A stretch of DNA of 64,000 bases from positions 2,542,001 through 2,606,000 of the forward strand of contig NZ_OY762974.1 of the NCBI RefSeq assembly GCF_963667135.1, in the 5' to 3' direction. The stretch comes from an uncultured Macellibacteroides sp. (GTDB lineage: Bacteria > Bacteroidota > Bacteroidia > Bacteroidales > Tannerellaceae). Under the pieces are notes generated by a model. It had not been told where the DNA came from. It worked only from the letters and a program-made list of their open reading frames with translations, and searched no databases. The position numbers and the translations under genes were made by a program. This document shows positions 1-64,000 of this stretch, piece after piece (positions within the stretch are counted from its first letter, which is position 1; the number at the start of each line of letters is the position of its first letter).

Positions 1-205
1 TTTTATAGACAGTTTTCCTTTGTTTTGCAAAGAGATTTTTAATTACTTTCAACAAAAGAGAATGTTCAATGAGAATTACTCGTCTGGGTGGATAGTCCTT
101 CACTTTGTAAAAACGGTTTTAGGTTATTTATTAATGACCAATAGCACGTTTGTTGTTAGATTCATCGAAAAACAAGATAAAGAAAAATAGTAATTGTAAC
201 TAGAT

Positions 206-754
206 ATGAAGACATCCCTGGTATTGATTGATATTCAAAATGATTATTTTGATAAAGGACGTATGACCCTTGAAGGGGCTGATAAGGCAAGTGTAAATGC
301 ACGATTGATTCTTGATAAATTCAGGTCGGAAGGGTTGCCTGTAATCCATATTCAGCATATTGCAGCAAGTCCGACGGCTACATTTTTTCTGCCCGACACT
401 TTTGGATCTGAAATCCATGATAAAGTAAAGCCAATTGGGAATGAAAAGGTCATCGTTAAACACTATCCGAATAGTTTCAGAGAAACAGATTTGCTTGATT
501 ACTTAAAATCTTTGCATATTACTGATTTGGTGCTATGTGGAATGATGACTCATATGTGTGTTGATGCGACAACAAGAGCGGCAAAAGATTTTGGATTTAC
601 ATGTACGGTGATTGGAGATGCCTGCGCAACTAAAAACATGGAAATAAATGGACAGATGGTCTAAGCCATCGATGTGCAGAATAGCTTTCTGGCAGCATTA
701 AATTACTTTTATTCGACAGTGGTAACGACGAAAGATTATTTGGATAGGATATAA
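206..754 (+). pseudogene. isochorismatase-family cysteine hydrolase, interrupted by an in-frame stop
   Basis: The first 152 codons encode a cysteine hydrolase of the isochorismatase/nicotinamidase superfamily: an early Asp in LIDIQNDYF, a Lys in VIVKHYPNSF and the nucleophile Cys in GMMTHMCVDATTRAA. A TAA at 662-664 ends this frame. The same frame then runs on without another stop to the TAA at 752-754, encoding AIDVQNSFLAALNYFYSTV and about ten more residues. That is the C-terminal helix usual for family members of about 180 residues. I therefore read it as one gene broken by a nonsense codon (or a sequencing error); the 152-residue product might still fold because all three catalytic residues precede the stop. 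The gene stands alone on the + strand and its natural substrate is unknown. Confidence 0.75.
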
Positions 755-821
755 GGCTACCTTATAAAAAGAGAACCTTTTAAATATCAGTTACGTTTTT
801 TGCAATTTAAACCAAATAATA

Positions 822-868
822 AAACCGTGTTGGCAAGGGATTTTCTTTTCCTGCTAACACGGTTTATG
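822..868. terminator. bidirectional terminator between the isochorismatase gene and the PUL
   Basis: An inverted repeat pairs 822-835 with 852-865 (14 positions, one G-T wobble) around a T-rich loop. It has A residues on the left and T residues on the right. It lies between converging genes and would end the PUL transcript on the - strand. Confidence 0.7.
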
Positions 869-906
869 TTTATCAATTTCAGCAATAAAGTTGCTGCTAT
901 AAAGTA

Positions 907-2862
907 TTACTTCACTTTCAAAACGCCTGCCCAGCCTCCGTTGCGAACCATTCGCAGCGTAAGGCTTTTGTCCTTTTGAACAGTACTTTCACGCTTTTTA
1001 TAATCCATTGCTTGTCGGTCGGCGTTGATGCCGTCTTCGAATGAAGTCAACGTATAAGTTTTACCATCTTCCAGAAAATCGAGCGAGATGGTTACTTCAC
1101 GATCTTTGTCTCCAGTCATGGCTCCGATAAACCATGTGTCGCCTTTACGACGGGCAAGAACTGCGGTTTCGCCTGCTTTGGCTTCCAGTCCTTTTAACTC
1201 ATCCCAGGTAACAGGTACTTGTGTGATGAAATCGGTGCATTCCTTTTCTCGGTAATAATAGACCGGATTATCAGCAAGCATCTGTAGTCCGCTTTCGAAT
1301 ATTACAAAAAGAGCCATCTGGTAAGCACGTGTACCAGAACCCATTGCATTGGCACGGGTATAACGATTGTCTTCCGGTTGAGCCGAAATCATGGATCCTG
1401 GTGTATAGTCCATAGGACCTGCCGCATTGCGGATAAAAGGAAGATATACACTGTTTTCAGGTTTACATCTGCCTCCCTGTTCCATCCCTAAAACGCCTTC
1501 GTAAGAAAGAATGTTCGGGTAGGTTCGTTCAAGTCCTGCAGGTTTGAAAGCTCCGTGGAAGTCTACAAACAAATTATATTTGGCAGATTCTTTTGCCACC
1601 CTTTCGTAGAAGTTAACCATCCATTGGTCGCTGCGGTCCATGAAGTCTATTTTGGTTCCGGCAATTCCCCATTCGCTGAAAGTTTTAAAGAGATCAAAGT
1701 TGTTTTCGACAGCTAACCAGGTAAGCCACAATACGATTTTTACATTTTTCTCTTTTCCATAGCGAATCAACTCTTTCAGGTCGATTGTTGGATTGGGAGT
1801 ATAAGGATCGATTGTACTTTTAGCCCATCCTTCGTCCATGATAATGTAGGGGATACCAAACTTTGAAGCAAAGTCAATATAGTATTTATAGGAATCCATG
1901 TTGTAACCCGAACGGAAATCCACTCCGTAAAGGCGGGCATCATGCCACCATTCCCAGCAAACCTGTCCCGGTTTGATCCAGGATGTATTGCCTAAAACAT
2001 TCGGTTTGGATAGGTTAAATACCAATTCGTTCTCGATAAGCTGCTTGTCTTTTTTGCTGATAATAAATACACGCCAGGGAAACGAGCGGCTCCCTGAAGT
2101 TTTGGCAATGTAATTTGCCTCTTCAAGAATCTTCAGACTACGGTCGCCGTCTTCACCAAATTTCAATGGAACTTTGGGAAAGAGCGCCTGCATTCCGTTT
2201 TTTTCGTTGCTTTGCAGAAACATGCATGGATAGTCTGTAAGGTCTGCTTCTGTTATTAAAATCTTGTACGGTTTAGGAGTAGAAAGCAGAACAGGAAGAG
2301 AACACATCAGATCGTTCGCTTTATACGTTGTTGTTTTAACATGAGTGTAAGGCTGTTCGTAACTCGACTTGAATGAATTGGTTTGTTGCACATGGGCAGT
2401 GTATTCTTCCGGGAAATTCACAGAGAATGTTTCGCCCTTTACTTCTACTTCGCCCTTCTTTTTTGTAATAAACCGATAGGCTACGCCATCATTGTAAGCT
2501 CTGAATTCTACGGAGTAATCGTTTTTGAAGTTGAGCAGTAATACCTCGCAGCGATTTTTCACCACGGCATTTTTAATCGGTATTTCGCGTGTAATTTCTT
2601 CGTTGATGGAACTTCTTTTCTGATTTCGAAGAAACGGATTTACGCCAAGTATTTCTTTTCCCAAATCAAGTTGAAGCACGCCTTCCTTGAGAATCTGGTC
2701 GTTTCCGTAATAGACACTGTATTCTATTTTGCCGGCTACGTTGACTGAAACTTTAATCTCGCCGTTGGGTGATTTCAATTCAATTGTTTTTGCGGCTGCT
2801 TTCCCGCAAAAAAGCGGGAGAAGCAGTGCAAAAACATATATACATGTATGGTTTAATTTCAT
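907..2862 (-). CDS. glycoside hydrolase family 97 protein (retaining, alpha-galactosidase-like active site)
   Basis: The 651-residue protein has a Sec signal peptide (about residues 1-24, hydrophobic run then AAA), an N-terminal beta-sandwich and a TIM barrel with GH97 signatures such as CWEWWHDARLYG (302-313) and IIMDEGW (340-346). GH97 contains inverting alpha-glucosidases (SusB) and retaining alpha-galactosidases. The retaining type uses an Asp nucleophile in a K-[IV]-D-F strand. Here Asp406 sits in TKIDFMD and Glu461 in LGMEQ. Their 55-residue spacing equals what I recall for the characterised Bacteroides enzyme BtGH97b (Asp415/Glu470). I infer a periplasmic retaining exo-galactosidase, but the substrate is not proven. 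It is the last gene of the PUL, 25 bp after the GH125 gene. Confidence 0.85.
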   Translation of the reverse strand: MKLNHTCIYVFALLLPLFCGKAAAKTIELKSPNGEIKVSVNVAGKIEYSVYYGNDQILKEGVLQLDLGKEILGVNPFLRNQKRSSINEEITREIPIKNAVVKNRCEVLLLNFKNDYSVEFRAYNDGVAYRFITKKKGEVEVKGETFSVNFPEEYTAHVQQTNSFKSSYEQPYTHVKTTTYKANDLMCSLPVLLSTPKPYKILITEADLTDYPCMFLQSNEKNGMQALFPKVPLKFGEDGDRSLKILEEANYIAKTSGSRSFPWRVFIISKKDKQLIENELVFNLSKPNVLGNTSWIKPGQVCWEWWHDARLYGVDFRSGYNMDSYKYYIDFASKFGIPYIIMDEGWAKSTIDPYTPNPTIDLKELIRYGKEKNVKIVLWLTWLAVENNFDLFKTFSEWGIAGTKIDFMDRSDQWMVNFYERVAKESAKYNLFVDFHGAFKPAGLERTYPNILSYEGVLGMEQGGRCKPENSVYLPFIRNAAGPMDYTPGSMISAQPEDNRYTRANAMGSGTRAYQMALFVIFESGLQMLADNPVYYYREKECTDFITQVPVTWDELKGLEAKAGETAVLARRKGDTWFIGAMTGDKDREVTISLDFLEDGKTYTLTSFEDGINADRQAMDYKKRESTVQKDKSLTLRMVRNGGWAGVLKVK

Positions 2863-2887
2863 AGGTATTATATTTTTATCGTTATCT

Positions 2888-4327
2888 TTATGACATCTTT
2901 AATGTGTCCAGTTTACCTTCGTTAACCAACTTGTAGATTAATTCGCCGAACAAGGTGTTAGCCCAGGCAAACCAGGAACGGGTAAAGTCTGACGGTTTAT
3001 CTTTATGAAAAGATTCGTGCATGAAACCCGTTTCGCCATCCGTATTACGAAGTGTCTGTACACAGTAACGAATCTCAGCTTCGTCTGTTGTGGTATTGGC
3101 TCTCATTATCAAACTCATTGGCCAGATGTAATCGAATCCGATATGGGGACCACCGATACCTTCGGCTGCTTTGCCTTTGAAGAAGTAGGGATTGGCATCA
3201 CTTAGAACCATCTTTCTGGTATTCTGGTAAATAGAATCTTTCATGTCCACACATCCCAGATAGGGTAGGGCAAGCAAGCTGGGAACATTGGCATCGTCCA
3301 TTAATACACGACTGCCAAATCCGTCTACTTCGAAGGCATACACTTTGCCAAAATTTGGGTGGTCTATGATTCCGTATTTCTTTACGGCCGCATCTACTTC
3401 GTTGGCAAGAGCTTCACATTTAGCTGCAAAAGAAGCGTTGTTCCGAACCTTTCTCAGAATCTCGGCCACTTGTCTTAATGACGTGATGGCAAAAAGATTG
3501 GAAGGGATAAGGAATCCAAACAAAGACGCATCGTCTGATGGGCGGAATGAAGAAACAATCAGTCCCACAGGTTTAACCGGACTGCCATAACCAAAGTTAA
3601 GCAACGTATCTCCCTGGCGGTCTGTTACGCGGGTAAACTTGTAAGGACCCTGGTTCTCTTTGCGTTGTTGTTCAACAAAGGTTTTATATACCTGTTCCAT
3701 GGCAGCTTCCCATGATGCGTCGAATACGGATGTATCTTTAGTTGTTGTCCAGTAATTGTAGGCAAGACGAATCGGATAACAAAGAGAATCAATTTCCCAT
3801 TTCCGTTCGTGCAGTTCCTTTTTCATGGTGGTGTTATCGCTTTCCCATTCGCTTCCTGTCGGACCTTCATTGAATCCGTTGGCATAGGGATCAATCAGGA
3901 TACAGTTAGTCTGACGGTTTATAACACCTGCAAGCATAGTTTGAATTGCTTTATCTTTCTTTGCAAAAGAAACATAGGGAAATACCTGAGCCGATGAATC
4001 ACGAAGCCACATTGCGTGAATGTCGCCGGTAATTACAAAAGTGTCCGGTTTACCGTTTATCATTTTATGCTGGCATGTTGTGTCCAATGTGTTCGGAAAA
4101 CAATTCTCGAACATCCAGGCCAATTTTGGATCCTTTATTTTCTTTTTGGTAGCAGCGATGGCTTCTTCTACCGCATTGGATGTAAAGTTACGTGCACCTG
4201 GTAATGGACGCTTACATACATAAGGTGATACCTCCGGCATACCCGAAGCTGCAAAAGAATTTTGTCCGACTAACAATCCGGCTACAGAAAAGGCTCCGGC
4301 TTTAATGAAATTTCGTCTAGAAGTCAT
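2888..4327 (-). CDS. GH125 exo-alpha-1,6-mannosidase with a twin-arginine signal
   Basis: GH125 enzymes are inverting exo-alpha-1,6-mannosidases that trim mannan or N-glycan oligosaccharides. The 479-residue sequence shows family motifs: MWLRDSSAQ (106-114), WEIDSLCYP (177-185, Asp180 as likely acid) and HESFHKD (437-443, Glu438 as likely base). The N terminus reads SRRNFIK at residues 3-9, followed by a mildly hydrophobic stretch. This matches the Tat consensus S-R-R-x-F-L-K closely and differs from the Sec lipoprotein signals of the neighbouring GH76 enzymes. I infer folded export to the periplasm, where it would shorten alpha-1,6-linked fragments made by GH76 at the surface. It follows the first GH76 gene by 49 bp in the PUL. 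Confidence 0.9.
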
Positions 4328-4376
4328 GAGATATTATATTTAAGTATTAATAGCAATCGTTATTGATGCAAAATTA

Positions 4377-5573
4377 CTAATTTGTTTTAGGAAGTCCGCT
4401 CATTTCTGAGAAGAGTTCTAACATGCAAGCATTATCCAACAGCCACTTGTGCTTTTTGTTCTTTAATCCCGACCAGTCGTCGCCAAGCAGTCCGTTTTCG
4501 TCGCGTGTATTTTTCCATGCATAGCGAGCATTGTCAGCCATTGTATTTACATAGAGTGCATTTCCGTCCACTTCATACAAGGCCTTAAGTCCGCGGAACA
4601 TAATCACGTTGAACCAGGGAGAACTTGTGTAAAAACGGATAGCTTTCCCATTTGGTAGATTTCGCATGGAAGTGAAATGATCGAAAGACCCTTTAGCGGT
4701 ACGTTGTGCATCAGTTAGATACGACTCGTCGCCGGTTTCTTTATAAAGGAGAACTCCTGCCTGAATCATTTGTCCGCTGTTGTATGTATATTTTTGCGTG
4801 GCAATTTTTCCATTTAACGCAATATTATCCCAGTAAACATAGTCAGTCGTATCACAAAGATTTTCTTTCGTCCATGCGTATGTTTTTTTTGCCCATTCAA
4901 GATATTCAGGTTTTTTAGTAAGTTCGTACAACTTCATACACAGAACAGTAGCCGGAGCGTTGGAACAGGTGTTTTTAGAAACGCGCTGTTGTTCGCACCA
5001 AAATATTCCACCACCCAGTTCTTCGGACCAACCGCTGTAGATATATGCATGCAATGCTTCCGCTTTTTCAAGGTATTTGGGTTCTTTAGTAAGTGCGTAG
5101 TAATCGCAGAAATCAATGGCAAGCCAGTCGTTGTCGTCGTAGAAACGATCGCTTTTTCCGTTAAACATAGGATAAGATTGATAACAAAATGGTTCACGGA
5201 TATTATCCCAGTAAAGTTCGAGACCCGGTAGAATCTGTTTTTCAAGAATATCCCTGTACTTTGCATCACCTGTTGTTTTATATAAAGACACACATCCTGA
5301 AAGCATTCCAGAGTAAGGCCAAAGAAAAGAAACTTCCTGTCCTTTTTTCTGCTCGCTTCCTTCTGCCAGATAAGTTACCTGTGTTTCGGGATTAATGGGA
5401 TAAGTTTCAGATAAAAGATCATACTTTTCTACATGGTAAAGTGAAAGAACATTGGTAAGCAAAGAATCTGCCATGGCAAGATCTGTTACTTCTTTTTGAT
5501 TGTTTCGGTTCTCGCAGCTAACCGACAAAAATGGAATCGCTGCAAAAGCAAAACAAAAGGACTTTAATTTCAT
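4377..5573 (-). CDS. GH76 endo-alpha-1,6-mannanase, lipoprotein
   Basis: GH76 enzymes are retaining endo-alpha-1,6-mannanases that cut the backbone of fungal mannan. The catalytic Asp pair is present in [12 protein letters not shown] (Asp146/Asp147 from the chosen start). The start at 5573 ([10 protein letters not shown]) gives a clean lipoprotein signal ending in LSVSC; a start 12 codons upstream would overlap the preceding gene and place charged residues before the signal. A Cys anchor followed by ENRNN suggests an outer-membrane lipoprotein, probably surface exposed. It lies 28 bp after a second GH76 gene. The two are clearly different paralogues in length and in the residues around the Asp pair. 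Confidence 0.88.
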
Positions 5574-5601
5574 TTTTCTCTTAATAAAAGGGTGTATATT
5601 A

Positions 5602-6735
5602 TTATTCAATTACAGACTTCTCCTTCAACAAAGCCATTGCTTCCATGAGCATGCAACCGCTGAGTTGTTCGGTTAATCCGGTTTCAGCAGAAGGTTTGGT
5701 TTTCCAGTATGATCCAAACAATACGGACTGTTTATAGGTTCCTTCGTTCCAAAGGGTGGTTGCATTATGTTCCATAAACCTTACATAGCGTGTACGAGTA
5801 CCAGCTTCAAGTTCAGGACAAAGAATTAACTGAGTGAAGTAGCGGACAAATATACCTTTGAATAATCCACCATCGCCGGTGCCTTCGCTTTGAAGGATAC
5901 GGTCGTTGCTGTTTACATTATTGTTTAATGCGTAATCGGCTGCTTTAATCGCATCGTTCAGGTATACCTTTTCGCCGGTAATGTTGTAAAGTTCCAACGC
6001 AGCGCCAATAAATGTTCCCTGATTATAGGTAAATTTCCAGTTGTCTTTTGCTCCGGCGTTTTCACGATTGATACCATCATATACAAAGCCGGTACCGGCT
6101 TCGTAGAGATGATCTTTCATCCATGAATATATTTTTTTAGCCCATTCCAGATCGCTTGTCCCGTTGAATTGTTTGTAAAGCCGGGCTGCCAGAATACATG
6201 CAGGAGCGTTAGCCGGAGTGTTTTTATAGTATAGCTGATCTTTTTTCCATGCTATTCCTCCGTCCATGGTAGAATTCCATCCGGTTTGAATATTTGCCCA
6301 TACATCAAGTGTGGCAGTTTTAAACTTATCATCTTTTGTTGAGTTATAAGCCCGAAGCATGGCAAGGGCGTTCCACTCCATATCATCATAAAAGTTATTG
6401 TAAAAGGTATTACCGTTCTTTATTTTTACCCCAATAAACCATTGGTTCATTTCATTTTTATACAATGAATTGCCGGTACGGTCGTAGGCATCTACCAGCA
6501 CGTCGAGTCCGTGTGCCTGAGGCCAGTAGTGAAAATCCGTATTGCCGCTGTTGCTGTAATTAAAGTAAGAACTTCCCGAATTCCAAAACCCGTTAGCCAG
6601 AGATTGGCTGCTGCTATCTGCTGCTGCTGTCCAATTAACCGGAGATTCTTCGGGGGTATCGATAGGTTCGTCATTTATTTTTCCGCAAGAGGAGAGGAGT
6701 AGAATTGAAAAAGAAAAGAGGAGTATGTTTTTCAT
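5602..6735 (-). CDS. GH76 endo-alpha-1,6-mannanase, lipoprotein (second paralogue)
   Basis: The 377-residue protein carries a lipoprotein signal (LLLSSC, Cys17) and a GH76 alpha/alpha barrel with the catalytic Asp pair at 117-118 in [14 protein letters not shown]. Other family signatures are [21 protein letters not shown] and [16 protein letters not shown]. Paired GH76 enzymes in known mannan PULs are often split between the cell surface and the periplasm. Both copies here have lipoprotein signals, so the division of labour cannot be read directly. It follows the SusE-like gene by 58 bp and is part of the same transcription unit. Confidence 0.9.
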
Positions 6736-6793
6736 CTGAATATTTTTTGAATATAATCCACCCGGATATAACTTCCGGGTGGATTATGGTTAA

Positions 6794-7930
6794 TTATTGG
6801 TTACCCACTTTTTTAATGACATGTGTATAGTTATTGTCTGCCTGAAATAGTACGCTAACATCGCTAAGGCTGTTATCAATTTCTTCCGCAAACTTAAAGC
6901 AGTTATTCCACTGGTCGCTAGACACTCCAACCATAAACCAGAATGATTCGGCTGTAGAATTATTAGGACGTGAATTGTCGCCGTTGGTACTTCCAAACCA
7001 TTCGAATTCGGTACCTTCTTTTACTGTCATACGGAATTTATAACGTTCGTCGCGTCCCCAACCTTCTTGTTTGAACGTAATAGGCTGACTTTCTGCTTTC
7101 CATACTCCCTGTCCAACATAAGGCAGTTCAAACAAGTAAGAATTGGTTGGAGCAAAGAATAGTTCCATCTTGCTGATTTCTGTATAAGCAACTGCTCCAG
7201 TTGTAAAGTCAAGATTGATACGGTAAACACCTGTTTTTTCAACAGTGCTTTCGCCGTTTTCTTTCAATGTCTCACCATCGGCATAGTATGTTGTAGCAGA
7301 TGCGTTTGTTCCGTTTGTAAAGTGATATTTCTTACCTGCAGTAAGCTTAGTATAGATTTCAAATTCTCCGCTGGCAACAGCTTTGAACTTAATAGCCTTC
7401 GAAAGATCGGCTCCGCCTTCAGATCCTTCACCAGTTACAAATACATCGGTTGGAACTTCGGCAAAACCAGCCAGACGAGTAATGGTCATGGTTCTAACTT
7501 CTTCCGCTTTTACTTCATTTACACCTTTTGATGATAAAACAGTCCATATAATGTTGCCTGTTTCAGAAGAATTCAATCCAGCCAAAGCACCGATTTTATT
7601 CAACGTTTTATGGGTAATGGTTGCGTAGTTGTATGTTCCATTATTGTCTGATGCTAATTTGTAGATAGGTTTTGAGAAATCTCCGCCAGCCACATCGAAA
7701 GCAACTTCGTACATAACCAACCCTCCGTCTTCCGCTTTGGCTTGTTCCCATTCGAACAATACATTAGCAGATGGAGAACTTTCCAGTTTTACCGATTTGT
7801 TATCGTCCGGAGAGTAAAGGGTTTTTACTGATGTAACATTAAGGTCCTCCATCGTATCATCGTTAGTACATGCTACAAATGCAACAAGAAAAGAAAGAAA
7901 TATAGTCGATTTTAATAATAAAGCTTTCAT
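6794..7930 (-). CDS. SusE/SusF-like outer-membrane glycan-binding lipoprotein
   Basis: The 378-residue protein has a lipoprotein signal with Cys21 in FVAC. An N-terminal Ig-like SusE domain contains the typical FEWEQAKAEDGGLVMYEVAFD region (about 58-78). Two further beta-sandwich modules follow (about 160-255 and 260-378), of the carbohydrate-binding type seen in SusE and SusF. Conserved aromatic residues in the last module (for example FEWFGSTNGDNSRPN) could form a sugar-binding face. Position directly after susD fits a surface glycan-binding protein. It has no catalytic motifs. Ligand specificity is inferred from the neighbouring GH76/GH125 genes only. Confidence 0.85.
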   Translation of the reverse strand: MKALLLKSTIFLSFLVAFVACTNDDTMEDLNVTSVKTLYSPDDNKSVKLESSPSANVLFEWEQAKAEDGGLVMYEVAFDVAGGDFSKPIYKLASDNNGTYNYATITHKTLNKIGALAGLNSSETGNIIWTVLSSKGVNEVKAEEVRTMTITRLAGFAEVPTDVFVTGEGSEGGADLSKAIKFKAVASGEFEIYTKLTAGKKYHFTNGTNASATTYYADGETLKENGESTVEKTGVYRINLDFTTGAVAYTEISKMELFFAPTNSYLFELPYVGQGVWKAESQPITFKQEGWGRDERYKFRMTVKEGTEFEWFGSTNGDNSRPNNSTAESFWFMVGVSSDQWNNCFKFAEEIDNSLSDVSVLFQADNNYTHVIKKVGNQ

Positions 7931-7998
7931 AATTTTGTCATTTTGAAAATTAACTGTTTCTTATTTATGCTATTACTTACAGAATAAATCTATAGGTA

Positions 7999-9630
7999 TT
8001 AATATCCCGGATTCTGTCCAAGATTCGGATTTAAGTCTTTCTGTGATAAAGGTACTGCCCACAAATAATCGCGTTCCGGATTAAATGTGCGTTTTTCTAA
8101 ACGAATATACCCGTTATCTATACTTGCTTCTCCAAACTGAGCTCCATGAGGATAGCCATTAAGAACATTTTCTGCTGTTTTCCAACGGCGGATATCAAAA
8201 ATACGCAACCCTTCCATAGCAAGTTCCACACGACGTTCGCGGCGGATAATGGTTTGCATGTTGCCTTCTGTGGGATAGATGAGCGAAGGAGCATCCGTAA
8301 ATCCGGCACGTTCGCGCAACGAACGAATGGTTTTGTTCCATACAGCTTCATCCATCTTACCTAACTCGTTCATCGCTTCTGCATACATCAGCAGTACATC
8401 GGCGTAACGGATAAGAATAAGGTTTAATCCTGATTTCATGCCGATTTCGGATGTCGGGTCGTAATTCTTGCGAAGATAATATCCCGTTGAAGTTGAATTT
8501 GATCCTGCACCAATGTATTCGTCTACATTACTATAGGTATTATCACTTGGTGTTGATCCCGGTTTGATGTAGATAGTCTGAATGGTTCCATCCGGTCTAA
8601 CCCATTTGGCACCGTGATACACAATAGTTGCGGCAAAACGAGGATCGCGGTTCTTGTAAGGATTACTTTCGTCGTAACCAGAGTTTGCTTCTTTGATCGC
8701 TTTTCCATTCATCATGATATAATCATCAACCAATTCTTGTGTTGGAGCCTTAGAATTAATACGAGCACCAACTGAAAGAGGTGCCAGATCATACATTTCT
8801 TCCCATACGCGAACCGAAGGCACATACTGATAATCCAGAATTACTTCACTGTTGTACTCGTTCTCTGGTTTAAAAATACCTTCGTAAGAAGAAAACAATG
8901 CGTAGGTTCCATTGGAGGTATTGCCGATTAATTTTTCGCAGGCAGCAACAACGTTCGCCCAATCGTTTTGGTATAGGTAAGCTCTTGCTTTTAAAGCAAT
9001 GGCTGCTCCTTTTGTGATACGACCGCGATCTGCTTCTGTATATTCTGTATTGGTAGGAAGCACCGCTTCAACCTCATCAAGTTCATTGTAAATAAACGTC
9101 AGAATAGCTGCTTTTGGAGTACGACTAATGCTTTTGGACTCCTCAAGAGTGATGTCCTTTTCAAAAAGAGGAACATCGCCATACCAGGTTGTTAACTGTA
9201 AATAAAGCCACGCACGGATAAAACGGGCTTCAGCCTTCATCCGGGTACGAAGCGTTTCGTTCATGTTCGGTACTTTATCTACATTCTCAAGGAATACGTT
9301 ACAGGTTTTAATACCTGCGTAAGAGTTTTTCCATTCTTCAGAAAAACGTGAGTTTGAAGCATCAGCTTGTCCGGAAGAGATCATCTTTTCGCTGCTGTTA
9401 CCACGTCCCTCGTACATGTTGTCCGACAAGGATTCGTTACTGAAATAACGTCCGCTGCTTGTTAACTGACCATAGGCTGTATTAAGCACCATAGATGCTT
9501 TTTCGGCAGATGTCCAGTAATTAGCTTCAGTAAATTTATCAGTCGGGGCCAGATCCAAATCCTGGCATCCTGATAAAGAAGCAAGGAAAACGACTGCGAC
9601 TGCGCTATATTTTAAGAAATTCAGTTTCAT
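7999..9630 (-). CDS. SusD/RagB-family nutrient-binding lipoprotein
   Basis: The 543-residue SusD homologue has a lipoprotein signal (ASLSGC, Cys22) and the N-terminal TPR-like region beginning LDLAPTDKFTEANYW. A C-terminal RagB/SusD module carries LILIRYADVLLMYAEAMNELG and RRERRVELAMEGLRIFDIRRW. SusD proteins form the lid of the SusC transporter and capture oligosaccharides at the surface. The gene lies 25 bp downstream of susC, the usual order. The substrate is inferred to be an alpha-mannan from the enzymes encoded next to it. Confidence 0.95.
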   Translation of the reverse strand: MKLNFLKYSAVAVVFLASLSGCQDLDLAPTDKFTEANYWTSAEKASMVLNTAYGQLTSSGRYFSNESLSDNMYEGRGNSSEKMISSGQADASNSRFSEEWKNSYAGIKTCNVFLENVDKVPNMNETLRTRMKAEARFIRAWLYLQLTTWYGDVPLFEKDITLEESKSISRTPKAAILTFIYNELDEVEAVLPTNTEYTEADRGRITKGAAIALKARAYLYQNDWANVVAACEKLIGNTSNGTYALFSSYEGIFKPENEYNSEVILDYQYVPSVRVWEEMYDLAPLSVGARINSKAPTQELVDDYIMMNGKAIKEANSGYDESNPYKNRDPRFAATIVYHGAKWVRPDGTIQTIYIKPGSTPSDNTYSNVDEYIGAGSNSTSTGYYLRKNYDPTSEIGMKSGLNLILIRYADVLLMYAEAMNELGKMDEAVWNKTIRSLRERAGFTDAPSLIYPTEGNMQTIIRRERRVELAMEGLRIFDIRRWKTAENVLNGYPHGAQFGEASIDNGYIRLEKRTFNPERDYLWAVPLSQKDLNPNLGQNPGY

Positions 9631-9655
9631 ATCTGTATCTTTTTAATAGTATAGG

Positions 9656-12600
9656 TTAAAATTCTATATCTAATCCAAAACCTACATAGATTGGAGTTGG
9701 GTAATTACGTCCGCTGTTTGCACCGTTGTTTCCCATATTCGATCCGAACTCTGTCGATTCAGGATCGATAAAACCGTTCTTTGTCAGCGTAAGCAGGTTC
9801 TGAGCGGTAACATATCCCCGAAGCTTTTGCATTCCAATCTTTTGAGAAAGAACCTTAGGCATAGTATATCCCAACTGAATGTTCTTTACGCGAAGATACG
9901 CTGCATTGAACAGATATAAATCGGACGATTTACCATAGTTGTTGGTATTGGAGGCTGTACCCGGAGCAGCCAGACGCGGCCAGCGGGCATCCGGATTAAC
10001 CGGGGTCCAGTAGTCAAGCTGATGTGTAAACATGGTGTACGAATAGTTTGAGTGAAATGGTTCAACCAATTCTCCCCGAAGGAACATCGAACGTTTTCCA
10101 ACACCCTGAAGCAATAAACTGAAATCAAAGTTTTTCCAGCTCATATCGTAGGTAATACCGTAAGTATAACGAGGAAATGCATTTCCCAGTACAAAACGGT
10201 CTTTGTCGTCAATTACTCCATTATTGTCGCGGTCAACATAGCGTACATCTCCCGGTTGAACAGTTGCTCCAACAGGAATAGCTCCGTTTTTAACTTCGTC
10301 CAGATTCTGGAAGTAACCATCTGTTTTGTATCCGTAGTACGAATTAAAAGGTAATCCGACGCGAATGATCCGTTGCATCTGATCAGAACTGCTGATTTGC
10401 TCGTTTCCGTCGAATGCAAGGACTTCATTCCATGAGTCAGCCAGGTTAAGACCGATATTGTGACGGAAATCACCTTTCTTGAAACGATAACCCAGCGAAA
10501 TTTCCCATCCCTGATTCAGCATTTCTCCAGCATTGTACTTAGGAACGGCTCCTCCGTATACAGTAGGAACTTCTGGTGTAATCAAGATGTCTGAAGTCCG
10601 TTTGTTAAAGTAATCTACCGATGCATACAAGGCATTATTGAAGAAGGTCGCATCCACACCCACATTGAATGTTTTGGAAAGTTCCCATTTCAATTCCTTA
10701 TTGGCAAACGTAAACCCGGTTCCGGCAACCGAAACATTGTTAAAGCCGTATGCATTGTTATTAATGTTATATGTAGTCTGATATTGATAATCGTCTACAT
10801 TCTGATTTCCAAGAATACCGTACGAACCACGTAGTTTCAATTCACCGAATTTTTCACGGTAATCTGTCATAAATGCTTCTTCAGAAACTCTCCATCCTCC
10901 AGATACAGAAGGGAAGAATCCCCAACGATTGTCTGAATTGAATTTGGAAGAACCATCGTAACGGAAACTAAATTCTCCATAATATTTACCGTTGTAAGAA
11001 TAACCTGCACGACCAAAAACAGAGTACAAGCTACGTTGGATAGTACCGTTAGGCGTATTATAGCTTGAAGTCAGAATTTCTGTTTCAGATACAGGAATTC
11101 CTAAATCTGGATCGGTAAACTTCTTTTTAATTTCGTTTGCCTTACGCGTATACGATTCGTTTGAAAAACCTAATAATCCGGTAATCTGATGCACTTTGCC
11201 AAATGTACGGTTGAAATCAAGCATCACCTGAGAGTTTAGGAAGAGCACCTTTTCGTTATAGTCTTCTGTTTCGCGGTTTGAATTTGCGTATCCACTTGGA
11301 ACAGTAGCCGTTTCGCTTGCATAGAAAGGCACTTGCTTACGCATGATCAGACGGTGATTGGAACGTAAGTCACCACCAAAAACACCCCTAAGCTTCAATC
11401 CGTCTATGATCGAGAAATCAGCATTTACAGATCCTGTAAAGTTATCTTCATCCTTCATCGTTTTACCACCAGCTTCGAGAATACCCAACGGGTTGAATTC
11501 CGATAGAACGTCGTTAACAAGGTAACGTCCGTTTGCATCCTTCATCGAATAAGTGTTATATACAGGAATACGGGATGCGTCAACAATAAGTGTTCCGGTC
11601 GAACTGGTGTGGTCTGTTCCGTCGGTACGGGCATAGGCCATGGAGGTTGTAAGTTTCAACCGTTGATATTCGGTTGTCGTATTTGACCTGAAATTGTATC
11701 TTTTAACACCGTAGTTCGATCCGGTAAAGTTACTCTCCTGATCGTAATAACCTCCAGAAATCATATAGGTAGAGTTCTTTGAACCACCAGAAATACTCAG
11801 GTTGTAGTTTTGTTGCAGCGCGTTCTTCATAATCTGGTTCAGGAACCACTCTGAATCGCCGTTTTCCTGAAAACTTTGAATCTGTGAAGGAGAATAGATC
11901 GGAGCCGATCCTCCGTTAACCAACGCTTGATTACGCAGAATAGCATTTTCATAACCCTGAACCGGTTTGTAAAGAACATGTGGATTTTGCGATCCCACCA
12001 TTCCGCTAAACTTTATCACTGGTTTTTCGTCTTTTTTACCTTTCTTGGTGGTAATCAAGATTACTCCGTTTGCCGAGCGTGAACCATAAATTGCCGCACT
12101 ACCTGCATCCTTCAATACAGAAATGTTCTCGATATCCGAAGGATTTAAGTTGTTCATGCTTGATTGTTCGACAACCAGACCGTCTATAACAACCAGCGGA
12201 TCATTATTATTCATGGTGCTGATACCACGGATGTTGATGTTTACGCTGTTGTCGTTTGGATTGAAACTTTTTTGCTGAATCACAAGGTTGGCCGAAGCAC
12301 CCTGAAGAGCCTGCGAAATATTTCCAACCGGACGGTCTTCAATTACGCCCGAAGAAATCTGGTCAACTGCACCCACAATACTCTTGCGTTGGGCTGTTCC
12401 GTAAGCAATAACAACTACTTCGTCGAGCGTTTTGGTATCTTCCTTAAGCACAACATTTAATGTGTTTTCTTTTTTTACGGGAACTTCCTGTGTGAGGTAA
12501 CCAATATAGGAAACCCGGATAATTGCCTTGGCGGGTACTCCTTGCAACGAATAGTTGCCATCTATATCGGTTATTGTTCCGTTAGTGCTGCCCTCAACCA

Positions 12601-13066
12601 TAACGTTGGCTCCAATTACAGGCTCTCCGTTTTCGTCCTTGACTACACCCGTAAGGGTTCGTCCGGATTCCTGGTTGGTTACTGTAATAGCCGCATCGTG
12701 CTTTGACAGTACGATGTGCTTGCCTTCCATTTCATAACTTACATTGGTATTAGAGAATATCTTGTTTAGAATTCCTGCAACCGACTCATTTGTAACGTTT
12801 AAAGAAGTCCTTCGTTCAACGTTTACATTCTTTTTGTTGTAGAGAAACAGATATTCTGTCTGATTCTCTATCTCATTTAATATTTCGCTAACCGCAACAT
12901 TTTGTTTGTTTAGCGTAACTTTTGCATTCTGTGATGAGGCATTTTCTGCCAGACCTGAACACACAAAGACGAATAATAGAAATACTGATAGTTTCATAAT
13001 CCGGACCAGATGGGTTAATTTATGATTTTTTAAGCCATAGGGATTTCGACAAAGAATATTTATCAT
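9656..13066 (-). CDS. SusC/RagA-family TonB-dependent receptor with STN signalling domain
   Basis: The protein is 1136 residues long, or about 1113 if translation starts at 12997 (MKLSVFLLF), the Met directly before the hydrophobic signal core. Domains in order: signal peptide; STN secretin/TonB N-terminal domain at about 50-120; carboxypeptidase-regulatory-like domain at about 137-212; TonB-box-like LDEVVVIAYG at 214-223; plug; and a 22-strand barrel ending in YVGFGLDIEF with terminal Phe. STN domains let the transporter contact a FecR-type anti-sigma, and fecR and the sigma gene lie just upstream. The protein would therefore import mannan oligosaccharides and report their arrival. A 158-bp leader separates it from fecR and holds a likely antisense RNA. 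Confidence 0.95.
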   Translation of the reverse strand: MINILCRNPYGLKNHKLTHLVRIMKLSVFLLFVFVCSGLAENASSQNAKVTLNKQNVAVSEILNEIENQTEYLFLYNKKNVNVERRTSLNVTNESVAGILNKIFSNTNVSYEMEGKHIVLSKHDAAITVTNQESGRTLTGVVKDENGEPVIGANVMVEGSTNGTITDIDGNYSLQGVPAKAIIRVSYIGYLTQEVPVKKENTLNVVLKEDTKTLDEVVVIAYGTAQRKSIVGAVDQISSGVIEDRPVGNISQALQGASANLVIQQKSFNPNDNSVNINIRGISTMNNNDPLVVIDGLVVEQSSMNNLNPSDIENISVLKDAGSAAIYGSRSANGVILITTKKGKKDEKPVIKFSGMVGSQNPHVLYKPVQGYENAILRNQALVNGGSAPIYSPSQIQSFQENGDSEWFLNQIMKNALQQNYNLSISGGSKNSTYMISGGYYDQESNFTGSNYGVKRYNFRSNTTTEYQRLKLTTSMAYARTDGTDHTSSTGTLIVDASRIPVYNTYSMKDANGRYLVNDVLSEFNPLGILEAGGKTMKDEDNFTGSVNADFSIIDGLKLRGVFGGDLRSNHRLIMRKQVPFYASETATVPSGYANSNRETEDYNEKVLFLNSQVMLDFNRTFGKVHQITGLLGFSNESYTRKANEIKKKFTDPDLGIPVSETEILTSSYNTPNGTIQRSLYSVFGRAGYSYNGKYYGEFSFRYDGSSKFNSDNRWGFFPSVSGGWRVSEEAFMTDYREKFGELKLRGSYGILGNQNVDDYQYQTTYNINNNAYGFNNVSVAGTGFTFANKELKWELSKTFNVGVDATFFNNALYASVDYFNKRTSDILITPEVPTVYGGAVPKYNAGEMLNQGWEISLGYRFKKGDFRHNIGLNLADSWNEVLAFDGNEQISSSDQMQRIIRVGLPFNSYYGYKTDGYFQNLDEVKNGAIPVGATVQPGDVRYVDRDNNGVIDDKDRFVLGNAFPRYTYGITYDMSWKNFDFSLLLQGVGKRSMFLRGELVEPFHSNYSYTMFTHQLDYWTPVNPDARWPRLAAPGTASNTNNYGKSSDLYLFNAAYLRVKNIQLGYTMPKVLSQKIGMQKLRGYVTAQNLLTLTKNGFIDPESTEFGSNMGNNGANSGRNYPTPIYVGFGLDIEF

Positions 13067-13073
13067 AACTTTG
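13044..13073 (+). promoter_or_regulatory. promoter-like motif for an RNA antisense to the susC leader
   Basis: On the + strand TAACTTTG (13066-13073) matches the Bacteroidetes -7 element TAnnTTTG. TTTC at 13044-13047 is one base off the -33 element TTTG, with 18 bases between. It points away from susC and into the fecR-susC gap, where a terminator follows about 85 bases on. Confidence 0.45.
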
Positions 13074-13079
13074 TAATGG

Positions 13080-13167
13080 ATTTATTGTTAATACTGAGAT
13101 TGATTTAGATTGTCTCGTGTTGACACATGCCGGAGGGTACACCACTACTTTCCGGCATTCCTTTTTT
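13080..13167 (+). ncRNA. candidate cis-antisense sRNA in the susC leader (DonS-like)
   Basis: The gap between fecR and susC holds, on the strand opposite to both genes, a hairpin pairing 13127-13134 with 13151-13158 (8 bp, extendable by a G-T pair). The T run TTTTTTATTTTTT starts at 13162. Read on the + strand this is a normal intrinsic terminator; on the - strand no T run follows, so it does not serve the PUL transcript. A promoter-like motif at 13044-13073 would give an RNA of about 85-90 nt complementary to the susC leader. Small antisense RNAs at exactly this place are known for PULs with ECF/anti-sigma control in Bacteroides (the DonS family), where they repress the locus. Ends are estimates. 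Confidence 0.55.
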
Positions 13168-13224
13168 ATTTTTTATGAATCATTTGCTAGCATGCGCTTT
13201 TAAATTAAATGGTTAACACTCTTA

Positions 13225-14151
13225 TTATTTTAATATAATTGTATTTGATTCATCGTCGCGGTTAAAAGAAAATTTCAGGTCTTTCTGAATTACTTTTAAC
13301 GCATATTCTATACCATCGTTGTGTCTGAATTTTCCTGTGCAACGGTAGGAGAGTAATCCCGGGTTTGCAATCTGTATATTTATATCATAATAGATGGAAA
13401 ACTTTTTCATGAGAGCACCCATCGGCTCGTCGTCGAAGCAGAGAAGTCCGTCTTTCCATCGAAATTCATCCAGATTTGATATTTTTCCTTTGTTCAAAAT
13501 ATTACTGGTGCCACTGGCAACTTCACCCGGTTGTAGTTTTAACTGATATTTATCAGACCTTACTAAAACAGATCCGTTTATAAGAGATGTTTCGAAATAA
13601 TCGGCATTGTCGTAAGCATATACATTAAAGGTTGTACCAAATACCTGAATATCATAGGTGTTGGTTTTGACTAAAAACGGATGTTCAGCATCTTTTTTTA
13701 CTTCAAAATAAGCTTCACCATTAAGTGTAACTTCCCGGTTTTTACCACTGAAAGTGGCAGGGTAGGTAAATGTAGTTTTAGAGTTTAGCCATACTTTTGT
13801 TCCGTCTGCAAGAACAAGTTGAACACGTTGTCCGGCAGGAACAATAACGGTTTGTTGTTGAAGTATTTTGTCTTCGGAACGATCCCAGACAGTCCATGAT
13901 ATTCCAAGGAGCAGGGCAATGGATGCGGCAACAGCAATAGTACGCCAAAAGTTGGTATGGAGTGAACGTATAGTTGTTGAAGCGGGTATGTTTTGAGGAT
14001 CACAATTCACGGTAACAGCATCCCAAAGCATTCTTTCTTTGAGATAGATTTTTCTGTTTGCCTCGGATTGTTCAACCCAGTTAACAATATGCACTTCTTC
14101 TTCCGAAGTGCTTTTACCGGCAAAATATCGATGTAAGGTCTCTTTGTCCAT
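13225..14151 (-). CDS. FecR-family anti-sigma factor
   Basis: The 308-residue inner-membrane protein has a cytoplasmic N terminus (about 1-70, with KSTSEEEVHIVNWVEQSEANR) that would hold the sigma factor. One membrane segment lies at about 71-90 (IAVAASIALLLGISW). A periplasmic FecR domain follows at about 105-205, with GQRVQLVLADGTKVWLNS and NGEAYFEVKKDAEHPF. The C-terminal DUF4974-type domain carries PMGALMKKFSIYYDINIQI. The FecR domain would bind the STN domain of the adjacent SusC. It lies 106 bp downstream of the sigma gene. The start ATG follows a 12-bp A/T-poor stretch with no competing Met nearby. Confidence 0.93.
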   Translation of the reverse strand: MDKETLHRYFAGKSTSEEEVHIVNWVEQSEANRKIYLKERMLWDAVTVNCDPQNIPASTTIRSLHTNFWRTIAVAASIALLLGISWTVWDRSEDKILQQQTVIVPAGQRVQLVLADGTKVWLNSKTTFTYPATFSGKNREVTLNGEAYFEVKKDAEHPFLVKTNTYDIQVFGTTFNVYAYDNADYFETSLINGSVLVRSDKYQLKLQPGEVASGTSNILNKGKISNLDEFRWKDGLLCFDDEPMGALMKKFSIYYDINIQIANPGLLSYRCTGKFRHNDGIEYALKVIQKDLKFSFNRDDESNTIILK

Positions 14152-14257
14152 TTGCTTTTATTCCTGATTAAAGACAACATTGATTGTGGTCTCTGCTTAT
14201 AATAACAAGACAAGAACTCACTACCCTAATGGATATTCAAAAAAATGTAATAATTTT

Positions 14258-14845
14258 TTAAAGTAAAAGTAAAAAGCAGGACGGCAGGTAATCTTTTAGG
14301 CTTGTTCGCAACACCTTTAAACCTTTTGTTATGTGAAATTCCACACTTTTAATACTTAGGTCCAGGTTTTCAGCGATTTCTTTGTTACTCAAGTTTTCAA
14401 ATCGACTCATAATGAAGATCTTACGTGTCTGATCGGGAAACATATCAATGGTTTCCTGAATAATTTTTTGTATTTCGGAAGTAAACAAATCGTTTGGATT
14501 ACAAGCTTCAAGGGTTGATATACGTAAATTAAGCTCGCGGCTTGCATGATCTGCCATTTTATCTTCTGCTTCCACGCGAACATTCATGTGCTGAAGATGA
14601 TTCAATGCCTTATTCTTTACAATCGTAAGTATATAGGCGGGTATATTGGTTCCCGGCAGAAGTTTTTTCCGCTTTTCCCAGTAGGCAAGCATGGCTTCCA
14701 TGCAGATGTCTTCTGCTACAGCCTTATTCCGGACATATGAATTTGCAAAAAGGATAAACCGTTCCTGATATTTATTGAATATCTCAGTAAAGGAAGTTAC
14801 CTCTGATGATATTCCCTGAATGGTGTTTTTTGTTTCTTTTTGCAT
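14258..14845 (-). CDS. ECF RNA polymerase sigma factor controlling the PUL
   Basis: The 195-residue protein contains a sigma-70 region 2 (FTEIFNKYQERFILFANSYV, then AEDICMEAMLAYW) and a region 4 helix-turn-helix (SNKEIAENLDLSIKSVEFHITKG). It is of the Bacteroides ECF type paired with FecR. I chose the ATG at 14845. An alternative start at 14905 falls in the -33 element of the promoter for this gene, so it cannot be translated from that promoter. Inference: when SusC loads substrate, FecR releases this sigma factor, which transcribes susC and the downstream genes. Confidence 0.93.
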   Translation of the reverse strand: MQKETKNTIQGISSEVTSFTEIFNKYQERFILFANSYVRNKAVAEDICMEAMLAYWEKRKKLLPGTNIPAYILTIVKNKALNHLQHMNVRVEAEDKMADHASRELNLRISTLEACNPNDLFTSEIQKIIQETIDMFPDQTRKIFIMSRFENLSNKEIAENLDLSIKSVEFHITKGLKVLRTSLKDYLPSCFLLLL

Positions 14846-14874
14846 TATTATCAAATCCTTGAGGATTGTTGGCG

Positions 14875-14905
14875 CAAATGTACAAATTCCTTTTTTTCCT
14901 TGCAA
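14875..14905 (-). promoter_or_regulatory. primary-sigma promoter of the ECF sigma gene
   Basis: On the - strand TTG (14905-14903) is followed by 20 bases and TACATTTG (14882-14875), a full match to the Bacteroidetes -33/-7 pattern. It lies about 30 bp upstream of the ATG at 14845 and fixes that start. Confidence 0.7.
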
Positions 14906-14931
14906 CGTATACTTTTACCACCACTTTCTTT

Positions 14932-16515
14932 TTAAAATCCATTCATGCGAATAAGTACTGTTGGCAAAAGCAGCAGAGCTCCCAGCAGAATAAGGAAAAT
15001 CATAAACTTCCACGACCAGCGGAACCATTTATCGTAAGGAATACGACTAACACCCAAAACGGCCATTAATACTCCGGAGGTTGGGGTTATCATATTTGTA
15101 AAACCATCACCAAATTGGAAAGCCATCACAGTGGCTTGTTTGGATAATCCGATTAAATCCGAGAATGGCGCCATGATCGGCATAGTCAGAGCAGCTTTGG
15201 CACTTCCCGAAGGGATAATCAAGTTAATAAGGTTTTGAATAACATACATCATTTCGACTGTAGCTATTTTGCCCATCCCATTCATCTCTTTTGCCATATT
15301 ATGAAGGATTGTATCAATTATCATTCCTTTCTGCAATATGACAATGATACCCCCGGCCATACCAACCACCAGCGCGGCACTCATAATATCTTTACATCCG
15401 GCAAGAAATAACTGAACAAGTTCATTCGGACCTTTATTGTTTGCTATTCCTGCGGCAAGTCCCATTCCCAGGAACAGCGTGGCTATCTCCATGATGTACC
15501 AGCCATATCCCATTACACCGGCAATCAGAAAAAAAATGGTAAAGAAAAGAATATTTAAGATGTAAAGATGCACGGTTTTCTTTAATGAAAAGTAGGACGT
15601 TAGAGCAAATAATGCAGTCAAAACCGGAATTACAGGCAATCCATTCAGTGTTGAGTTCCCTATCTGAAGTGAAGAAGTTGGATAGTTTACTGAAAACAGA
15701 ATAAGGATACATACCAGAACTCCGAAACTAACCCATGCAGCTTTTGGTGTATGGCGAACAATTTCCGGATCCTTGTTTTCGTGAAGATTTCTCCAGTATT
15801 GATCTTCTTCGTAGACCAGCGACAGTTTTGGGTTTTTCTTTACTTTCGCGGCATACCTCAAGATCCATGCAAATCCAGCGATATTTATGACTATCCAGCA
15901 GAAGATCCGGTATTCAATTCCCGAAAACAAGGGGATGCCAGCCAAACCCTGGGCAATACCAATTGTGAAAGGGTTGAGGATAGCCCCTGCAAAGCCAAGA
16001 GCGGCAGCAACAAATACCATACACACTCCCGTTATGGAGTCGTAACCCATGGATATTGCCATGGGAACAAGAATGATTGTAAAGGCTATGGTTTCCTCAC
16101 TCATCCCGAATACCGCTCCAAAAACGCTGAAGAGAAGCATGATCGAAACAACAATGAAATTGTCTACTCCAATCTTTCTGAGAAATTTATTGTTTTCCAG
16201 TCGTCTGGCCTTTCGTAAAAAAGCGATGGTTCCGATATCGAAAGCTTTACTGTCGTTCACTATCCAGAAAGCACCGCCAATAATAAGAATGAAGATAATT
16301 ATATCCGCTTTGTTTGTAAACCCTTCAAAAAATGCGGACATGACTTGCCATGTCTGAGGAATTCGATCAACAGATTCGTAAACCATAGTTTTTTGTCCGT
16401 TGTCCGATACCTGTTCAACATACTTTCCTCCCGGTACAAACCATGTCAGTATAGCACAAAACAATATAATGTAAAATATGATTACGAAGGTGTGGGGAAT
16501 TTGTCTTTTCTTCAT
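14932..16515 (-). CDS. YfcC-family integral membrane transporter
   Basis: From the start at 16515 (MKKRQIPHTFVII) the protein has 527 residues and about 12-13 hydrophobic segments. It belongs to the YfcC/C4-dicarboxylate anaerobic carrier group, whose members move amino acids or carboxylates. Supporting stretches are WFVPGGKY near the N terminus, MSEETIAFTIILVPMA, LGFAGAILNPFTIGIAQGLAG and the C-terminal FQFGDGFTNMITPTSGVLM, a hairpin typical of the ion-transporter superfamily. Longer upstream frames would overlap the preceding mutarotase-like gene and lack membrane character. It lies 34 bp after that gene, so a sugar-acid or carboxylate substrate is possible but not shown. Confidence 0.8.
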   Translation of the reverse strand: MKKRQIPHTFVIIFYIILFCAILTWFVPGGKYVEQVSDNGQKTMVYESVDRIPQTWQVMSAFFEGFTNKADIIIFILIIGGAFWIVNDSKAFDIGTIAFLRKARRLENNKFLRKIGVDNFIVVSIMLLFSVFGAVFGMSEETIAFTIILVPMAISMGYDSITGVCMVFVAAALGFAGAILNPFTIGIAQGLAGIPLFSGIEYRIFCWIVINIAGFAWILRYAAKVKKNPKLSLVYEEDQYWRNLHENKDPEIVRHTPKAAWVSFGVLVCILILFSVNYPTSSLQIGNSTLNGLPVIPVLTALFALTSYFSLKKTVHLYILNILFFTIFFLIAGVMGYGWYIMEIATLFLGMGLAAGIANNKGPNELVQLFLAGCKDIMSAALVVGMAGGIIVILQKGMIIDTILHNMAKEMNGMGKIATVEMMYVIQNLINLIIPSGSAKAALTMPIMAPFSDLIGLSKQATVMAFQFGDGFTNMITPTSGVLMAVLGVSRIPYDKWFRWSWKFMIFLILLGALLLLPTVLIRMNGF

Positions 16516-16549
16516 CTTTATTTTTATTGTACGAACTTTATATATCGAA

Positions 16550-16939
16550 TCAAGGCAATTGAAAGATCTGTTCCATGCGTTGCCACTTCTCGCTGGATGC
16601 TGCTCCGGCTTCACTCTGCTGAAACTTATCCACGAAAGCTTCCCACTCAGCTTGTTTTTCCATTTTAGCCAATCTGCCGAAGGCTTCGTCCCAATTAAAA
16701 TCAACAGGTGTTTCAACAATCATAAAAAGGCGGTTACCTAATAAATAGATTTCCATATTAAGAATGCCTGCTTCCCTTATGCCTTTCGGAATTTCCGGCC
16801 AGATATGTTCTTTACTGTGCCAGTAACTATAATTTTTTATTAATTCCGGATCATTTTTTAAATCCAGAGTCTGACAATATCTTTTTATCGCTCCGTTGTA
16901 AGCCGGGGAGATGTAGCCCCTATCATTGTTGGATTTCAT
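16550..16939 (-). CDS. L-rhamnose mutarotase-family protein
   Basis: The 129-residue protein matches the RhaM/DUF718 ferredoxin-like fold. YWHSKEHIWPEIPKGIREAGI carries the family's conserved His near the N-terminal third, and MEIYLLGNRLFMIVET forms the central strands. RhaM converts the alpha and beta anomers of L-rhamnose (related proteins act on L-fucose). It is some 25 residues longer than E. coli RhaM, mainly at the ends. No rhamnose isomerase, kinase or aldolase is present nearby. It sits between rmuC (23 bp upstream) and the YfcC-type transporter (34 bp downstream), so its sugar is uncertain. Confidence 0.8.
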   Translation of the reverse strand: MKSNNDRGYISPAYNGAIKRYCQTLDLKNDPELIKNYSYWHSKEHIWPEIPKGIREAGILNMEIYLLGNRLFMIVETPVDFNWDEAFGRLAKMEKQAEWEAFVDKFQQSEAGAASSEKWQRMEQIFQLP

Positions 16940-16962
16940 TTTTATTTTGCTTTTAAATTAAA

Positions 16963-18234
16963 TTATTGTAATTCCTCCTGTTCTTCTTCAGCAAGCAGTG
17001 ATCCTATTTCAGGTAATATGGCTCTGGCGTCACGATCGCTTAGTGTGTCCACATCTTTTAATTTACGTTGGATAGCTCTGGTACGTGTACCAAGTACTTC
17101 TTCAAGCTGACCGCTGGCAGTCTGGATATTTTTCTGTGCCTTTTCCAGCATACCTCCAACCTTTTCAAACTCTTTTTTTACAGCCCCCAGAATTGTCCAG
17201 ACTTCGCCCGAATGCTTCTGGATTGCCAACGTGCGGAATCCCATTTGCAAACTATTCAGAATGGCAGCAAGGGTAGTGGGGCCGGTAACAACCACTTTGT
17301 AAGTTCTTTGCAGCTCTTCAAGTAGCGAAGAACGGCGAACTACTTCAGCATAGATTCCTTCGAAGGGAAGGAACATAATTCCAAAATCGGTGGTAGCCGG
17401 AGGAGCAAGGTATTTTTCCGAAATATCTTTTGCCATTTTCCTGATGGTTGCTTCCAGCGCTTTTCCCGCAGCATCTATGGCTTGGGTATCGGCCGTATCG
17501 TAAGCATTGAGTAATTGTTCGTACACATCTTTGGGAAATTTAGCATCAATAGGCAAATAAACAAAATCACGCATATCGTCTTTGCCCGGCAGTTTAACGG
17601 CAAATTCTACCACCTCGGCAGATCCTTTTACCGTATGTACATTGGAATCGTACTGTTCGGGAGCCAATATTTGCTCGAGAAGCATGCTTAACTGGATTTC
17701 CCCGATATTTCCCCGAGTCTTTACATTACTAAGTACACGTTTTAAACCACCAACATCCTGCGCTAAGCTCTGCATTTCGCCCAATCCTTTTTGTACACTC
17801 TCCAATTGTTCGGAAACCAGTCTGAACGATTGACCCAATCGTTCGTTTAATGTTTTTTGAAGTTTCTCGTCGACCGTAACCCGTATATCTTCTAGTCGTT
17901 TTTCTGTGTTGGCAATCATTCGCTGCTGTTGTTCATCCAATTGGGAGAACTTCTCGCGCTGAAGTTGATTAAAAGATAAGATTCCCTTTTCGAATGTCTG
18001 GCGGAAATCATTCATGGAAACAGCCAGCTCTTCCCTAATATCTTTTGTCATCGACCGGCTTTCTTCCCTGTTGAGGCGAAAGTCTTCCCTGAAATTACGC
18101 TCTATCCTGTCGAACGAACGTTGCATTTCATTTAAGATGCGGTCGAAATCTTCTGTTTTGCTTTCTTTTCTTGTGCGAATTAAAACCAAAATAATAAGAA
18201 GAATTAAGAGTCCAATTAGTATAAAATTTATCAT
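16963..18234 (-). CDS. rmuC: DNA recombination protein RmuC homologue
   Basis: The 423-residue protein has one N-terminal membrane anchor (FILIGLLILLIILVLIRT), a long charged coiled coil (about 30-170) and the RmuC domain (about 170-390). The domain includes LKRVLSNVKTRGNIGEIQL, LPIDAKFPKDVYEQLL and MFLPFEGIYAEVVRRSSL. RmuC is thought to limit inversions and rearrangements at short inverted repeats; its nuclease-like core is PD-(D/E)XK-related. It is the first gene of a three-gene - strand run with the mutarotase and the transporter, although no functional link is obvious. Confidence 0.9.
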   Translation of the reverse strand: MINFILIGLLILLIILVLIRTRKESKTEDFDRILNEMQRSFDRIERNFREDFRLNREESRSMTKDIREELAVSMNDFRQTFEKGILSFNQLQREKFSQLDEQQQRMIANTEKRLEDIRVTVDEKLQKTLNERLGQSFRLVSEQLESVQKGLGEMQSLAQDVGGLKRVLSNVKTRGNIGEIQLSMLLEQILAPEQYDSNVHTVKGSAEVVEFAVKLPGKDDMRDFVYLPIDAKFPKDVYEQLLNAYDTADTQAIDAAGKALEATIRKMAKDISEKYLAPPATTDFGIMFLPFEGIYAEVVRRSSLLEELQRTYKVVVTGPTTLAAILNSLQMGFRTLAIQKHSGEVWTILGAVKKEFEKVGGMLEKAQKNIQTASGQLEEVLGTRTRAIQRKLKDVDTLSDRDARAILPEIGSLLAEEEQEELQ

Positions 18235-18320
18235 TTATTAAAATTTTTACAAAGATAAGTATTCTAAAACCTCTCTGAGTCATTAAAAAAGGTTAAAATA
18301 AGCAACATTCATTGATTCTT

Positions 18321-18353
18321 TTTGTTTTATCGATAAAAAGTAGCTTATATTTG
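18321..18353 (+). promoter_or_regulatory. promoter of tpx
   Basis: TTTG at 18321-18324, 21 bases, then TATATTTG at 18346-18353: a Bacteroidetes -33/-7 pair ending 43 bp before the tpx ATG. Confidence 0.6.
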
Positions 18354-18396
18354 TAAGCCGCTTTTAAATAAGTATAATTAATAAATATTTATAAGA

Positions 18397-18897
18397 ATGG
18401 CAAATGTAACTTTAAAAGGTAATGAGATTCACACCAGTGGTTCTATGCCGGAAGTAGGATCCTTAGCTCCCGATTTTAAGGGAGTAAAAAGTGATCTTTC
18501 AGAATTATCACTTAGTGATTTAAAAGGAAAAAGAGTAGTTTTGAATGTTTTTCCAAGTCTGGATACTTCTGTTTGTGCTGCTTCGGTGAGAAGATTTAAT
18601 AAAGAGGCTGCCTCTTTAAACAACACAGTGGTTTTGGCAGTTTCAAAAGATTTACCTTTTGCGCATGGACGTTTCTGTACTACGGAAGGTATTGAAAATG
18701 TGGTTTCACTTTCAGCGTTTCGGTGTTCATGTTTTGAAGATAAGTACGGGATGCTTCTGATTGACGGTCCTCTTAATGGTTTACTAGCAAGAGGAGTTGT
18801 AGTAATTGACGAAGCGGGTAAGGTGGTTTATACGGAACTTGTTCCAGAAATAACAACCGAACCAAATTATGAAGCTGCATTGGCTTCATTAAATTAA
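18397..18897 (+). CDS. tpx: thiol peroxidase
   Basis: This 166-residue atypical 2-Cys peroxiredoxin reduces hydroperoxides with electrons from thioredoxin. The peroxidatic Cys60 lies in LDTSVCAASVRRFN and the resolving Cys94 in LPFAHGRFCTTEG, the same places as Cys61 and Cys95 of E. coli Tpx. The length matches the family. A promoter motif lies upstream and an intrinsic terminator follows at 18941-18980, so it is a single-gene unit. It would protect this anaerobe during exposure to oxygen. Confidence 0.95.
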   Translation: MANVTLKGNEIHTSGSMPEVGSLAPDFKGVKSDLSELSLSDLKGKRVVLNVFPSLDTSVCAASVRRFNKEAASLNNTVVLAVSKDLPFAHGRFCTTEGIENVVSLSAFRCSCFEDKYGMLLIDGPLNGLLARGVVVIDEAGKVVYTELVPEITTEPNYEAALASLN

Positions 18898-18940
18898 TTA
18901 GATTATTGTTTTTCATTGGTTAAAGTTAAGGGTTAGTGTT

Positions 18941-18980
18941 GAGAGTCGCCGGATGTGAGATCTCGCGGCTCTCTTTTTTT
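18941..18980 (+). terminator. tpx terminator
   Basis: GAGAGTCGC at 18941-18949 pairs with GCGGCTCTC at 18965-18973 (one wobble) and is followed by eight T residues. Confidence 0.8.
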
Positions 18981-19008
18981 TCACTCGCTTCACACTACCA
19001 ATCTTCCT

Positions 19009-19031
19009 GGATCAACCCGAAAAGTTGGGGG
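19009..19031 (+). repeat. left terminal inverted repeat of the insertion sequence
   Basis: GGATCAACCCGAAAAGTTGG and three more G bases; the reverse complement matches 20379-20401 at 22 of 23 positions. Confidence 0.85.
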
Positions 19032-20024
19032 CTATGCATAAATATTGGTTAATCTAAAAAGAAAATAGGAAATATTCTTTACCCCTCTCAGGCATGCCCT
19101 GAAACTTTTTATTTTAGCGTTGAAAGATTCAGCCGAAGCATTTGTCGACCGATTGTCAAAGTAATTGATGATTGTTTGATAGTGTGCCGAGATTGATCTT
19201 TTTACAGTGTTGAACTGTTTAAACCCCGCTTGTTCAATCTGTTCATACCAGTGTGCCAGACGAGTAAACGCAACTACTTTTTCTTTCACGGTATGATAGA
19301 TATGTCTGAGCTGCATGGTCAGGTTGTAAGATCTTTCCAGGGAAGGATACCAATGAAAAAGGACTTCAGCTCTGGCCCTTTGATTCGGAGTCCATTTATT
19401 CTCTGTTTTAAATAGCAGGTAGCGGCTTCTTGCCAAAAGTTGTTTACGGGTTTCACCGTTTTTCAGAATTTCAGGAGAATACTTTCTTCCGGCTTCTTTA
19501 GCTAACTCCATCTCTTTACTTTCCTGTTCGATTGCCTCCCAGCGATGTACCACACGGATGTCCTGCAATGCTTCAGTGGCTAGCTTTTGTACATGAAAAC
19601 GGTCGGTAACAAGAGTTGCTTTGGGAAACGCCCGCCGAACGATCATCTCCATATTGGCGGCCATATCGATTGTAACTTCTTTGACTTTTAGTCGTTTAGA
19701 ATGATTGATTCTGTTTAAAACGTCAAGAACATCAGAGGCCATGGTCCCTTTTACGATAGCGACGATACTTCCTTTTTTACCTTTGGCTTGCTTATTGGTG
19801 AGAATCGTATAAAGTTCATCATAAGTCAGAGCCGTTTCATCCAGACTCAGATGGGAGCCAATGTTTTCGGGGAAAAGAACCCATTTGTCTGCGTGTTCCC
19901 GTTGGTCCCACTCATAGAAGTCAGATAAGAAGAGCCGGTATTGTTCTTCCAATTGCTTCCCGTCTACACCATAAAATTCACCAACAGTACGACAGCTAAC
20001 AGGATGAGTATCTATGTAATTCTT
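19032..20024 (-). CDS. ISL3-like DDE transposase (second frame of the insertion sequence)
   Basis: The open frame runs from the codon after a TAA (20024) to the TAG at 19032-19034. The DDE triad is visible: Asp in HLSLDETALTYDEL, Asp in TLVTDRFHVQKLATEAL and Glu in NASAESFNAKIKSFR. No ATG is found near its beginning. The conserved-looking stretch HPVSCRTVGEFYGVDGKQLE precedes the first possible (TTG) start at 19952, so translation must begin further upstream or by a ribosomal shift from the first frame. The two frames overlap by 29 bases in a +1 relation. The element appears complete. Confidence 0.85.
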   Translation of the reverse strand, partial: KNYIDTHPVSCRTVGEFYGVDGKQLEEQYRLFLSDFYEWDQREHADKWVLFPENIGSHLSLDETALTYDELYTILTNKQAKGKKGSIVAIVKGTMASDVLDVLNRINHSKRLKVKEVTIDMAANMEMIVRRAFPKATLVTDRFHVQKLATEALQDIRVVHRWEAIEQESKEMELAKEAGRKYSPEILKNGETRKQLLARSRYLLFKTENKWTPNQRARAEVLFHWYPSLERSYNLTMQLRHIYHTVKEKVVAFTRLAHWYEQIEQAGFKQFNTVKRSISAHYQTIINYFDNRSTNASAESFNAKIKSFRACLRGVKNISYFLFRLTNIYA

Positions 20025-20349
20025 TTAAAAAAGACGCAAATTCTTGCGTCAAACGAGTTCCTTTAGCTACCATATCCCAATTCCTGCAGACAATATCCCC
20101 TGTGCTATGATTGGTCCACCTTCTACGCCTTACCTGCAGAATCACCACTTTCCCTCGTAGGGGATAGTCTTGTATGGCTACACTGGGATAAAATCCTTTT
20201 GATTCAAGTTTATCTTCTTTATATTCCTCAGGAATAATATTGAGTTCTTCCAGATGAATGGTAATGGTCGAACTTGTTTTTTCTGCAAATATTACTTTAA
20301 AGTATTTTAATACGCCTTCCGGCAATAGCAATTCATAGCCTGTTTCCAT
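19996..20349 (-). CDS. N-terminal accessory protein of the insertion sequence
   Basis: A 117-residue product from the ATG at 20349 (METGYELLLPEGVLKYF). An earlier in-frame start at 20439 lies outside the right inverted repeat, so I do not use it. The sequence resembles the N-terminal region proteins encoded ahead of ISAon1-group transposases, with a basic stretch VRRRRWTN that may bind DNA. It ends in RYSSC and overlaps the transposase frame by 29 bases. Whether it is made alone or as the front part of a fused transposase by frameshifting is open. Confidence 0.7.
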   Translation of the reverse strand: METGYELLLPEGVLKYFKVIFAEKTSSTITIHLEELNIIPEEYKEDKLESKGFYPSVAIQDYPLRGKVVILQVRRRRWTNHSTGDIVCRNWDMVAKGTRLTQEFASFLKELHRYSSC

Positions 20350-20378
20350 AGCTGCAAATGTAGCTCCTTTTCTATTAC

Positions 20379-20401
20379 CCCCCAACTTTTCGGCTTGATC
20401 C
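20379..20401 (-). repeat. right terminal inverted repeat of the insertion sequence
   Basis: Reverse complement of the left repeat with one mismatch (C to G at its eighth base). Confidence 0.85.
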
Positions 20402-20646
20402 GAATTCTGTACCCTATTTTTACTCAAACTATCTCCCACTTATCACTATTAATGGTTAATGTGTTCATCTGTTGTTCGTTAAATGAGTGACAGATGCGTG
20501 TGTAAGATCCATTTCATTTCTCACCTATCACGTATTAATTACAGGATTGTCGTCTCCGGAGGTAAGCATCTATAAAACGTATGTACTTTTTTGTTTCGAC
20601 GTTTTTCATTCCTTATAGGATTGAATGAGTAAACATATATCTTTCG

Positions 20647-20712
20647 ATCTTTAAAGATATAAGGAACGGAGTTGAAAGATATGTCTTTCGAGGCAAAAAG
20701 TATATACTTTTT
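20647..20712. repeat. three successive palindromes
   Basis: ATCTTTAAAGAT (20647-20658) is a perfect 12-base palindrome. GAAAGA/TCTTTC arms follow around a 4-base spacer (about 20674-20689). AAAAAGTATATACTTTTT (20695-20712) is a perfect 18-base palindrome. The common core is AAAGAT/ATCTTT. Confidence 0.6.
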
Positions 20713-20719
20713 GAACAAT

Positions 20720-20755
20720 AAGTCCTAACAAGTTGCACAACAAGTACTAACAAAT
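20720..20755 (+). promoter_or_regulatory. pair of direct repeats, possible regulator sites
   Basis: AAGTCCTAACAAGT (20720-20733) and AAGTACTAACAAAT (20742-20755) match at 12 of 14 bases and are 22 bp apart, about two helical turns. They lie about 140 bp upstream of the flavodoxin start. Confidence 0.45.
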
Positions 20756-20894
20756 AGCGTTACATGTCTTAATAATTCTCATTTCCTCGCGAAAGAGTGA
20801 AAATGGTATAATAACCTGTAATCTATATAAGTAAGCAGGTTTAAATGTTCCCGATCTTTGCATCAAAATTTTATTCAATTAAAAATGTAAGCAT

Positions 20895-21410
20895 ATGAAA
20901 AAAAGATTAGTGGCATATTATTCTCGCCGAGGGCAGAATTATGTAAGTGGAAGTCTGATCGAGTTGACTCAAGGCAATACAGAAGTAATAGCAAAAAAGA
21001 TACAAGCACTCACTAATAGCGATATTTTTGAAATTGATACAGTTTTAAAATATCCCAAAGATTATATGGAAACCACAAGAGTTGCAAAAAAAGAATTGAA
21101 TGCTGATGCACGTCCGGAATTAACCGAGACCGTTGATAATATAGATGACTATGACACCATATATCTCGGCTATCCAAACTGGTGGGGTACATTCCCGATG
21201 GCCATATTTACATTTTTGGAATCTTATAACTTTTCCGGAAAAACCATTATCCCATTTTGCACTCACGAAGGAAGTGGTATGTGTGGGTTGGGAGACATAC
21301 AGTTAGTATGTCCTGAAGCTAATGTAAATAAGGGAATTGCAATAAAAGGGAGCAATGTTCATAGAGCAGATACTGAAAGTACGATTAAAAACTGGCTTGA
21401 AAAATTATAA
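20895..21410 (+). CDS. flavodoxin
   Basis: The 171-residue protein has a flavodoxin fold: an FMN phosphate loop in VAYYSRRGQNY (6-16) with GNTEVIAKKI after it, the 90s loop LGYPNWWGTFPMAIFTFLE and TIIPFCTHEGSGM. It resembles the flavodoxin_4 group that often lies beside aldo-keto reductases in Bacteroidetes and Firmicutes. It would carry electrons on FMN in the cytoplasm. The aldo-keto reductase gene begins 48 bp downstream, so the two probably form one operon. Confidence 0.88.
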   Translation: MKKRLVAYYSRRGQNYVSGSLIELTQGNTEVIAKKIQALTNSDIFEIDTVLKYPKDYMETTRVAKKELNADARPELTETVDNIDDYDTIYLGYPNWWGTFPMAIFTFLESYNFSGKTIIPFCTHEGSGMCGLGDIQLVCPEANVNKGIAIKGSNVHRADTESTIKNWLEKL

Positions 21411-22448
<1,038 letters not shown>

Positions 22449-22523
22449 TGTAAATTAAAACAAAAGAGAATATGAAATATCATTGGTGTTGTTGAAACAG
22501 ACGATGCATCTATAGCTAAAATG

Positions 22524-22567
22524 GGCATCTTCAAAGTCAAAGAATTCACTTTGACTTTGAAGATGCC
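22524..22567. terminator. perfect 19-bp hairpin between converging genes
   Basis: Bases 22524-22542 pair perfectly with 22549-22567 around a 6-base loop. It sits between the aldo-keto reductase (+) and the antiporter (-). No T run follows on either strand, so it may act as an RNA 3'-end stabiliser rather than a classical terminator. Confidence 0.6.
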
Positions 22568-22590
22568 TAAAAACCTAAAAGAACTCTATA

Positions 22591-24870
22591 TTATTCTTTC
22601 TCAGCAATAATCAAGGTTGAAGGTATGGTTGTAAGCCAGTTATGCTTCGTTTCTATAAGCTGCTTCCAGCTTTCAACACTAATAAGCATTAAAGTTTGCT
22701 CTTTCAGAAAATCGGGACTAATTTTCCCTTCACTTATCAGACGCACGTGATTAGGTGCAATTTGTTCGATAGCGCGAATTGATTCCTTTAGTGCTGGGTT
22801 TTTATGAATGTGTTCGTTGAAATCGATAAATGATATTTGTGATTCGGAGAAATTAATGAGTTTTTGAGCAAATCCAATCAGAAATTCATCGGTTGGACTA
22901 ATCACAGGAATACAAATCCTGTCGGTTTTGCTGAACCCTCTGTCAATCAGTATACCCACTGTCACCTTACTTTTAGCAATAATAGATCGCGTCCGCTCGT
23001 CGAAAGGCGAATTTTCAAAGATACTTTCTCTACCCGTTACCTGATTAATCAGTCTGTCAGGATTGATAATCCGGGTGGTAAACCCCAGTATTTTACCCAG
23101 TAAGCTTCCTTCGAATATTGATTGCCCTATTCCAATTAGCAGTAAATCATATTCCCCTTCGTTGGCTACTTCGGTAATATCCGATTCTATATCATTCGTT
23201 ACCTTAAACAGCGTTGTGATTTTTTGATTCAGATATTTTGATTCTTCAAAAATCGGAGCAAAACTTTCGTTCTCGTAGGCTTCCAGATTAAATTGATGAG
23301 ATTTAGAACTCGGGAACAAGTGCATAGCGGTTATAGCCGAATTGCTGTTTGTTTTCTTTATCAGGCAATTGGCTAGCCGTACCATGATTTTACCATTTTC
23401 GGGGTTGCCAAACGACACCAGTATTTTGAATTTACTAATCCGGCTAATCTCGTTCATCTTATCTTCTGCCTTCGATTTAAACAGCCAGTTGATTAAATTC
23501 AGTGCTGGTCCGGTCATAAAGGTGGTTACCAAAGCCATAATTACCATCATGGCAAATATTTTGGGTGTCAGTATGCCTAAGTCGTATCCGATATTCAGAA
23601 CCACCAACTCCATTAATCCACGTGTGTTCATTAAAGCACCAATAGTAAGACTGTCTTTCCAGCTTTGTTTTACAAATCGGGCTGCCATAGCACTGCCAAC
23701 AAATTTACCGATTATGGCAACTAGAATGATTAAACCAGTAATTTTCCATAGATGAACATCGTTCAACAATCCTATTTCAGTTCGTAAACCAGTGAAAACA
23801 AAGAACAGAGGTAATAATAACACGAGAGCAATATCCTCAATTCTTTCAATAAAGATATTTCTGAATTTCTGGTTTGTAGGCATAATGGCACCGGCCATAA
23901 AGGCTCCGAATAAGGCATGAATTCCTATTACTTCTGTGGTCCAGGAAGATAGAATAAGTGTTACAATGAAAATGGCCACTATCGATTTGCTCAAATTGGC
24001 ACTTGAAGTATGTAAATCGCCAACGCGTTTTAAAAACGGCCGCACAATTTTAATCATAAAAAGTACATAACCCACAGCCAGCAAAATGGTATAAAGTGAA
24101 CTAACAAACGACCCAGCTTTGGCAATGGCTATAACGGCGGCCAAAATGCTCCAGCCTGTAATGTCATCTGCTGCCGCACAGGTAATCACCACGGTTCCCA
24201 AGCGCGTTTTATGAATTCCTCTTTCCTGCACAATCCTAGCCAATACTGGAAATGCAGTTATACTCATGGCAATGCCAATGAACAGCCCGAACGAACTGAA
24301 CGTTACTCCTGCAGGTGCGAACGACTGGTATATAAAGTAAGCCAGCCCCATGCCCAACGAAAATGGTACGATAATGCTGGCATGGCTTATCACTATCGCG
24401 TCGTGAGCTTTATTTTTTAATACATTTATGTCTATCTCCATGCCAACTATGAACATAAACAGGATCAGACCTATTTGGCTTAAAAAGTTCAGGTTGCCGA
24501 GTGATTGAACCGGGAAAAGGTATGCTGAGAACTCAGGGAAATACATACCAAGCAATGAAGGTCCCAGCACAATACCTGCTATAATTTCACCGATTACTGT
24601 TGGCTGTCCTATCTTTTTACAAATCCATCCGAATATGCGCGCCACCAATATAATAGTTACAATTTGTGCCAACAAAATAGCAAGTGGATGGCCGATATTC
24701 TGTAACAACGAATGCAGAAATTCTCCCCAATGCGTTTTTTCGGAAGTAGGTCGAACGATTTCCGATACTATTTCCTGCTTGGACCCCATAAAATCAATCC
24801 AATAGATTAATGCCGAAAAACTGCCGATAATCAGCACGTAAAAGAAAATATTTTTAAATTTATTAAGCAT
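22591..24870 (-). CDS. CPA2-type cation:proton antiporter with C-terminal UspA-like region
   Basis: From the ATG at 24870 (MLNKFKNIFF) the protein has 759 residues. A Na+/H+ exchanger domain of about 12 segments spans roughly 55-470 and holds IGQPTVIGEIIAGIVLGPSL, IGIAMSITAFPVLARI and the ion-binding AAADDITGW (Asp235/Asp236). About 250 soluble residues follow, with two UspA-like halves. An Asp-Asp pair is the pattern of electrogenic CPA2 exchangers; that this one moves Na+ is inferred. A promoter at 24948-24978 makes a start upstream at 24978 impossible. A paralogue lies at 52907-55204. Confidence 0.9.
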   Translation of the reverse strand: MLNKFKNIFFYVLIIGSFSALIYWIDFMGSKQEIVSEIVRPTSEKTHWGEFLHSLLQNIGHPLAILLAQIVTIILVARIFGWICKKIGQPTVIGEIIAGIVLGPSLLGMYFPEFSAYLFPVQSLGNLNFLSQIGLILFMFIVGMEIDINVLKNKAHDAIVISHASIIVPFSLGMGLAYFIYQSFAPAGVTFSSFGLFIGIAMSITAFPVLARIVQERGIHKTRLGTVVITCAAADDITGWSILAAVIAIAKAGSFVSSLYTILLAVGYVLFMIKIVRPFLKRVGDLHTSSANLSKSIVAIFIVTLILSSWTTEVIGIHALFGAFMAGAIMPTNQKFRNIFIERIEDIALVLLLPLFFVFTGLRTEIGLLNDVHLWKITGLIILVAIIGKFVGSAMAARFVKQSWKDSLTIGALMNTRGLMELVVLNIGYDLGILTPKIFAMMVIMALVTTFMTGPALNLINWLFKSKAEDKMNEISRISKFKILVSFGNPENGKIMVRLANCLIKKTNSNSAITAMHLFPSSKSHQFNLEAYENESFAPIFEESKYLNQKITTLFKVTNDIESDITEVANEGEYDLLLIGIGQSIFEGSLLGKILGFTTRIINPDRLINQVTGRESIFENSPFDERTRSIIAKSKVTVGILIDRGFSKTDRICIPVISPTDEFLIGFAQKLINFSESQISFIDFNEHIHKNPALKESIRAIEQIAPNHVRLISEGKISPDFLKEQTLMLISVESWKQLIETKHNWLTTIPSTLIIAEKE

Positions 24871-24947
24871 GTATCTTTCTGTTTTAGTGTGTTGTAATGT
24901 CCCGATCTTGTATCCGGGTTTCCGCCTCTTAGCCTTTCTTATCATGA

Positions 24948-24978
24948 CAAAGATAGTTTTATAAAGTTTTATGATCAA
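24948..24978 (-). promoter_or_regulatory. promoter of the first antiporter gene
   Basis: On the - strand TTG (24978-24976), 20 bases, TATCTTTG (24955-24948); ends about 78 bp before the ATG at 24870. Confidence 0.6.
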
Positions 24979-25035
24979 TGGCTCAGAAGCAAATCGGGGC
25001 TATTATGTAACAAGACGGAAGAAAAATGTAATGAA

Positions 25036-25755
25036 TCAGATTTTCACCTTTTCAAGAAAATTTTTCCGATACACTTCGCTTAAATAAAATATTTGAGGTT
25101 TGTTTTGTTCACAGGTAAGGGCAGACGTTATTTGGTCGACAGAAAAATGTTGAACAATGTCAAGTGCGATGATTTCCTGCTTATTGATCCGACAAAACTT
25201 ATTCGGAGGCAGTATTGTTTGTAGTTTTTCGAAAGAGATATTTTTTAGACAAATTTTTGACCCATCTTTAAGCAGCACATTTTTATCCCGGCTATCAATG
25301 ACAGAAGCTTTTATGTAGCACAGTTGATCAAAAAATATCAATGATTTTCCTTTGTCCGTGTTCAGATTAATAAATTTTTCTCCGTACTTGGTGTAGGGTA
25401 TTCGTTTGAAAGCTTTGTTTACAGCGCTTTGGAGCCTTTCCAACTGAATGGGTTTTCGTACAAAATCAACGGCGTCCAAATCAAATGCTTCTGCTGCATA
25501 TTCTTTGTGCGCAGTGGTGAAAATGATAAGTTTGTGCTTGAGCAGTTCAGCTATTTGAATTCCGTTTGTCTGAGGCATTTCGATGTCCAAAATACAAAGG
25601 TCGAAATCCAGTTTGGATGATTCTTCAATAAATAAATCGGGGCGGTTGAAAGCTTTTACTACTTCCAACTGCGGAATTTGTTCGCAGAGCATCTTTAAAT
25701 AGGTCAGCCCCGGTAATTCATCATCGAGCAGCAAGCACTTTAACTTTGTATTCAA
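25036..25755 (-). CDS. LytTR-family response regulator
   Basis: The 239-residue protein has a receiver domain (1-120) with Asp11/Asp12, phosphoacceptor Asp57 in CILDIEMP, Thr80/81 and Lys101 in DFVRKP. A LytTR DNA-binding domain follows at about 135-235 (FFDQLCYIKASVIDSRDKN, then RINKQEIIALDIV). Its start overlaps the kinase gene by 35 bases, so translation is probably coupled. Target genes are not shown. The antiporter gene lies next downstream but has its own promoter. Confidence 0.93.
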   Translation of the reverse strand: MNTKLKCLLLDDELPGLTYLKMLCEQIPQLEVVKAFNRPDLFIEESSKLDFDLCILDIEMPQTNGIQIAELLKHKLIIFTTAHKEYAAEAFDLDAVDFVRKPIQLERLQSAVNKAFKRIPYTKYGEKFINLNTDKGKSLIFFDQLCYIKASVIDSRDKNVLLKDGSKICLKNISFEKLQTILPPNKFCRINKQEIIALDIVQHFSVDQITSALTCEQNKPQIFYLSEVYRKNFLEKVKI

Positions 25756-26479
25756 AGAGATCGATATTTAAATGTGCAACATATACATTGTCTTCAATAT
25801 AACTGTCGAGCTTAAAATTAGTGTCATAAATAATTTGTAGCCGCTGTTCCAGTGTCTTTATTCCAATTCCACCTTTTTCTTTTTTCATCGCAGGTTTTGA
25901 TGATATTTTATTGGCCACCTTTATCTCAAAATGATTGTCTTTAAACTCCAGGGTTATGTAAATAAAAGCATCGGGACTTTGTATATCGGCATGTTTAAAA
26001 GCGTTTTCAATCAAATCGATTGAGATTAAAGGGGCTAACAGTTTTTGCTCATACATTGGTTCCGCATTATTCACTTTGGTTTTCACTTTCAAGTCGAACA
26101 ACGGGCTTACTTTTATTTTATTTATCTCAATAAGGTTTAACGCAAACTGAATTTCTTCCTTAGCACTCACAAACTCTTTACGACTTTCATACAGTATATA
26201 ATCCAGTACATTAGCTAGTTTGTCGATTGTAAAGTAAGTCTGATAGGCATGCGACTGTATAGAGTTCAAGATATTTTTAAACAGATGTGGATTTAATTTA
26301 GCCTCCAATGCTTCAAGTTGCAACGGATTAACCTGATTTTTCAATTCCTGAAAACGTAAACTAATATCTTGTTGTTTTTTTTTAGATTCGCGAAGTTGGA
26401 AAAACAAATAAACAGCTAGCGCGGTAACCACTATCAGAATTAGTATAGTAATAAGCAGTGCTATTGATACCATATTCAA
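25721..26479 (-). CDS. LytS/YehU-type sensor histidine kinase
   Basis: A small kinase (252 residues) with one membrane helix (about 5-27), a short coiled linker and a His_kinase domain. The phosphoacceptor is His65 in KLNPHLFKNILNSIQ. The ATP-binding region has DLIENAFKHAD (N box) and GGIGIKTLEQRLQIIY (G box). There is no periplasmic or other sensory domain, so the signal must be read by the membrane helix or a partner protein. It is co-transcribed with the response regulator from the promoter at 26508-26537. Confidence 0.92.
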   Translation of the reverse strand: MNMVSIALLITILILIVVTALAVYLFFQLRESKKKQQDISLRFQELKNQVNPLQLEALEAKLNPHLFKNILNSIQSHAYQTYFTIDKLANVLDYILYESRKEFVSAKEEIQFALNLIEINKIKVSPLFDLKVKTKVNNAEPMYEQKLLAPLISIDLIENAFKHADIQSPDAFIYITLEFKDNHFEIKVANKISSKPAMKKEKGGIGIKTLEQRLQIIYDTNFKLDSYIEDNVYVAHLNIDLFEYKVKVLAAR

Positions 26480-26507
26480 TCAAATATTGTATAATTATTT
26501 TTTGTTT

Positions 26508-26537
26508 CAAAACTAGTCATTTTCTTCATGTGATCAA
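26508..26537 (-). promoter_or_regulatory. promoter of the two-component operon
   Basis: On the - strand TTG (26537-26535), 19 bases, TAGTTTTG (26515-26508); ends 28 bp before the kinase ATG. Confidence 0.65.
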
Positions 26538-26590
26538 TACAATTTAGCTATTATCATAGTTTGCGTATTCACTTTTTGAACAATAAAAAA

Positions 26591-26626
26591 AGAAGGCGTC
26601 TCATTTGTTGAGACGCCTTCTTTTTC
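26591..26626. terminator. terminator after the peptide transporter gene
   Basis: AGAAGGCGTCTCA (26591-26603) pairs perfectly with 26609-26621 around TTTGT, flanked by an A run on the left and a T run on the right. It works for the - strand gene ending at 26669. Confidence 0.85.
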
Positions 26627-26668
26627 TACGATATCATATATCTTCTGTTAATCAGCTGTGTGCGTGTT

Positions 26669-28336
26669 TTATTTCGCCACTGCTTCGAGACGTTTCATTA
26701 GGGCAAAGATGATTGATCCGGAAATGACACAGCAAATTGTGAAGAATATCCACACTTGCCATATTTCGGCTTTGCTCCAAATAATGGTACCAATAAACAA
26801 TAGTTGATTGCCTAAAGCCGTTGCACACAACCATCCACCTTGCATCAATCCCTTAAAGCGGGGAGGGGCAACTTTCGAAACGAAAGAGATACCCATCGGA
26901 CTTAAGAACAGTTCGGAGATAGTCAGTGAAAAATAGGTGGCGATTAACCAATAGGCCGATATTCTTTCTGCATCTGTTCCTTCAACTAAATCTTTTGGAG
27001 CAACTAGTCCAAGCGATCCGATTATCATAATTAAAAAAGAACCGGCAGCAAGAAACATACCAATTCCGATTTTACGCGGAGCCGAAGGTTCGATACCTCT
27101 TTTATTAAGCCAGGCAAAGAACCCAACGATCAAAGGGGTAAGTGTTACCACAAAGAGTGGGTTGAACGACTGGAATATCTCAGGAGAAATAGGTGAGCCG
27201 TCAGCAGCCGCAAATTCATTGTAGTAATTTACAGCAATAGCAGCACCAGCGATGAATGCTGCAACACCAAGTATACGGTTCAATAGTTTAACTTTAGAAA
27301 ATGCAATAATAAGTCCGCCAACACCAACAGCAATACCCATCAATGAGAATATATTGAATATGAGGCTCGTGCCCGGTCCAACATGTGTTGCTGTATAATC
27401 TCTGGCAAATAATGTAAGTGTTACACCATTCTGGTGGAAAGACATCCAGAAGAAAATAACAATAAGAAATACAAATCCTAACGCCAGTAACCGTTTTTTC
27501 TCTTCTATCCAAGGCATTTTTTCAATCTTAACACCGTTTGCTGCAGCGGCAGATGCCTGTTGTACAGCTGTAACATCACCTGGAGCAAGGTATTTTTTGC
27601 AGAAACTATAAACGAGCATGGAAAGAAGCATGGAGCCTGCGGCAATTGCAAAAGCAAAATGGTATCCAGTGTTAAATACATCAAGATATGTAGTTGCAAA
27701 TGCTGTAAGATCTGTAACCTGCGAACCACTTACTTCGTTAGCAAGGTTTTGCATAACAGCAGTATCAGCCAGATTTCCGTTAATCAATTCGTGACACATT
27801 TTTGGAAGAGCACCATTATAAGCTAAACCATGAGTCGTAAGCCACCAGTTACGAATCCCAGTTGCTGCATGTGGTGCGAAAATAGCACCAACATTGATAC
27901 ACATGTAAAAAATACTAAAGGCGCGGTCGCGAAGGTGACTGTATTTAGGATCGTCATAAAGATTACCAACAAGTGCTTGCAGATTTCCTTTAAATAAACC
28001 ATTACCAAGGGCAATAACCAATAATCCCCCAAGTACAGGGTACATACCTGTCCCAGGAATTGAAATCACCATATAACCGATAAACATCAGGATAATCCCT
28101 GAAAAAATGGTTTTTCCCAATCCCAGCCAACGGTCGGCAACAATACCACCCACAAGAGCTAACACATAAATGAGAAAATAAAACGTAGAGTAGATTTTTC
28201 CGGCTTCAATCGGATCGAGTCCGAATTTGGCTTGTAAGAATAGCAACAGAATAGCCATCATGGTATAGAAACCAAAACGTTCACCCATGTTCGCTATGGA
28301 GGCGATGATAAGTCCTTTAGGATGTCCTTTAAACAT
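26669..28336 (-). CDS. POT-family peptide:proton symporter
   Basis: The 555-residue MFS protein begins with the POT signature region: GERFGFYTMMAILLLFLQ (residues 18-35) carries the E-R-F of the ExxERF motif. FYLCINVG-like FYMCINVGAIFAP follows. About 14 membrane helices are predictable, with the long insertion between helices 4 and 6 seen in several Bacteroidetes members. These proteins import di- and tripeptides with protons across the inner membrane. A DUF4831 gene lies 25 bp upstream and may share its transcript. A terminator follows at 26591-26626. Confidence 0.9.
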   Translation of the reverse strand: MFKGHPKGLIIASIANMGERFGFYTMMAILLLFLQAKFGLDPIEAGKIYSTFYFLIYVLALVGGIVADRWLGLGKTIFSGIILMFIGYMVISIPGTGMYPVLGGLLVIALGNGLFKGNLQALVGNLYDDPKYSHLRDRAFSIFYMCINVGAIFAPHAATGIRNWWLTTHGLAYNGALPKMCHELINGNLADTAVMQNLANEVSGSQVTDLTAFATTYLDVFNTGYHFAFAIAAGSMLLSMLVYSFCKKYLAPGDVTAVQQASAAAANGVKIEKMPWIEEKKRLLALGFVFLIVIFFWMSFHQNGVTLTLFARDYTATHVGPGTSLIFNIFSLMGIAVGVGGLIIAFSKVKLLNRILGVAAFIAGAAIAVNYYNEFAAADGSPISPEIFQSFNPLFVVTLTPLIVGFFAWLNKRGIEPSAPRKIGIGMFLAAGSFLIMIIGSLGLVAPKDLVEGTDAERISAYWLIATYFSLTISELFLSPMGISFVSKVAPPRFKGLMQGGWLCATALGNQLLFIGTIIWSKAEIWQVWIFFTICCVISGSIIFALMKRLEAVAK

Positions 28337-28361
28337 GCGTCTTTAAGTATTAAGTTTATAA

Positions 28362-29429
28362 TTATTGAATGATCTGCTTGATAGCTCCTGTTTCAGGATA
28401 AAAGTAAACCTTAACCGGCGCTTTCTTGTCTTCGAGCATGGAGGGGGCTAATGATTCCTTGCTTCCGAACTGAGTAACCTGTTCTTCTCCTTTGTATAAA
28501 GTTTTGTTGTTAAGTTTTATTTCAATAGAAGCCTTGCCGGGGATATTATAAATTATACCCTTCATCGATTTTTCTTTCTTTTCGGCTTCTTTAGGATCTA
28601 GAACCGGCGCTTTTTCTGTTGCAGTTAGGTTTAGATAGACAGGAGCCCCTCCCAGATCGTCTGCATCCAGAACTCCTAATAAATCAGAAAAACGGAACAA
28701 TATCTCCTTATCCATGTCTCCTGTGGGATGGATTGTAAACGTACTATTAGAAGATTCTTTTGTAACAACCCCGGTAAACAAATTAGTCAAGGCTCTTTCC
28801 TGCTGCTCAAGTTGTTCTATAACCAGTTTCATTGCTTCACCATCGGGAGGAAGATTGTCTGCTTCGCCGGTAAGAATATTAAGACGACTTTCTCTTATGC
28901 GATAAATTTGTTTTGCAGCAACCTCTGCTTGTTTTGCAGTTGAACCGGCCATTAACAATTCTTCAGAGAGTACAGATGCCGGCGTTACACTAGCCGGCGC
29001 AGCCTTTTTCTTTTTAACGGAGTCGGCTTGGTTTTGCAGTGTTTCAAATTCAGCGTTGATGGTACACAACATTCCTTCTTCAGTAAGATAAACGTACGGA
29101 GCCAACGTGCCGGATTTGAATTCTATAATAAACGTGTTGTCTTTATCCGGAATACCTTTATTCTGCAGCGTAATTTTGTCAATTAAATAGAGCGTTTTGT
29201 CTTCTGTTATAACCTCTTTTACTCCCAGATATTTCTCTGCGTATTTGTAATAGGGACCCGCCTTACTTGTTACTTTGGTCACTTCGGCATCAACAATAAA
29301 AGTTGTAAGCGGAAGTGCGTATGTAACGCCGAAATTGTTGCTTTTAACAGCATTCTTTTTTACCACTTTGGTCTGCGCAATAAGAGGTACAGTGAGTAGC
29401 AGACTGGCTATGACAATAAAATTTTTCAT
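28362..29429 (-). CDS. DUF4831 family exported protein
   Basis: The 355-residue protein has a Sec signal peptide (FIVIASLLLTVPLIAQ) and a Bacteroidetes-specific sequence I recognise as DUF4831. Motifs are VTYALPLTTFIVDAEVTK near the start, a Lys/Ala-rich linker (about 138-155) and GIIYNIPGKASIEIKLNNK near the end. It is probably periplasmic. Its function is unknown. It starts the transcription unit that includes the peptide transporter and has a textbook promoter at 29463-29492. Confidence 0.8.
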   Translation of the reverse strand: MKNFIVIASLLLTVPLIAQTKVVKKNAVKSNNFGVTYALPLTTFIVDAEVTKVTSKAGPYYKYAEKYLGVKEVITEDKTLYLIDKITLQNKGIPDKDNTFIIEFKSGTLAPYVYLTEEGMLCTINAEFETLQNQADSVKKKKAAPASVTPASVLSEELLMAGSTAKQAEVAAKQIYRIRESRLNILTGEADNLPPDGEAMKLVIEQLEQQERALTNLFTGVVTKESSNSTFTIHPTGDMDKEILFRFSDLLGVLDADDLGGAPVYLNLTATEKAPVLDPKEAEKKEKSMKGIIYNIPGKASIEIKLNNKTLYKGEEQVTQFGSKESLAPSMLEDKKAPVKVYFYPETGAIKQIIQ

Positions 29430-29462
29430 GATTAATCTGTTTTATATTCTAAAACGAATGTA

Positions 29463-29492
29463 CAAAACTATTAAAAATTTCCTAAGAAGCAA
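29463..29492 (-). promoter_or_regulatory. promoter of the DUF4831 gene
   Basis: On the - strand TTG (29492-29490), 19 bases, TAGTTTTG (29470-29463). Confidence 0.65.
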
Positions 29493-29496
29493 GAGT

Positions 29497-29537
29497 AAAA
29501 CTCAAATAACCAGTTAAGAAACCGTTATCTGAGTTTT
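29497..29537 (-). terminator. terminator after nnrDE
   Basis: AAAACTCAAATAAC (29497-29510) pairs with 29524-29537 with one mismatch. It begins two bases past the nnrDE stop codon. Confidence 0.7.
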
Positions 29538-29539
29538 AT

Positions 29540-31054
29540 TCAGTAATTCCTTATTTGTTTAAATGCTTTACCGAGCATGCCGGTTATGTCGCTTGCAATC
29601 ATACTCTCTTCCGAGCGATATACAGCAGCCAAGTCGCCTGCCGTGCCATGTAAGAATACACCAGATACGGCAGCTGTTACCGGACTAAGACCCTGAGCCA
29701 ACAGACCCAGGATAATCCCTGTCAATACATCCCCACTGCCCGCTGTAGCCATTCCCGGATTTCCGGAACAGTTAAAATAAACATTCCCTTCCGGCGAACA
29801 AATGGCGGTGTAAGCACCTTTAAGAACAATACAAAGCGAATGCTCTTTGGCAAAAGCCTGAGCTTTAAGTAAGCGTTCGTAAGAGCAACTACTTTCGCCC
29901 GCGATGCGATCAAATTCCTTGGGATGAGGCGTCAAAATTGTTAGGGGCGGTACTTTGCTCAATAAATCATTATTGGACGCGAGCATATTAATGGCATCGG
30001 CATCAATAACAAGCGGATGCGATTTTTGTTGGAGCAGGCGTTCGAATGCAGCTGCCGAATCCATATGCTGTCCTAAACCCGGACCAATCCCGATCGCAGT
30101 GAAAGCTCCCGGATCAGGTATGGACGAAAAATGTTCTGCATGAGTATCAAAACTCAACATGGCTTCGGGAAATGCGGTTTGAAGGATGTTGCCTCCTTTT
30201 GTTGGCACATGTACAGTAAGCAATCCGGTACCGCTACGCAGGCATGCCTTGGCAGCCAATTGAGCAGCACCCATTTTTCCCTTACTCCCTGCAATAAGTA
30301 AGGCGTGTCCGAAAGTTCCTTTATGCGAAAACTTTTCGCGCGGACCAAAAACAGGAGAAATATCTTCTTCAGTCAGAAACTGAAAATCAGACGGAGTTTC
30401 TTCAATTACTTGAGGATGAATCCCTGCGTCCAATACTTTCCAGTCACCAACATACTTTTCGTTTTCGGCCATCAGAAAGGCTAACTTCGGAAAATTGAAT
30501 GTAAGAGTTGTATTTGCTCTGATTATTGAAGAGGGATCATTTGTCCGGTTGTCTTCTCCAAATAATCCGGAAGGAATATCAATGGATACAATGGTAGCTT
30601 CCGTCTGATTAATGTATTTTACAACAGCCGCAAACCCTCCTGTAAGCGGACGGTTTAATCCAGACCCAAATAAGCCGTCAATAACAACGTCTCTGTTGTT
30701 TAATACAGGGGGAGTAAAATCATCCGTAACTTCGGTGAAATCAATACCCTCAATTTGAAGTAACCGTTGCTTGTTCTGATCGCAGTCGTAAGACAGATGA
30801 TTGGACGGGTTAAATAAATATGTAACCAAACGATATCCTTCATCAAGAAGCAAACGGGCAACTGCCAGTGCATCCGCGCCGTTATTTCCCTGACCGGCAA
30901 AAATTATAATTCGTGTTTGTTTGGAATATCGGCGGCAAAACTCGTGCACAAAAACTCTTGAGGCACGTTCAACCAGATCGGTCGAACTGATTGGCTCGTT
31001 TTGTATCGTGTACTTGTCGAGTTCTTTAATAACATTCGTAGGAAATATTTTCAT
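29540..31054 (-). CDS. nnrD: bifunctional NAD(P)HX epimerase/dehydratase
   Basis: The protein repairs hydrated NADH and NADPH. The N-terminal YjeF_N epimerase half (about 1-210) has IIIFAGQGNNGADALAVAR and VIDGLFGSGLNRPL. The C-terminal ribokinase-like dehydratase half (about 225-500) has HKGTFGHALLIAGSKGKMGA, ILTPHPKEFDRI and GNPGMATAGSGDVLTGII. The start at 31054 (MKIFPTNVIKELD) is chosen because the longer frame begins close to the likely -7 element (31096-31089). The P-loop-like motif reads GNNGADAL instead of the usual GNNGGDGL. It diverges from hpt. Confidence 0.93.
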   Translation of the reverse strand: MKIFPTNVIKELDKYTIQNEPISSTDLVERASRVFVHEFCRRYSKQTRIIIFAGQGNNGADALAVARLLLDEGYRLVTYLFNPSNHLSYDCDQNKQRLLQIEGIDFTEVTDDFTPPVLNNRDVVIDGLFGSGLNRPLTGGFAAVVKYINQTEATIVSIDIPSGLFGEDNRTNDPSSIIRANTTLTFNFPKLAFLMAENEKYVGDWKVLDAGIHPQVIEETPSDFQFLTEEDISPVFGPREKFSHKGTFGHALLIAGSKGKMGAAQLAAKACLRSGTGLLTVHVPTKGGNILQTAFPEAMLSFDTHAEHFSSIPDPGAFTAIGIGPGLGQHMDSAAAFERLLQQKSHPLVIDADAINMLASNNDLLSKVPPLTILTPHPKEFDRIAGESSCSYERLLKAQAFAKEHSLCIVLKGAYTAICSPEGNVYFNCSGNPGMATAGSGDVLTGIILGLLAQGLSPVTAAVSGVFLHGTAGDLAAVYRSEESMIASDITGMLGKAFKQIRNY

Positions 31055-31125
31055 CATAATTATAAAGTGTCTGAAGTTAATCTGCATACAAAAGTATAAC
31101 AAACTTTGCTATGATACTACTCTTT

Positions 31126-31156
31126 TTTGTGCTTCGCAGAAAAAGTTGTACATTTG
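31126..31156 (+). promoter_or_regulatory. promoter of the hpt-adk-obgE operon
   Basis: TTTG (31126-31129), exactly 19 bases, TACATTTG (31149-31156); 23 bp before the hpt ATG. Confidence 0.75.
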
Positions 31157-31179
31157 TAGCCTCGTAATAAAAACGGCAT

Positions 31180-31725
31180 ATGAATAGGATTCGTCTCAAA
31201 GATAAAGAATTTGAACTGTTTATTCCAGAAATAAAAATCGTGGAAGCCATTCGTAACATGGCTGTTCGTATAAAAGAAGACATTAAAGGGACAGATCCTT
31301 TGTTTGTCGGCGTGTTAAATGGCGCGTTTATGTTTACTTCCGAATTAATGAAAGAGTTGAACGGACCATATCAACTTACTTTTGCCCGTTACTCTTCTTA
31401 TAGGGGGACAAGTTCTACAGGTTCAATAAATGAAATAATGCCTATCCAGGTGCCAGTTAAAGGTCGGGTGGTAGTGTTGATGGAGGATATTATAGATACC
31501 GGTTTTACTATGGAGTATGTAATGAACAAACTTCGGGCCGATGGAGCTGCTGATGTGAAATTGGCAACCATGCTGTTTAAGCCGGATGCGTTGAAGTGTA
31601 AATTAATACCCGATTACGTAGGGTTGTCGATTCCCAACGATTTTATTGTGGGATATGGGCTAGATTACGATGAGTTGGGACGTACCTACCGCGATATTTA
31701 TAAAATAGTGGAGACAGAGAAATAA
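31180..31725 (+). CDS. hpt: hypoxanthine phosphoribosyltransferase
   Basis: A 181-residue purine salvage enzyme that joins hypoxanthine or guanine to PRPP to give IMP or GMP. The PRPP loop is VVVLMEDIIDTGFTME, with the acidic pair and Thr expected for this family, and FARYSSYRGTSS forms the flexible loop. It leads a + strand run with adk, obgE and pgeF, an order common in Bacteroidales, and has a strong promoter upstream. Confidence 0.95.
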   Translation: MNRIRLKDKEFELFIPEIKIVEAIRNMAVRIKEDIKGTDPLFVGVLNGAFMFTSELMKELNGPYQLTFARYSSYRGTSSTGSINEIMPIQVPVKGRVVVLMEDIIDTGFTMEYVMNKLRADGAADVKLATMLFKPDALKCKLIPDYVGLSIPNDFIVGYGLDYDELGRTYRDIYKIVETEK

Positions 31726-31762
31726 GATAAATTTAGAATAAAATAAAAGTAGAATTAGAATT

Positions 31763-32335
31763 ATGTTGAACGTTGTTATTTTTGGCGCACCGGGTTCAGG
31801 AAAAGGAACACAGAGCGAATTAATTATCAAAGAGTATGCATTGGATCATATTTCAACAGGAGATGTATTGCGTGCAGAAATGAAAGGCGAAACCGAACTG
31901 GGTAAAATCGCAAAAGATTATATAGAAAAAGGACAGCTGGTTCCGGATGAATTAATAATCAACATGCTTGCGAAGGTATTGGATGGTAAGAAAGAATCGA
32001 AAGGTGTTATTTTTGATGGCTTTCCACGTACCATTCCTCAGGCAAAAGCATTGAAAGTGATGCTTAATGAACGCGGAACAGATGTTTCTGTAATGATCGA
32101 CCTACAGGTAGAGGAAGACGAACTGATTCAACGTTTGTTGAAACGTGGTGAAATTTCAGGACGTTCGGACGATAATCTGGATACTATTAAATCAAGATTG
32201 GAGGTTTACCATAACCAGACAGCTCCTTTGGCTGCTTACTACGTTGAAGAAGGAAAGCATAAGGATGTAAAAGGTATGGGTACAATCGAAGAAATCTTTG
32301 GTCGTATAAAAGTAGCAATTGACGGAGCAAAATAA
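31763..32335 (+). CDS. adk: adenylate kinase
   Basis: The 190-residue enzyme interconverts ATP, AMP and ADP. The P-loop is GAPGSGKGTQ (8-17); the AMP site is STGDVLRAEM and DGFPRTIPQAKAL. The LID region is short (EISGRSDDN) and lacks the zinc-binding cysteines of long-type enzymes, which fits the short bacterial/cytosolic form. It lies 37 bp after hpt and 9 bp before obgE. Confidence 0.96.
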   Translation: MLNVVIFGAPGSGKGTQSELIIKEYALDHISTGDVLRAEMKGETELGKIAKDYIEKGQLVPDELIINMLAKVLDGKKESKGVIFDGFPRTIPQAKALKVMLNERGTDVSVMIDLQVEEDELIQRLLKRGEISGRSDDNLDTIKSRLEVYHNQTAPLAAYYVEEGKHKDVKGMGTIEEIFGRIKVAIDGAK

Positions 32336-32344
32336 AACAAACAA

Positions 32345-33496
32345 ATGGCTGAATCGAACTTTGTAGATTACGTAAAGATCTATTGCCGCTCTGGAAAGGG
32401 TGGAAGAGGGTCTTCTCACTTTCGCCGCGAGAAATATATTCCGAAAGGAGGTCCCGACGGAGGCGATGGAGGGAGAGGAGGTCATGTGTATCTCCGGGGT
32501 AACCGGAATTACTGGACTTTGCTCCATCTTAAATTTGACCGCCATGTAATGGCAACTCACGGAAACGGTGGGGGTGCAAAGAAAAGTTTTGGGAAAGACG
32601 GCGAAGACCGTTACATTGATGTTCCTTGCGGAACGGTGGTTTATGATGCCGAAACAGGAGAGTTTCTCTGTGATGTATCGACCGACGGACAGGTTGTCAA
32701 GTTACTTAAAGGGGGGCGTGGCGGACAAGGCAATTGGCATTTCCGTACATCAACGAATCAGGCTCCCCGTTATTCACAGCCTGGCGAACCTTTTCAGGAA
32801 AGAAAGGTTATTTTGCAGCTTAAATTATTGGCAGATGTTGGACTTGTGGGTTTCCCAAATGCGGGCAAATCAACGCTTCTTTCTGTTCTTTCTGCTGCAA
32901 AGCCTAAAATTGCTGATTATCCTTTTACCACCCTTGAGCCTAATCTTGGAATTGTCGCTTACCGTGATGGTCGTTCGTTTGTAATGGCGGATATTCCCGG
33001 TATTATAGAAGGAGCAAGTGAAGGAAAGGGTTTAGGATTGCGATTCCTGCGTCATATTGAACGTAACTCGTTATTGTTATTTATGGTTCCGGCAGATGCG
33101 GATGACATAAAAAAAGAATACGAAATTCTGCATAATGAACTTGTAAAGTATAATCCTGAATTATTAGGTAAGAGAAGGGTCTTGGCTATTACAAAAAGTG
33201 ATATGCTTGATGAGGAACTGATCGAGGCTCTGTCGGAAGATTTGCCGGATGTTCCTTTTGTTTTCATTTCTTCTATTACAAATACAGGACTTACTGAATT
33301 GAAAGACTTGTTGTGGAAGGAGCTTAATGTGGAAACTTTCCACGAAGTTGAAAGCATTGTTCATCAGAATCTGGATGTGAGTGCTCTTGATCTGGATGAC
33401 GACGATGATTTTGTCTTCCCCGAAGATGAGGAGGATGAGCCAGAAGAACTTGACGAATTTGACTGGGACGAAGAAGATGAACCAGCTCAGAATTAA
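32345..33496 (+). CDS. obgE: Obg-family GTPase
   Basis: The 383-residue ribosome-assembly GTPase has a glycine-rich Obg fold (1-158: [20 protein letters not shown] and so on). The G domain has [10 protein letters not shown] (G1), [16 protein letters not shown] (G3) and TKSDMLD (G4). A strongly acidic C-terminal tail of about 40 residues follows ([17 protein letters not shown]), common in Bacteroidetes members. It binds the 50S subunit and links growth to ppGpp. Its stop lies 10 bp before pgeF. Confidence 0.96.
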
Positions 33497-33506
33497 TAAT
33501 CTTGTA

Positions 33507-34298
33507 ATGTTGCAATTCTCTGTGTTAAAACAGGATTGCAACATTTCTCATTTTATAACCACCCGCCAGGGAGGTGTTGGAAAAGCAACCTATGCCGGTT
33601 TTAATGCCGGAGCTTATTGTGGAGATAGCCCCGAAGCTGTTGAAGCGAACCGGATGTTGCTTTGTGATTCCATGGATATTGTTCCCAGCGATTTGTTTGT
33701 GCCTTTTCAGACTCACGATGATAAAATCTTATCTCTGACGGAATCATTTGTGAGTCTTTTACCCGACGAGAAACAGAAACTATTGAATGGAGTGGATGCG
33801 TTGGTAACCAATGTGCTGGGGATATGTATTGGTGTTACAACTGCCGATTGTGTTCCCGTATTGCTTTACGATCCTGAAAAAAAAGTTGTTGCGGCGGTTC
33901 ATGCAGGATGGAGGGGTACAGTTAAACAGATTCTCAGCAAAACAATCAGATTCATGGTTGCCGAATACCAGTCTGATCCTGCGTCTATCCTTGCCGGAAT
34001 AGGTCCGTCTATTGGACTTCAGTCTTTTGAAGTTGGAGAAGAGGTTGTGGAGGAGTTTCTTGCAGCGGAGTTGCCAGTTGAGCAATTCGGAAGCAGAAAT
34101 GAGCAAACAGGAAAGATGCATCTTGATTTATGTAAGGCTAACAGCCTCCAGTTGCAAGATATGGGAGTGCCTATCTGTCAAATTGAAATGGCCGGACTCT
34201 GTACCTTTTCTGAAGACGAGCTGTTCTTTTCCGCCCGGAGGTTAGGTATTCAAAGTGGTCGAATGCTTAGTGCCATTCAGATAAGAAAGAATTTGTGA
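33507..34298 (+). CDS. pgeF: laccase-domain peptidoglycan-editing protein
   Basis: The 263-residue member of the YfiH/PgeF multicopper-oxidase-like family carries TTRQGGVGKATYAGFNAG, GVTTADCVPVLLYDP and AAVHAGWRGTVKQI. These contain the Cys and His residues that bind zinc or copper. In E. coli, YfiH removes wrongly built muropeptide precursors, and other members act on purine nucleosides. The start at 33507 is taken since the longer frame lies inside obgE. It overlaps the next gene by four bases (ATGA), so translation is coupled. Confidence 0.92.
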   Translation: MLQFSVLKQDCNISHFITTRQGGVGKATYAGFNAGAYCGDSPEAVEANRMLLCDSMDIVPSDLFVPFQTHDDKILSLTESFVSLLPDEKQKLLNGVDALVTNVLGICIGVTTADCVPVLLYDPEKKVVAAVHAGWRGTVKQILSKTIRFMVAEYQSDPASILAGIGPSIGLQSFEVGEEVVEEFLAAELPVEQFGSRNEQTGKMHLDLCKANSLQLQDMGVPICQIEMAGLCTFSEDELFFSARRLGIQSGRMLSAIQIRKNL

Positions 34299-34963
34299 TG
34301 AAAAATGTAACTGTTTCCAGACAAATTTATCAGGCCTGTCCCGATTTGCACCTGGGTATTATAGCCTGTGATGTAATAAACTCTCCCTCAGATGAGGTTT
34401 TGTGGGAAGAAATAGCCAAGGCAGAAGATAATCTTCGCAAAACACTACGGATGGAAGATGTTGCAAAACGAATTCCCGTTTATGCGACCAGACAAGCGTA
34501 TAAGAAACTAGGTAAAGATCCCAACAGATACCGCCCATCGGCCGAGGCTTTGTGTCGCCGGCTGCTGAAAGGTTACCCCCTTTATAGAATAGATACCTTG
34601 GTTGATCTGATTAATCTGATTTCAATCGAAACAGGTTATTCAATCGGAGGGTTTGACTCCGATAAAATACAAGGAGATCTTGTGCTTGGGGTAGGTGAGG
34701 CCGATGAGCTTTTCAACGGAATAGGTCGTGGTCCACTTAATATTGAGGGCCTTCCTGTTTACAGGGATATTGTTGGCGGAGTAGGAACACCGACAAGTGA
34801 TGAAGAGCGTACGAAGATCGATCTGTCAACCACCAGACTATTTATGATAATAAATGGCTATTCAGGGAAGACTGGAATGGAAGATGCAATCTCTTCTTCT
34901 GTAAAACTTCTAACAAACTATGTGTTAGCGCAAAATATTCATACAACGATAATTGTTCCGTAA
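34295..34963 (+). CDS. stand-alone B3/B4-domain protein
   Basis: The 222-residue protein contains the B3/B4 domain best known from the editing part of the phenylalanyl-tRNA synthetase beta chain. Stretches that support this are PVYATRQAYKKLGKDPNRYR, PSAEALCRRLLKG, YRIDTLVDLINLISIETGYSIGGFD and DIVGGVGTPTSDEERT. No synthetase catalytic core is present. Free-standing members may clear mischarged tRNAs in trans, but this is not shown for this group. It is translationally coupled to pgeF. Confidence 0.85.
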   Translation: MMKNVTVSRQIYQACPDLHLGIIACDVINSPSDEVLWEEIAKAEDNLRKTLRMEDVAKRIPVYATRQAYKKLGKDPNRYRPSAEALCRRLLKGYPLYRIDTLVDLINLISIETGYSIGGFDSDKIQGDLVLGVGEADELFNGIGRGPLNIEGLPVYRDIVGGVGTPTSDEERTKIDLSTTRLFMIINGYSGKTGMEDAISSSVKLLTNYVLAQNIHTTIIVP

Positions 34964-35046
34964 AAAAAATTGAACTGTGGTTTTAGCATATTATATAGTT
35001 TAAGTGTTAAAAGTGTATTATTTATATGCTAAAAAACATGTTTTAG

Positions 35047-35078
35047 TTGCATGTATTACTAATAAACAATTACTTTTG
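35047..35078 (+). promoter_or_regulatory. promoter of the small winged-helix gene
   Basis: TTG (35047-35049), 21 bases, TACTTTTG (35071-35078); 61 bp before the ATG. Confidence 0.55.
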
Positions 35079-35139
35079 TGCCGATAAGAAGAATATAGGA
35101 TAGTGAAAACATCTTTTATTAATCTAAAAAATAAAGAAC

Positions 35140-35340
35140 ATGATTGAATCGATTGGAACTAATGCCGGACTTGTTTGGAATGCACTGAACGAAGGCGGCA
35201 GGATGGATATTAAATCCATTAAAAAAGCAACAAAGATTAAAACCGAAAAAGAGTTATTTGCCGCTTTTGGCTGGCTCGCAAAGGAGAACAAGATTGCTTT
35301 AGAAGAAGAAGGTGCCAATTTACTTGTATCGCTTATTTAA
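35140..35340 (+). CDS. small winged helix-turn-helix protein (DUF2582 type)
   Basis: The 66-residue protein has the fold pattern of small Bacteroidetes winged-helix proteins. Helices are GTNAGLVWNALNEGG and IKSIKKATKI, followed by KTEKELFAAFGWLAKENKI as the recognition region and a wing with EEEGANLLVSL. It probably binds DNA, but target and partners are unknown. It is a single-gene unit with its own promoter and terminator (35371-35399). Confidence 0.8.
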   Translation: MIESIGTNAGLVWNALNEGGRMDIKSIKKATKIKTEKELFAAFGWLAKENKIALEEEGANLLVSLI

Positions 35341-35370
35341 TAAAAGCGAAAGGTAGTGAAAAGAAAGAGG

Positions 35371-35399
35371 GGCTGTTCGATATCATTGAACGGCCTTTT
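35371..35399 (+). terminator. terminator of the winged-helix gene
   Basis: GGCTGTTC (35371-35378) pairs with GAACGGCC (35388-35395, one wobble), followed by TTTTG. Confidence 0.7.
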
Positions 35400-35443
35400 G
35401 TGTTTTATAAATTGATTTAGTCGTAAAATAATTGTTGCATATG

Positions 35444-35474
35444 TTGTTTTATTCAATTCAAAAGGTTACTTTTG
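35444..35474 (+). promoter_or_regulatory. promoter of the ZapB-like/zapA genes
   Basis: TTG (35444-35446), 20 bases, TACTTTTG (35467-35474); 18 bp before the ATG at 35493. The motif covers an upstream alternative start and so rules it out. Confidence 0.6.
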
Positions 35475-35492
35475 TGTAGAATTTGGTGCGAA

Positions 35493-35786
35493 ATGACCGA
35501 AGAACAGATGAAATTGATAGCTGTATTTGAATCGAAAGTCAGGCAATTGATGTATTTGTGCGACGAACAAAAACAGGAATTGTCCAGACTAAAAGAGGCG
35601 TTGAATCAAAAGGATTCCCTGTTACAGCGAGAGATTCTTCGTTCGGAAGAGTTGGCAGCTAAATGTAATAATCTGCTTACGGCAAGAATTATCTCTGTAA
35701 AGGAAGGAGAGGTAAAAAGTGCAAAAACGCGATTATCAAAATTGGTGCGGGAAGTAGATAAGTGCATTGCACTATTAAATGAATAG
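35493..35786 (+). CDS. short coiled-coil protein upstream of zapA (ZapB-like)
   Basis: A 97-residue protein that is almost wholly helical, with heptad patterning in MTEEQMKLIAVFESKVRQLM and EQKQELSRLKEALNQKDSLL. The final helix is SKLVREVDKCIALLNE. It has no enzymatic motif. Size, coiled coil and position five bases before zapA suggest a cell-division factor similar in role to ZapB, but sequence alone does not prove homology. The start at 35493 is set by the promoter. Confidence 0.65.
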   Translation: MTEEQMKLIAVFESKVRQLMYLCDEQKQELSRLKEALNQKDSLLQREILRSEELAAKCNNLLTARIISVKEGEVKSAKTRLSKLVREVDKCIALLNE

Positions 35787-35791
35787 AAGCG

Positions 35792-36088
35792 ATGGACGAT
35801 AAGTTTCTTATACATGTAGATATAGCCGAAAAAACTTACGGTCTCTGGATTGACCGTAGTGAGGAAAAGTTAGCGAGAGATGCCGCAAAGCAGATTCGCA
35901 ATAAATTGGTTCAATATCGGCAGAACTTTACAAAGTCTGATTTGGATGTGAAAGATTTGTTAGCCATGGTTGCATTACAGTTGTCGATGTCAAATCTTCA
36001 GCTTGAAGACAGAAATGATACAAGTCCCTTTGCAGAAAAGATGCAGCAGCTCGGTAATGAAATCGACGGGTATCTGAAGAATCAGTAA
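35792..36088 (+). CDS. zapA: cell division protein ZapA
   Basis: The 98-residue protein matches ZapA: an N-terminal beta-rich head (FLIHVDIAEKTYGLWIDRSE) and a C-terminal coiled coil (DLLAMVALQLSMSNLQLEDR). ZapA bundles FtsZ filaments at the division site and forms tetramers. It is co-transcribed with the upstream coiled-coil gene. A hairpin with T run (36113-36158) separates it from RNase Y. Confidence 0.88.
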   Translation: MDDKFLIHVDIAEKTYGLWIDRSEEKLARDAAKQIRNKLVQYRQNFTKSDLDVKDLLAMVALQLSMSNLQLEDRNDTSPFAEKMQQLGNEIDGYLKNQ

Positions 36089-36112
36089 TTGATGATAATA
36101 AGAAGAGTTTCC

Positions 36113-36158
36113 GCACTCCTGGTGTATGCTATAGCAATACATTGGCAGTGCTTTTTTT
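36113..36158 (+). terminator. hairpin with T run between zapA and rny
   Basis: GCACT (36113-36117) pairs with AGTGC (36147-36151) and an inner stem TGTAT/ATACA (36123-36127/36137-36141) lies between; seven T residues follow. It ends the zapA transcript. A small RNA ending here is possible. Confidence 0.6.
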
Positions 36159-36192
36159 GTATCTATATATAAACGAATAAATAATTAGTTTA

Positions 36193-37734
36193 ATGGAAAT
36201 GTATATAATCATAGGAATTTCAATTGTGACCTTCTTTATTGGAGGACTGATCACATGGTTGGGTATCCGTTTCCTTTTCAAGTCAAGGTATGATGCCATA
36301 CTGATCGACGCTGAAAAAGAAGCCGAAGTTATAAAGAAGAACAAATTGCTTGAAGTAAAGGAAAAGTTTCTGCATCTAAAAGCTGATTTGGAAAAGCAGG
36401 TTTCTGCGCGTAATGCCAAAATTCAGTCTATTGAAACAAAGCTGAAACAAAAAGAAATGACCATCAATCAGAAGCAGGAAGAGCTTCAGAGAAAGAATAA
36501 TGAGATGGATGTTGTGAAGGAAAATCTGAATTCACAGCTTGACCTTATTGAAAAGAAAAAGCAGGATCTTGAAAAACTTCACCAGAAAGAGATAGAGCAT
36601 CTTGAAACTATTTCAGGTTTATCGGCAGACGAAGCCAAAGAGCGTTTGATTGAGTCATTAAAAGATGAAGCAAAGTCGCAGGCTACCGCCTATATTAATG
36701 AAATTGTCGAAGAGTCTAAAATGACGGCCAATAAAGAGGCTAAAAAAATTGTTGTACAGTCTATTCAGCGTGTAGCTACCGAAACAGCTATTGAAAATTC
36801 GATAACAGTATTCCATATTGAATCTGACGAAATAAAAGGACGTATTATCGGACGTGAAGGTCGTAATATCCGCGCGTTGGAAGCAGCTACCGGTATAGAA
36901 ATCGTTGTAGATGACACCCCCGAAGCTATTGTTCTTTCTGGTTTTGATCCAATTCGCCGTGAGGTAGCCCGATTGGCATTGCACCAGCTGGTACAGGATG
37001 GACGTATTCACCCTGCACGTATCGAAGAAGTGGTTACCAAGGTTAAGAAACAGGTAGAAGAAGAAGTTATCGAAACAGGTAAACGTACAGCTATAGACTT
37101 AGGTGTACATGGATTACATCCTGAATTGATTCGATTAATTGGTAAGATGAAATATCGTTCTTCTTACGGACAGAACTTATTGCAGCATGCCCGTGAAACA
37201 GCGAACTTATGTGCTGTTATGGCTTCTGAGCTGGGATTGAATACGAAGAAAGCTAAACGTGCCGGATTGTTGCACGATATTGGTAAAGTGCCTGATGATG
37301 AGCCGGAATTGCCACACGCTATCTTAGGGATGAAGCTTTGCGAAAAATATAAGGAGAAACCAGATATTTGCAACGCTGTAGGTTCTCACCACGATGAAGT
37401 GGAGATGACTTCCCTGCTTGCTCCTATTGTACAGGTTTGTGACGCTATTTCTGGTGCCCGTCCGGGAGCGCGCCGTGAAATTGTTGAAGCCTATATCAAA
37501 CGTTTGAATGATCTGGAACAGCTTGCTCTTTCATATCCGGGAGTAGTAAAAACATATGCTATTCAGGCCGGCCGCGAATTACGTGTAATTGTTGGTGCTG
37601 ATAAGATTGACGATACTGCTACCGAAAACCTTTCGAACGAAATTGCAAAGAAGATTCAGGATGAAATGACCTATCCGGGTCAGGTAAAGATTACGGTTAT
37701 CCGTGAAACCCGTTCTGTTAGTTACGCTAAATAA
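36193..37734 (+). CDS. rny: ribonuclease Y
   Basis: The 513-residue endoribonuclease begins mRNA decay. It has an N-terminal membrane anchor ([20 protein letters not shown]), a long coiled coil (about 30-200) and a KH domain (about 205-270, [20 protein letters not shown]). The metal-dependent HD domain (about 330-430) shows [16 protein letters not shown] and [10 protein letters not shown]. The C terminus ends in VRVTVIRE-type [15 protein letters not shown]. Length and order match the family. A strong hairpin follows before fabD. Confidence 0.97.
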
Positions 37735-37758
37735 GAGATTCAATATTGATAATGAAAA

Positions 37759-37787
37759 AAGCCGGCTTGGTAAAAGCCGGCTTTTTC
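37759..37787. terminator. bidirectional terminator between rny and fabD
   Basis: AAGCCGGCTT (37759-37768) pairs perfectly with 37774-37783, with A run before and T run after. Confidence 0.85.
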
Positions 37788-37805
37788 TATTAGAAGAAGA
37801 TTGAA

Positions 37806-38687
37806 TTATTGAATTCCTTCTGTTTCGATCTCCTTGTTTACTTTCTTTACTAAACCTTGCAATACTGCGCCAGGGCCAACTTCTGTAAACTTGGTTGCAC
37901 CATCGGCAATCATGTTTTCGACCGACTGTGTCCAGCGAACCGGAGCAGTTAACTGAGCTACAAGGTTTTCCTTGATACTATCAGGGCATGTTTGCGGCTT
38001 TGCATTCACATTCTGATAAATAGGACAAACCGGCTTGCTGAATGCTGTCTGCTTTATTGCTTCAGCCAGTTCTGTACGAGCTGGTTCCATTAATGGAGAA
38101 TGGAAAGCACCGCCAACCTTAAGTTTAAGGGCTCTCTTTGCTCCTGCGGCAAGCATCTTTTCGCAAGCAGAATCAATTCCGGGAACAGTTCCCGAAATAA
38201 CTATCTGTCCCGGGCAATTATAGTTTGCGGGAACAACGATTTCGTCTGTAATGGATGCACAAATCTCTTCTACTGTAGCATCCGGCAAGTTTAAAACTGC
38301 AGCCATTGTTGATGGAGTAGCTTCGCAAGCCTTTTGCATTGCCATAGCACGTTTAGATACCAATACCAATCCATCTTCGAAAGAAAGTGCTCCTGCTGCG
38401 ACCAAAGCAGAGAATTCACCAAGAGAGTGACCAGCAACCATGTCTGGTGTGAACTGATCTCCCAATGTTTTGGCAAGAATAACAGAGTGTAGAAATATGG
38501 CAGGTTGTGTAACCTTTGTTTGTCGCAGATCCTCGTCTGTTCCGGCGAACATCAGATCGGTGATACGGAATCCGAGAATCTCATTGGCCTTCTCAAACAA
38601 CTCTTTTGCTAAAGGATTGTTATCGTAAAGGTCTTTCCCCATTCCAACAAACTGGGCACCCTGTCCGGGAAATACATACGCTTTCAT
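37806..38687 (-). CDS. fabD: malonyl-CoA:ACP transacylase
   Basis: The 293-residue enzyme loads malonyl groups onto acyl carrier protein for fatty acid synthesis. The active-site Ser lies in VAGHSLGEFSALVAAG and the catalytic His in GGAFHSPLMEPA. The oxyanion stretch is FPGQGAQFVGMG at the N terminus. It stands apart from other fab genes here. It diverges from tatA, with TACCTTTG on the - strand (38725-38718) as a probable -7 element. Confidence 0.96.
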   Translation of the reverse strand: MKAYVFPGQGAQFVGMGKDLYDNNPLAKELFEKANEILGFRITDLMFAGTDEDLRQTKVTQPAIFLHSVILAKTLGDQFTPDMVAGHSLGEFSALVAAGALSFEDGLVLVSKRAMAMQKACEATPSTMAAVLNLPDATVEEICASITDEIVVPANYNCPGQIVISGTVPGIDSACEKMLAAGAKRALKLKVGGAFHSPLMEPARTELAEAIKQTAFSKPVCPIYQNVNAKPQTCPDSIKENLVAQLTAPVRWTQSVENMIADGATKFTEVGPGAVLQGLVKKVNKEIETEGIQ

Positions 38688-38812
38688 CTTTTCTATATTT
38701 TAGTTTTTTAAGACGTGCAAAGGTAATAATTTTAGAATAAAGAGTGTAGTATTCATTTCAAATAGTATCTTTGCCCAGCAAACAGGTAAGTTTAATTTAA
38801 ATCATACATATC

Positions 38813-39007
38813 ATGAACAACTTGGCATTTATTGGAAATTTAGGAACTGGTGAGATCATTATCATTGCAATAATCGTATTACTTCTTTTTGGGGGCAAAA
38901 AAATTCCAGAATTAATGAAGGGTATCGGTAAAGGCGTGAAGAACTTCAAGGATGGAGTAAAAGGATTGGAAGACGATATTAAGACTGATGATACCGACAA
39001 GAAATAA
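38813..39007 (+). CDS. tatA: Sec-independent translocase subunit TatA
   Basis: The 64-residue protein has the TatA plan: a short N terminus, one membrane helix ([14 protein letters not shown]), the FGGKKIPEL hinge, an amphipathic helix ([17 protein letters not shown]) and an acidic tail. It forms the pore for folded proteins with twin-arginine signals. tatC follows seven bases on and no tatB is present, so this is a minimal TatAC system in which TatA probably also fills the TatB role. TATCTTTG at 38766-38773 is a possible -7 element. Confidence 0.93.
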
Positions 39008-39013
39008 AGACCT

Positions 39014-39820
39014 ATGCAACAAGATGAAATGTCTTTCTGGGACCACCTGGAAGAACTTCGTTGGACTTTATTTCGGACTGTTTTAGCTCTTTTTGTATTT
39101 GCGATTGGAGGTTTTGCGGTGATGCCTTATCTTTTCGATAATGTGATTTTAGCGCCTTGTTCCTCCGATTTTATTATGTACAGGGAAATGTGTAGACTTA
39201 GTCAGCACTTTTCTTTTATGCCGGATTTTTGTAACGACACCTTTCATGTAGATATCGTAAACATAAAATTGGCATCTCAGTTCTTCACACACATGACTAC
39301 CTCTTTTTGGTTAGCTGTGTTACTGGCGTTCCCTTACATGATGTACGAGGTGTGGAGATTTATTAGTCCGGCTTTGTACGAAAACGAAAAAAAGAATGTA
39401 CGTTGGGTGTTCCTTTTTGGAAACATAATGTTCTTTATTGGCTGTAGTGTTGGTTACTTTTTGGTATTTCCGATGACTTTGCGTTTTTTGGCAACTTACC
39501 AACTGAGTGCTCAAATTGTTGAACAGGTTTCGCTTGATTCCTATATGGATAACTTTCTTATGTTAGTTTTTATTATGGGGGTTGTGTTTGAAATGCCTTT
39601 GGTTTCGTGGTTATTGTCTCAGATAGGACTGTTGCATAAATCTTTCTTTCATAAATACAGAAGACATGCAATTGTGGCTTTGTTGGTTGGAGCAGCATTT
39701 ATTACGCCAAGTAGCGATCCATTTACATTAGGTATAGTATTTATTCCGCTTTATCTATTGTATGAACTAAGTGCATTCTTTGTGAAAAAAGATCCGATAG
39801 TTGAAGAAGACGAAGATTAA
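39014..39820 (+). CDS. tatC: Sec-independent translocase subunit TatC
   Basis: This 268-residue inner-membrane protein has six helices and the TatC signature regions: MSFWDHLEELRWTLFRT at the N terminus, FPYMMYEVWRFISPALYENEKK in the middle and LLVGAAFITPSSDPFTLGIV near the end. TatC recognises the SRRxFLK signal. A candidate substrate in this window is the GH125 mannosidase. A periplasmic loop (about 55-90) is longer than in E. coli. A terminator follows at 39847-39881. Confidence 0.96.
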   Translation: MQQDEMSFWDHLEELRWTLFRTVLALFVFAIGGFAVMPYLFDNVILAPCSSDFIMYREMCRLSQHFSFMPDFCNDTFHVDIVNIKLASQFFTHMTTSFWLAVLLAFPYMMYEVWRFISPALYENEKKNVRWVFLFGNIMFFIGCSVGYFLVFPMTLRFLATYQLSAQIVEQVSLDSYMDNFLMLVFIMGVVFEMPLVSWLLSQIGLLHKSFFHKYRRHAIVALLVGAAFITPSSDPFTLGIVFIPLYLLYELSAFFVKKDPIVEEDED

Positions 39821-39846
39821 TTCTCAAATTTTTTTAATGAAATATG

Positions 39847-39881
39847 AAAGAGACGCAACCACAAATTGCGTCTCTTTTTTT
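39847..39881 (+). terminator. terminator of tatAC
   Basis: AAAGAGACGCAA (39847-39858) pairs perfectly with 39866-39877, followed by T residues; it lies only 24 bp before the GH92 start. Confidence 0.85.
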
Positions 39882-39904
39882 AATAATGTAACCTGCTTAT
39901 TTTA

Positions 39905-42106
39905 ATGAAACAATTCTTCTTTTTGGCCATTTGGCTTTGTTTAATGCAAGGGTGTGCCCCAGGGAAAAACAGTAAGGCTGATTATGTGAAATATGTTAAT
40001 CCGTTTATTGGTACCGATTTTACAGGCAACACCTATCCCGGAGCTCAGGTTCCCTTTGGTATGGTACAGTTGAGTCCGGATAACGGACTTCCCGGTTGGG
40101 ATCGTATTGCAGGGTATTTCTATCCTGATAGTACTATTGCAGGCTTTAGCCATACTCATCTTTCAGGAACGGGAGCCGGCGATTTATACGATATTTCCTT
40201 TATGCCTGTAACGCGTCCTTATAAACTGGCTCCTGCTCCGCTGGGAATTTATTCTTCTTTCTCTCATAGCAACGAATCAGCAGCTGCGGGCTATTACCGT
40301 GTATGGCTGGCCGATTATAATATAAATGTGGAGCTTACGGCAACCGAACGTTGCGGGATTCAACGTTATACTTTTCCCGAAGCTGATGCTTCTGTCATAC
40401 TGAATCTGTCAAAAGCAATGAACTGGGACTTTACTACGCAGTCGCACGTGGAGGTAGTTGATTCCGTAACTATTCGGGGATACCGTTATTCTGAAGGATG
40501 GGCCAGGGGGCAACGTATCTATTTTGTTTCCCAATTCTCAAGACCTTTCGAATCGTATAAACTGGATACAACTTCCATCGTTAATTCTTCTGATAAAAAG
40601 TGGTTGGGAACGGGTTATGTGGCCAGGTTTGATTTCAAAACAAATAAAGACGAACAAGTGCTTGTTCGTACAGCTATCTCTGGTGTTAGCATGGAGGGGG
40701 CTTTGAAAAACCTAAGGGCTGAAGCTTCTCACTGGGATTTTGATCGTTATCACCATGCGGCTGTTGCTTCCTGGAACAAGGAATTGGGAAAGTTGGAAGC
40801 TGTTGGGAACAATACTGATGATTTAACAAACTTCTATACGGCTTTCTATCACAGCATGCTGGCTCCAACGATTTACAGCGATGTTGACGGAGGTTACTAC
40901 GGGCCGGATAAGCAAACTCATCAAACGGATGGTTGGGCGAATTATTCTACCTTCTCACTTTGGGATACTTATCGGGCGGCTCATCCTCTGTTTACCTATA
41001 CCCAGCCGGATCGGGTGAATGATATGGTAAAATCTTTCCTTGCTTTTTTTGATCAGAATGGTCGTTTGCCTGTCTGGAATCTTTATGCAAGCGAGACGGA
41101 TATGATGATTGGTTATCATTCTGTGCCGGTAATAGTGGATGCTTATATGAAGGGAATCGGCGATTTTGATGCCGATCGTGCATTGGCGGCTTGTGTGGCT
41201 ACTGCTAACCTTGACGAGTATCGTGGTATTGGTTTGTATAAATCTTACGGATATATCCCTTATAATAAGGAGGGTGAGTCGGTTTCCAAAACATTGGAAT
41301 ATGCTTTCGATGATTACTGTATCGCCTTGATGGCAGAGAAAATGGGAAAGAAAGAGATTGCTGATACCTTCCGCAAACGTTCCGAAAGTTACCGTAACCT
41401 GTATAATCCTGCAACTACTTTTATGCAACCTCGTGACGATAAAGGTAACTTTATTGAAGGGTTCGATGCAAAAGAATATACTACCCATATTACCGAAAGT
41501 AATGGCTGGCAGTATTTTTGGTATGCGCCTCAGAATATTAAAGGTCTGATTGGGTTAACAGGAGGCGAGGATCGTTTTGCTCAGAAGCTCGACAGTATGT
41601 TTACATACTCGCCCGATGCAAAGGACGATCTTCCTATCTTTAGTACAGGGATGATTGGTCAGTATGCTCACGGGAATGAACCTAGTCACCATGTTATTTA
41701 CCTTTTCAATGCGGTAAAACAACCTTGGAAAACTCAGCAATATGCTGCCAAAGTAATGCACGAGCTATATCTGAATACTCCTGCAGGGTTATGTGGTAAC
41801 GAAGACTGCGGGCAAATGTCTGCCTGGTATGTATTCAGTGCCATGGGATTTTATCCTGTCAACCCTAATGGTTTGACCTACGAAATAGGAACTCCCCTTT
41901 TCCGGAAAGTTTCCCTTCAATTGGCGAATGGTAAAACTTTCACTGTATCGGCTCCGGCTGTATCACGTGAAAACAAATATATTCAGGACGTAAAGGTGAA
42001 TGGTAAACCTTACGACAAAAGCTATATTACGCACGAACTGATTCAAAGCGGAGCTTCTATCGAGTTTACCATGGGAGATAAACCAGGGAAGGTTTGGTAT
42101 AAGTAA
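39905..42106 (+). CDS. GH92 alpha-mannosidase, lipoprotein
   Basis: The 733-residue calcium-dependent exo-alpha-mannosidase has a lipoprotein signal (LMQGC, Cys17) and YVNPFIGTDFTGNTYPGAQV at the N terminus. It also has GFSHTHLSGTGAGD (80-93), WDTYRAAHPL, ESNGWQYFWYAPQN (531-544, Glu531 as likely acid), HGNEPSHHVIYL and GNEDCGQMSAWYV (631-643). The second GH92 has GNDDCGQ at the last site. GH92 members cut alpha-1,2, 1,3, 1,4 or 1,6 mannosides and the linkage cannot be told from sequence here. It starts 24 bp after the tatC terminator with no clear promoter. Confidence 0.93.
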   Translation: MKQFFFLAIWLCLMQGCAPGKNSKADYVKYVNPFIGTDFTGNTYPGAQVPFGMVQLSPDNGLPGWDRIAGYFYPDSTIAGFSHTHLSGTGAGDLYDISFMPVTRPYKLAPAPLGIYSSFSHSNESAAAGYYRVWLADYNINVELTATERCGIQRYTFPEADASVILNLSKAMNWDFTTQSHVEVVDSVTIRGYRYSEGWARGQRIYFVSQFSRPFESYKLDTTSIVNSSDKKWLGTGYVARFDFKTNKDEQVLVRTAISGVSMEGALKNLRAEASHWDFDRYHHAAVASWNKELGKLEAVGNNTDDLTNFYTAFYHSMLAPTIYSDVDGGYYGPDKQTHQTDGWANYSTFSLWDTYRAAHPLFTYTQPDRVNDMVKSFLAFFDQNGRLPVWNLYASETDMMIGYHSVPVIVDAYMKGIGDFDADRALAACVATANLDEYRGIGLYKSYGYIPYNKEGESVSKTLEYAFDDYCIALMAEKMGKKEIADTFRKRSESYRNLYNPATTFMQPRDDKGNFIEGFDAKEYTTHITESNGWQYFWYAPQNIKGLIGLTGGEDRFAQKLDSMFTYSPDAKDDLPIFSTGMIGQYAHGNEPSHHVIYLFNAVKQPWKTQQYAAKVMHELYLNTPAGLCGNEDCGQMSAWYVFSAMGFYPVNPNGLTYEIGTPLFRKVSLQLANGKTFTVSAPAVSRENKYIQDVKVNGKPYDKSYITHELIQSGASIEFTMGDKPGKVWYK

Positions 42107-42114
42107 TAATAATA

Positions 42115-42146
42115 TTGAATTCTGACCTTTCTTTTTTGTACTTTTG
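42115..42146 (+). promoter_or_regulatory. promoter of the zinc-ribbon/radA genes
   Basis: TTG (42115-42117), 21 bases, TACTTTTG (42139-42146); 23 bp before the ATG at 42170. Confidence 0.6.
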
Positions 42147-42169
42147 TTTTTTATTAAGAAGAGAACATC

Positions 42170-42385
42170 ATGAGAAAATTGAATTGCCCTCAATGTAATA
42201 TTCCCAATTTTTATGTAAAGAACGATTCGGGCGACCGTCGTCTTGTTTATGTTATGGAGGATTTAACCATCTGTACAAAGAACGAAGGCGAATCGTTGGA
42301 TGAATTTAATCTGGAGATAATTTACTGTCTGGGTTGTTCGTGGTCGGGCAGTCCTGCTCGTTTGAAACAAACCAAAAGATACTAA
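42170..42385 (+). CDS. small zinc-ribbon-like protein
   Basis: A 71-residue protein with two CxxC knuckles, CPQC (6-9) and CLGC (53-56), about 45 residues apart, a typical spacing for a four-cysteine zinc site. The middle is beta-rich (YVMEDLTICTKN). It has no DNA-binding or catalytic motif I recognise. It ends eight bases before radA and shares its promoter, so it may act in DNA repair or nucleic-acid handling; this is inference from position only. Confidence 0.65.
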   Translation: MRKLNCPQCNIPNFYVKNDSGDRRLVYVMEDLTICTKNEGESLDEFNLEIIYCLGCSWSGSPARLKQTKRY

Positions 42386-42393
42386 CACTGCAT

Positions 42394-43764
42394 ATGGCTA
42401 AAACGAAGACAATGTATGTGTGTTCAAGTTGTGGCGCTGACTCTCCCAAATGGGTGGGAAAGTGTCCTTCTTGCGGCGAGTGGAATACCTATGTGGAAGA
42501 AATTGTAATGAAGGATCCGGTTGCAAAAAGGTCAATCCCGGGTATTACAGAGTCTACGAAAGCTCGCCCGGTGCTTTTGCGTGACATTACTTCCCGTGAA
42601 GAAGCACGTATTGATTTGGGTGACGAAGAATTAAACCGTGTTTTGGGAGGCGGATTAGTCCGGGGTTCGCTTGTGCTTATTGGTGGAGAGCCCGGAATCG
42701 GCAAGTCCACATTGGTCCTTCAGACAGTTTTGGGACTTAATTCCCTTAAGACCCTTTATGTTTCAGGAGAAGAGAGCAGTAGCCAGCTTAAACTTCGCGC
42801 CGATCGTTTGCAGCACCATAATCCCGATTGTTTTATCCTTTGCGAAACCAATTTGGAGCAGATTTTTGTGCAGGCTAATACCTTGCAGCCCGATTTGTTG
42901 ATTATCGACTCCATACAGACTATGTTTACAGAGATGATAGAATCGTCGCCCGGGAGTGTGTCTCAGGTTCGGGAGTGTTCGGCCTCTATTCTTAAGTATG
43001 CAAAAGAAAGCGGAACGCCAGTACTTCTTATTGGACATATAAATAAAGAAGGCAGTATTGCCGGTCCCAAAGTGCTGGAACATATTGTAGATACGGTATT
43101 ACAGTTTGAAGGAGATCAGCACTATATGTACCGTATCCTCCGAAGTATTAAAAACCGCTTTGGAAGCACTTCGGAGCTGGGTATTTATGAGATGAGGCAA
43201 AATGGGTTAAGACAGGTAAGCAATCCTTCGGAATTGCTGCTCACCCAAAACCATGAAGGTTTGAGCGGCGTTGCTATCTCTGCCGCGATGGAAGGTATTC
43301 GTCCGTTTCTTATAGAAACGCAGGCATTAGTAAGTTCTGCTGTTTACGGAGTGCCACAGCGTAGCGCTACAGGGTTCGACCTAAGGCGCATGAATATGTT
43401 ACTGGCTGTTCTCGAGAAAAGAGCAGGATTCAAGCTTGTACAAAAGGATGTTTTTCTCAATATTGCCGGCGGACTTAAAGTGAGCGATCCCGCCATAGAT
43501 CTGGCGGTTATAAGCGCAGTGCTTTCTTCCAGCTTAGATATAAGTATCGAGCAAGGCGTATGTATGTCCGGCGAAGTTGGTCTTTCGGGCGAGATCCGTC
43601 CGGTAAACCGCATCGAGCAACGCATTCTTGAAGCAGAAAAACTTGGCTTCAAACGGATGATTATTCCACATAACAACCTGAAAGGGTTTGACTTTAAGCA
43701 AATTAAAATACAACTTATCCAGGTAAAGAAGGTGGAGGAAGCCTTCCGTCAGTTGTTTGGTTAA
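42394..43764 (+). CDS. radA: DNA repair protein RadA
   Basis: This 456-residue RecA-like helicase aids branch migration in recombination. It has a four-Cys zinc finger (CSSCG near the start, then CPSCGEW), Walker A GGEPGIGKST, Walker B LLIIDSIQT, the RadA-specific KNRFGSTSELG and a C-terminal Lon-protease-like domain (GGLKVSDPAIDLAV). The start at 42394 (MAKTKTMYVC) is chosen because the zinc finger follows at once and the longer frame would overlap the preceding gene. Confidence 0.96.
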   Translation: MAKTKTMYVCSSCGADSPKWVGKCPSCGEWNTYVEEIVMKDPVAKRSIPGITESTKARPVLLRDITSREEARIDLGDEELNRVLGGGLVRGSLVLIGGEPGIGKSTLVLQTVLGLNSLKTLYVSGEESSSQLKLRADRLQHHNPDCFILCETNLEQIFVQANTLQPDLLIIDSIQTMFTEMIESSPGSVSQVRECSASILKYAKESGTPVLLIGHINKEGSIAGPKVLEHIVDTVLQFEGDQHYMYRILRSIKNRFGSTSELGIYEMRQNGLRQVSNPSELLLTQNHEGLSGVAISAAMEGIRPFLIETQALVSSAVYGVPQRSATGFDLRRMNMLLAVLEKRAGFKLVQKDVFLNIAGGLKVSDPAIDLAVISAVLSSSLDISIEQGVCMSGEVGLSGEIRPVNRIEQRILEAEKLGFKRMIIPHNNLKGFDFKQIKIQLIQVKKVEEAFRQLFG

Positions 43765-43840
43765 CAAAATTCTCTTTTGTACTGTTGCAACAAGGTGTCT
43801 GTGTTGTCTGTTATAAACTAAATTAGAAGAATAAAGAATA

Positions 43841-45415
43841 ATGATAAAAGAATTTCAGTTACGAGTGTTGCCCGAGGAGGCAGCCAATGAACAGGCATTA
43901 AAGCAGGTAATTTTTCGTGAAGGAGGCATTCGTCCCGAAGATATCAGCGCTATACGTGTCGTAAAACGTTCGGTGGATGCCCGGCAGCGTACCATATTTT
44001 TTAACATGAAGCTTCGGGTCTTTATCAACGAAGAGCCGGAAGAATTGGAATATGTTCCAACCGAATACAACGATGTTTCTACAGGTAAGCAGGTTGTTGT
44101 TGTAGGAGCGGGTCCCGGAGGATTATTTGCTTCTCTTCGTTTGATTGAACTTGGATTTCGTCCAATAATAGTAGAGCGGGGTAAGAATGTGCACGATCGC
44201 AGGAAAGATATTGCTTTAACTAGCCGCGAACAAATCGTAAACAGTGAATCTAACTATAGTTTTGGCGAAGGAGGGGCAGGAGCCTATTCCGACGGAAAGC
44301 TATACACTAGAAGCAAAAAAAGGGGATCCGTAGATAAAATATTAAATGTTTTCTGTCAGTACGGAGCAAGTCCTTCTATTCTGGCAGATGCTCATCCACA
44401 TATCGGGACCGACAAACTACCAGGCATCATCGAAAATATACGAGAGCAGATAAAGTCCTGCGGTGGTGAAGTTCATTTTGAAACCCGGATGGATGCGTTT
44501 ATCCGTAAGGGTGATGAGGTGATAGGTGTTGAAACAAATACAGGGAAAACTTTTATGGGCCCCGTTATCTTGGCAACCGGACATTCTGCGCGTGATGTGT
44601 TTTATTACCTGCAACAGCAAAAGATACCAATCGAAGCTAAAGGAATTGCCGTTGGTGTACGTCTGGAACATCCGCAGGAGCTGATTGATCAGATACAGTA
44701 TCATCGGCCAGAGGGTAGGGGCGAATACCTGCCTGCAGCCGAATACAGTTTTGTAGGTCAGAGTGCCGGTCGTGGAGTTTATTCGTTTTGTATGTGTCCG
44801 GGTGGAGTGGTTGTACCTGCTGCTACCGGACCAAAGCAAGTCGTTGTAAATGGAATGTCTGCGTCGAGAAGAGGTTCCAAGTGGTCTAATTCCGGAATGG
44901 TAGTTGAGATACATCCCGAAGATTTTCCTGAATTTTCTGTCCACAAGGAACTTGCTTTGATGAAGTTTCAGGAACAGCTTGAAGAATACTCCTGGCTGAA
45001 CGGTGGAATGAAACAGACAGCGCCTGCCCAACGTATGGTTGATTTTGTAAATAAGAAGAATTCTTCGGATACACCATCTACTTCGTATGCACCAGGTTTG
45101 CTTGCATCTCCTATGCATTTTTGGATGCCCGAGTTTATAACATCTCGTTTGCGTGAAGGTTTTCGTCATTTTGGCAAATTATCAAATGGATTTCTTACTA
45201 ACGAAGCAGTAATGATTGGCGTGGAAAGCCGCACTTCGTCGCCAGTTCGTATCATACGCGACCGCGAAAGTTTCCAACATATCACTATTAAAGGTCTGTT
45301 CCCATGTGGTGAAGGAGCCGGATATGCCGGAGGAATTGTTTCGGCAGCAATTGATGGAGAACGCTGTGCAGAAGGAGTTGCTGCTTGTTTTGGAGGATTG
45401 ACGCTTGGAAATTAG
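43841..45415 (+). CDS. FAD-dependent dehydrogenase (BF-conserved, YtfP/HI0933-like)
   Basis: The 524-residue flavoprotein has an N-terminal ferredoxin-like domain (about 1-80). The Rossmann FAD motif VVVVGAGPGGLFASL follows, then SNYSFGEGGAGAYSDGKLYT, GTDKLPGIIENIREQI, VILATGHSARDVF and GLFPCGEGAGYAGGIVSAA near the end. Closest are conserved FAD-dependent dehydrogenases of unknown substrate annotated across many phyla. It follows radA by 76 bp and ends before a strong hairpin. The reaction is not known to me. Confidence 0.85.
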   Translation: MIKEFQLRVLPEEAANEQALKQVIFREGGIRPEDISAIRVVKRSVDARQRTIFFNMKLRVFINEEPEELEYVPTEYNDVSTGKQVVVVGAGPGGLFASLRLIELGFRPIIVERGKNVHDRRKDIALTSREQIVNSESNYSFGEGGAGAYSDGKLYTRSKKRGSVDKILNVFCQYGASPSILADAHPHIGTDKLPGIIENIREQIKSCGGEVHFETRMDAFIRKGDEVIGVETNTGKTFMGPVILATGHSARDVFYYLQQQKIPIEAKGIAVGVRLEHPQELIDQIQYHRPEGRGEYLPAAEYSFVGQSAGRGVYSFCMCPGGVVVPAATGPKQVVVNGMSASRRGSKWSNSGMVVEIHPEDFPEFSVHKELALMKFQEQLEEYSWLNGGMKQTAPAQRMVDFVNKKNSSDTPSTSYAPGLLASPMHFWMPEFITSRLREGFRHFGKLSNGFLTNEAVMIGVESRTSSPVRIIRDRESFQHITIKGLFPCGEGAGYAGGIVSAAIDGERCAEGVAACFGGLTLGN

Positions 45416-45437
45416 AATATTTTCGGTATAAATGATA

Positions 45438-45486
45438 AATGTTGCCGTCTTCCTTAAGTCAATAAGGGAGACGGCAACATTCTTTT
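45438..45486. terminator. bidirectional terminator
   Basis: Bases 45438-45456 pair with 45463-45481 (19 positions, one wobble), with a T run after; it lies between converging genes. Confidence 0.85.
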
Positions 45487-45504
45487 AAAGTATTGGAAGA
45501 TTGT

Positions 45505-45897
45505 TTATTCTTCTAGTTGTTTGGTGATTAAATCGATCAGCTCTACTCGTTCAATAGAAAAGGTGTTGTCCGATTGCTGTATATATAAAAGCATCTCCTT
45601 TGCTTTGGAAAGTAGGAGAGTTGATTCGTTTTTATCCAGATAACTCTCCTCAATAAGAGTCTTTGCCGCCAATTCCATCCGTTGAAGTCCGGCATGATCT
45701 CCCTGATCAAGTCGAAGACGTATAGTTTCCATATCAGAAGTTAGCAAAAAGTCTTTGTCAATCTGCAACGATTCGTACAACTTATTGGTCAGACTTTCTG
45801 CCCTTCTGCTGTTGTCCGAATGGCGCAGACCGACAAGCTGGGCAAGTACTTTACCGAGCTCTTCAATCTGCACCATAATAAAATCTCTTTTAAGCAT
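45505..45897 (-). CDS. hypothetical helical protein
   Basis: A 130-residue protein of unrecognised family, predicted almost fully helical (VQIEELGKVLAQLVGLRH, RMELAAKTLIEESYLDK). It has no signal peptide, membrane segment or cysteine. It starts eight bases after the cyclophilin-type gene on the same strand and probably shares its transcript. An alternative start is Met8 (MVQIEELG). The alternating helices resemble TPR-like adaptors, but this is only a visual impression. Confidence 0.6.
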   Translation of the reverse strand: MLKRDFIMVQIEELGKVLAQLVGLRHSDNSRRAESLTNKLYESLQIDKDFLLTSDMETIRLRLDQGDHAGLQRMELAAKTLIEESYLDKNESTLLLSKAKEMLLYIQQSDNTFSIERVELIDLITKQLEE

Positions 45898-45905
45898 AGG
45901 TGTTG

Positions 45906-46715
45906 TTATTGAATGGTTACTTTTATAATACGGATATCCTTTTTTGGCCTGTCATATGCATCTTTTGGTTGTTTGGCAATTGCGTCAACTACTTCAAAAC
46001 CTTCTGTTACTTCGCCGTAGATAGTATAGAATCCATCCAGATGCGGACAGCCCCCTAAGGTTGTATAAACCTTACGTTGTTCTTCTGTAAAAAGGAGATG
46101 TCCAGGGGTAGATCTTATTACAGAATCTACTTTAGCATTGATTTCCGCTATGCGCTTATTGTATTCCCTTGGGTTATCTTTCTTTAATAACTCTATCTGT
46201 AATTTAACCGGCTTGTAATAGGTGTTCATCGCCTTTCTACGGATTGCCAAATTCTTTGTCAACTCAAGCGTATCCAACTCACCGGGTGTGTAAACCTTTC
46301 CATGAACGATAAAAAACTGCGACATATCCGACTTCTTTTTTGGATTGATATTATCGTTTTGGCGTGGGGCAGCCAATGCCCCTTTCTTATGAAAATAGTG
46401 ATCTCGTAGCTCTGGAAGAATTTCGGAATTACGGTCTCCAAAGCCGCAACGTGCTCCGGCAGGTGCGTTTTTTGAATCAGGGGAACCTCCTTGAATCATA
46501 AATTCTTTAATAACCCGAGTGAATAAAGCTCCGTTATAATCGCCTTTAACGGCTTTGTTTATAAAAGTTTTGGTGTGATTTGGTACATCATTGTAGAGTC
46601 TGGCCTTGATTACCCCGGCACTTGTCGTGAATACCACAGTTTTGTCCTGACCATATATCTGAGATAATGAAGTTCCTGCTATGATACCCAGGAGTATTAT
46701 GAATAACTTTCTCAT
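45906..46715 (-). CDS. cyclophilin-type peptidyl-prolyl isomerase, exported
   Basis: From the start at 46715 (MRKLFIILLGIIAG) the protein has 269 residues and a signal peptide. The cyclophilin core is present: YNGALFTRVIKEFMIQGGSP, SDMSQFFIVHG and HLDGFYTIYGEVTEGFEVVD. An extra stretch of about 70 mostly helical, charged residues (from GKVYTPGELDTLEL to FTEEQRKVYTT) is inserted between the FFIVHG strand and the HLDGFYTIYG strand. I place it in the periplasm, as a folding helper. The upstream Met at 46766 lacks a signal context. Confidence 0.88.
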   Translation of the reverse strand: MRKLFIILLGIIAGTSLSQIYGQDKTVVFTTSAGVIKARLYNDVPNHTKTFINKAVKGDYNGALFTRVIKEFMIQGGSPDSKNAPAGARCGFGDRNSEILPELRDHYFHKKGALAAPRQNDNINPKKKSDMSQFFIVHGKVYTPGELDTLELTKNLAIRRKAMNTYYKPVKLQIELLKKDNPREYNKRIAEINAKVDSVIRSTPGHLLFTEEQRKVYTTLGGCPHLDGFYTIYGEVTEGFEVVDAIAKQPKDAYDRPKKDIRIIKVTIQ

Positions 46716-46844
46716 TTCTAAAAATGTTTTTAAAATATTCAATGTATAATAAAATATGCAACACATTATGTATATGATTGAGAAACAAAGGATTGCGTAT
46801 TATGATAAGTCATAATATTAATAATGTAAAGGTAGTGAATTGTG

Positions 46845-46875
46845 TTGTAAAACACAAATAATATGATTAACTTTG
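46845..46875 (+). promoter_or_regulatory. promoter of the AspT/YidE-type transporter
   Basis: TTG (46845-46847), 20 bases, TAACTTTG (46868-46875). It covers an upstream in-frame ATG at 46863, so translation should start at 46914. Confidence 0.65.
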
Positions 46876-46913
46876 CACTGGTTTTTAAAGGTAATCTAGG
46901 TAAAATATTAATT

Positions 46914-48587
46914 ATGAGTTGGTTAAATGATTTGTTGTGGGGCGAAGGAATTGCGCACTCAGTAATGTTATTGGCTTTTGTCATTGCGGCTGGTATTCAG
47001 TTAGGTAAGATAAAAGTCTTTGGCATTTCTTTGGGAATTACATTCGTTCTTTTCGTAGGAATTTTGCTTGGACAGATTGGTTTTAGAATGAATGCTGAAG
47101 TTCTTCATTTTATGAAAGAGTTCGGTCTTATTTTATTTGTATATTCTGTTGGTATGCAGGTAGGTCCTGGTTTCTTTTCATCTTTTAAAAAAGGAGGAAT
47201 AACATTAAACCTGTTAGCCTGCGGTATCGTTTTTTTAGGTGTAACAACAACTATCGTCCTTCATTTTATTACCGGTGTTCCAATGGCCACGATGGTTGGT
47301 ATTTTGTCTGGAGCAGTAACAAATACTCCTGGGTTGGGGGCAGCGCAACAAGCTTATAATGATGTGTTTGGAACTACCGATAATACAATTGCACTTGGTT
47401 ATGCCGTCGCTTATCCGCTTGGGGTTGTAGGGATCATTCTTTCGCTTATTGTAATTCGTTATGTGTTCCGTGTTTCTTTTGACAAAGAGAATGACAAGTT
47501 GAATGAAATAGAGGGAAAACACCCAAATGAGGCTAAACCTATCTCTTTGGTTGTTAAGAATCCAGCAATATTTAACAAGTCTGTGGGAGAAATTTCCACG
47601 TTAATTGACAATCGTGAGTTTGTAATTTCCCGTATTAGTCATGTAAATGATGAGGTTGAAATACCTTCTTCAGCAACTGTACTGCACGAAAATGATAAAA
47701 TCTTTGTTATCACGACCGAGCGTGATTCGGAAGCTCTCAGAACTTTTATTGGCGAAGAGATTGATATGGATCGGAAAGAATGGATCCGTCGTGAAAGCAA
47801 ATTTATAAATCGTCGTATATTGATTACCAAGTCAGAAATGAATGGTAAGCGTCTGGGTTCGCTAAAGCTTCGCAATTTGTACGGGGTGAATATTACGCGA
47901 GTTAACCGTTCTGGAGTTGACTTGGTTGCTAATCCAAACCTTACTTTGCAGGTGGGCGACCGTGTAAATGTGGTTGGTACTGAATCTGCTATTGCTTCTG
48001 TGGAAAAGGTTTTGGGTAATTCTATGAAACGCTTGAACGAACCAAACTTGTTGTTTATCTTTGTAGGTATCTTTTTCGGAATCTTGTTGGGGAGTATTCC
48101 GATTGTATTTCCTGGTATCCCGCAGCCGGTTAAACTAGGTTTGGCTGGTGGCCCGCTTATAGTTTCTATCTTAATAAGCCGTTTTGGATATAAATACAAA
48201 CTGGTTACTTATACGACCATGAGTGCCAACTTAATGCTTCGGGAAATTGGGATAACACTATTCCTTGCTTGTGTGGGAATTGGTGCCGGAGATGGTTTTA
48301 TTGATACAATTGTAAATAATGGAGGATTATCGTGGATTGGTTACGGCTTTGCTATAACAACCATACCATTGCTAATCATCGGTTTTATAGGTCGCTATTT
48401 CTGTAATCTGAATTATTTTACATTAATGGGACTTATTGCAGGTAGTACAACCGATCCACCTGCATTGGCTTATGCGAATATGACAGCTGGTAATGATGCA
48501 CCAGCCGTAGGTTATGCGACAGTTTATCCTCTCACTATGTTTCTCCGTGTACTTACGGCTCAGCTGCTGATATTGTTCTTTGTTTAA
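46914..48587 (+). CDS. AspT/YidE-YbjL family putative transporter
   Basis: The 557-residue membrane protein has two five-helix halves that flank two RCK-C (TrkA-C) domains at about 190-275 and 275-365 ([21 protein letters not shown] and [13 protein letters not shown]). Each half has the signature [18 protein letters not shown] / [14 protein letters not shown], and [12 protein letters not shown] / [12 protein letters not shown]. Family members include the aspartate:alanine exchanger AspT; substrates of most are unknown. It has its own promoter and a strong terminator at 48603-48646, so it is monocistronic. Confidence 0.9.
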
Positions 48588-48602
48588 TTTCATATATTGA
48601 TG

Positions 48603-48646
48603 ATACACGGAATTTTCCAGAATGGAAAATTCCGTGTATTTTTTTG
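48603..48646 (+). terminator. terminator of the transporter gene
   Basis: ATACACGGAATTTTCC (48603-48618) pairs perfectly with 48624-48639 around AGAAT, followed by seven T residues. Confidence 0.88.
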
Positions 48647-48703
48647 TTCTGAATTTTATCTTTACTTTTGGCTCCTTATTAGGAATCTTAAAAATAAATA
48701 CAT

Positions 48704-49549
48704 ATGGGAAAAGTTGGATCGTACATCGGTGTTGATTTAGGGGGTACAAATATGAGGGCTGCCAAGGTTACCGATGGTGTAATTGTAAAACAGCAAATTA
48801 TGCCTACTCCCCGGACGGCAAAGAACTGTGAGGATACGATAGAAGCATTGATTAATGTCATTGCTGAGGTAATGGATGCAGATGTGCTTGCTATTGGGAT
48901 AGGGGTTCCTAGTGTTGTAGACAGGCATTTGGGAATTGTTTATAATGTAGCGAATATCCCATATTGGGAGGAAGTTCATCTTAAAGATATACTTACTAGT
49001 CGGTTTTCAGTTCCTGTTTATGTGGATAATGATGCCAATTGTTTTGCATTAGGCGAGCGTTTCTTTGGAGAAGGACAGGCTATTCCTAATTTTGTTGGAC
49101 TTACTTTAGGTACAGGACTAGGAGGTGGTATAATTCAACAAGGTAAGCTGCTGGATGACGCTAACTGCGGATCCGGAGAATTTGGAGAGATACCTTACAA
49201 AGAGCACAATTTGGAATATTATTGCAGCGGCAGCTATTTTATGAATGAATGGCACATCAATGGAAAGGAGATGCATGAGCGTGCCATGCAAAATGATCCG
49301 ATTGCTTTGGAGGCATACCACCAATTGGGTTTACATCTTTCTGTAGCTGTTAAAATTGTTGTGCTTACTTTAGACCCTCAACTTATCGTTTTTGGTGGAT
49401 CCGTTGCTGAGGCGCATTCTCTTTTTGAAGCAAGTCTTAAGGAGGGATTAAAGGATTTTCCTTATCCAAATTCAATAAATGGTTTACAGATACGTTATTC
49501 TAACTTACAAAATGCCGGCATTTTAGGAGCTGCGTCTCTTTGCTATTAA
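48704..49549 (+). CDS. ROK-family sugar kinase without the usual zinc site
   Basis: The 281-residue protein has the ROK ATPase elements: GVDLGGTNMRAAKV (phosphate 1), catalytic Asp110 in VYVDNDANCFALGE and GLTLGTGLGGGII. The usual ROK zinc motif (a His then CxCGxxGC) is missing. At that place it reads GEIPYKEHNLEYYCSGSYF with one Cys. Such short ROK proteins act as glucose or N-acyl sugar kinases or are regulators; a sugar kinase is the simplest reading. TACTTTTG at 48663-48670 is a likely -7 element with a poor -33. Confidence 0.85.
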   Translation: MGKVGSYIGVDLGGTNMRAAKVTDGVIVKQQIMPTPRTAKNCEDTIEALINVIAEVMDADVLAIGIGVPSVVDRHLGIVYNVANIPYWEEVHLKDILTSRFSVPVYVDNDANCFALGERFFGEGQAIPNFVGLTLGTGLGGGIIQQGKLLDDANCGSGEFGEIPYKEHNLEYYCSGSYFMNEWHINGKEMHERAMQNDPIALEAYHQLGLHLSVAVKIVVLTLDPQLIVFGGSVAEAHSLFEASLKEGLKDFPYPNSINGLQIRYSNLQNAGILGAASLCY

Positions 49550-49572
49550 AGGTAATTGTAACGAACTTACAA

Positions 49573-49619
49573 AAAGCAAACGAGTTCTATAGGGTAAGTC
49601 TATAGAACTCGTTTGCTTT
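49573..49619. terminator. bidirectional terminator after the ROK gene
   Basis: A perfect 20-bp stem (49573-49592 with 49600-49619) lies between converging genes. Confidence 0.88.
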
Positions 49620-49629
49620 ATTTATAAAT

Positions 49630-50499
49630 TCAAAAGCATCGAATATACCCCAAAGAGTACGAATCGTATAAATTGTCTCTCATTCCATGTGAGTATTTAA
49701 ACGAAAGAATGTTTTTCTTAAGTTCGTAGCTTAGATTTGTGCGAAGAACTCTGGGCCGATCTCCGTTGTTCTCGTAACCGGTATATCCCGCATAGTCTGA
49801 CTGAATAGACAGGTTTCTATATTTTCCTGTAAGTCCTATCCCATAGGTATAAGCATCATCCTGTCTATGTACCATACTGTTTGTCATCCAGCAATAAAAG
49901 CCAGCCATTCCATGAAGCCTTAGAGATGCTGTACCAGATTTGTTTTTTGCAATTGTTTTTCCAAAGGTAAGATCAAACCAATATCCGGCGGCGTCGGTAA
50001 AGCGTGCTTCAGCCAGACGCTGACCAGTCGCTGTTCGGATGTACATCCTTCCAACAATATCCAGCCATTTCTCGCTGCGGAGTATCTGATAATGAGTGCC
50101 GATAGTAACATCACCCAATATTTGGTCAAAATTCTTTAATCCTGCCGCGAACCTTTCATCGCGTGTCTCGGGAGTTAATGTGTATTCTGTTTCGTATGTA
50201 CAGGTTACTTCTACGGCAACGCGGTTATTTACCAGGGGGATATAGAGCCTTCCATACCAATTTTTTGTTTTGTCGCCGGTATAGTGATGATATTCGCCAC
50301 GGAATTCCACTTCCCAACGGTTGCTTACACTTGCAGAGAGTAAAGTAGGAATGGGTAACGCATTTGGTCCGAAGTATCTGGGCGAGTATATCAGATGTGT
50401 TGCCCTTTCCCGCCAGTCCTCATCTCCAACGGCTGCATAAGTCCGGGTGAACCCATAAAGCAATAAGCCAGCAATCAACAATATATATTTATATGACAT
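49630..50499 (-). CDS. putative outer-membrane beta-barrel protein of unknown function
   Basis: The 289-residue protein has a signal peptide (YILLIAGLLLYGFTRTYA). After it comes a chain of alternating-residue beta strands rich in Tyr and Gly (WEVEFRGEYHHYTG, TASLRLHGMAGFYCW, LSIQSDYAGYTGYE) ending in SLGYIRCF. The strand count (about 12) and terminal Phe fit an outer-membrane barrel. I do not recognise the family. It is a single - strand gene between the ROK kinase and ThuA genes. On its strand TATATTTG lies at 50534-50527. Confidence 0.7.
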   Translation of the reverse strand: MSYKYILLIAGLLLYGFTRTYAAVGDEDWRERATHLIYSPRYFGPNALPIPTLLSASVSNRWEVEFRGEYHHYTGDKTKNWYGRLYIPLVNNRVAVEVTCTYETEYTLTPETRDERFAAGLKNFDQILGDVTIGTHYQILRSEKWLDIVGRMYIRTATGQRLAEARFTDAAGYWFDLTFGKTIAKNKSGTASLRLHGMAGFYCWMTNSMVHRQDDAYTYGIGLTGKYRNLSIQSDYAGYTGYENNGDRPRVLRTNLSYELKKNILSFKYSHGMRDNLYDSYSLGYIRCF

Positions 50500-50593
50500 C
50501 TGTTATAAATTCTTTATTTATTGAGCCAAATATACTATTTTTTCATTTTAATGAGTTAATTTTGTCTGAGTATCTTAATAAATTATAGATGTT

Positions 50594-51502
50594 ATGAAAC
50601 AAACTATTCTTTGTAAATTAATCATTATATTGGCTTTCGGATTAGTTTCCGGTGTTGTTTGGGCTAAAAAGCCAGTTAAAGCTTTGATTATTACCGGACA
50701 AAACAATCACAACTGGCAGGTAAGTAATGTTGTGTTGAAACAAATTCTTGAACAATCCGGACGTTTCGCTGTGGATGTGGCTATCGCACCACCAGCAGGA
50801 AAGGATATGAGTACTTTTGTTCCTGATTTTGCTCCATATCAGCTTGTTGTTTTAGATTATAATGGAGATGCGTGGCCAGAAGAAACAAACCGGCGTTTTC
50901 TTTCTTTCGTTCAGAACGGAGGAGGAGTGGTTGTTTATCATGCCGCTGACAATGCTTTTTCTGGTTGGCCGGAATACAATAAGATATGCGCTTTAGGGGG
51001 ATGGGAAAACCGAAATGAAAAATCGGGCCCCTATGTTTACTGGCAAGATGGAAAGCTGATTAAAGATAGTTCGCCCGGACAGGGTGGATCCCATGGTAAA
51101 CAACATGAATATGTGTTGACCGCACGTGATGAGGTGCACCCAATCATGAAAGGATTGCCAAAAAAATGGAGACATGCTACCGATGAGCTATATGATAGAA
51201 TGCGTGGACCCGGAAATATTCAGGATATTCTTTTTACTGCATTTTCGGAAAAGTCAACAAATGGTTCTGGAAGAGAAGAACCTCTTATGTTTACTGTTAA
51301 TTATGGAAATGCGCGTATTTTCCATACGATGCTTGGACATGCGGGAGCTACAGTAAAAGATAGTCCTGCCATGCAGTGTACCGGTTTTCAGATAACGCTT
51401 CTTCGTGGAGCCGAATGGGCAGCAACAGGAAAGGTTACAATTAAAGTACCTTTGGATTTTCCCACGGAAACTAAGGTAACTTTTCGTCCTGACTATAAAT
51501 AA
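50594..51502 (+). CDS. ThuA-domain protein, exported
   Basis: The 302-residue protein has a signal peptide (KLIIILAFGLVSGVVWA) and a ThuA fold resembling class I glutamine amidotransferases. Motifs are ALIITGQNNHNW, VVLDYNGDAWPEE, FVQNGGGVVVYHAADNAF and the His-rich HGKQHEYV. ThuA domains occur near sugar-utilisation genes, and some bind or process glycans, but the reaction is not settled. Its stop lies three bases from the stop of the converging GH140-like gene. TAATTTTG at 50557-50564 is a probable -7 element. Confidence 0.85.
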   Translation: MKQTILCKLIIILAFGLVSGVVWAKKPVKALIITGQNNHNWQVSNVVLKQILEQSGRFAVDVAIAPPAGKDMSTFVPDFAPYQLVVLDYNGDAWPEETNRRFLSFVQNGGGVVVYHAADNAFSGWPEYNKICALGGWENRNEKSGPYVYWQDGKLIKDSSPGQGGSHGKQHEYVLTARDEVHPIMKGLPKKWRHATDELYDRMRGPGNIQDILFTAFSEKSTNGSGREEPLMFTVNYGNARIFHTMLGHAGATVKDSPAMQCTGFQITLLRGAEWAATGKVTIKVPLDFPTETKVTFRPDYK

Positions 51503-51505
51503 AAA

Positions 51506-52894
51506 TTATGTATTTGATTGTTCAACGATCAATATCCAATCATTCCCTCTTCCAGAAGAAGGGGGAATAACATTCGTATATTCTCCTTTGAACTCCGGAT
51601 TAGTATATGGATTTAATTTGCCAGTTCGGGGATTCATCCAATGTAATTTGAGCGGATTGCCATTTTCGAGAGGTTGAAGATTTAACGTTACAGTTTCTCC
51701 GTTTGGAAAGTATATAAATGCAAACTTTTTTCCTCTGAAAGCAACAATCTTATGCTCGAACGAATCGTTTTCTGATACGATAAGATCTTGGGAAGGAAAT
51801 CCATTTTGCCAATCGTATTGTTGAAGAAGTCTGCGGGCATGTATGAGATCAGATGCTCCGGGTAAATCCATTGATTGTTTCCAGTTACCTCGGGCTAAAC
51901 CTACAGGTTCCCTGCCTTTATCCAACATCTGCCAAATATCGTGACATCCGTAAGTATGTCCGAGAGAACCAGAGAATATACTCCAGTAAATAGCGTGGCG
52001 AACATCAACATCATCGAACCATCCCAAGGAATCTGGTTTCCAACATACAGGATGATTTTCATATCTTGGCTCGCCATCGAGACAAGGTTTTATCGGTTCA
52101 AGCAGATAATCTTTGCAAATTATGCGCTGATAAATTTCAAAGGATCTCTGACAGTGACCTGTTTGTGCCATATTAAAGTCGAGCCACTCAGAGTTATTAA
52201 ACCATTGGGAAGAAGAACATTCACCTTGTGGATGAAAAGTTATTAAGTGATTTTTATCTGTTTTTTTCAGACCTTTACCAATTGCATCCCAAGTTGGAAA
52301 GTTTTTATCACCTCCAAGTCGATCACCTCCATTAATCCAGATAATGTTTTTAAAACTTTTATAGCGTTGTCCAAGCCATTCACCATAAACACGGGCAATC
52401 TCTGGATTAAATAATTCAGGACCAACCCCCCATTGCTTGTCTACTTTATCACCCCATGTAGGAAGCAACCCTATGTAAAGACCTTTAGATTCGGCAATTC
52501 GTATTACTTTGTCTATCCATTTAAAATAGTACTCATTGGGAGTAAACTCTTTCTTATCCATTAAGGCAAAAGTTCCATAGGCATTAGGAGTGTTTATTCC
52601 ATCCAACTCCGCAAGGATTACAGCCTGAATTACGGTAAATCCTTTAGCTCTGCGATTTTCCAGATATAACTCTACTTCCTGTTCATTAAGCCTGTGAAAT
52701 AGTTCCCATGCAGTATCAGCCAGATAAAAAAAAGGAGTTCCGTCCTTGTGACAGAGATATCTTCCATTGGGCGAAAGCTGTAATTTACCATGGTTGAAAT
52801 CAACCGAAATGCCTTGCCAGGGATCTTCCTGCGCAGAATTAACCTGAATGCATAGTAGCATCAGTAAGGTAAAACAAAATGTACGCGTTACCAT
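51506..52894 (-). CDS. GH140-like (DUF4038) glycoside hydrolase
   Basis: The 462-residue protein has a signal peptide (LLMLLCIQVNSAQ). A DUF4038 TIM barrel follows (about 35-370) with YLADTAWELFHRL, KGFTVIQAVILAELDG and WINGGDRLGGD (Asp191). CLDGEPRYE (Glu275) lies further on, and a C-terminal beta-sandwich domain spans about 375-455. The two acidic residues lie near positions I recall as catalytic in the Bacteroides apiosidase of GH140 (Asp187/Glu284). Apiosidase activity would act on RG-II pectin. No pectin locus is seen nearby, so the substrate is unsure. Confidence 0.78.
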   Translation of the reverse strand: MVTRTFCFTLLMLLCIQVNSAQEDPWQGISVDFNHGKLQLSPNGRYLCHKDGTPFFYLADTAWELFHRLNEQEVELYLENRRAKGFTVIQAVILAELDGINTPNAYGTFALMDKKEFTPNEYYFKWIDKVIRIAESKGLYIGLLPTWGDKVDKQWGVGPELFNPEIARVYGEWLGQRYKSFKNIIWINGGDRLGGDKNFPTWDAIGKGLKKTDKNHLITFHPQGECSSSQWFNNSEWLDFNMAQTGHCQRSFEIYQRIICKDYLLEPIKPCLDGEPRYENHPVCWKPDSLGWFDDVDVRHAIYWSIFSGSLGHTYGCHDIWQMLDKGREPVGLARGNWKQSMDLPGASDLIHARRLLQQYDWQNGFPSQDLIVSENDSFEHKIVAFRGKKFAFIYFPNGETVTLNLQPLENGNPLKLHWMNPRTGKLNPYTNPEFKGEYTNVIPPSSGRGNDWILIVEQSNT

Positions 52895-52906
52895 ATCTGT
52901 GGTAAT

Positions 52907-55204
52907 TTATTTGGATGCTTTATTTAGAATTAAAGTAGAAGGCATTTTTTGAAGAGCTTCTTCTCTTGACTCCGAAAGGACATTCCATGTTGGATAGCTT
53001 ATAAGCATAAAATTATATTTGGATAAAATATCGCTTGTAAGTTTTTTATCAGGGAGAAGCGTTGAATGTTTTGTCTCTTCATTAAATTTACGAATAACAT
53101 CTTCCATTACAAGTTCATCCTGAGCATTCGACGGATTGCATATAATGCCAATCGATCCATGAGTAGATTTTGCTAGTCTGTGAGCATAACCCAACAAAAA
53201 CAGATCTTGTGGGGTAGTTACGGTCACAATAATATTGGTAGCCTTTACAAAACCTCTGTTTACAAATACACCAACAGGGCATGAGGTTTGCTCGATAAAC
53301 ATCTTTGTTTTATCCTTAAGTAATCCTCCGGGATAAAACCATGATTCAGGCGCCTTGAATTTTTTGAAATACCGGTTATAGAATGATTTACGATACCTGT
53401 TAGCCGCCACATCGTCGGGAGCATCCGACATGGAAATACCCGCTCCAACCAATAGGAAGTCAAATCCCTCGTCGTTTACGATATCGCAAATATCCTGACC
53501 CGCATCGTTAGAAACTTCATAACGTGTAACCAAAGGAATTCCCAATTTTTTAGCACCATAAAGAATAGGACCAAAACTTACTTCTTCAAAATTATCTGTG
53601 TGAAGCGGATTGACATCCGAACCGACTGTCAGGTGTAAGGCTGTAATCTCCAATTTGTCTTTCCCTTTCGAAAACATCTGATGTGCTACATCGAGCATAA
53701 TCTGACCATTCCCTGCTCTACCAAATGAAAGTAAAACTTTGAATACCCCCGAAAGAGGTTCAACCAGTTTACTTTCTTTCATCTTTTCGCGAGCGTTATA
53801 GCAGAAATCAATAAATGAGATAAGCGGTGTAGTCATAAATGTGGTTACGAGTGTCATTATAACCAACATAACGAAAATAGGAGGAGGGAGAATATGCATC
53901 TCGTAACCTATTGTTAGTACAATTAACTCCATAAGTCCTCTCGTATTCATTAGTGCACCGATATACAAGCTGCTTTTCCAGCTTTCTCCAACAAATCGAG
54001 CGGAGAACAAGGCTCCACCAAACTTTCCGGCGATTGCCACTAAAATAATAATGGCGCACATGGTCCACAATTCTGGCGTGTTAAGTAATCCGATTTCAGT
54101 GCGTAAGCCCGTAGAAACAAAGAAGAGTGGTAGTAGCAATGTTAGCGACACATCTTCCACCTTTTCGGTCATGATTTTTCTGAACTTTATATTTGAAGGC
54201 ATAACCACACCAGCAATGAAAGCTCCGAAAAGAACATGTAATCCTAATATTTCTGTCAAAAAAGAGGATAATATCAAGAAAAGAAATATAAATGCAACCA
54301 TTCCTTTGTTAACCACTTCCTTGTTGTGGTAGATATTTCCAATCATTGAAAGGAACGGACGGACAGCTAAAAACATGAATAAAATGTAAAGGATGGAAAA
54401 TAAAATATTAAATGTTGCACTAAGCATTGATCCTGCCTGAGCAACAGCTACTACAACAGCTAATAAACACCAAGCGGTAATATCTCCGTTGGCTGCACTG
54501 GCAAGCGTAATTGTTCCCAAATGCGAACGGGTTAATCCCTTTTCTTGTATAATTCTTGCCAAAACAGGGAAAGCCGTAATACTCATCGCTATTCCAATGA
54601 AAAGAGCAAAAGAAAGGAAGGGGGTACTTTTGTATGCATAAACGTCATACATGAAATAAGCTATAAGCATTCCAAAGAAAAACGGAAGCACAATGCTGGC
54701 ATGACTAATGAGAAAGGTTTCTCTCATCTTTTTCTTAACCTCAGTCAAATCCAGCTCCATTCCAATTGCATACATAAACAGAATTAATCCAAACTGGCTA
54801 AGTATATTTATATTTGCGAGAGATTCTGGACGAAAAAGGAAACTGGTGACTTCTGGTAACAGATTTCCCAGCACAGATGGACCTAGCAATATTCCTGCTA
54901 CTATTTCACCAATAACTGTAGGTTGTCCAATCTTCTGGAATAGCCATCCAACAGCACGGGCAGTAATAAGAATTGTTATAATTTGAAGGAGTAAAATACC
55001 AAGCGGACTTTCTATATGGTGAGAAAGCAATCCTTTGAACATATCAAACCCATCCGAAAGATTTTGGGGAGTTTTCTGGACTGATTCTATTGCTCCGTCA
55101 ATTTGATAAACCTCTCCTTCTTTGGCTACCAGATACATCAGCGAACCGAAGACAAGGATCATCAAAATGTAAAAAGTAATACTTTTTGCTCCTTTACTCA
55201 TCAT
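52907..55204 (-). CDS. CPA2-type cation:proton antiporter with UspA-like tail (second paralogue)
   Basis: From 55204 (MMSKGAKSITF) the protein has 765 residues and the same plan as the antiporter at 22591-24870: exchanger domain with IGQPTVIGEIVAGILLGPSV, IGIAMSITAFPVLARI and a UspA-like tail with DFLLVGAGISMSD. The ion-binding site differs, SAANGDITAW instead of AAADDITGW. It keeps the second Asp (Asp241) but has Gly for the first. This may alter ion choice or charge balance. It follows the GH140-like gene on the same strand (12 bp beyond its start), so the two may be co-transcribed. Confidence 0.9.
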   Translation of the reverse strand: MMSKGAKSITFYILMILVFGSLMYLVAKEGEVYQIDGAIESVQKTPQNLSDGFDMFKGLLSHHIESPLGILLLQIITILITARAVGWLFQKIGQPTVIGEIVAGILLGPSVLGNLLPEVTSFLFRPESLANINILSQFGLILFMYAIGMELDLTEVKKKMRETFLISHASIVLPFFFGMLIAYFMYDVYAYKSTPFLSFALFIGIAMSITAFPVLARIIQEKGLTRSHLGTITLASAANGDITAWCLLAVVVAVAQAGSMLSATFNILFSILYILFMFLAVRPFLSMIGNIYHNKEVVNKGMVAFIFLFLILSSFLTEILGLHVLFGAFIAGVVMPSNIKFRKIMTEKVEDVSLTLLLPLFFVSTGLRTEIGLLNTPELWTMCAIIILVAIAGKFGGALFSARFVGESWKSSLYIGALMNTRGLMELIVLTIGYEMHILPPPIFVMLVIMTLVTTFMTTPLISFIDFCYNAREKMKESKLVEPLSGVFKVLLSFGRAGNGQIMLDVAHQMFSKGKDKLEITALHLTVGSDVNPLHTDNFEEVSFGPILYGAKKLGIPLVTRYEVSNDAGQDICDIVNDEGFDFLLVGAGISMSDAPDDVAANRYRKSFYNRYFKKFKAPESWFYPGGLLKDKTKMFIEQTSCPVGVFVNRGFVKATNIIVTVTTPQDLFLLGYAHRLAKSTHGSIGIICNPSNAQDELVMEDVIRKFNEETKHSTLLPDKKLTSDILSKYNFMLISYPTWNVLSESREEALQKMPSTLILNKASK

Positions 55205-55219
55205 CAAACCTGTTTCTTG

Positions 55220-55249
55220 CAAAAGTAAGAAAAATATGTATAAATACAA
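55220..55249 (-). promoter_or_regulatory. promoter of the second antiporter gene
   Basis: On the - strand TTG (55249-55247), 19 bases, TACTTTTG (55227-55220); 15 bp before the ATG at 55204, ruling out the start at 55249. Confidence 0.7.
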
Positions 55250-55302
55250 CCTGTCTGTTTTTTTCTTTTATCTTTGCATAACAACCAACATGGAATCCGA
55301 CT

Positions 55303-57324
55303 ATGGAATCTCTTAATCTTATTAAAAATGATTCTTGGCTAGCACCTTTCGCAAAGGCTATTACAGGTCGTCATAATTATGTGATTGAAAAGGAAAAAGC
55401 ATTAACAAATAATGGGTCCCAATCTTTATCATCGTTTGCAACAGGCTATATGTACTTTGGTTTGCATAAAGTTTCGGACGAATGGGTATTCAGAGAATGG
55501 GCTCCAAATGCAACGAATATTTATCTGACAGGTACGTTTAATGACTGGCGTAAGGATGAAAAATATAAACTAAAACGGCTGGATAATGGAGTCTGGGAGA
55601 TTTTTTTACCAGAAAACCAGCTTCACCATGAGGATTTATATAAATTATTAATTGAATGGCAAGGTGGATCCGGCGAACGGATTCCTGCGTGGTGCAGAAG
55701 GGTTGTTCAAGATATTGATTCGAAAATCTTTTGCGCTCAGGTTTGGAACCCATCGCTTTCCTATACGTTTAAGAAAAAAGATTTTAAACCCAGCACCTCC
55801 CCTTTGTTGATTTACGAATGCCATATAGGTATGAGTACCAACGAAGAAAAGGTAGGCACTTATTCAGAGTTCCGTCAGAATGTATTACCTCGTGTAGCAA
55901 AAGCGGGATATAACTGCATTCAGATTATGGCTATTCAGGAGCATCCTTATTACGGATCATTTGGGTATCATGTTTCAAGCTTTTTTGCTGCTTCTTCTCG
56001 TTTTGGAACGCCCGAAGAATTAAAGGAGCTTATTGATACTGCTCATGATTTAGGTATAGCCGTAATTATGGATATAGTTCATTCTCATGCGGTAAAAAAC
56101 GAAAAAGAAGGTTTGGGGCGCTTTGACGGATCCTATAACCAATATTTTCACGCAGATCATCGCCGCGAGCATCCGGCCTGGGATTCATTGTGTTTTGATT
56201 ATAGTAAAGATGAAGTCCTTCATTTTTTACTTTCAAACTGTAAATTTTGGTTGGACGAATATAAATTCGACGGATTTAGGTTCGACGGAGTAACATCCAT
56301 GCTTTATTACAGTCACGGATTGGGCGAGGCCTTTACTACTTACCAGGATTATTATAACGGTAGTCAGGATGGCGATGCCATTGCTTACCTTACTTTGGCA
56401 AATAAACTGATTCATGAGGTAAATCCGAATGCAATATCGATAGCAGAAGAAGTTAGTGGTATGCCGGGCCTTGCTTCTTCTTACGAACATGGAGGGTATG
56501 GTTTTGATTATCGGATGGCAATGAATATTCCGGATTTTTGGATTAAAATCATCAAGGAAAAGAAAGACGAAGACTGGCATCCTTCGGCTATCTGGTGGGA
56601 AACCACGAATCGCCGCCCGGATGAAAAGACAATTAGCTATGCCGAAAGTCATGATCAGGCGCTGGTTGGCGACAAAACTATTATCTTCCGTTTGATTGAT
56701 TCAGATATGTACTGGCATATGCAGTCGGACGACCATAACATGAATGTAGAGCGGGGAATTGCGTTGCATAAAATGATTCGTCTTGTTACAGTATCTACCA
56801 TTAACGGAGGTTATCTCAATTTTATGGGAAATGAATTCGGTCATCCCGAGTGGATTGATTTTCCACGGGAAGGAAATGGCTGGTCGCACAAATATGCCCG
56901 CCGCCAGTGGGATTTGGTCGATAATGAGAATTTGAAGTATCATTACCTGGGAGAATTCGATAGAGAAATGATTTCCGTAATCAAGAATGTAAAGGACTTT
57001 GAAAAAACTTCCATTCAAAAATTGTGGGATAGCGACAGTGACCAGACTCTCGCTTATATGCGCAACGATCTGGTATTTGTATTCAATTTCAGTCCGTCCA
57101 GATCCTATGCCGGTTACGGAGTATTGGTTCCAATGGGGGAATATGAAGTGGTTCTAAATACCGATACAAGAAGATTTGGGGGATTTGGTTTGACTGATGA
57201 TTCAATAATGCATCAGACAAATTTTGATCCGTTATACAAGAAAGACAAAAAAGAGTGGTTAAAACTATATATTCCGGCTCGTACGGCAGTCGTACTGAGA
57301 AAAATTAATCCGGTAAAAAAGTAA
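55303..57324 (+). CDS. glgB: 1,4-alpha-glucan branching enzyme, eukaryotic-type
   Basis: The 673-residue GH13 enzyme makes alpha-1,6 branches in glycogen. The order is an N-terminal CBM48 (WVFREWAPNATNIYLTGTFN, 61-80), the barrel and a C-terminal beta domain. Catalytic residues are visible: Asp328 in GFRFDGVTSM, Glu382 in SIAEEVSGMP and Asp451 in AESHDQALVGD. These match eukaryotic and Bacteroidetes branching enzymes more than E. coli GlgB. It may link sugar import to glycogen storage. TATCTTTG at 55269-55276 is a possible -7 element. manA begins 13 bp later. Confidence 0.95.
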   Translation: MESLNLIKNDSWLAPFAKAITGRHNYVIEKEKALTNNGSQSLSSFATGYMYFGLHKVSDEWVFREWAPNATNIYLTGTFNDWRKDEKYKLKRLDNGVWEIFLPENQLHHEDLYKLLIEWQGGSGERIPAWCRRVVQDIDSKIFCAQVWNPSLSYTFKKKDFKPSTSPLLIYECHIGMSTNEEKVGTYSEFRQNVLPRVAKAGYNCIQIMAIQEHPYYGSFGYHVSSFFAASSRFGTPEELKELIDTAHDLGIAVIMDIVHSHAVKNEKEGLGRFDGSYNQYFHADHRREHPAWDSLCFDYSKDEVLHFLLSNCKFWLDEYKFDGFRFDGVTSMLYYSHGLGEAFTTYQDYYNGSQDGDAIAYLTLANKLIHEVNPNAISIAEEVSGMPGLASSYEHGGYGFDYRMAMNIPDFWIKIIKEKKDEDWHPSAIWWETTNRRPDEKTISYAESHDQALVGDKTIIFRLIDSDMYWHMQSDDHNMNVERGIALHKMIRLVTVSTINGGYLNFMGNEFGHPEWIDFPREGNGWSHKYARRQWDLVDNENLKYHYLGEFDREMISVIKNVKDFEKTSIQKLWDSDSDQTLAYMRNDLVFVFNFSPSRSYAGYGVLVPMGEYEVVLNTDTRRFGGFGLTDDSIMHQTNFDPLYKKDKKEWLKLYIPARTAVVLRKINPVKK

Positions 57325-57337
57325 AGTTAATAAATTT

Positions 57338-58312
57338 ATGTTGTATCCAGTTACATTTAAGCCAATTCTCAAAAGTGTTATTTGGGGAGGAGCTGATATT
57401 TGTCCCTTTAAAGGGATCGAACCTTTGCAGAAAGGCATAGGGGAAAGTTGGGAACTGTCTCATGTGGACGGAAATGTTTCGGTTGTTGCCGAAGGTCCTT
57501 TAGTAGGTAAAACCCTGGAAGAGTTGATAAACACCTATGGCAGTCAGTTGTTGGGAAAGAAAGTTATGGACCAGTTCGGAACAACTTTCCCTTTGCTGAT
57601 TAAGTTCATTGATGCCCGCGATCATCTGTCTATTCAGGTTCATCCCGATGATGCACTGGCGCGCAAGCGTCACAATTCATTCGGAAAAACAGAAATGTGG
57701 TATGTTGTGAAAGCATCCGACGATGCTATTCTTTATTCCGGATTTTCCCAGCAGATTGATGCTGATGAATATGTGAAAAGGGTGAACGACAATACCATCA
57801 TGGACGTACTTAAAAAGTATGACGTAAAGGAAGGCGATGTTTTCTTCTTGCCTGCCGGTCGAGTACATGCTATTGGTGCCGGATGTTTTATTGCAGAAAT
57901 TCAGCAGACATCAAATATTACTTACCGGATCTATGATTATGATCGCAGGGATGCTGAGGGTAAAGGACGCGAACTTCACACAGAACTTGCAAAAGATGCA
58001 ATTGATTATACGTTGTACTCCGATTACCGTACATCGTATCAGCCAGAGCAAAATGCACCGGTGTCTTTAGCAAGCTGCAAATATTTTACGACAAACCTGT
58101 TTGATCTGGATAAAGAACTAAGCAGAGATTTCAGTTCGCTGGATTCGTTCGTTGTATATATATGTATGGAAGGGGCTTGTGTTCTTACGGATAATAAAGG
58201 AAACAGCCTGACTTTAAAACAAGGTCAGACTGCATTGATTCCGGCAGATACAACTCAGGTAAAGCTTACTCCCTCAGCTGGTGCTAAGCTGTTAGAAACA
58301 TTTATTGGATAA
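57338..58312 (+). CDS. manA: mannose-6-phosphate isomerase, class I
   Basis: The 324-residue zinc enzyme interconverts mannose-6-phosphate and fructose-6-phosphate. Zinc ligands are in SIQVHPDDALARKRHNSFGK followed by TEMWYV, and the catalytic His in PAGRVHAIGAG. The protein is of the short Bacteroidetes/Firmicutes length (about 320) with a C-terminal cupin. It probably shares a transcript with the branching enzyme, and it would route mannose from the mannan enzymes of the window into glycolysis. A terminator follows at 58337-58372. Confidence 0.95.
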   Translation: MLYPVTFKPILKSVIWGGADICPFKGIEPLQKGIGESWELSHVDGNVSVVAEGPLVGKTLEELINTYGSQLLGKKVMDQFGTTFPLLIKFIDARDHLSIQVHPDDALARKRHNSFGKTEMWYVVKASDDAILYSGFSQQIDADEYVKRVNDNTIMDVLKKYDVKEGDVFFLPAGRVHAIGAGCFIAEIQQTSNITYRIYDYDRRDAEGKGRELHTELAKDAIDYTLYSDYRTSYQPEQNAPVSLASCKYFTTNLFDLDKELSRDFSSLDSFVVYICMEGACVLTDNKGNSLTLKQGQTALIPADTTQVKLTPSAGAKLLETFIG

Positions 58313-58336
58313 TAAATCGCGATATAGATTACTATT

Positions 58337-58372
58337 GAGGAGCTGAAGATTCGTCTTTCAGCTCCTCTTTTT
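58337..58372 (+). terminator. terminator of glgB-manA
   Basis: GAGGAGCTGAA (58337-58347) pairs with TTCAGCTCCTC (58357-58367), followed by five T residues. Confidence 0.85.
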
Positions 58373-58441
58373 ATAATAAGAAGCATAAAAAGTATAGTGA
58401 AATTTATTTTATTCTTTACTTTTGTCAAAAATTAGACCATA

Positions 58442-59464
58442 ATGAGAAGTTTTGCCAGCGATAACAATTCCGGAGTTCATCCTTTAGTTATGGATGCAGT
58501 AATTAAAGCAAATGAAAATCATGCTGTTGGTTACGGAGACGATCCATGGACGGCAGCTGCGGTAACCAAAATAAAAGAAATATTTGGAGAAAAAGCCTCT
58601 CCATTCTTTGTATTTAACGGAACGGGTGCAAACTCTGTTGCTTTGCAGGCGGTAACGCGTTCCTTTAATTCAATTCTTTGTGCGGAGACAGCCCATATAA
58701 ATGTGGACGAATGCGGAGCACCGGGAAGGATGACGGGATGTGCAATTGTTACAATACCCACACCAGACGGTAAATTAACGCCAGAACTTATAAAACCTCA
58801 CCTGCATAATTTTGGTGTATGTCATCATTCTCAACCCAAAGTGGTTTACATATCTCAGGTTACAGAACTGGGCACTGTTTATACGATTGAAGAGGTTAAG
58901 GCGATAGCCGATCTGCTTCATGCCCATAATATGTATCTGCACATGGATGGCGCCCGTCTTGCCAATGCCTGTGCATTCCTTAATTGCAGTATGAAACAGG
59001 TAACGGTTGATGCCGGAGTGGATGTTCTTAGTTTTGGTGGAACAAAGAATGGAATGATGATGGGCGAAGCGGTGGTTGCATTTTCACCCGATATTGCCGA
59101 AAATCTGATGTATTTCAGAAAACAATCTGCGCAGCTGGCATCCAAGCTTCGTTATCTTTCTGCACAGTTTATTCCTTATCTGGAAAATAATCTTTGGTTA
59201 GAAAATGCGATGAGAGCAAATCTTGCCGCAACTAAACTGGCCGATATTATGAAACAGTATCCACAGATATGTTTTACCCAGAAGATTGAGTCTAATGCCT
59301 TGTTCTTTACCATTCCAACCGAAGCACTCCGGAAATTACAGGAGGAGTATTTTTTCTATATGTGGAATGAAGAGCAGAATGAGGCACGTTTGGTTACTTC
59401 GTGGGATACAACCGGCGAAGATATAGCTGGCTTTGAAGAATCTCTTAAAACTATATTCTCTTAA
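58442..59464 (+). CDS. ltaE: low-specificity L-threonine aldolase
   Basis: This 340-residue PLP enzyme cleaves threonine or allo-threonine to glycine and acetaldehyde. The PLP Lys202 lies in VLSFGGTKNGMMMGEAVV and the cofactor Asp in YLHMDGARLANA. HINVDECGAP and FNGTGANSVAL are family features. It lies after a terminator; TACTTTTG at 58417-58424 is a -7 element 17 bp before the ATG. The MFS gene follows 13 bp after its stop. Confidence 0.92.
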   Translation: MRSFASDNNSGVHPLVMDAVIKANENHAVGYGDDPWTAAAVTKIKEIFGEKASPFFVFNGTGANSVALQAVTRSFNSILCAETAHINVDECGAPGRMTGCAIVTIPTPDGKLTPELIKPHLHNFGVCHHSQPKVVYISQVTELGTVYTIEEVKAIADLLHAHNMYLHMDGARLANACAFLNCSMKQVTVDAGVDVLSFGGTKNGMMMGEAVVAFSPDIAENLMYFRKQSAQLASKLRYLSAQFIPYLENNLWLENAMRANLAATKLADIMKQYPQICFTQKIESNALFFTIPTEALRKLQEEYFFYMWNEEQNEARLVTSWDTTGEDIAGFEESLKTIFS

Positions 59465-59477
59465 TAAGGCCTATATT

Positions 59478-60623
59478 ATGAAAAGCACAAAATCGTTAGC
59501 CTTGCTTATCCCTGTGATGTTTACTTTTTTCACTATGGGGTTTGTGGATTTGGTTGGAATCGCTACCAACTATGTAAAAGAAGATTTTCAATTGTCGGAT
59601 ACTATGGCAAATTTGTTGCCTTCTATGGTTTTCTTGTGGTTTCTTGTTTGTTCGGTACCTACGGGTATGTTAATGAACCGGATTGGGCGAAGAAAAACGG
59701 TTATCATCAGTGTTGTTGTAACCTTTTTGTCTTTATTGGTTCCGCTTATCGAATACAATTATTCCATGATGTTAATCTCTTTTGCCTTGCTGGGTATTGG
59801 TAATGCCATGATGCAGGTATCATTGAATCCGTTGTTGTCCAATGTGGTAAGTGGCCATTTGTTGGCAAGCAGTCTTACCCTTGGCCAGTTCTTTAAGGCA
59901 ATTGCTTCGTTTTTGGCTCCCATCATTGCAGCCTGGGCGGTTGTTGAATTCGGAAACTGGCGTATGTTATACCCAATTTTTGCTTCCATTTCTGTAATAG
60001 CTGTAATCTGGTTATTATTTACTACTGTAGAAGAGCAAAAGACGGAAGGAAAAACGTCTTCTTTCGGCGAATGCTTCGGACTGCTGGGAAACGGAACAAT
60101 TCTGATGCTTTTTATTGGAATTATGTGCCATGTGGGGGTTGATGTTGGTATTAATACAACGGCACCAAAGATATTAATTGAACGTGCTGGTATGACGCTT
60201 GCCGATGCCGGATATGCGACTAGCCTTTATTTTCTTTGCCGTACAATTGGATGTTTCGGCGGAGCTTTCATTATGGCTAAGTTCTCACCAAAGAAATTCT
60301 TTATTTTAAGTTCTATCTGTATTGCCCTGGCCATCGGAGGATTATTGTTTGTTTCTGACTTGACTCTTATTTACATATGTATCGGTCTGGTAGGTTTTGG
60401 AAATTCAAACATATTCTCTGTATTGTTTTCGCAGGCATTCCAACGTATGCCTGAAAGAAGTAATGAAATATCAGGTCTGATGATGATGGGTATTTTCGGT
60501 GGAGCAGTATTGCCCTTGCTTATGGGGATAGCCTCGGATACAATTGGTTCGCAGCTTGGAGCCGTTATTGTGTTAGCAGTGTGTACAGTATACCTGTTTA
60601 TTTTGTATCCTAAGTTAAAATAA
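59478..60623 (+). CDS. MFS sugar-type transporter
   Basis: From the ATG at 59478 (MKSTKSLALLIPV) the protein has 381 residues and 12 helices. GMLMNRIGRRKTVI is the loop 2-3 MFS signature, with NPLLSNVV and FFKAIASFLAPIIAA following. It resembles the FucP/glucose-galactose group (FHS family) of Bacteroidetes. A start at 59433 would lie in threonine aldolase and add no membrane sequence. It lies before a GH92 mannosidase (117 bp gap), so mannose or an oligosaccharide product is a possible substrate; this is inference. Confidence 0.82.
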   Translation: MKSTKSLALLIPVMFTFFTMGFVDLVGIATNYVKEDFQLSDTMANLLPSMVFLWFLVCSVPTGMLMNRIGRRKTVIISVVVTFLSLLVPLIEYNYSMMLISFALLGIGNAMMQVSLNPLLSNVVSGHLLASSLTLGQFFKAIASFLAPIIAAWAVVEFGNWRMLYPIFASISVIAVIWLLFTTVEEQKTEGKTSSFGECFGLLGNGTILMLFIGIMCHVGVDVGINTTAPKILIERAGMTLADAGYATSLYFLCRTIGCFGGAFIMAKFSPKKFFILSSICIALAIGGLLFVSDLTLIYICIGLVGFGNSNIFSVLFSQAFQRMPERSNEISGLMMMGIFGGAVLPLLMGIASDTIGSQLGAVIVLAVCTVYLFILYPKLK

Positions 60624-60740
60624 AATTGTTATAATTATTTAAAATTTAATATTCGCGTTAGTGGTATCTGTTAATTAATACGTTCCTTCTAGTGGATAGC
60701 CTGAAATAATAGTATATCACATAAAATTAGTTCATATATA

Positions 60741-63074
60741 ATGAGAATTAGTAAAGCGACTGCATGCAGCTTCCTCCTTGCTGTATTATCTCTTCCTGTA
60801 TCATCTCAGACAGCTCCGGCTGATTATGTTAACCCAATTATCGGAACCAATGGGATGGGACATACCTTTCCTGGAGCCTGTGTTCCCCATGGGATAGTTC
60901 AACTTAGTCCTGATACGGATACCATTCCCCACAATGTTAATGGTACATATCAACCTCGTGCTTACGAGTACTGTGCCGGCTATCAGTATAAAGACAGTAC
61001 GATAGTAGGTTTCAGTCATACACACCTAAGTGGTACAGGACATTCCGACCTTGGTGACATTCTTATTATGCCTTTCACAGGCCTGTTGCAAACAAATCCC
61101 GGAACGGAAAGTAATCCGGATAGTGGATATCGCTCACGATACAGTCACACGACAGAGATCGCTCGTCCGGGTTATTATGAGGTAATGCTTGCCGATACTA
61201 AAATCAAAGCACAGTTAACGACCACAGAGAGGGTTGGGGTTCATAAATACACCTATCCCAAAGGTGAAAAAGAAAGAATAATCCTAGACCTGAATCATGG
61301 TATATATAACTATGACGGAAAGGTTTTATGGGCAAACCTGCGTGTAGAGAATGACACGTTACTTACCGGCTACCGTATTACAAATGGATGGAGTCGTGTA
61401 AACTATACCTACTTTGCTATTTCCTTTTCCAAACCTATTGTACATTACGGATACGAAGACAAGCAAAAACCTGCCTATAATGGCTTTTGGCGACGGTTCA
61501 AGGTTAACGAAAACTTTCCAGAAATAGGAGGGAGGAAGATTATTTCTTATTTTGATTTCGATCAATCAGACGATTCAACTTTGGAGATAAAGGTGGCAAT
61601 TTCGGGAGTAAGTACTTCAGGTGCGCTTAAAAACTTAGCCGCCGAAGCATCCGGTAAATCATTCGACGAATTAGCTTATCAGGCACGGGAAAAATGGAAT
61701 AAAGAACTTTCGGTAATCGATGCAAAAGGCGATAAGGATAAGCTTTCCATGCTCTACACTTCCCTTTATCACACGTTGATTAATCCTTCGGTTTATGCAG
61801 ACGTAGATGGTCAGTACAGGGGTGTGGATCAGAATATTCATCCGGCCGGCGACTTTGTTAATTATACGGTCTTCTCCGTTTGGGATACGTATCGTGCTTT
61901 GCATCCGTTGTTTAATATTATTAATCGCCAACGGAATTCGGATATGGTAAAATCGATGATTGCACACAGTCAGCAAAGCGTTCATAAGGCACTTCCTGTA
62001 TGGAGCCACATGGGAAACGAAAACTGGTGTATGATAGGCTATCACTCTGTCGCCGTTTTGGCTGATGCCCTTGCTAAAGGATTGCCAATAAATAAAGAGG
62101 AGGCACTAAAGGCCATGGTAAGCAGTTCAACGATCCCATATTATGATCATACCGACGAATACATGAAGCTTGGCTATGTGCCTTTTGATAAAAGCGGCGG
62201 TGCTGCATCTATTACGCTTGAATATGCCTACGACGATTGGACTATCTACCAAACAGCTTTAGCCATGGGAGAAGATAAGATTGCCGGGCAGTATAAAAAG
62301 CGGGCATTAAGTTACCGTAATACGTTTGATAAAACGATCGGTTTTGCCCGTCCGCGTTATTCTGATGGAACATGGAAGCCCAATTTTAGTCTGCTTAATA
62401 CACATGACGAAGGATTTATTGAAGGAAATTCATGGAATTATTCCTTTTACGTGCCTCAGGATGTGAATGGGATGATTGATTTGATGGGAGGAGATAAGAG
62501 CTTTGTAAATAAACTTGACTCCCTTTTCACCATGCATTTGCCGGATGAGTTTTTTGCCCAAACCGAAGATGTAACCCGAGAAGGTCTGTTGGGTACGTAT
62601 GTTCACGGAAATGAACCAAGTCACCATATTCCTTATTTGTATATGTGGAGCAACCAACCATGGAAGACTCAGTATTGGGTTCGCGAGATTATGAATCGTA
62701 TGTATAGGAATAATATCGACGGACTTTGCGGAAATGACGATTGTGGACAGATGTCTGCCTGGTATGTCTTGTCGTCCATGGGATTTTATCCTGTTTGTCC
62801 GGGTACCAATCAATATGTATTGGGAGCTCCTTACCTCCCTTATATGAAGGTAATGCTCGAGGGGGGAAAGTCGCTGGTTATAAAAGCTGATAAGGTAAGC
62901 GACAAAAACCGCTACGTGAAATCAGTGACATTGAACGGAAAGCCCTACAACAAAGCTTATATCACCCAAGAGGATATCATGAATGGAGGAGAGCTGATCT
63001 TTGAAATGTCGGCAAAACCAAATAAAGAGAGGCTGTTTACTGCCACAAATAAGCCCTATTCATTATCGGAATAA
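60741..63074 (+). CDS. GH92 alpha-mannosidase, secreted
   Basis: The 777-residue protein has a Sec signal peptide (ACSFLLAVLSLPVSSQ) without a lipobox, so it is probably periplasmic. It contains YVNPIIGTNGMGHTFPGACV, GFSHTHLSGTGHSDLGDIL, VWDTYRALHPL, EGNSWNYSFYVPQD, HGNEPSHHIPYLY and GNDDCGQMSAWYVLSSMGFY. It shares the whole domain plan with the GH92 at 39905-42106 but keeps Asp-Asp in the GN[D/E]DCGQ motif. The linkage cut cannot be read off. It follows a sugar-type transporter and lies next to an AraC regulator. Confidence 0.94.
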   Translation: MRISKATACSFLLAVLSLPVSSQTAPADYVNPIIGTNGMGHTFPGACVPHGIVQLSPDTDTIPHNVNGTYQPRAYEYCAGYQYKDSTIVGFSHTHLSGTGHSDLGDILIMPFTGLLQTNPGTESNPDSGYRSRYSHTTEIARPGYYEVMLADTKIKAQLTTTERVGVHKYTYPKGEKERIILDLNHGIYNYDGKVLWANLRVENDTLLTGYRITNGWSRVNYTYFAISFSKPIVHYGYEDKQKPAYNGFWRRFKVNENFPEIGGRKIISYFDFDQSDDSTLEIKVAISGVSTSGALKNLAAEASGKSFDELAYQAREKWNKELSVIDAKGDKDKLSMLYTSLYHTLINPSVYADVDGQYRGVDQNIHPAGDFVNYTVFSVWDTYRALHPLFNIINRQRNSDMVKSMIAHSQQSVHKALPVWSHMGNENWCMIGYHSVAVLADALAKGLPINKEEALKAMVSSSTIPYYDHTDEYMKLGYVPFDKSGGAASITLEYAYDDWTIYQTALAMGEDKIAGQYKKRALSYRNTFDKTIGFARPRYSDGTWKPNFSLLNTHDEGFIEGNSWNYSFYVPQDVNGMIDLMGGDKSFVNKLDSLFTMHLPDEFFAQTEDVTREGLLGTYVHGNEPSHHIPYLYMWSNQPWKTQYWVREIMNRMYRNNIDGLCGNDDCGQMSAWYVLSSMGFYPVCPGTNQYVLGAPYLPYMKVMLEGGKSLVIKADKVSDKNRYVKSVTLNGKPYNKAYITQEDIMNGGELIFEMSAKPNKERLFTATNKPYSLSE

Positions 63075-63165
63075 AGCGCATAAAATAGAGAAAATGAATT
63101 TTAGCTGGTTATAGTATGGTGAAAATTTGTTATCTTTCGGCTGAATTAGCGTAAGATGACATCAA

Positions 63166-64000
63166 ATGAACCGATTGTATAACGAAAAATATAAGAGTTT
63201 TGACCAGTATGTGTCCGATCATGAAATTGGATTTACACGATGGAATTTATCAGCTGGAGAGAGCCTTAATAGAGAAATTATTGATCACAATCATATTTTC
63301 TTTATTCTTGAAGGTTCTGTAAAGGTATCGTGCAATGAGTTTCATGACCGGACATTTAAGGCTGGAGAAATGGTGTTTATTCCTAAATCATCTTCATTTC
63401 AGGGAGTAACCCTGGATGACAGCCTTATTATTAACCATTCATTCGACACCCCGCTGAATCTATGTGACAAAGCTATGTTGGAATCTCTGACTCCTTTATG
63501 CGAAACTATAGATTATAAATTTCAGCCTCTGGAAATTCGTCCGCCCATGGATCATTTTCTGGAGTTGTTTGATAGTTATCTTGAAGACGGAATTAGGTGT
63601 AGTCACCTTTTTCAGGCGAAACAATCCGAAATATTAGTCTTGTTTAGGTTATATTATACAAGGATAGAGAATGCCACATTCTTTTATCCGCTGGTTGGTA
63701 AAAGTGTAGACTTTAAAGGATTTGTGATGGCCAACTACCTGAAAGTGGAAAGCATCGAAGAATTTGCCCGTCTGGGAGGATTCAATATTTCTACTTTCCG
63801 TAAAAAATTCAAGGCACATTTCAATGAGTCCGCTTATCAGTGGATTTTGAAACAAAAATCGAAGCATATAAAATATAAGTTATCACTGGATAATGTGAGC
63901 TTTAAAGATATTATGGACGAATACGGATTTACTACCCCTGCCCACTTTAATGAATACTGCAAAACCCACTTTGGAATGACTCCCTCGCAGCTAAGAGAGA
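63166..64000 (+). CDS. AraC-family transcriptional regulator (partial, runs off the window)
   Basis: The frame opens at the ATG at 63166 and is still open at the last base (278 full codons). The first half resembles a cupin-like sensing domain (HIFFILEGSVKVSCNEF, FIPKSSSFQGVTL). The second half has two helix-turn-helix units: SIEEFARLGGFNISTFRKKF and DIMDEYGFTTPAHFNEYCK, closing in FGMTPSQLRE, the end of a typical AraC domain. Only a few residues should be missing. It follows GH92 by 91 bp; control of the neighbouring mannosidase is likely but inferred. Confidence 0.85.
   Translation, partial: MNRLYNEKYKSFDQYVSDHEIGFTRWNLSAGESLNREIIDHNHIFFILEGSVKVSCNEFHDRTFKAGEMVFIPKSSSFQGVTLDDSLIINHSFDTPLNLCDKAMLESLTPLCETIDYKFQPLEIRPPMDHFLELFDSYLEDGIRCSHLFQAKQSEILVLFRLYYTRIENATFFYPLVGKSVDFKGFVMANYLKVESIEEFARLGGFNISTFRKKFKAHFNESAYQWILKQKSKHIKYKLSLDNVSFKDIMDEYGFTTPAHFNEYCKTHFGMTPSQLRE

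Follow-up and report, generated by a model that had tools for sequence, protein, structure and literature searches.

A predicted DonS-like antisense small RNA with a conserved two-hairpin fold opposite the susC start of an ECF-controlled PUL

The window, a 64-kb stretch of DNA, belongs to a genome of 4.46 Mb in one contig (G000, the source genome). It encodes a PUL whose genes follow one another on the minus strand in the order ECF sigma factor, FecR anti-sigma factor, susC, susD, a SusE-domain gene, and two GH76 genes with one GH125 gene (Table 1). A pairing of GH76 and GH125 is typical of alpha-mannan use. Because two GH76 genes and one GH125 gene are present, the earlier note's description of the locus as a probable alpha-mannan PUL is reasonable. 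The closest named record found for susC is the MAG Parabacteroides sp. Gw_SlPrim_bin_25, which is 100% identical over the best segment.

Table 1. Genes and predicted elements at the fecR-susC junction and in the surrounding PUL
Feature	Coordinates in the window	Strand	Basis
Remaining PUL: susD, SusE-domain gene, two GH76, GH125	2888..9630	-	annotation of window genes
susC, presumed target	9656..13066	-	ORF and domain annotation
Weak near -33 match (TTTC)	13044..13047	+	sequence reading; 18-nt spacer to -7 box
susC start codon ATG	13064..13066	-	same N terminus read in sister genome (L014)
-7 box TAACTTTG of the putative antisense promoter, with bases common to the susC start codon	13066..13073	+	sequence reading, motif count
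Predicted antisense small RNA, ~89 nt, ends estimated	13079..13167	+	model R1 match 13079-13165, 61.4 bits; fold
5' hairpin formed by TGTTAATAC (13086-13094) and GTGTTGACA (13117-13125), with GAGA/TCTC inside	13086..13125	+	fold; helix 1 covariation
Terminator hairpin, 13 pairs, 6-nt loop	13127..13158	+	fold; helix 2 covariation
U-rich terminator tail TCCTTTTTTA	13159..13174	+	sequence reading
FecR anti-sigma gene	13225..14151	-	annotation of window genes
ECF sigma factor gene	14258..14905	-	annotation of window genes

On the strand opposite the PUL, the earlier note had placed a -7 match inside the fecR-susC gap, a near -33 match and, about 85 bases farther on, a hairpin with a T run that fits the plus strand only. 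The -7 box is present on the plus strand; it does not lie inside the gap, however, but covers the susC ATG at 13066. TTTC is found as the near -33 match, but its position is not kept: sense-strand CAAA with a start at +19 to +22 is counted 5 times across 74 loci. This poor conservation agrees with the available part of PMC7366714, according to which the -33 box was not found in Flavobacterium johnsoniae. The hairpin was found as described, with a six-T run that begins at 13162, 88 bases past the last position of the -7 box. Among the 12 terminator-like sites in the segment from 9000 to 17000, where shuffled sequences contain a mean of 6.5 such sites, this hairpin is the one with the largest number of pairs. 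The strand assignment also held: the plus strand of 13079-13168 folds with -33.1 kcal/mol (z -6.8; reached by none of 200 shuffles), against -19.0 kcal/mol for the minus strand (z -2.5; reached by 2 of 200), where no T run follows the stem. Searches with Rfam 15 give no match at the gathering cut-off across the 64-kb window, and the best sub-threshold match at this locus is VrrA, with an E value of 1.4 and 16.1 of 50 bits.

By itself, the motif TAnnTTTG occurs in the window at the chance level (78 copies versus 71.5 +/- 7.6 expected) and, like the unconserved -33 position, this counts against an antisense RNA. The feature exceeds chance because the same arrangement recurs at many FecR-SusC junctions, not because of the -7 box alone. 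FecR loci were collected from the source genome and its relatives, and 109 of the 112 examined were kept; one was dropped for lack of an open FecR frame (L087) and two for lack of a SusC in range (L088 and L091). Loci L095-L101 are left out of the junction counts, and L072 duplicates L055. On the susC strand the motif reads CAAAnnTATG, and in this form it is found at an in-frame susC start at 74 of the 109 junctions and before some ATG at 77, while none of the 34 SusC genes of the source genome that lack FecR has it at its start. Within the source genome, the comparison is 20 of 34 junctions versus 0 of 34 controls (Fisher p 3.4e-8).

When both strands are scored for terminators by the same criterion (stronger than -8 kcal/mol), 82 of the 109 junction gaps contain an antisense terminator and 8 contain a sense terminator. 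The in-frame box occurs in 65 of the 82 loci with a scored antisense terminator, as opposed to 9 of the 27 without, and these 65 are drawn from the 74 loci with the in-frame box. A few terminators among these 82 seem to be false (e.g., L105), and several unscored loci (L056, L080, and L114) show a hairpin by eye. The 35 of 109 junctions at which the in-frame box is missing, and the 27 of 109 that lack a scored terminator, speak against the antisense RNA reading.

The identity of the folding strand is indicated by the non-Watson-Crick pairs in the stems. In 90 hairpins, whose stems were picked by Watson-Crick pairs alone and hence without regard to strand, the antisense reading gives 101 G-U versus 6 A-C pairs; 67 hairpins lean to G-U, 4 lean to A-C, and 19 are equal. 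Stems selected from antisense folds give 107 versus 11, and the cells of a 42-sequence alignment contain 82 G-U and 5 A-C in helix 1 and 59 G-U and 4 A-C in helix 2. Since A-C does not pair, the structure that has been kept is that of the antisense RNA; as judged from these counts, it is this RNA, rather than the sense strand, that folds. Over 65 loci, the 5' segment has a mean z of -2.8 relative to shuffles on the antisense strand versus -0.37 on the sense strand, and it is more stable than its own complement in 62 of the 65. These energy z-scores, together with covariation, were used in place of a search for 8-bp helices, which did not discriminate, as it found perfect helices in 59 of 65 loci and also in 32% of shuffles.

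Covariation was assessed in alignment A2. Of the 65 loci, 47 lie outside the source genome, and removal of L089, L093, L094, L136, and L161 leaves the 42 aligned loci; none of them comes from the source genome, and its sister genome (G001) is included. The structure columns, here and in the model described below, were set by hand from the antisense reading. Two-sided changes are found in 17 of the 20 base pairs. Pairing cells amount to 94.0%; shuffles give 79.8%, and none of 500 attains the observed value, which falls to 34-49% when the partners are slid by 1 to 3 columns. Both conserved hairpins are present in the RNA predicted in the window. The GTATTAAC and GCTAACAC-like sequences, two stretches conserved between the terminator and the start codon, were also considered as a two-box ECF promoter; this was rejected because the distance between them is not constant (about 18 to 28 nt, by eye) and because, on the antisense strand, one stretch pairs with the other.

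Model R1 is a covariance model of 84 positions that includes neither the -7 box nor any sequence from the source genome. Against the whole source genome (E up to 1) it yields at least 11 matches, a lower bound because 150 of 2905 candidates were scored; all of those 11 lie on the antisense strand of a FecR-SusC junction, and the window copy, with 61.4 bits, ranks third among the matches listed. Within its own family, matches at an E value of 0.01 occur in 82 of 123 genomes. The best matches of 20 of these 82 genomes, all outside the training set, were fetched; a SusC frame is found at 20 of 20 and FecR at 18 of 20, with the remaining two near contig ends, and 18 carry the exact box, one TAnnTTTA, and one neither. 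A second family (f20) has matches in 38 of 61 genomes, and its 29 fetched loci contain the exact box in 24 cases and TAnnTTTA in 5. Among 53 fetched loci taken together, 49 are flanked by FecR and SusC frames, 44 have the exact box, and 51 have either the exact box or TAnnTTTA; in this count L252 is misplaced by a contig edge, and its box is present. The model places the feature in two or more Bacteroidales families, and a match in a named relative is found in Parabacteroides faecis JCM 18682 (L004:4901-4988, minus strand, 64.7 bits). Two results argue against the antisense RNA identity: in an even draw across the order, searched with stricter filters, matches at an E value of 0.001 are found in only 5 of 149 genomes, and one match from outside both families (L215) lies away from any FecR-SusC junction. 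This last match (G181:C9:141278-141361) has CAAATATATG at its 5' end, where CAAAnnTATG is also found.

Antisense RNAs at this position are a known kind, those of the DonS type having been recognized in transcriptomes. In the available part of PMC7366714, the DonS family is described as cis-antisense RNAs of 78 to 128 nt that are divergent and opposite to susC homologs, with ten further members in B. theta, five of which were seen on northern blots. DonS is divergent to an N-glycan PUL and represses it by a mechanism that the accessible text of PMC11697453 calls unknown. PMC10994844 counts 32 asRNAs associated with PULs in B. theta, whose expression correlations are mixed and include positive pairs, and PMC9723704 reports such antisense RNAs at 15 PULs in B. 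fragilis. The RNA predicted here is encoded opposite and divergent to the susC homolog of a PUL that has an ECF sigma/anti-sigma pair, and its predicted length of ~89 nt, which is taken from the box and the terminator, lies inside the range of 78 to 128 nt. Like the DonS RNAs of B. fragilis and B. theta, it is located on the opposite strand at the susC start of an ECF/anti-sigma PUL, is of similar predicted size, and has a -7 box of the housekeeping sigma type; unlike them, it belongs to a mannan-type PUL of a Parabacteroides-like genome. This is a likeness of position, predicted size, promoter, and PUL type. A fragment of BT3781 of B. theta had no match in two sets of 25 and 6 genomes. GibS and FopS are also Bacteroides small RNAs tied to glycan use. 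They are set apart here by their available descriptions: GibS is intergenic with a trans target, and FopS has 9 intergenic members, 4 antisense members, and 1 derived from a 3' UTR.

Since the kind is known, the window RNA would be a further member by position, predicted size, and setting, and the locus is very probably a gene for a cis-encoded, DonS-like, PUL-associated antisense small RNA. The DonS-type reading proposed in the earlier note is therefore supported, as the position, predicted length, -7 box, intrinsic terminator, and ECF/FecR PUL all fit the class; to these, the conserved covarying structure is added. The arguments against this identity include the caution, in the part of PMC7366714 that is available, that random promoters may account for some of the antisense transcription, the positively correlated pairs in the partial text of PMC10994844, and the same start motif at the susE-like gene at 7930 in the window. 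The literature searched, which misses most subscription papers and supplements, contained neither the start-codon box nor the covarying two-hairpin structure.

On the sense side, GCCTATG is found after the FecR stop at 67 of 109 junctions and in the reverse orientation at 0 of 109, and it precedes 1 of 34 control SusC genes, for which a longer stretch was scanned. Its median distance to the ATG is 121 nt (48 loci), and the exact box is absent at the window locus. GCCTATG may be part of an ECF promoter, in which case the susC leader would span the whole antisense RNA. Long susC leaders agree with the available part of PMC11501099, which describes, for B. theta PUL24, a 5' end that is tied to an anti-sigma mutant and lies 291 nt upstream of susC. 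In its longer form, this conserved sense-strand box past the FecR stop reads TGCCTATGA, for example in L042, L056, and L107.

The position of the box, the terminator, the fold, its strand, and the conservation at multiple loci are read from the DNA itself; from them we infer transcription, repression, pairing, and reciprocal shut-off as follows. Housekeeping RNA polymerase would start on the plus strand near 13079 from the -7 box on the susC ATG and would stop at the intrinsic terminator near 13167, giving a product that folds into the 5' hairpin and the terminator hairpin. While the ECF sigma factor is inactive, this RNA would hold down susC and hence the mannan PUL. In this off state the folded RNA would pair with the complementary susC leader, whose mirror hairpins would be open because A-C mismatches weaken them, and antisense transcription may also hinder the sense promoter. 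In the on state, the released ECF sigma factor would drive sense transcription across the antisense promoter, shutting the antisense RNA off. Conservation of the 5' hairpin speaks for a role of the RNA product itself, and the weak mirror hairpins of the leader argue for an open target; we put the chances that RNA pairing is the main mechanism at about even.

A serious rival, although a less likely one, is transcriptional interference, in which transcription toward and across the susC leader and promoter is what acts and the RNA is a by-product. The antisense promoter indeed faces the susC leader from its seat on the start codon, and the candidate sense box GCCTATG lies upstream at the distance given above; if transcription alone mattered, however, neither the conserved, covarying 5' hairpin nor the G-U-rich stems would be needed. 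It is improbable that the hairpin is only a barrier that stops stray antisense transcripts from entering fecR and the sigma gene: a strong terminator is so oriented at the 82 junctions mentioned, but for a barrier, a promoter box at a constant position on the susC start and a 5' hairpin would both be unnecessary. Less probable still is a sense-strand leader element of susC, such as an attenuator or riboswitch. The same bases would fall in the susC leader, and the sense fold slightly exceeds shuffles (z -2.5 here; Stouffer -3.0 over 65 loci), but the sense stems contain A-C mismatches with no T run after them, and sense terminators are rare in the gaps. Equally remote is a chance promoter and hairpin without function, which would suit the chance frequency of TAnnTTTG in the window but not the conservation, covariation, and specificity of the arrangement.

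Returning to the antisense RNA, we propose, with slightly less than even confidence, that it represents a Bacteroidales family of structured RNAs outside Rfam 15, located at FecR-SusC junctions. The CAAAnnTATG promoter box of this family would lie in the susC start, its G-U stems would keep the antisense RNA folded and the mRNA leader open, and together with the upstream ECF promoter it would form a reciprocal off/on switch common to many ECF-controlled PULs. If so, an RNA brake is part of many glycan-uptake systems, and the promoter of this brake places a constraint on the susC start codon. The structural model, with its compensatory changes, provides base-by-base predictions and indicates that such RNAs can be found from DNA alone.

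Several other features were observed in these searches. An inverted repeat, ACAAAG/CTTTGT (13049-13054 and 13069-13074), flanks the susC start codon, and a complement of at least 6 bases 3' of the susC start is found in 20 of 74 loci, while two control stretches give 0 and 1 of 74; this repeat may be an mRNA hairpin or a protein site. The start of the SusE-domain gene (7930-7937, plus strand) also reads CAAAATTATG, which is TAATTTTG on the opposite strand. A weak R1 match in the window (18885-18978, plus strand; 25 bits, E 0.34) lies at the end of a plus-strand ORF (18397-18897) and is probably an ordinary terminator. Finally, one susC relative (G033:C2:1593185-1597965) is found as two overlapping matches, covering query positions 1-599 and 140-1136, and may be partly duplicated or disrupted; its upstream region retains the antisense element (L260).
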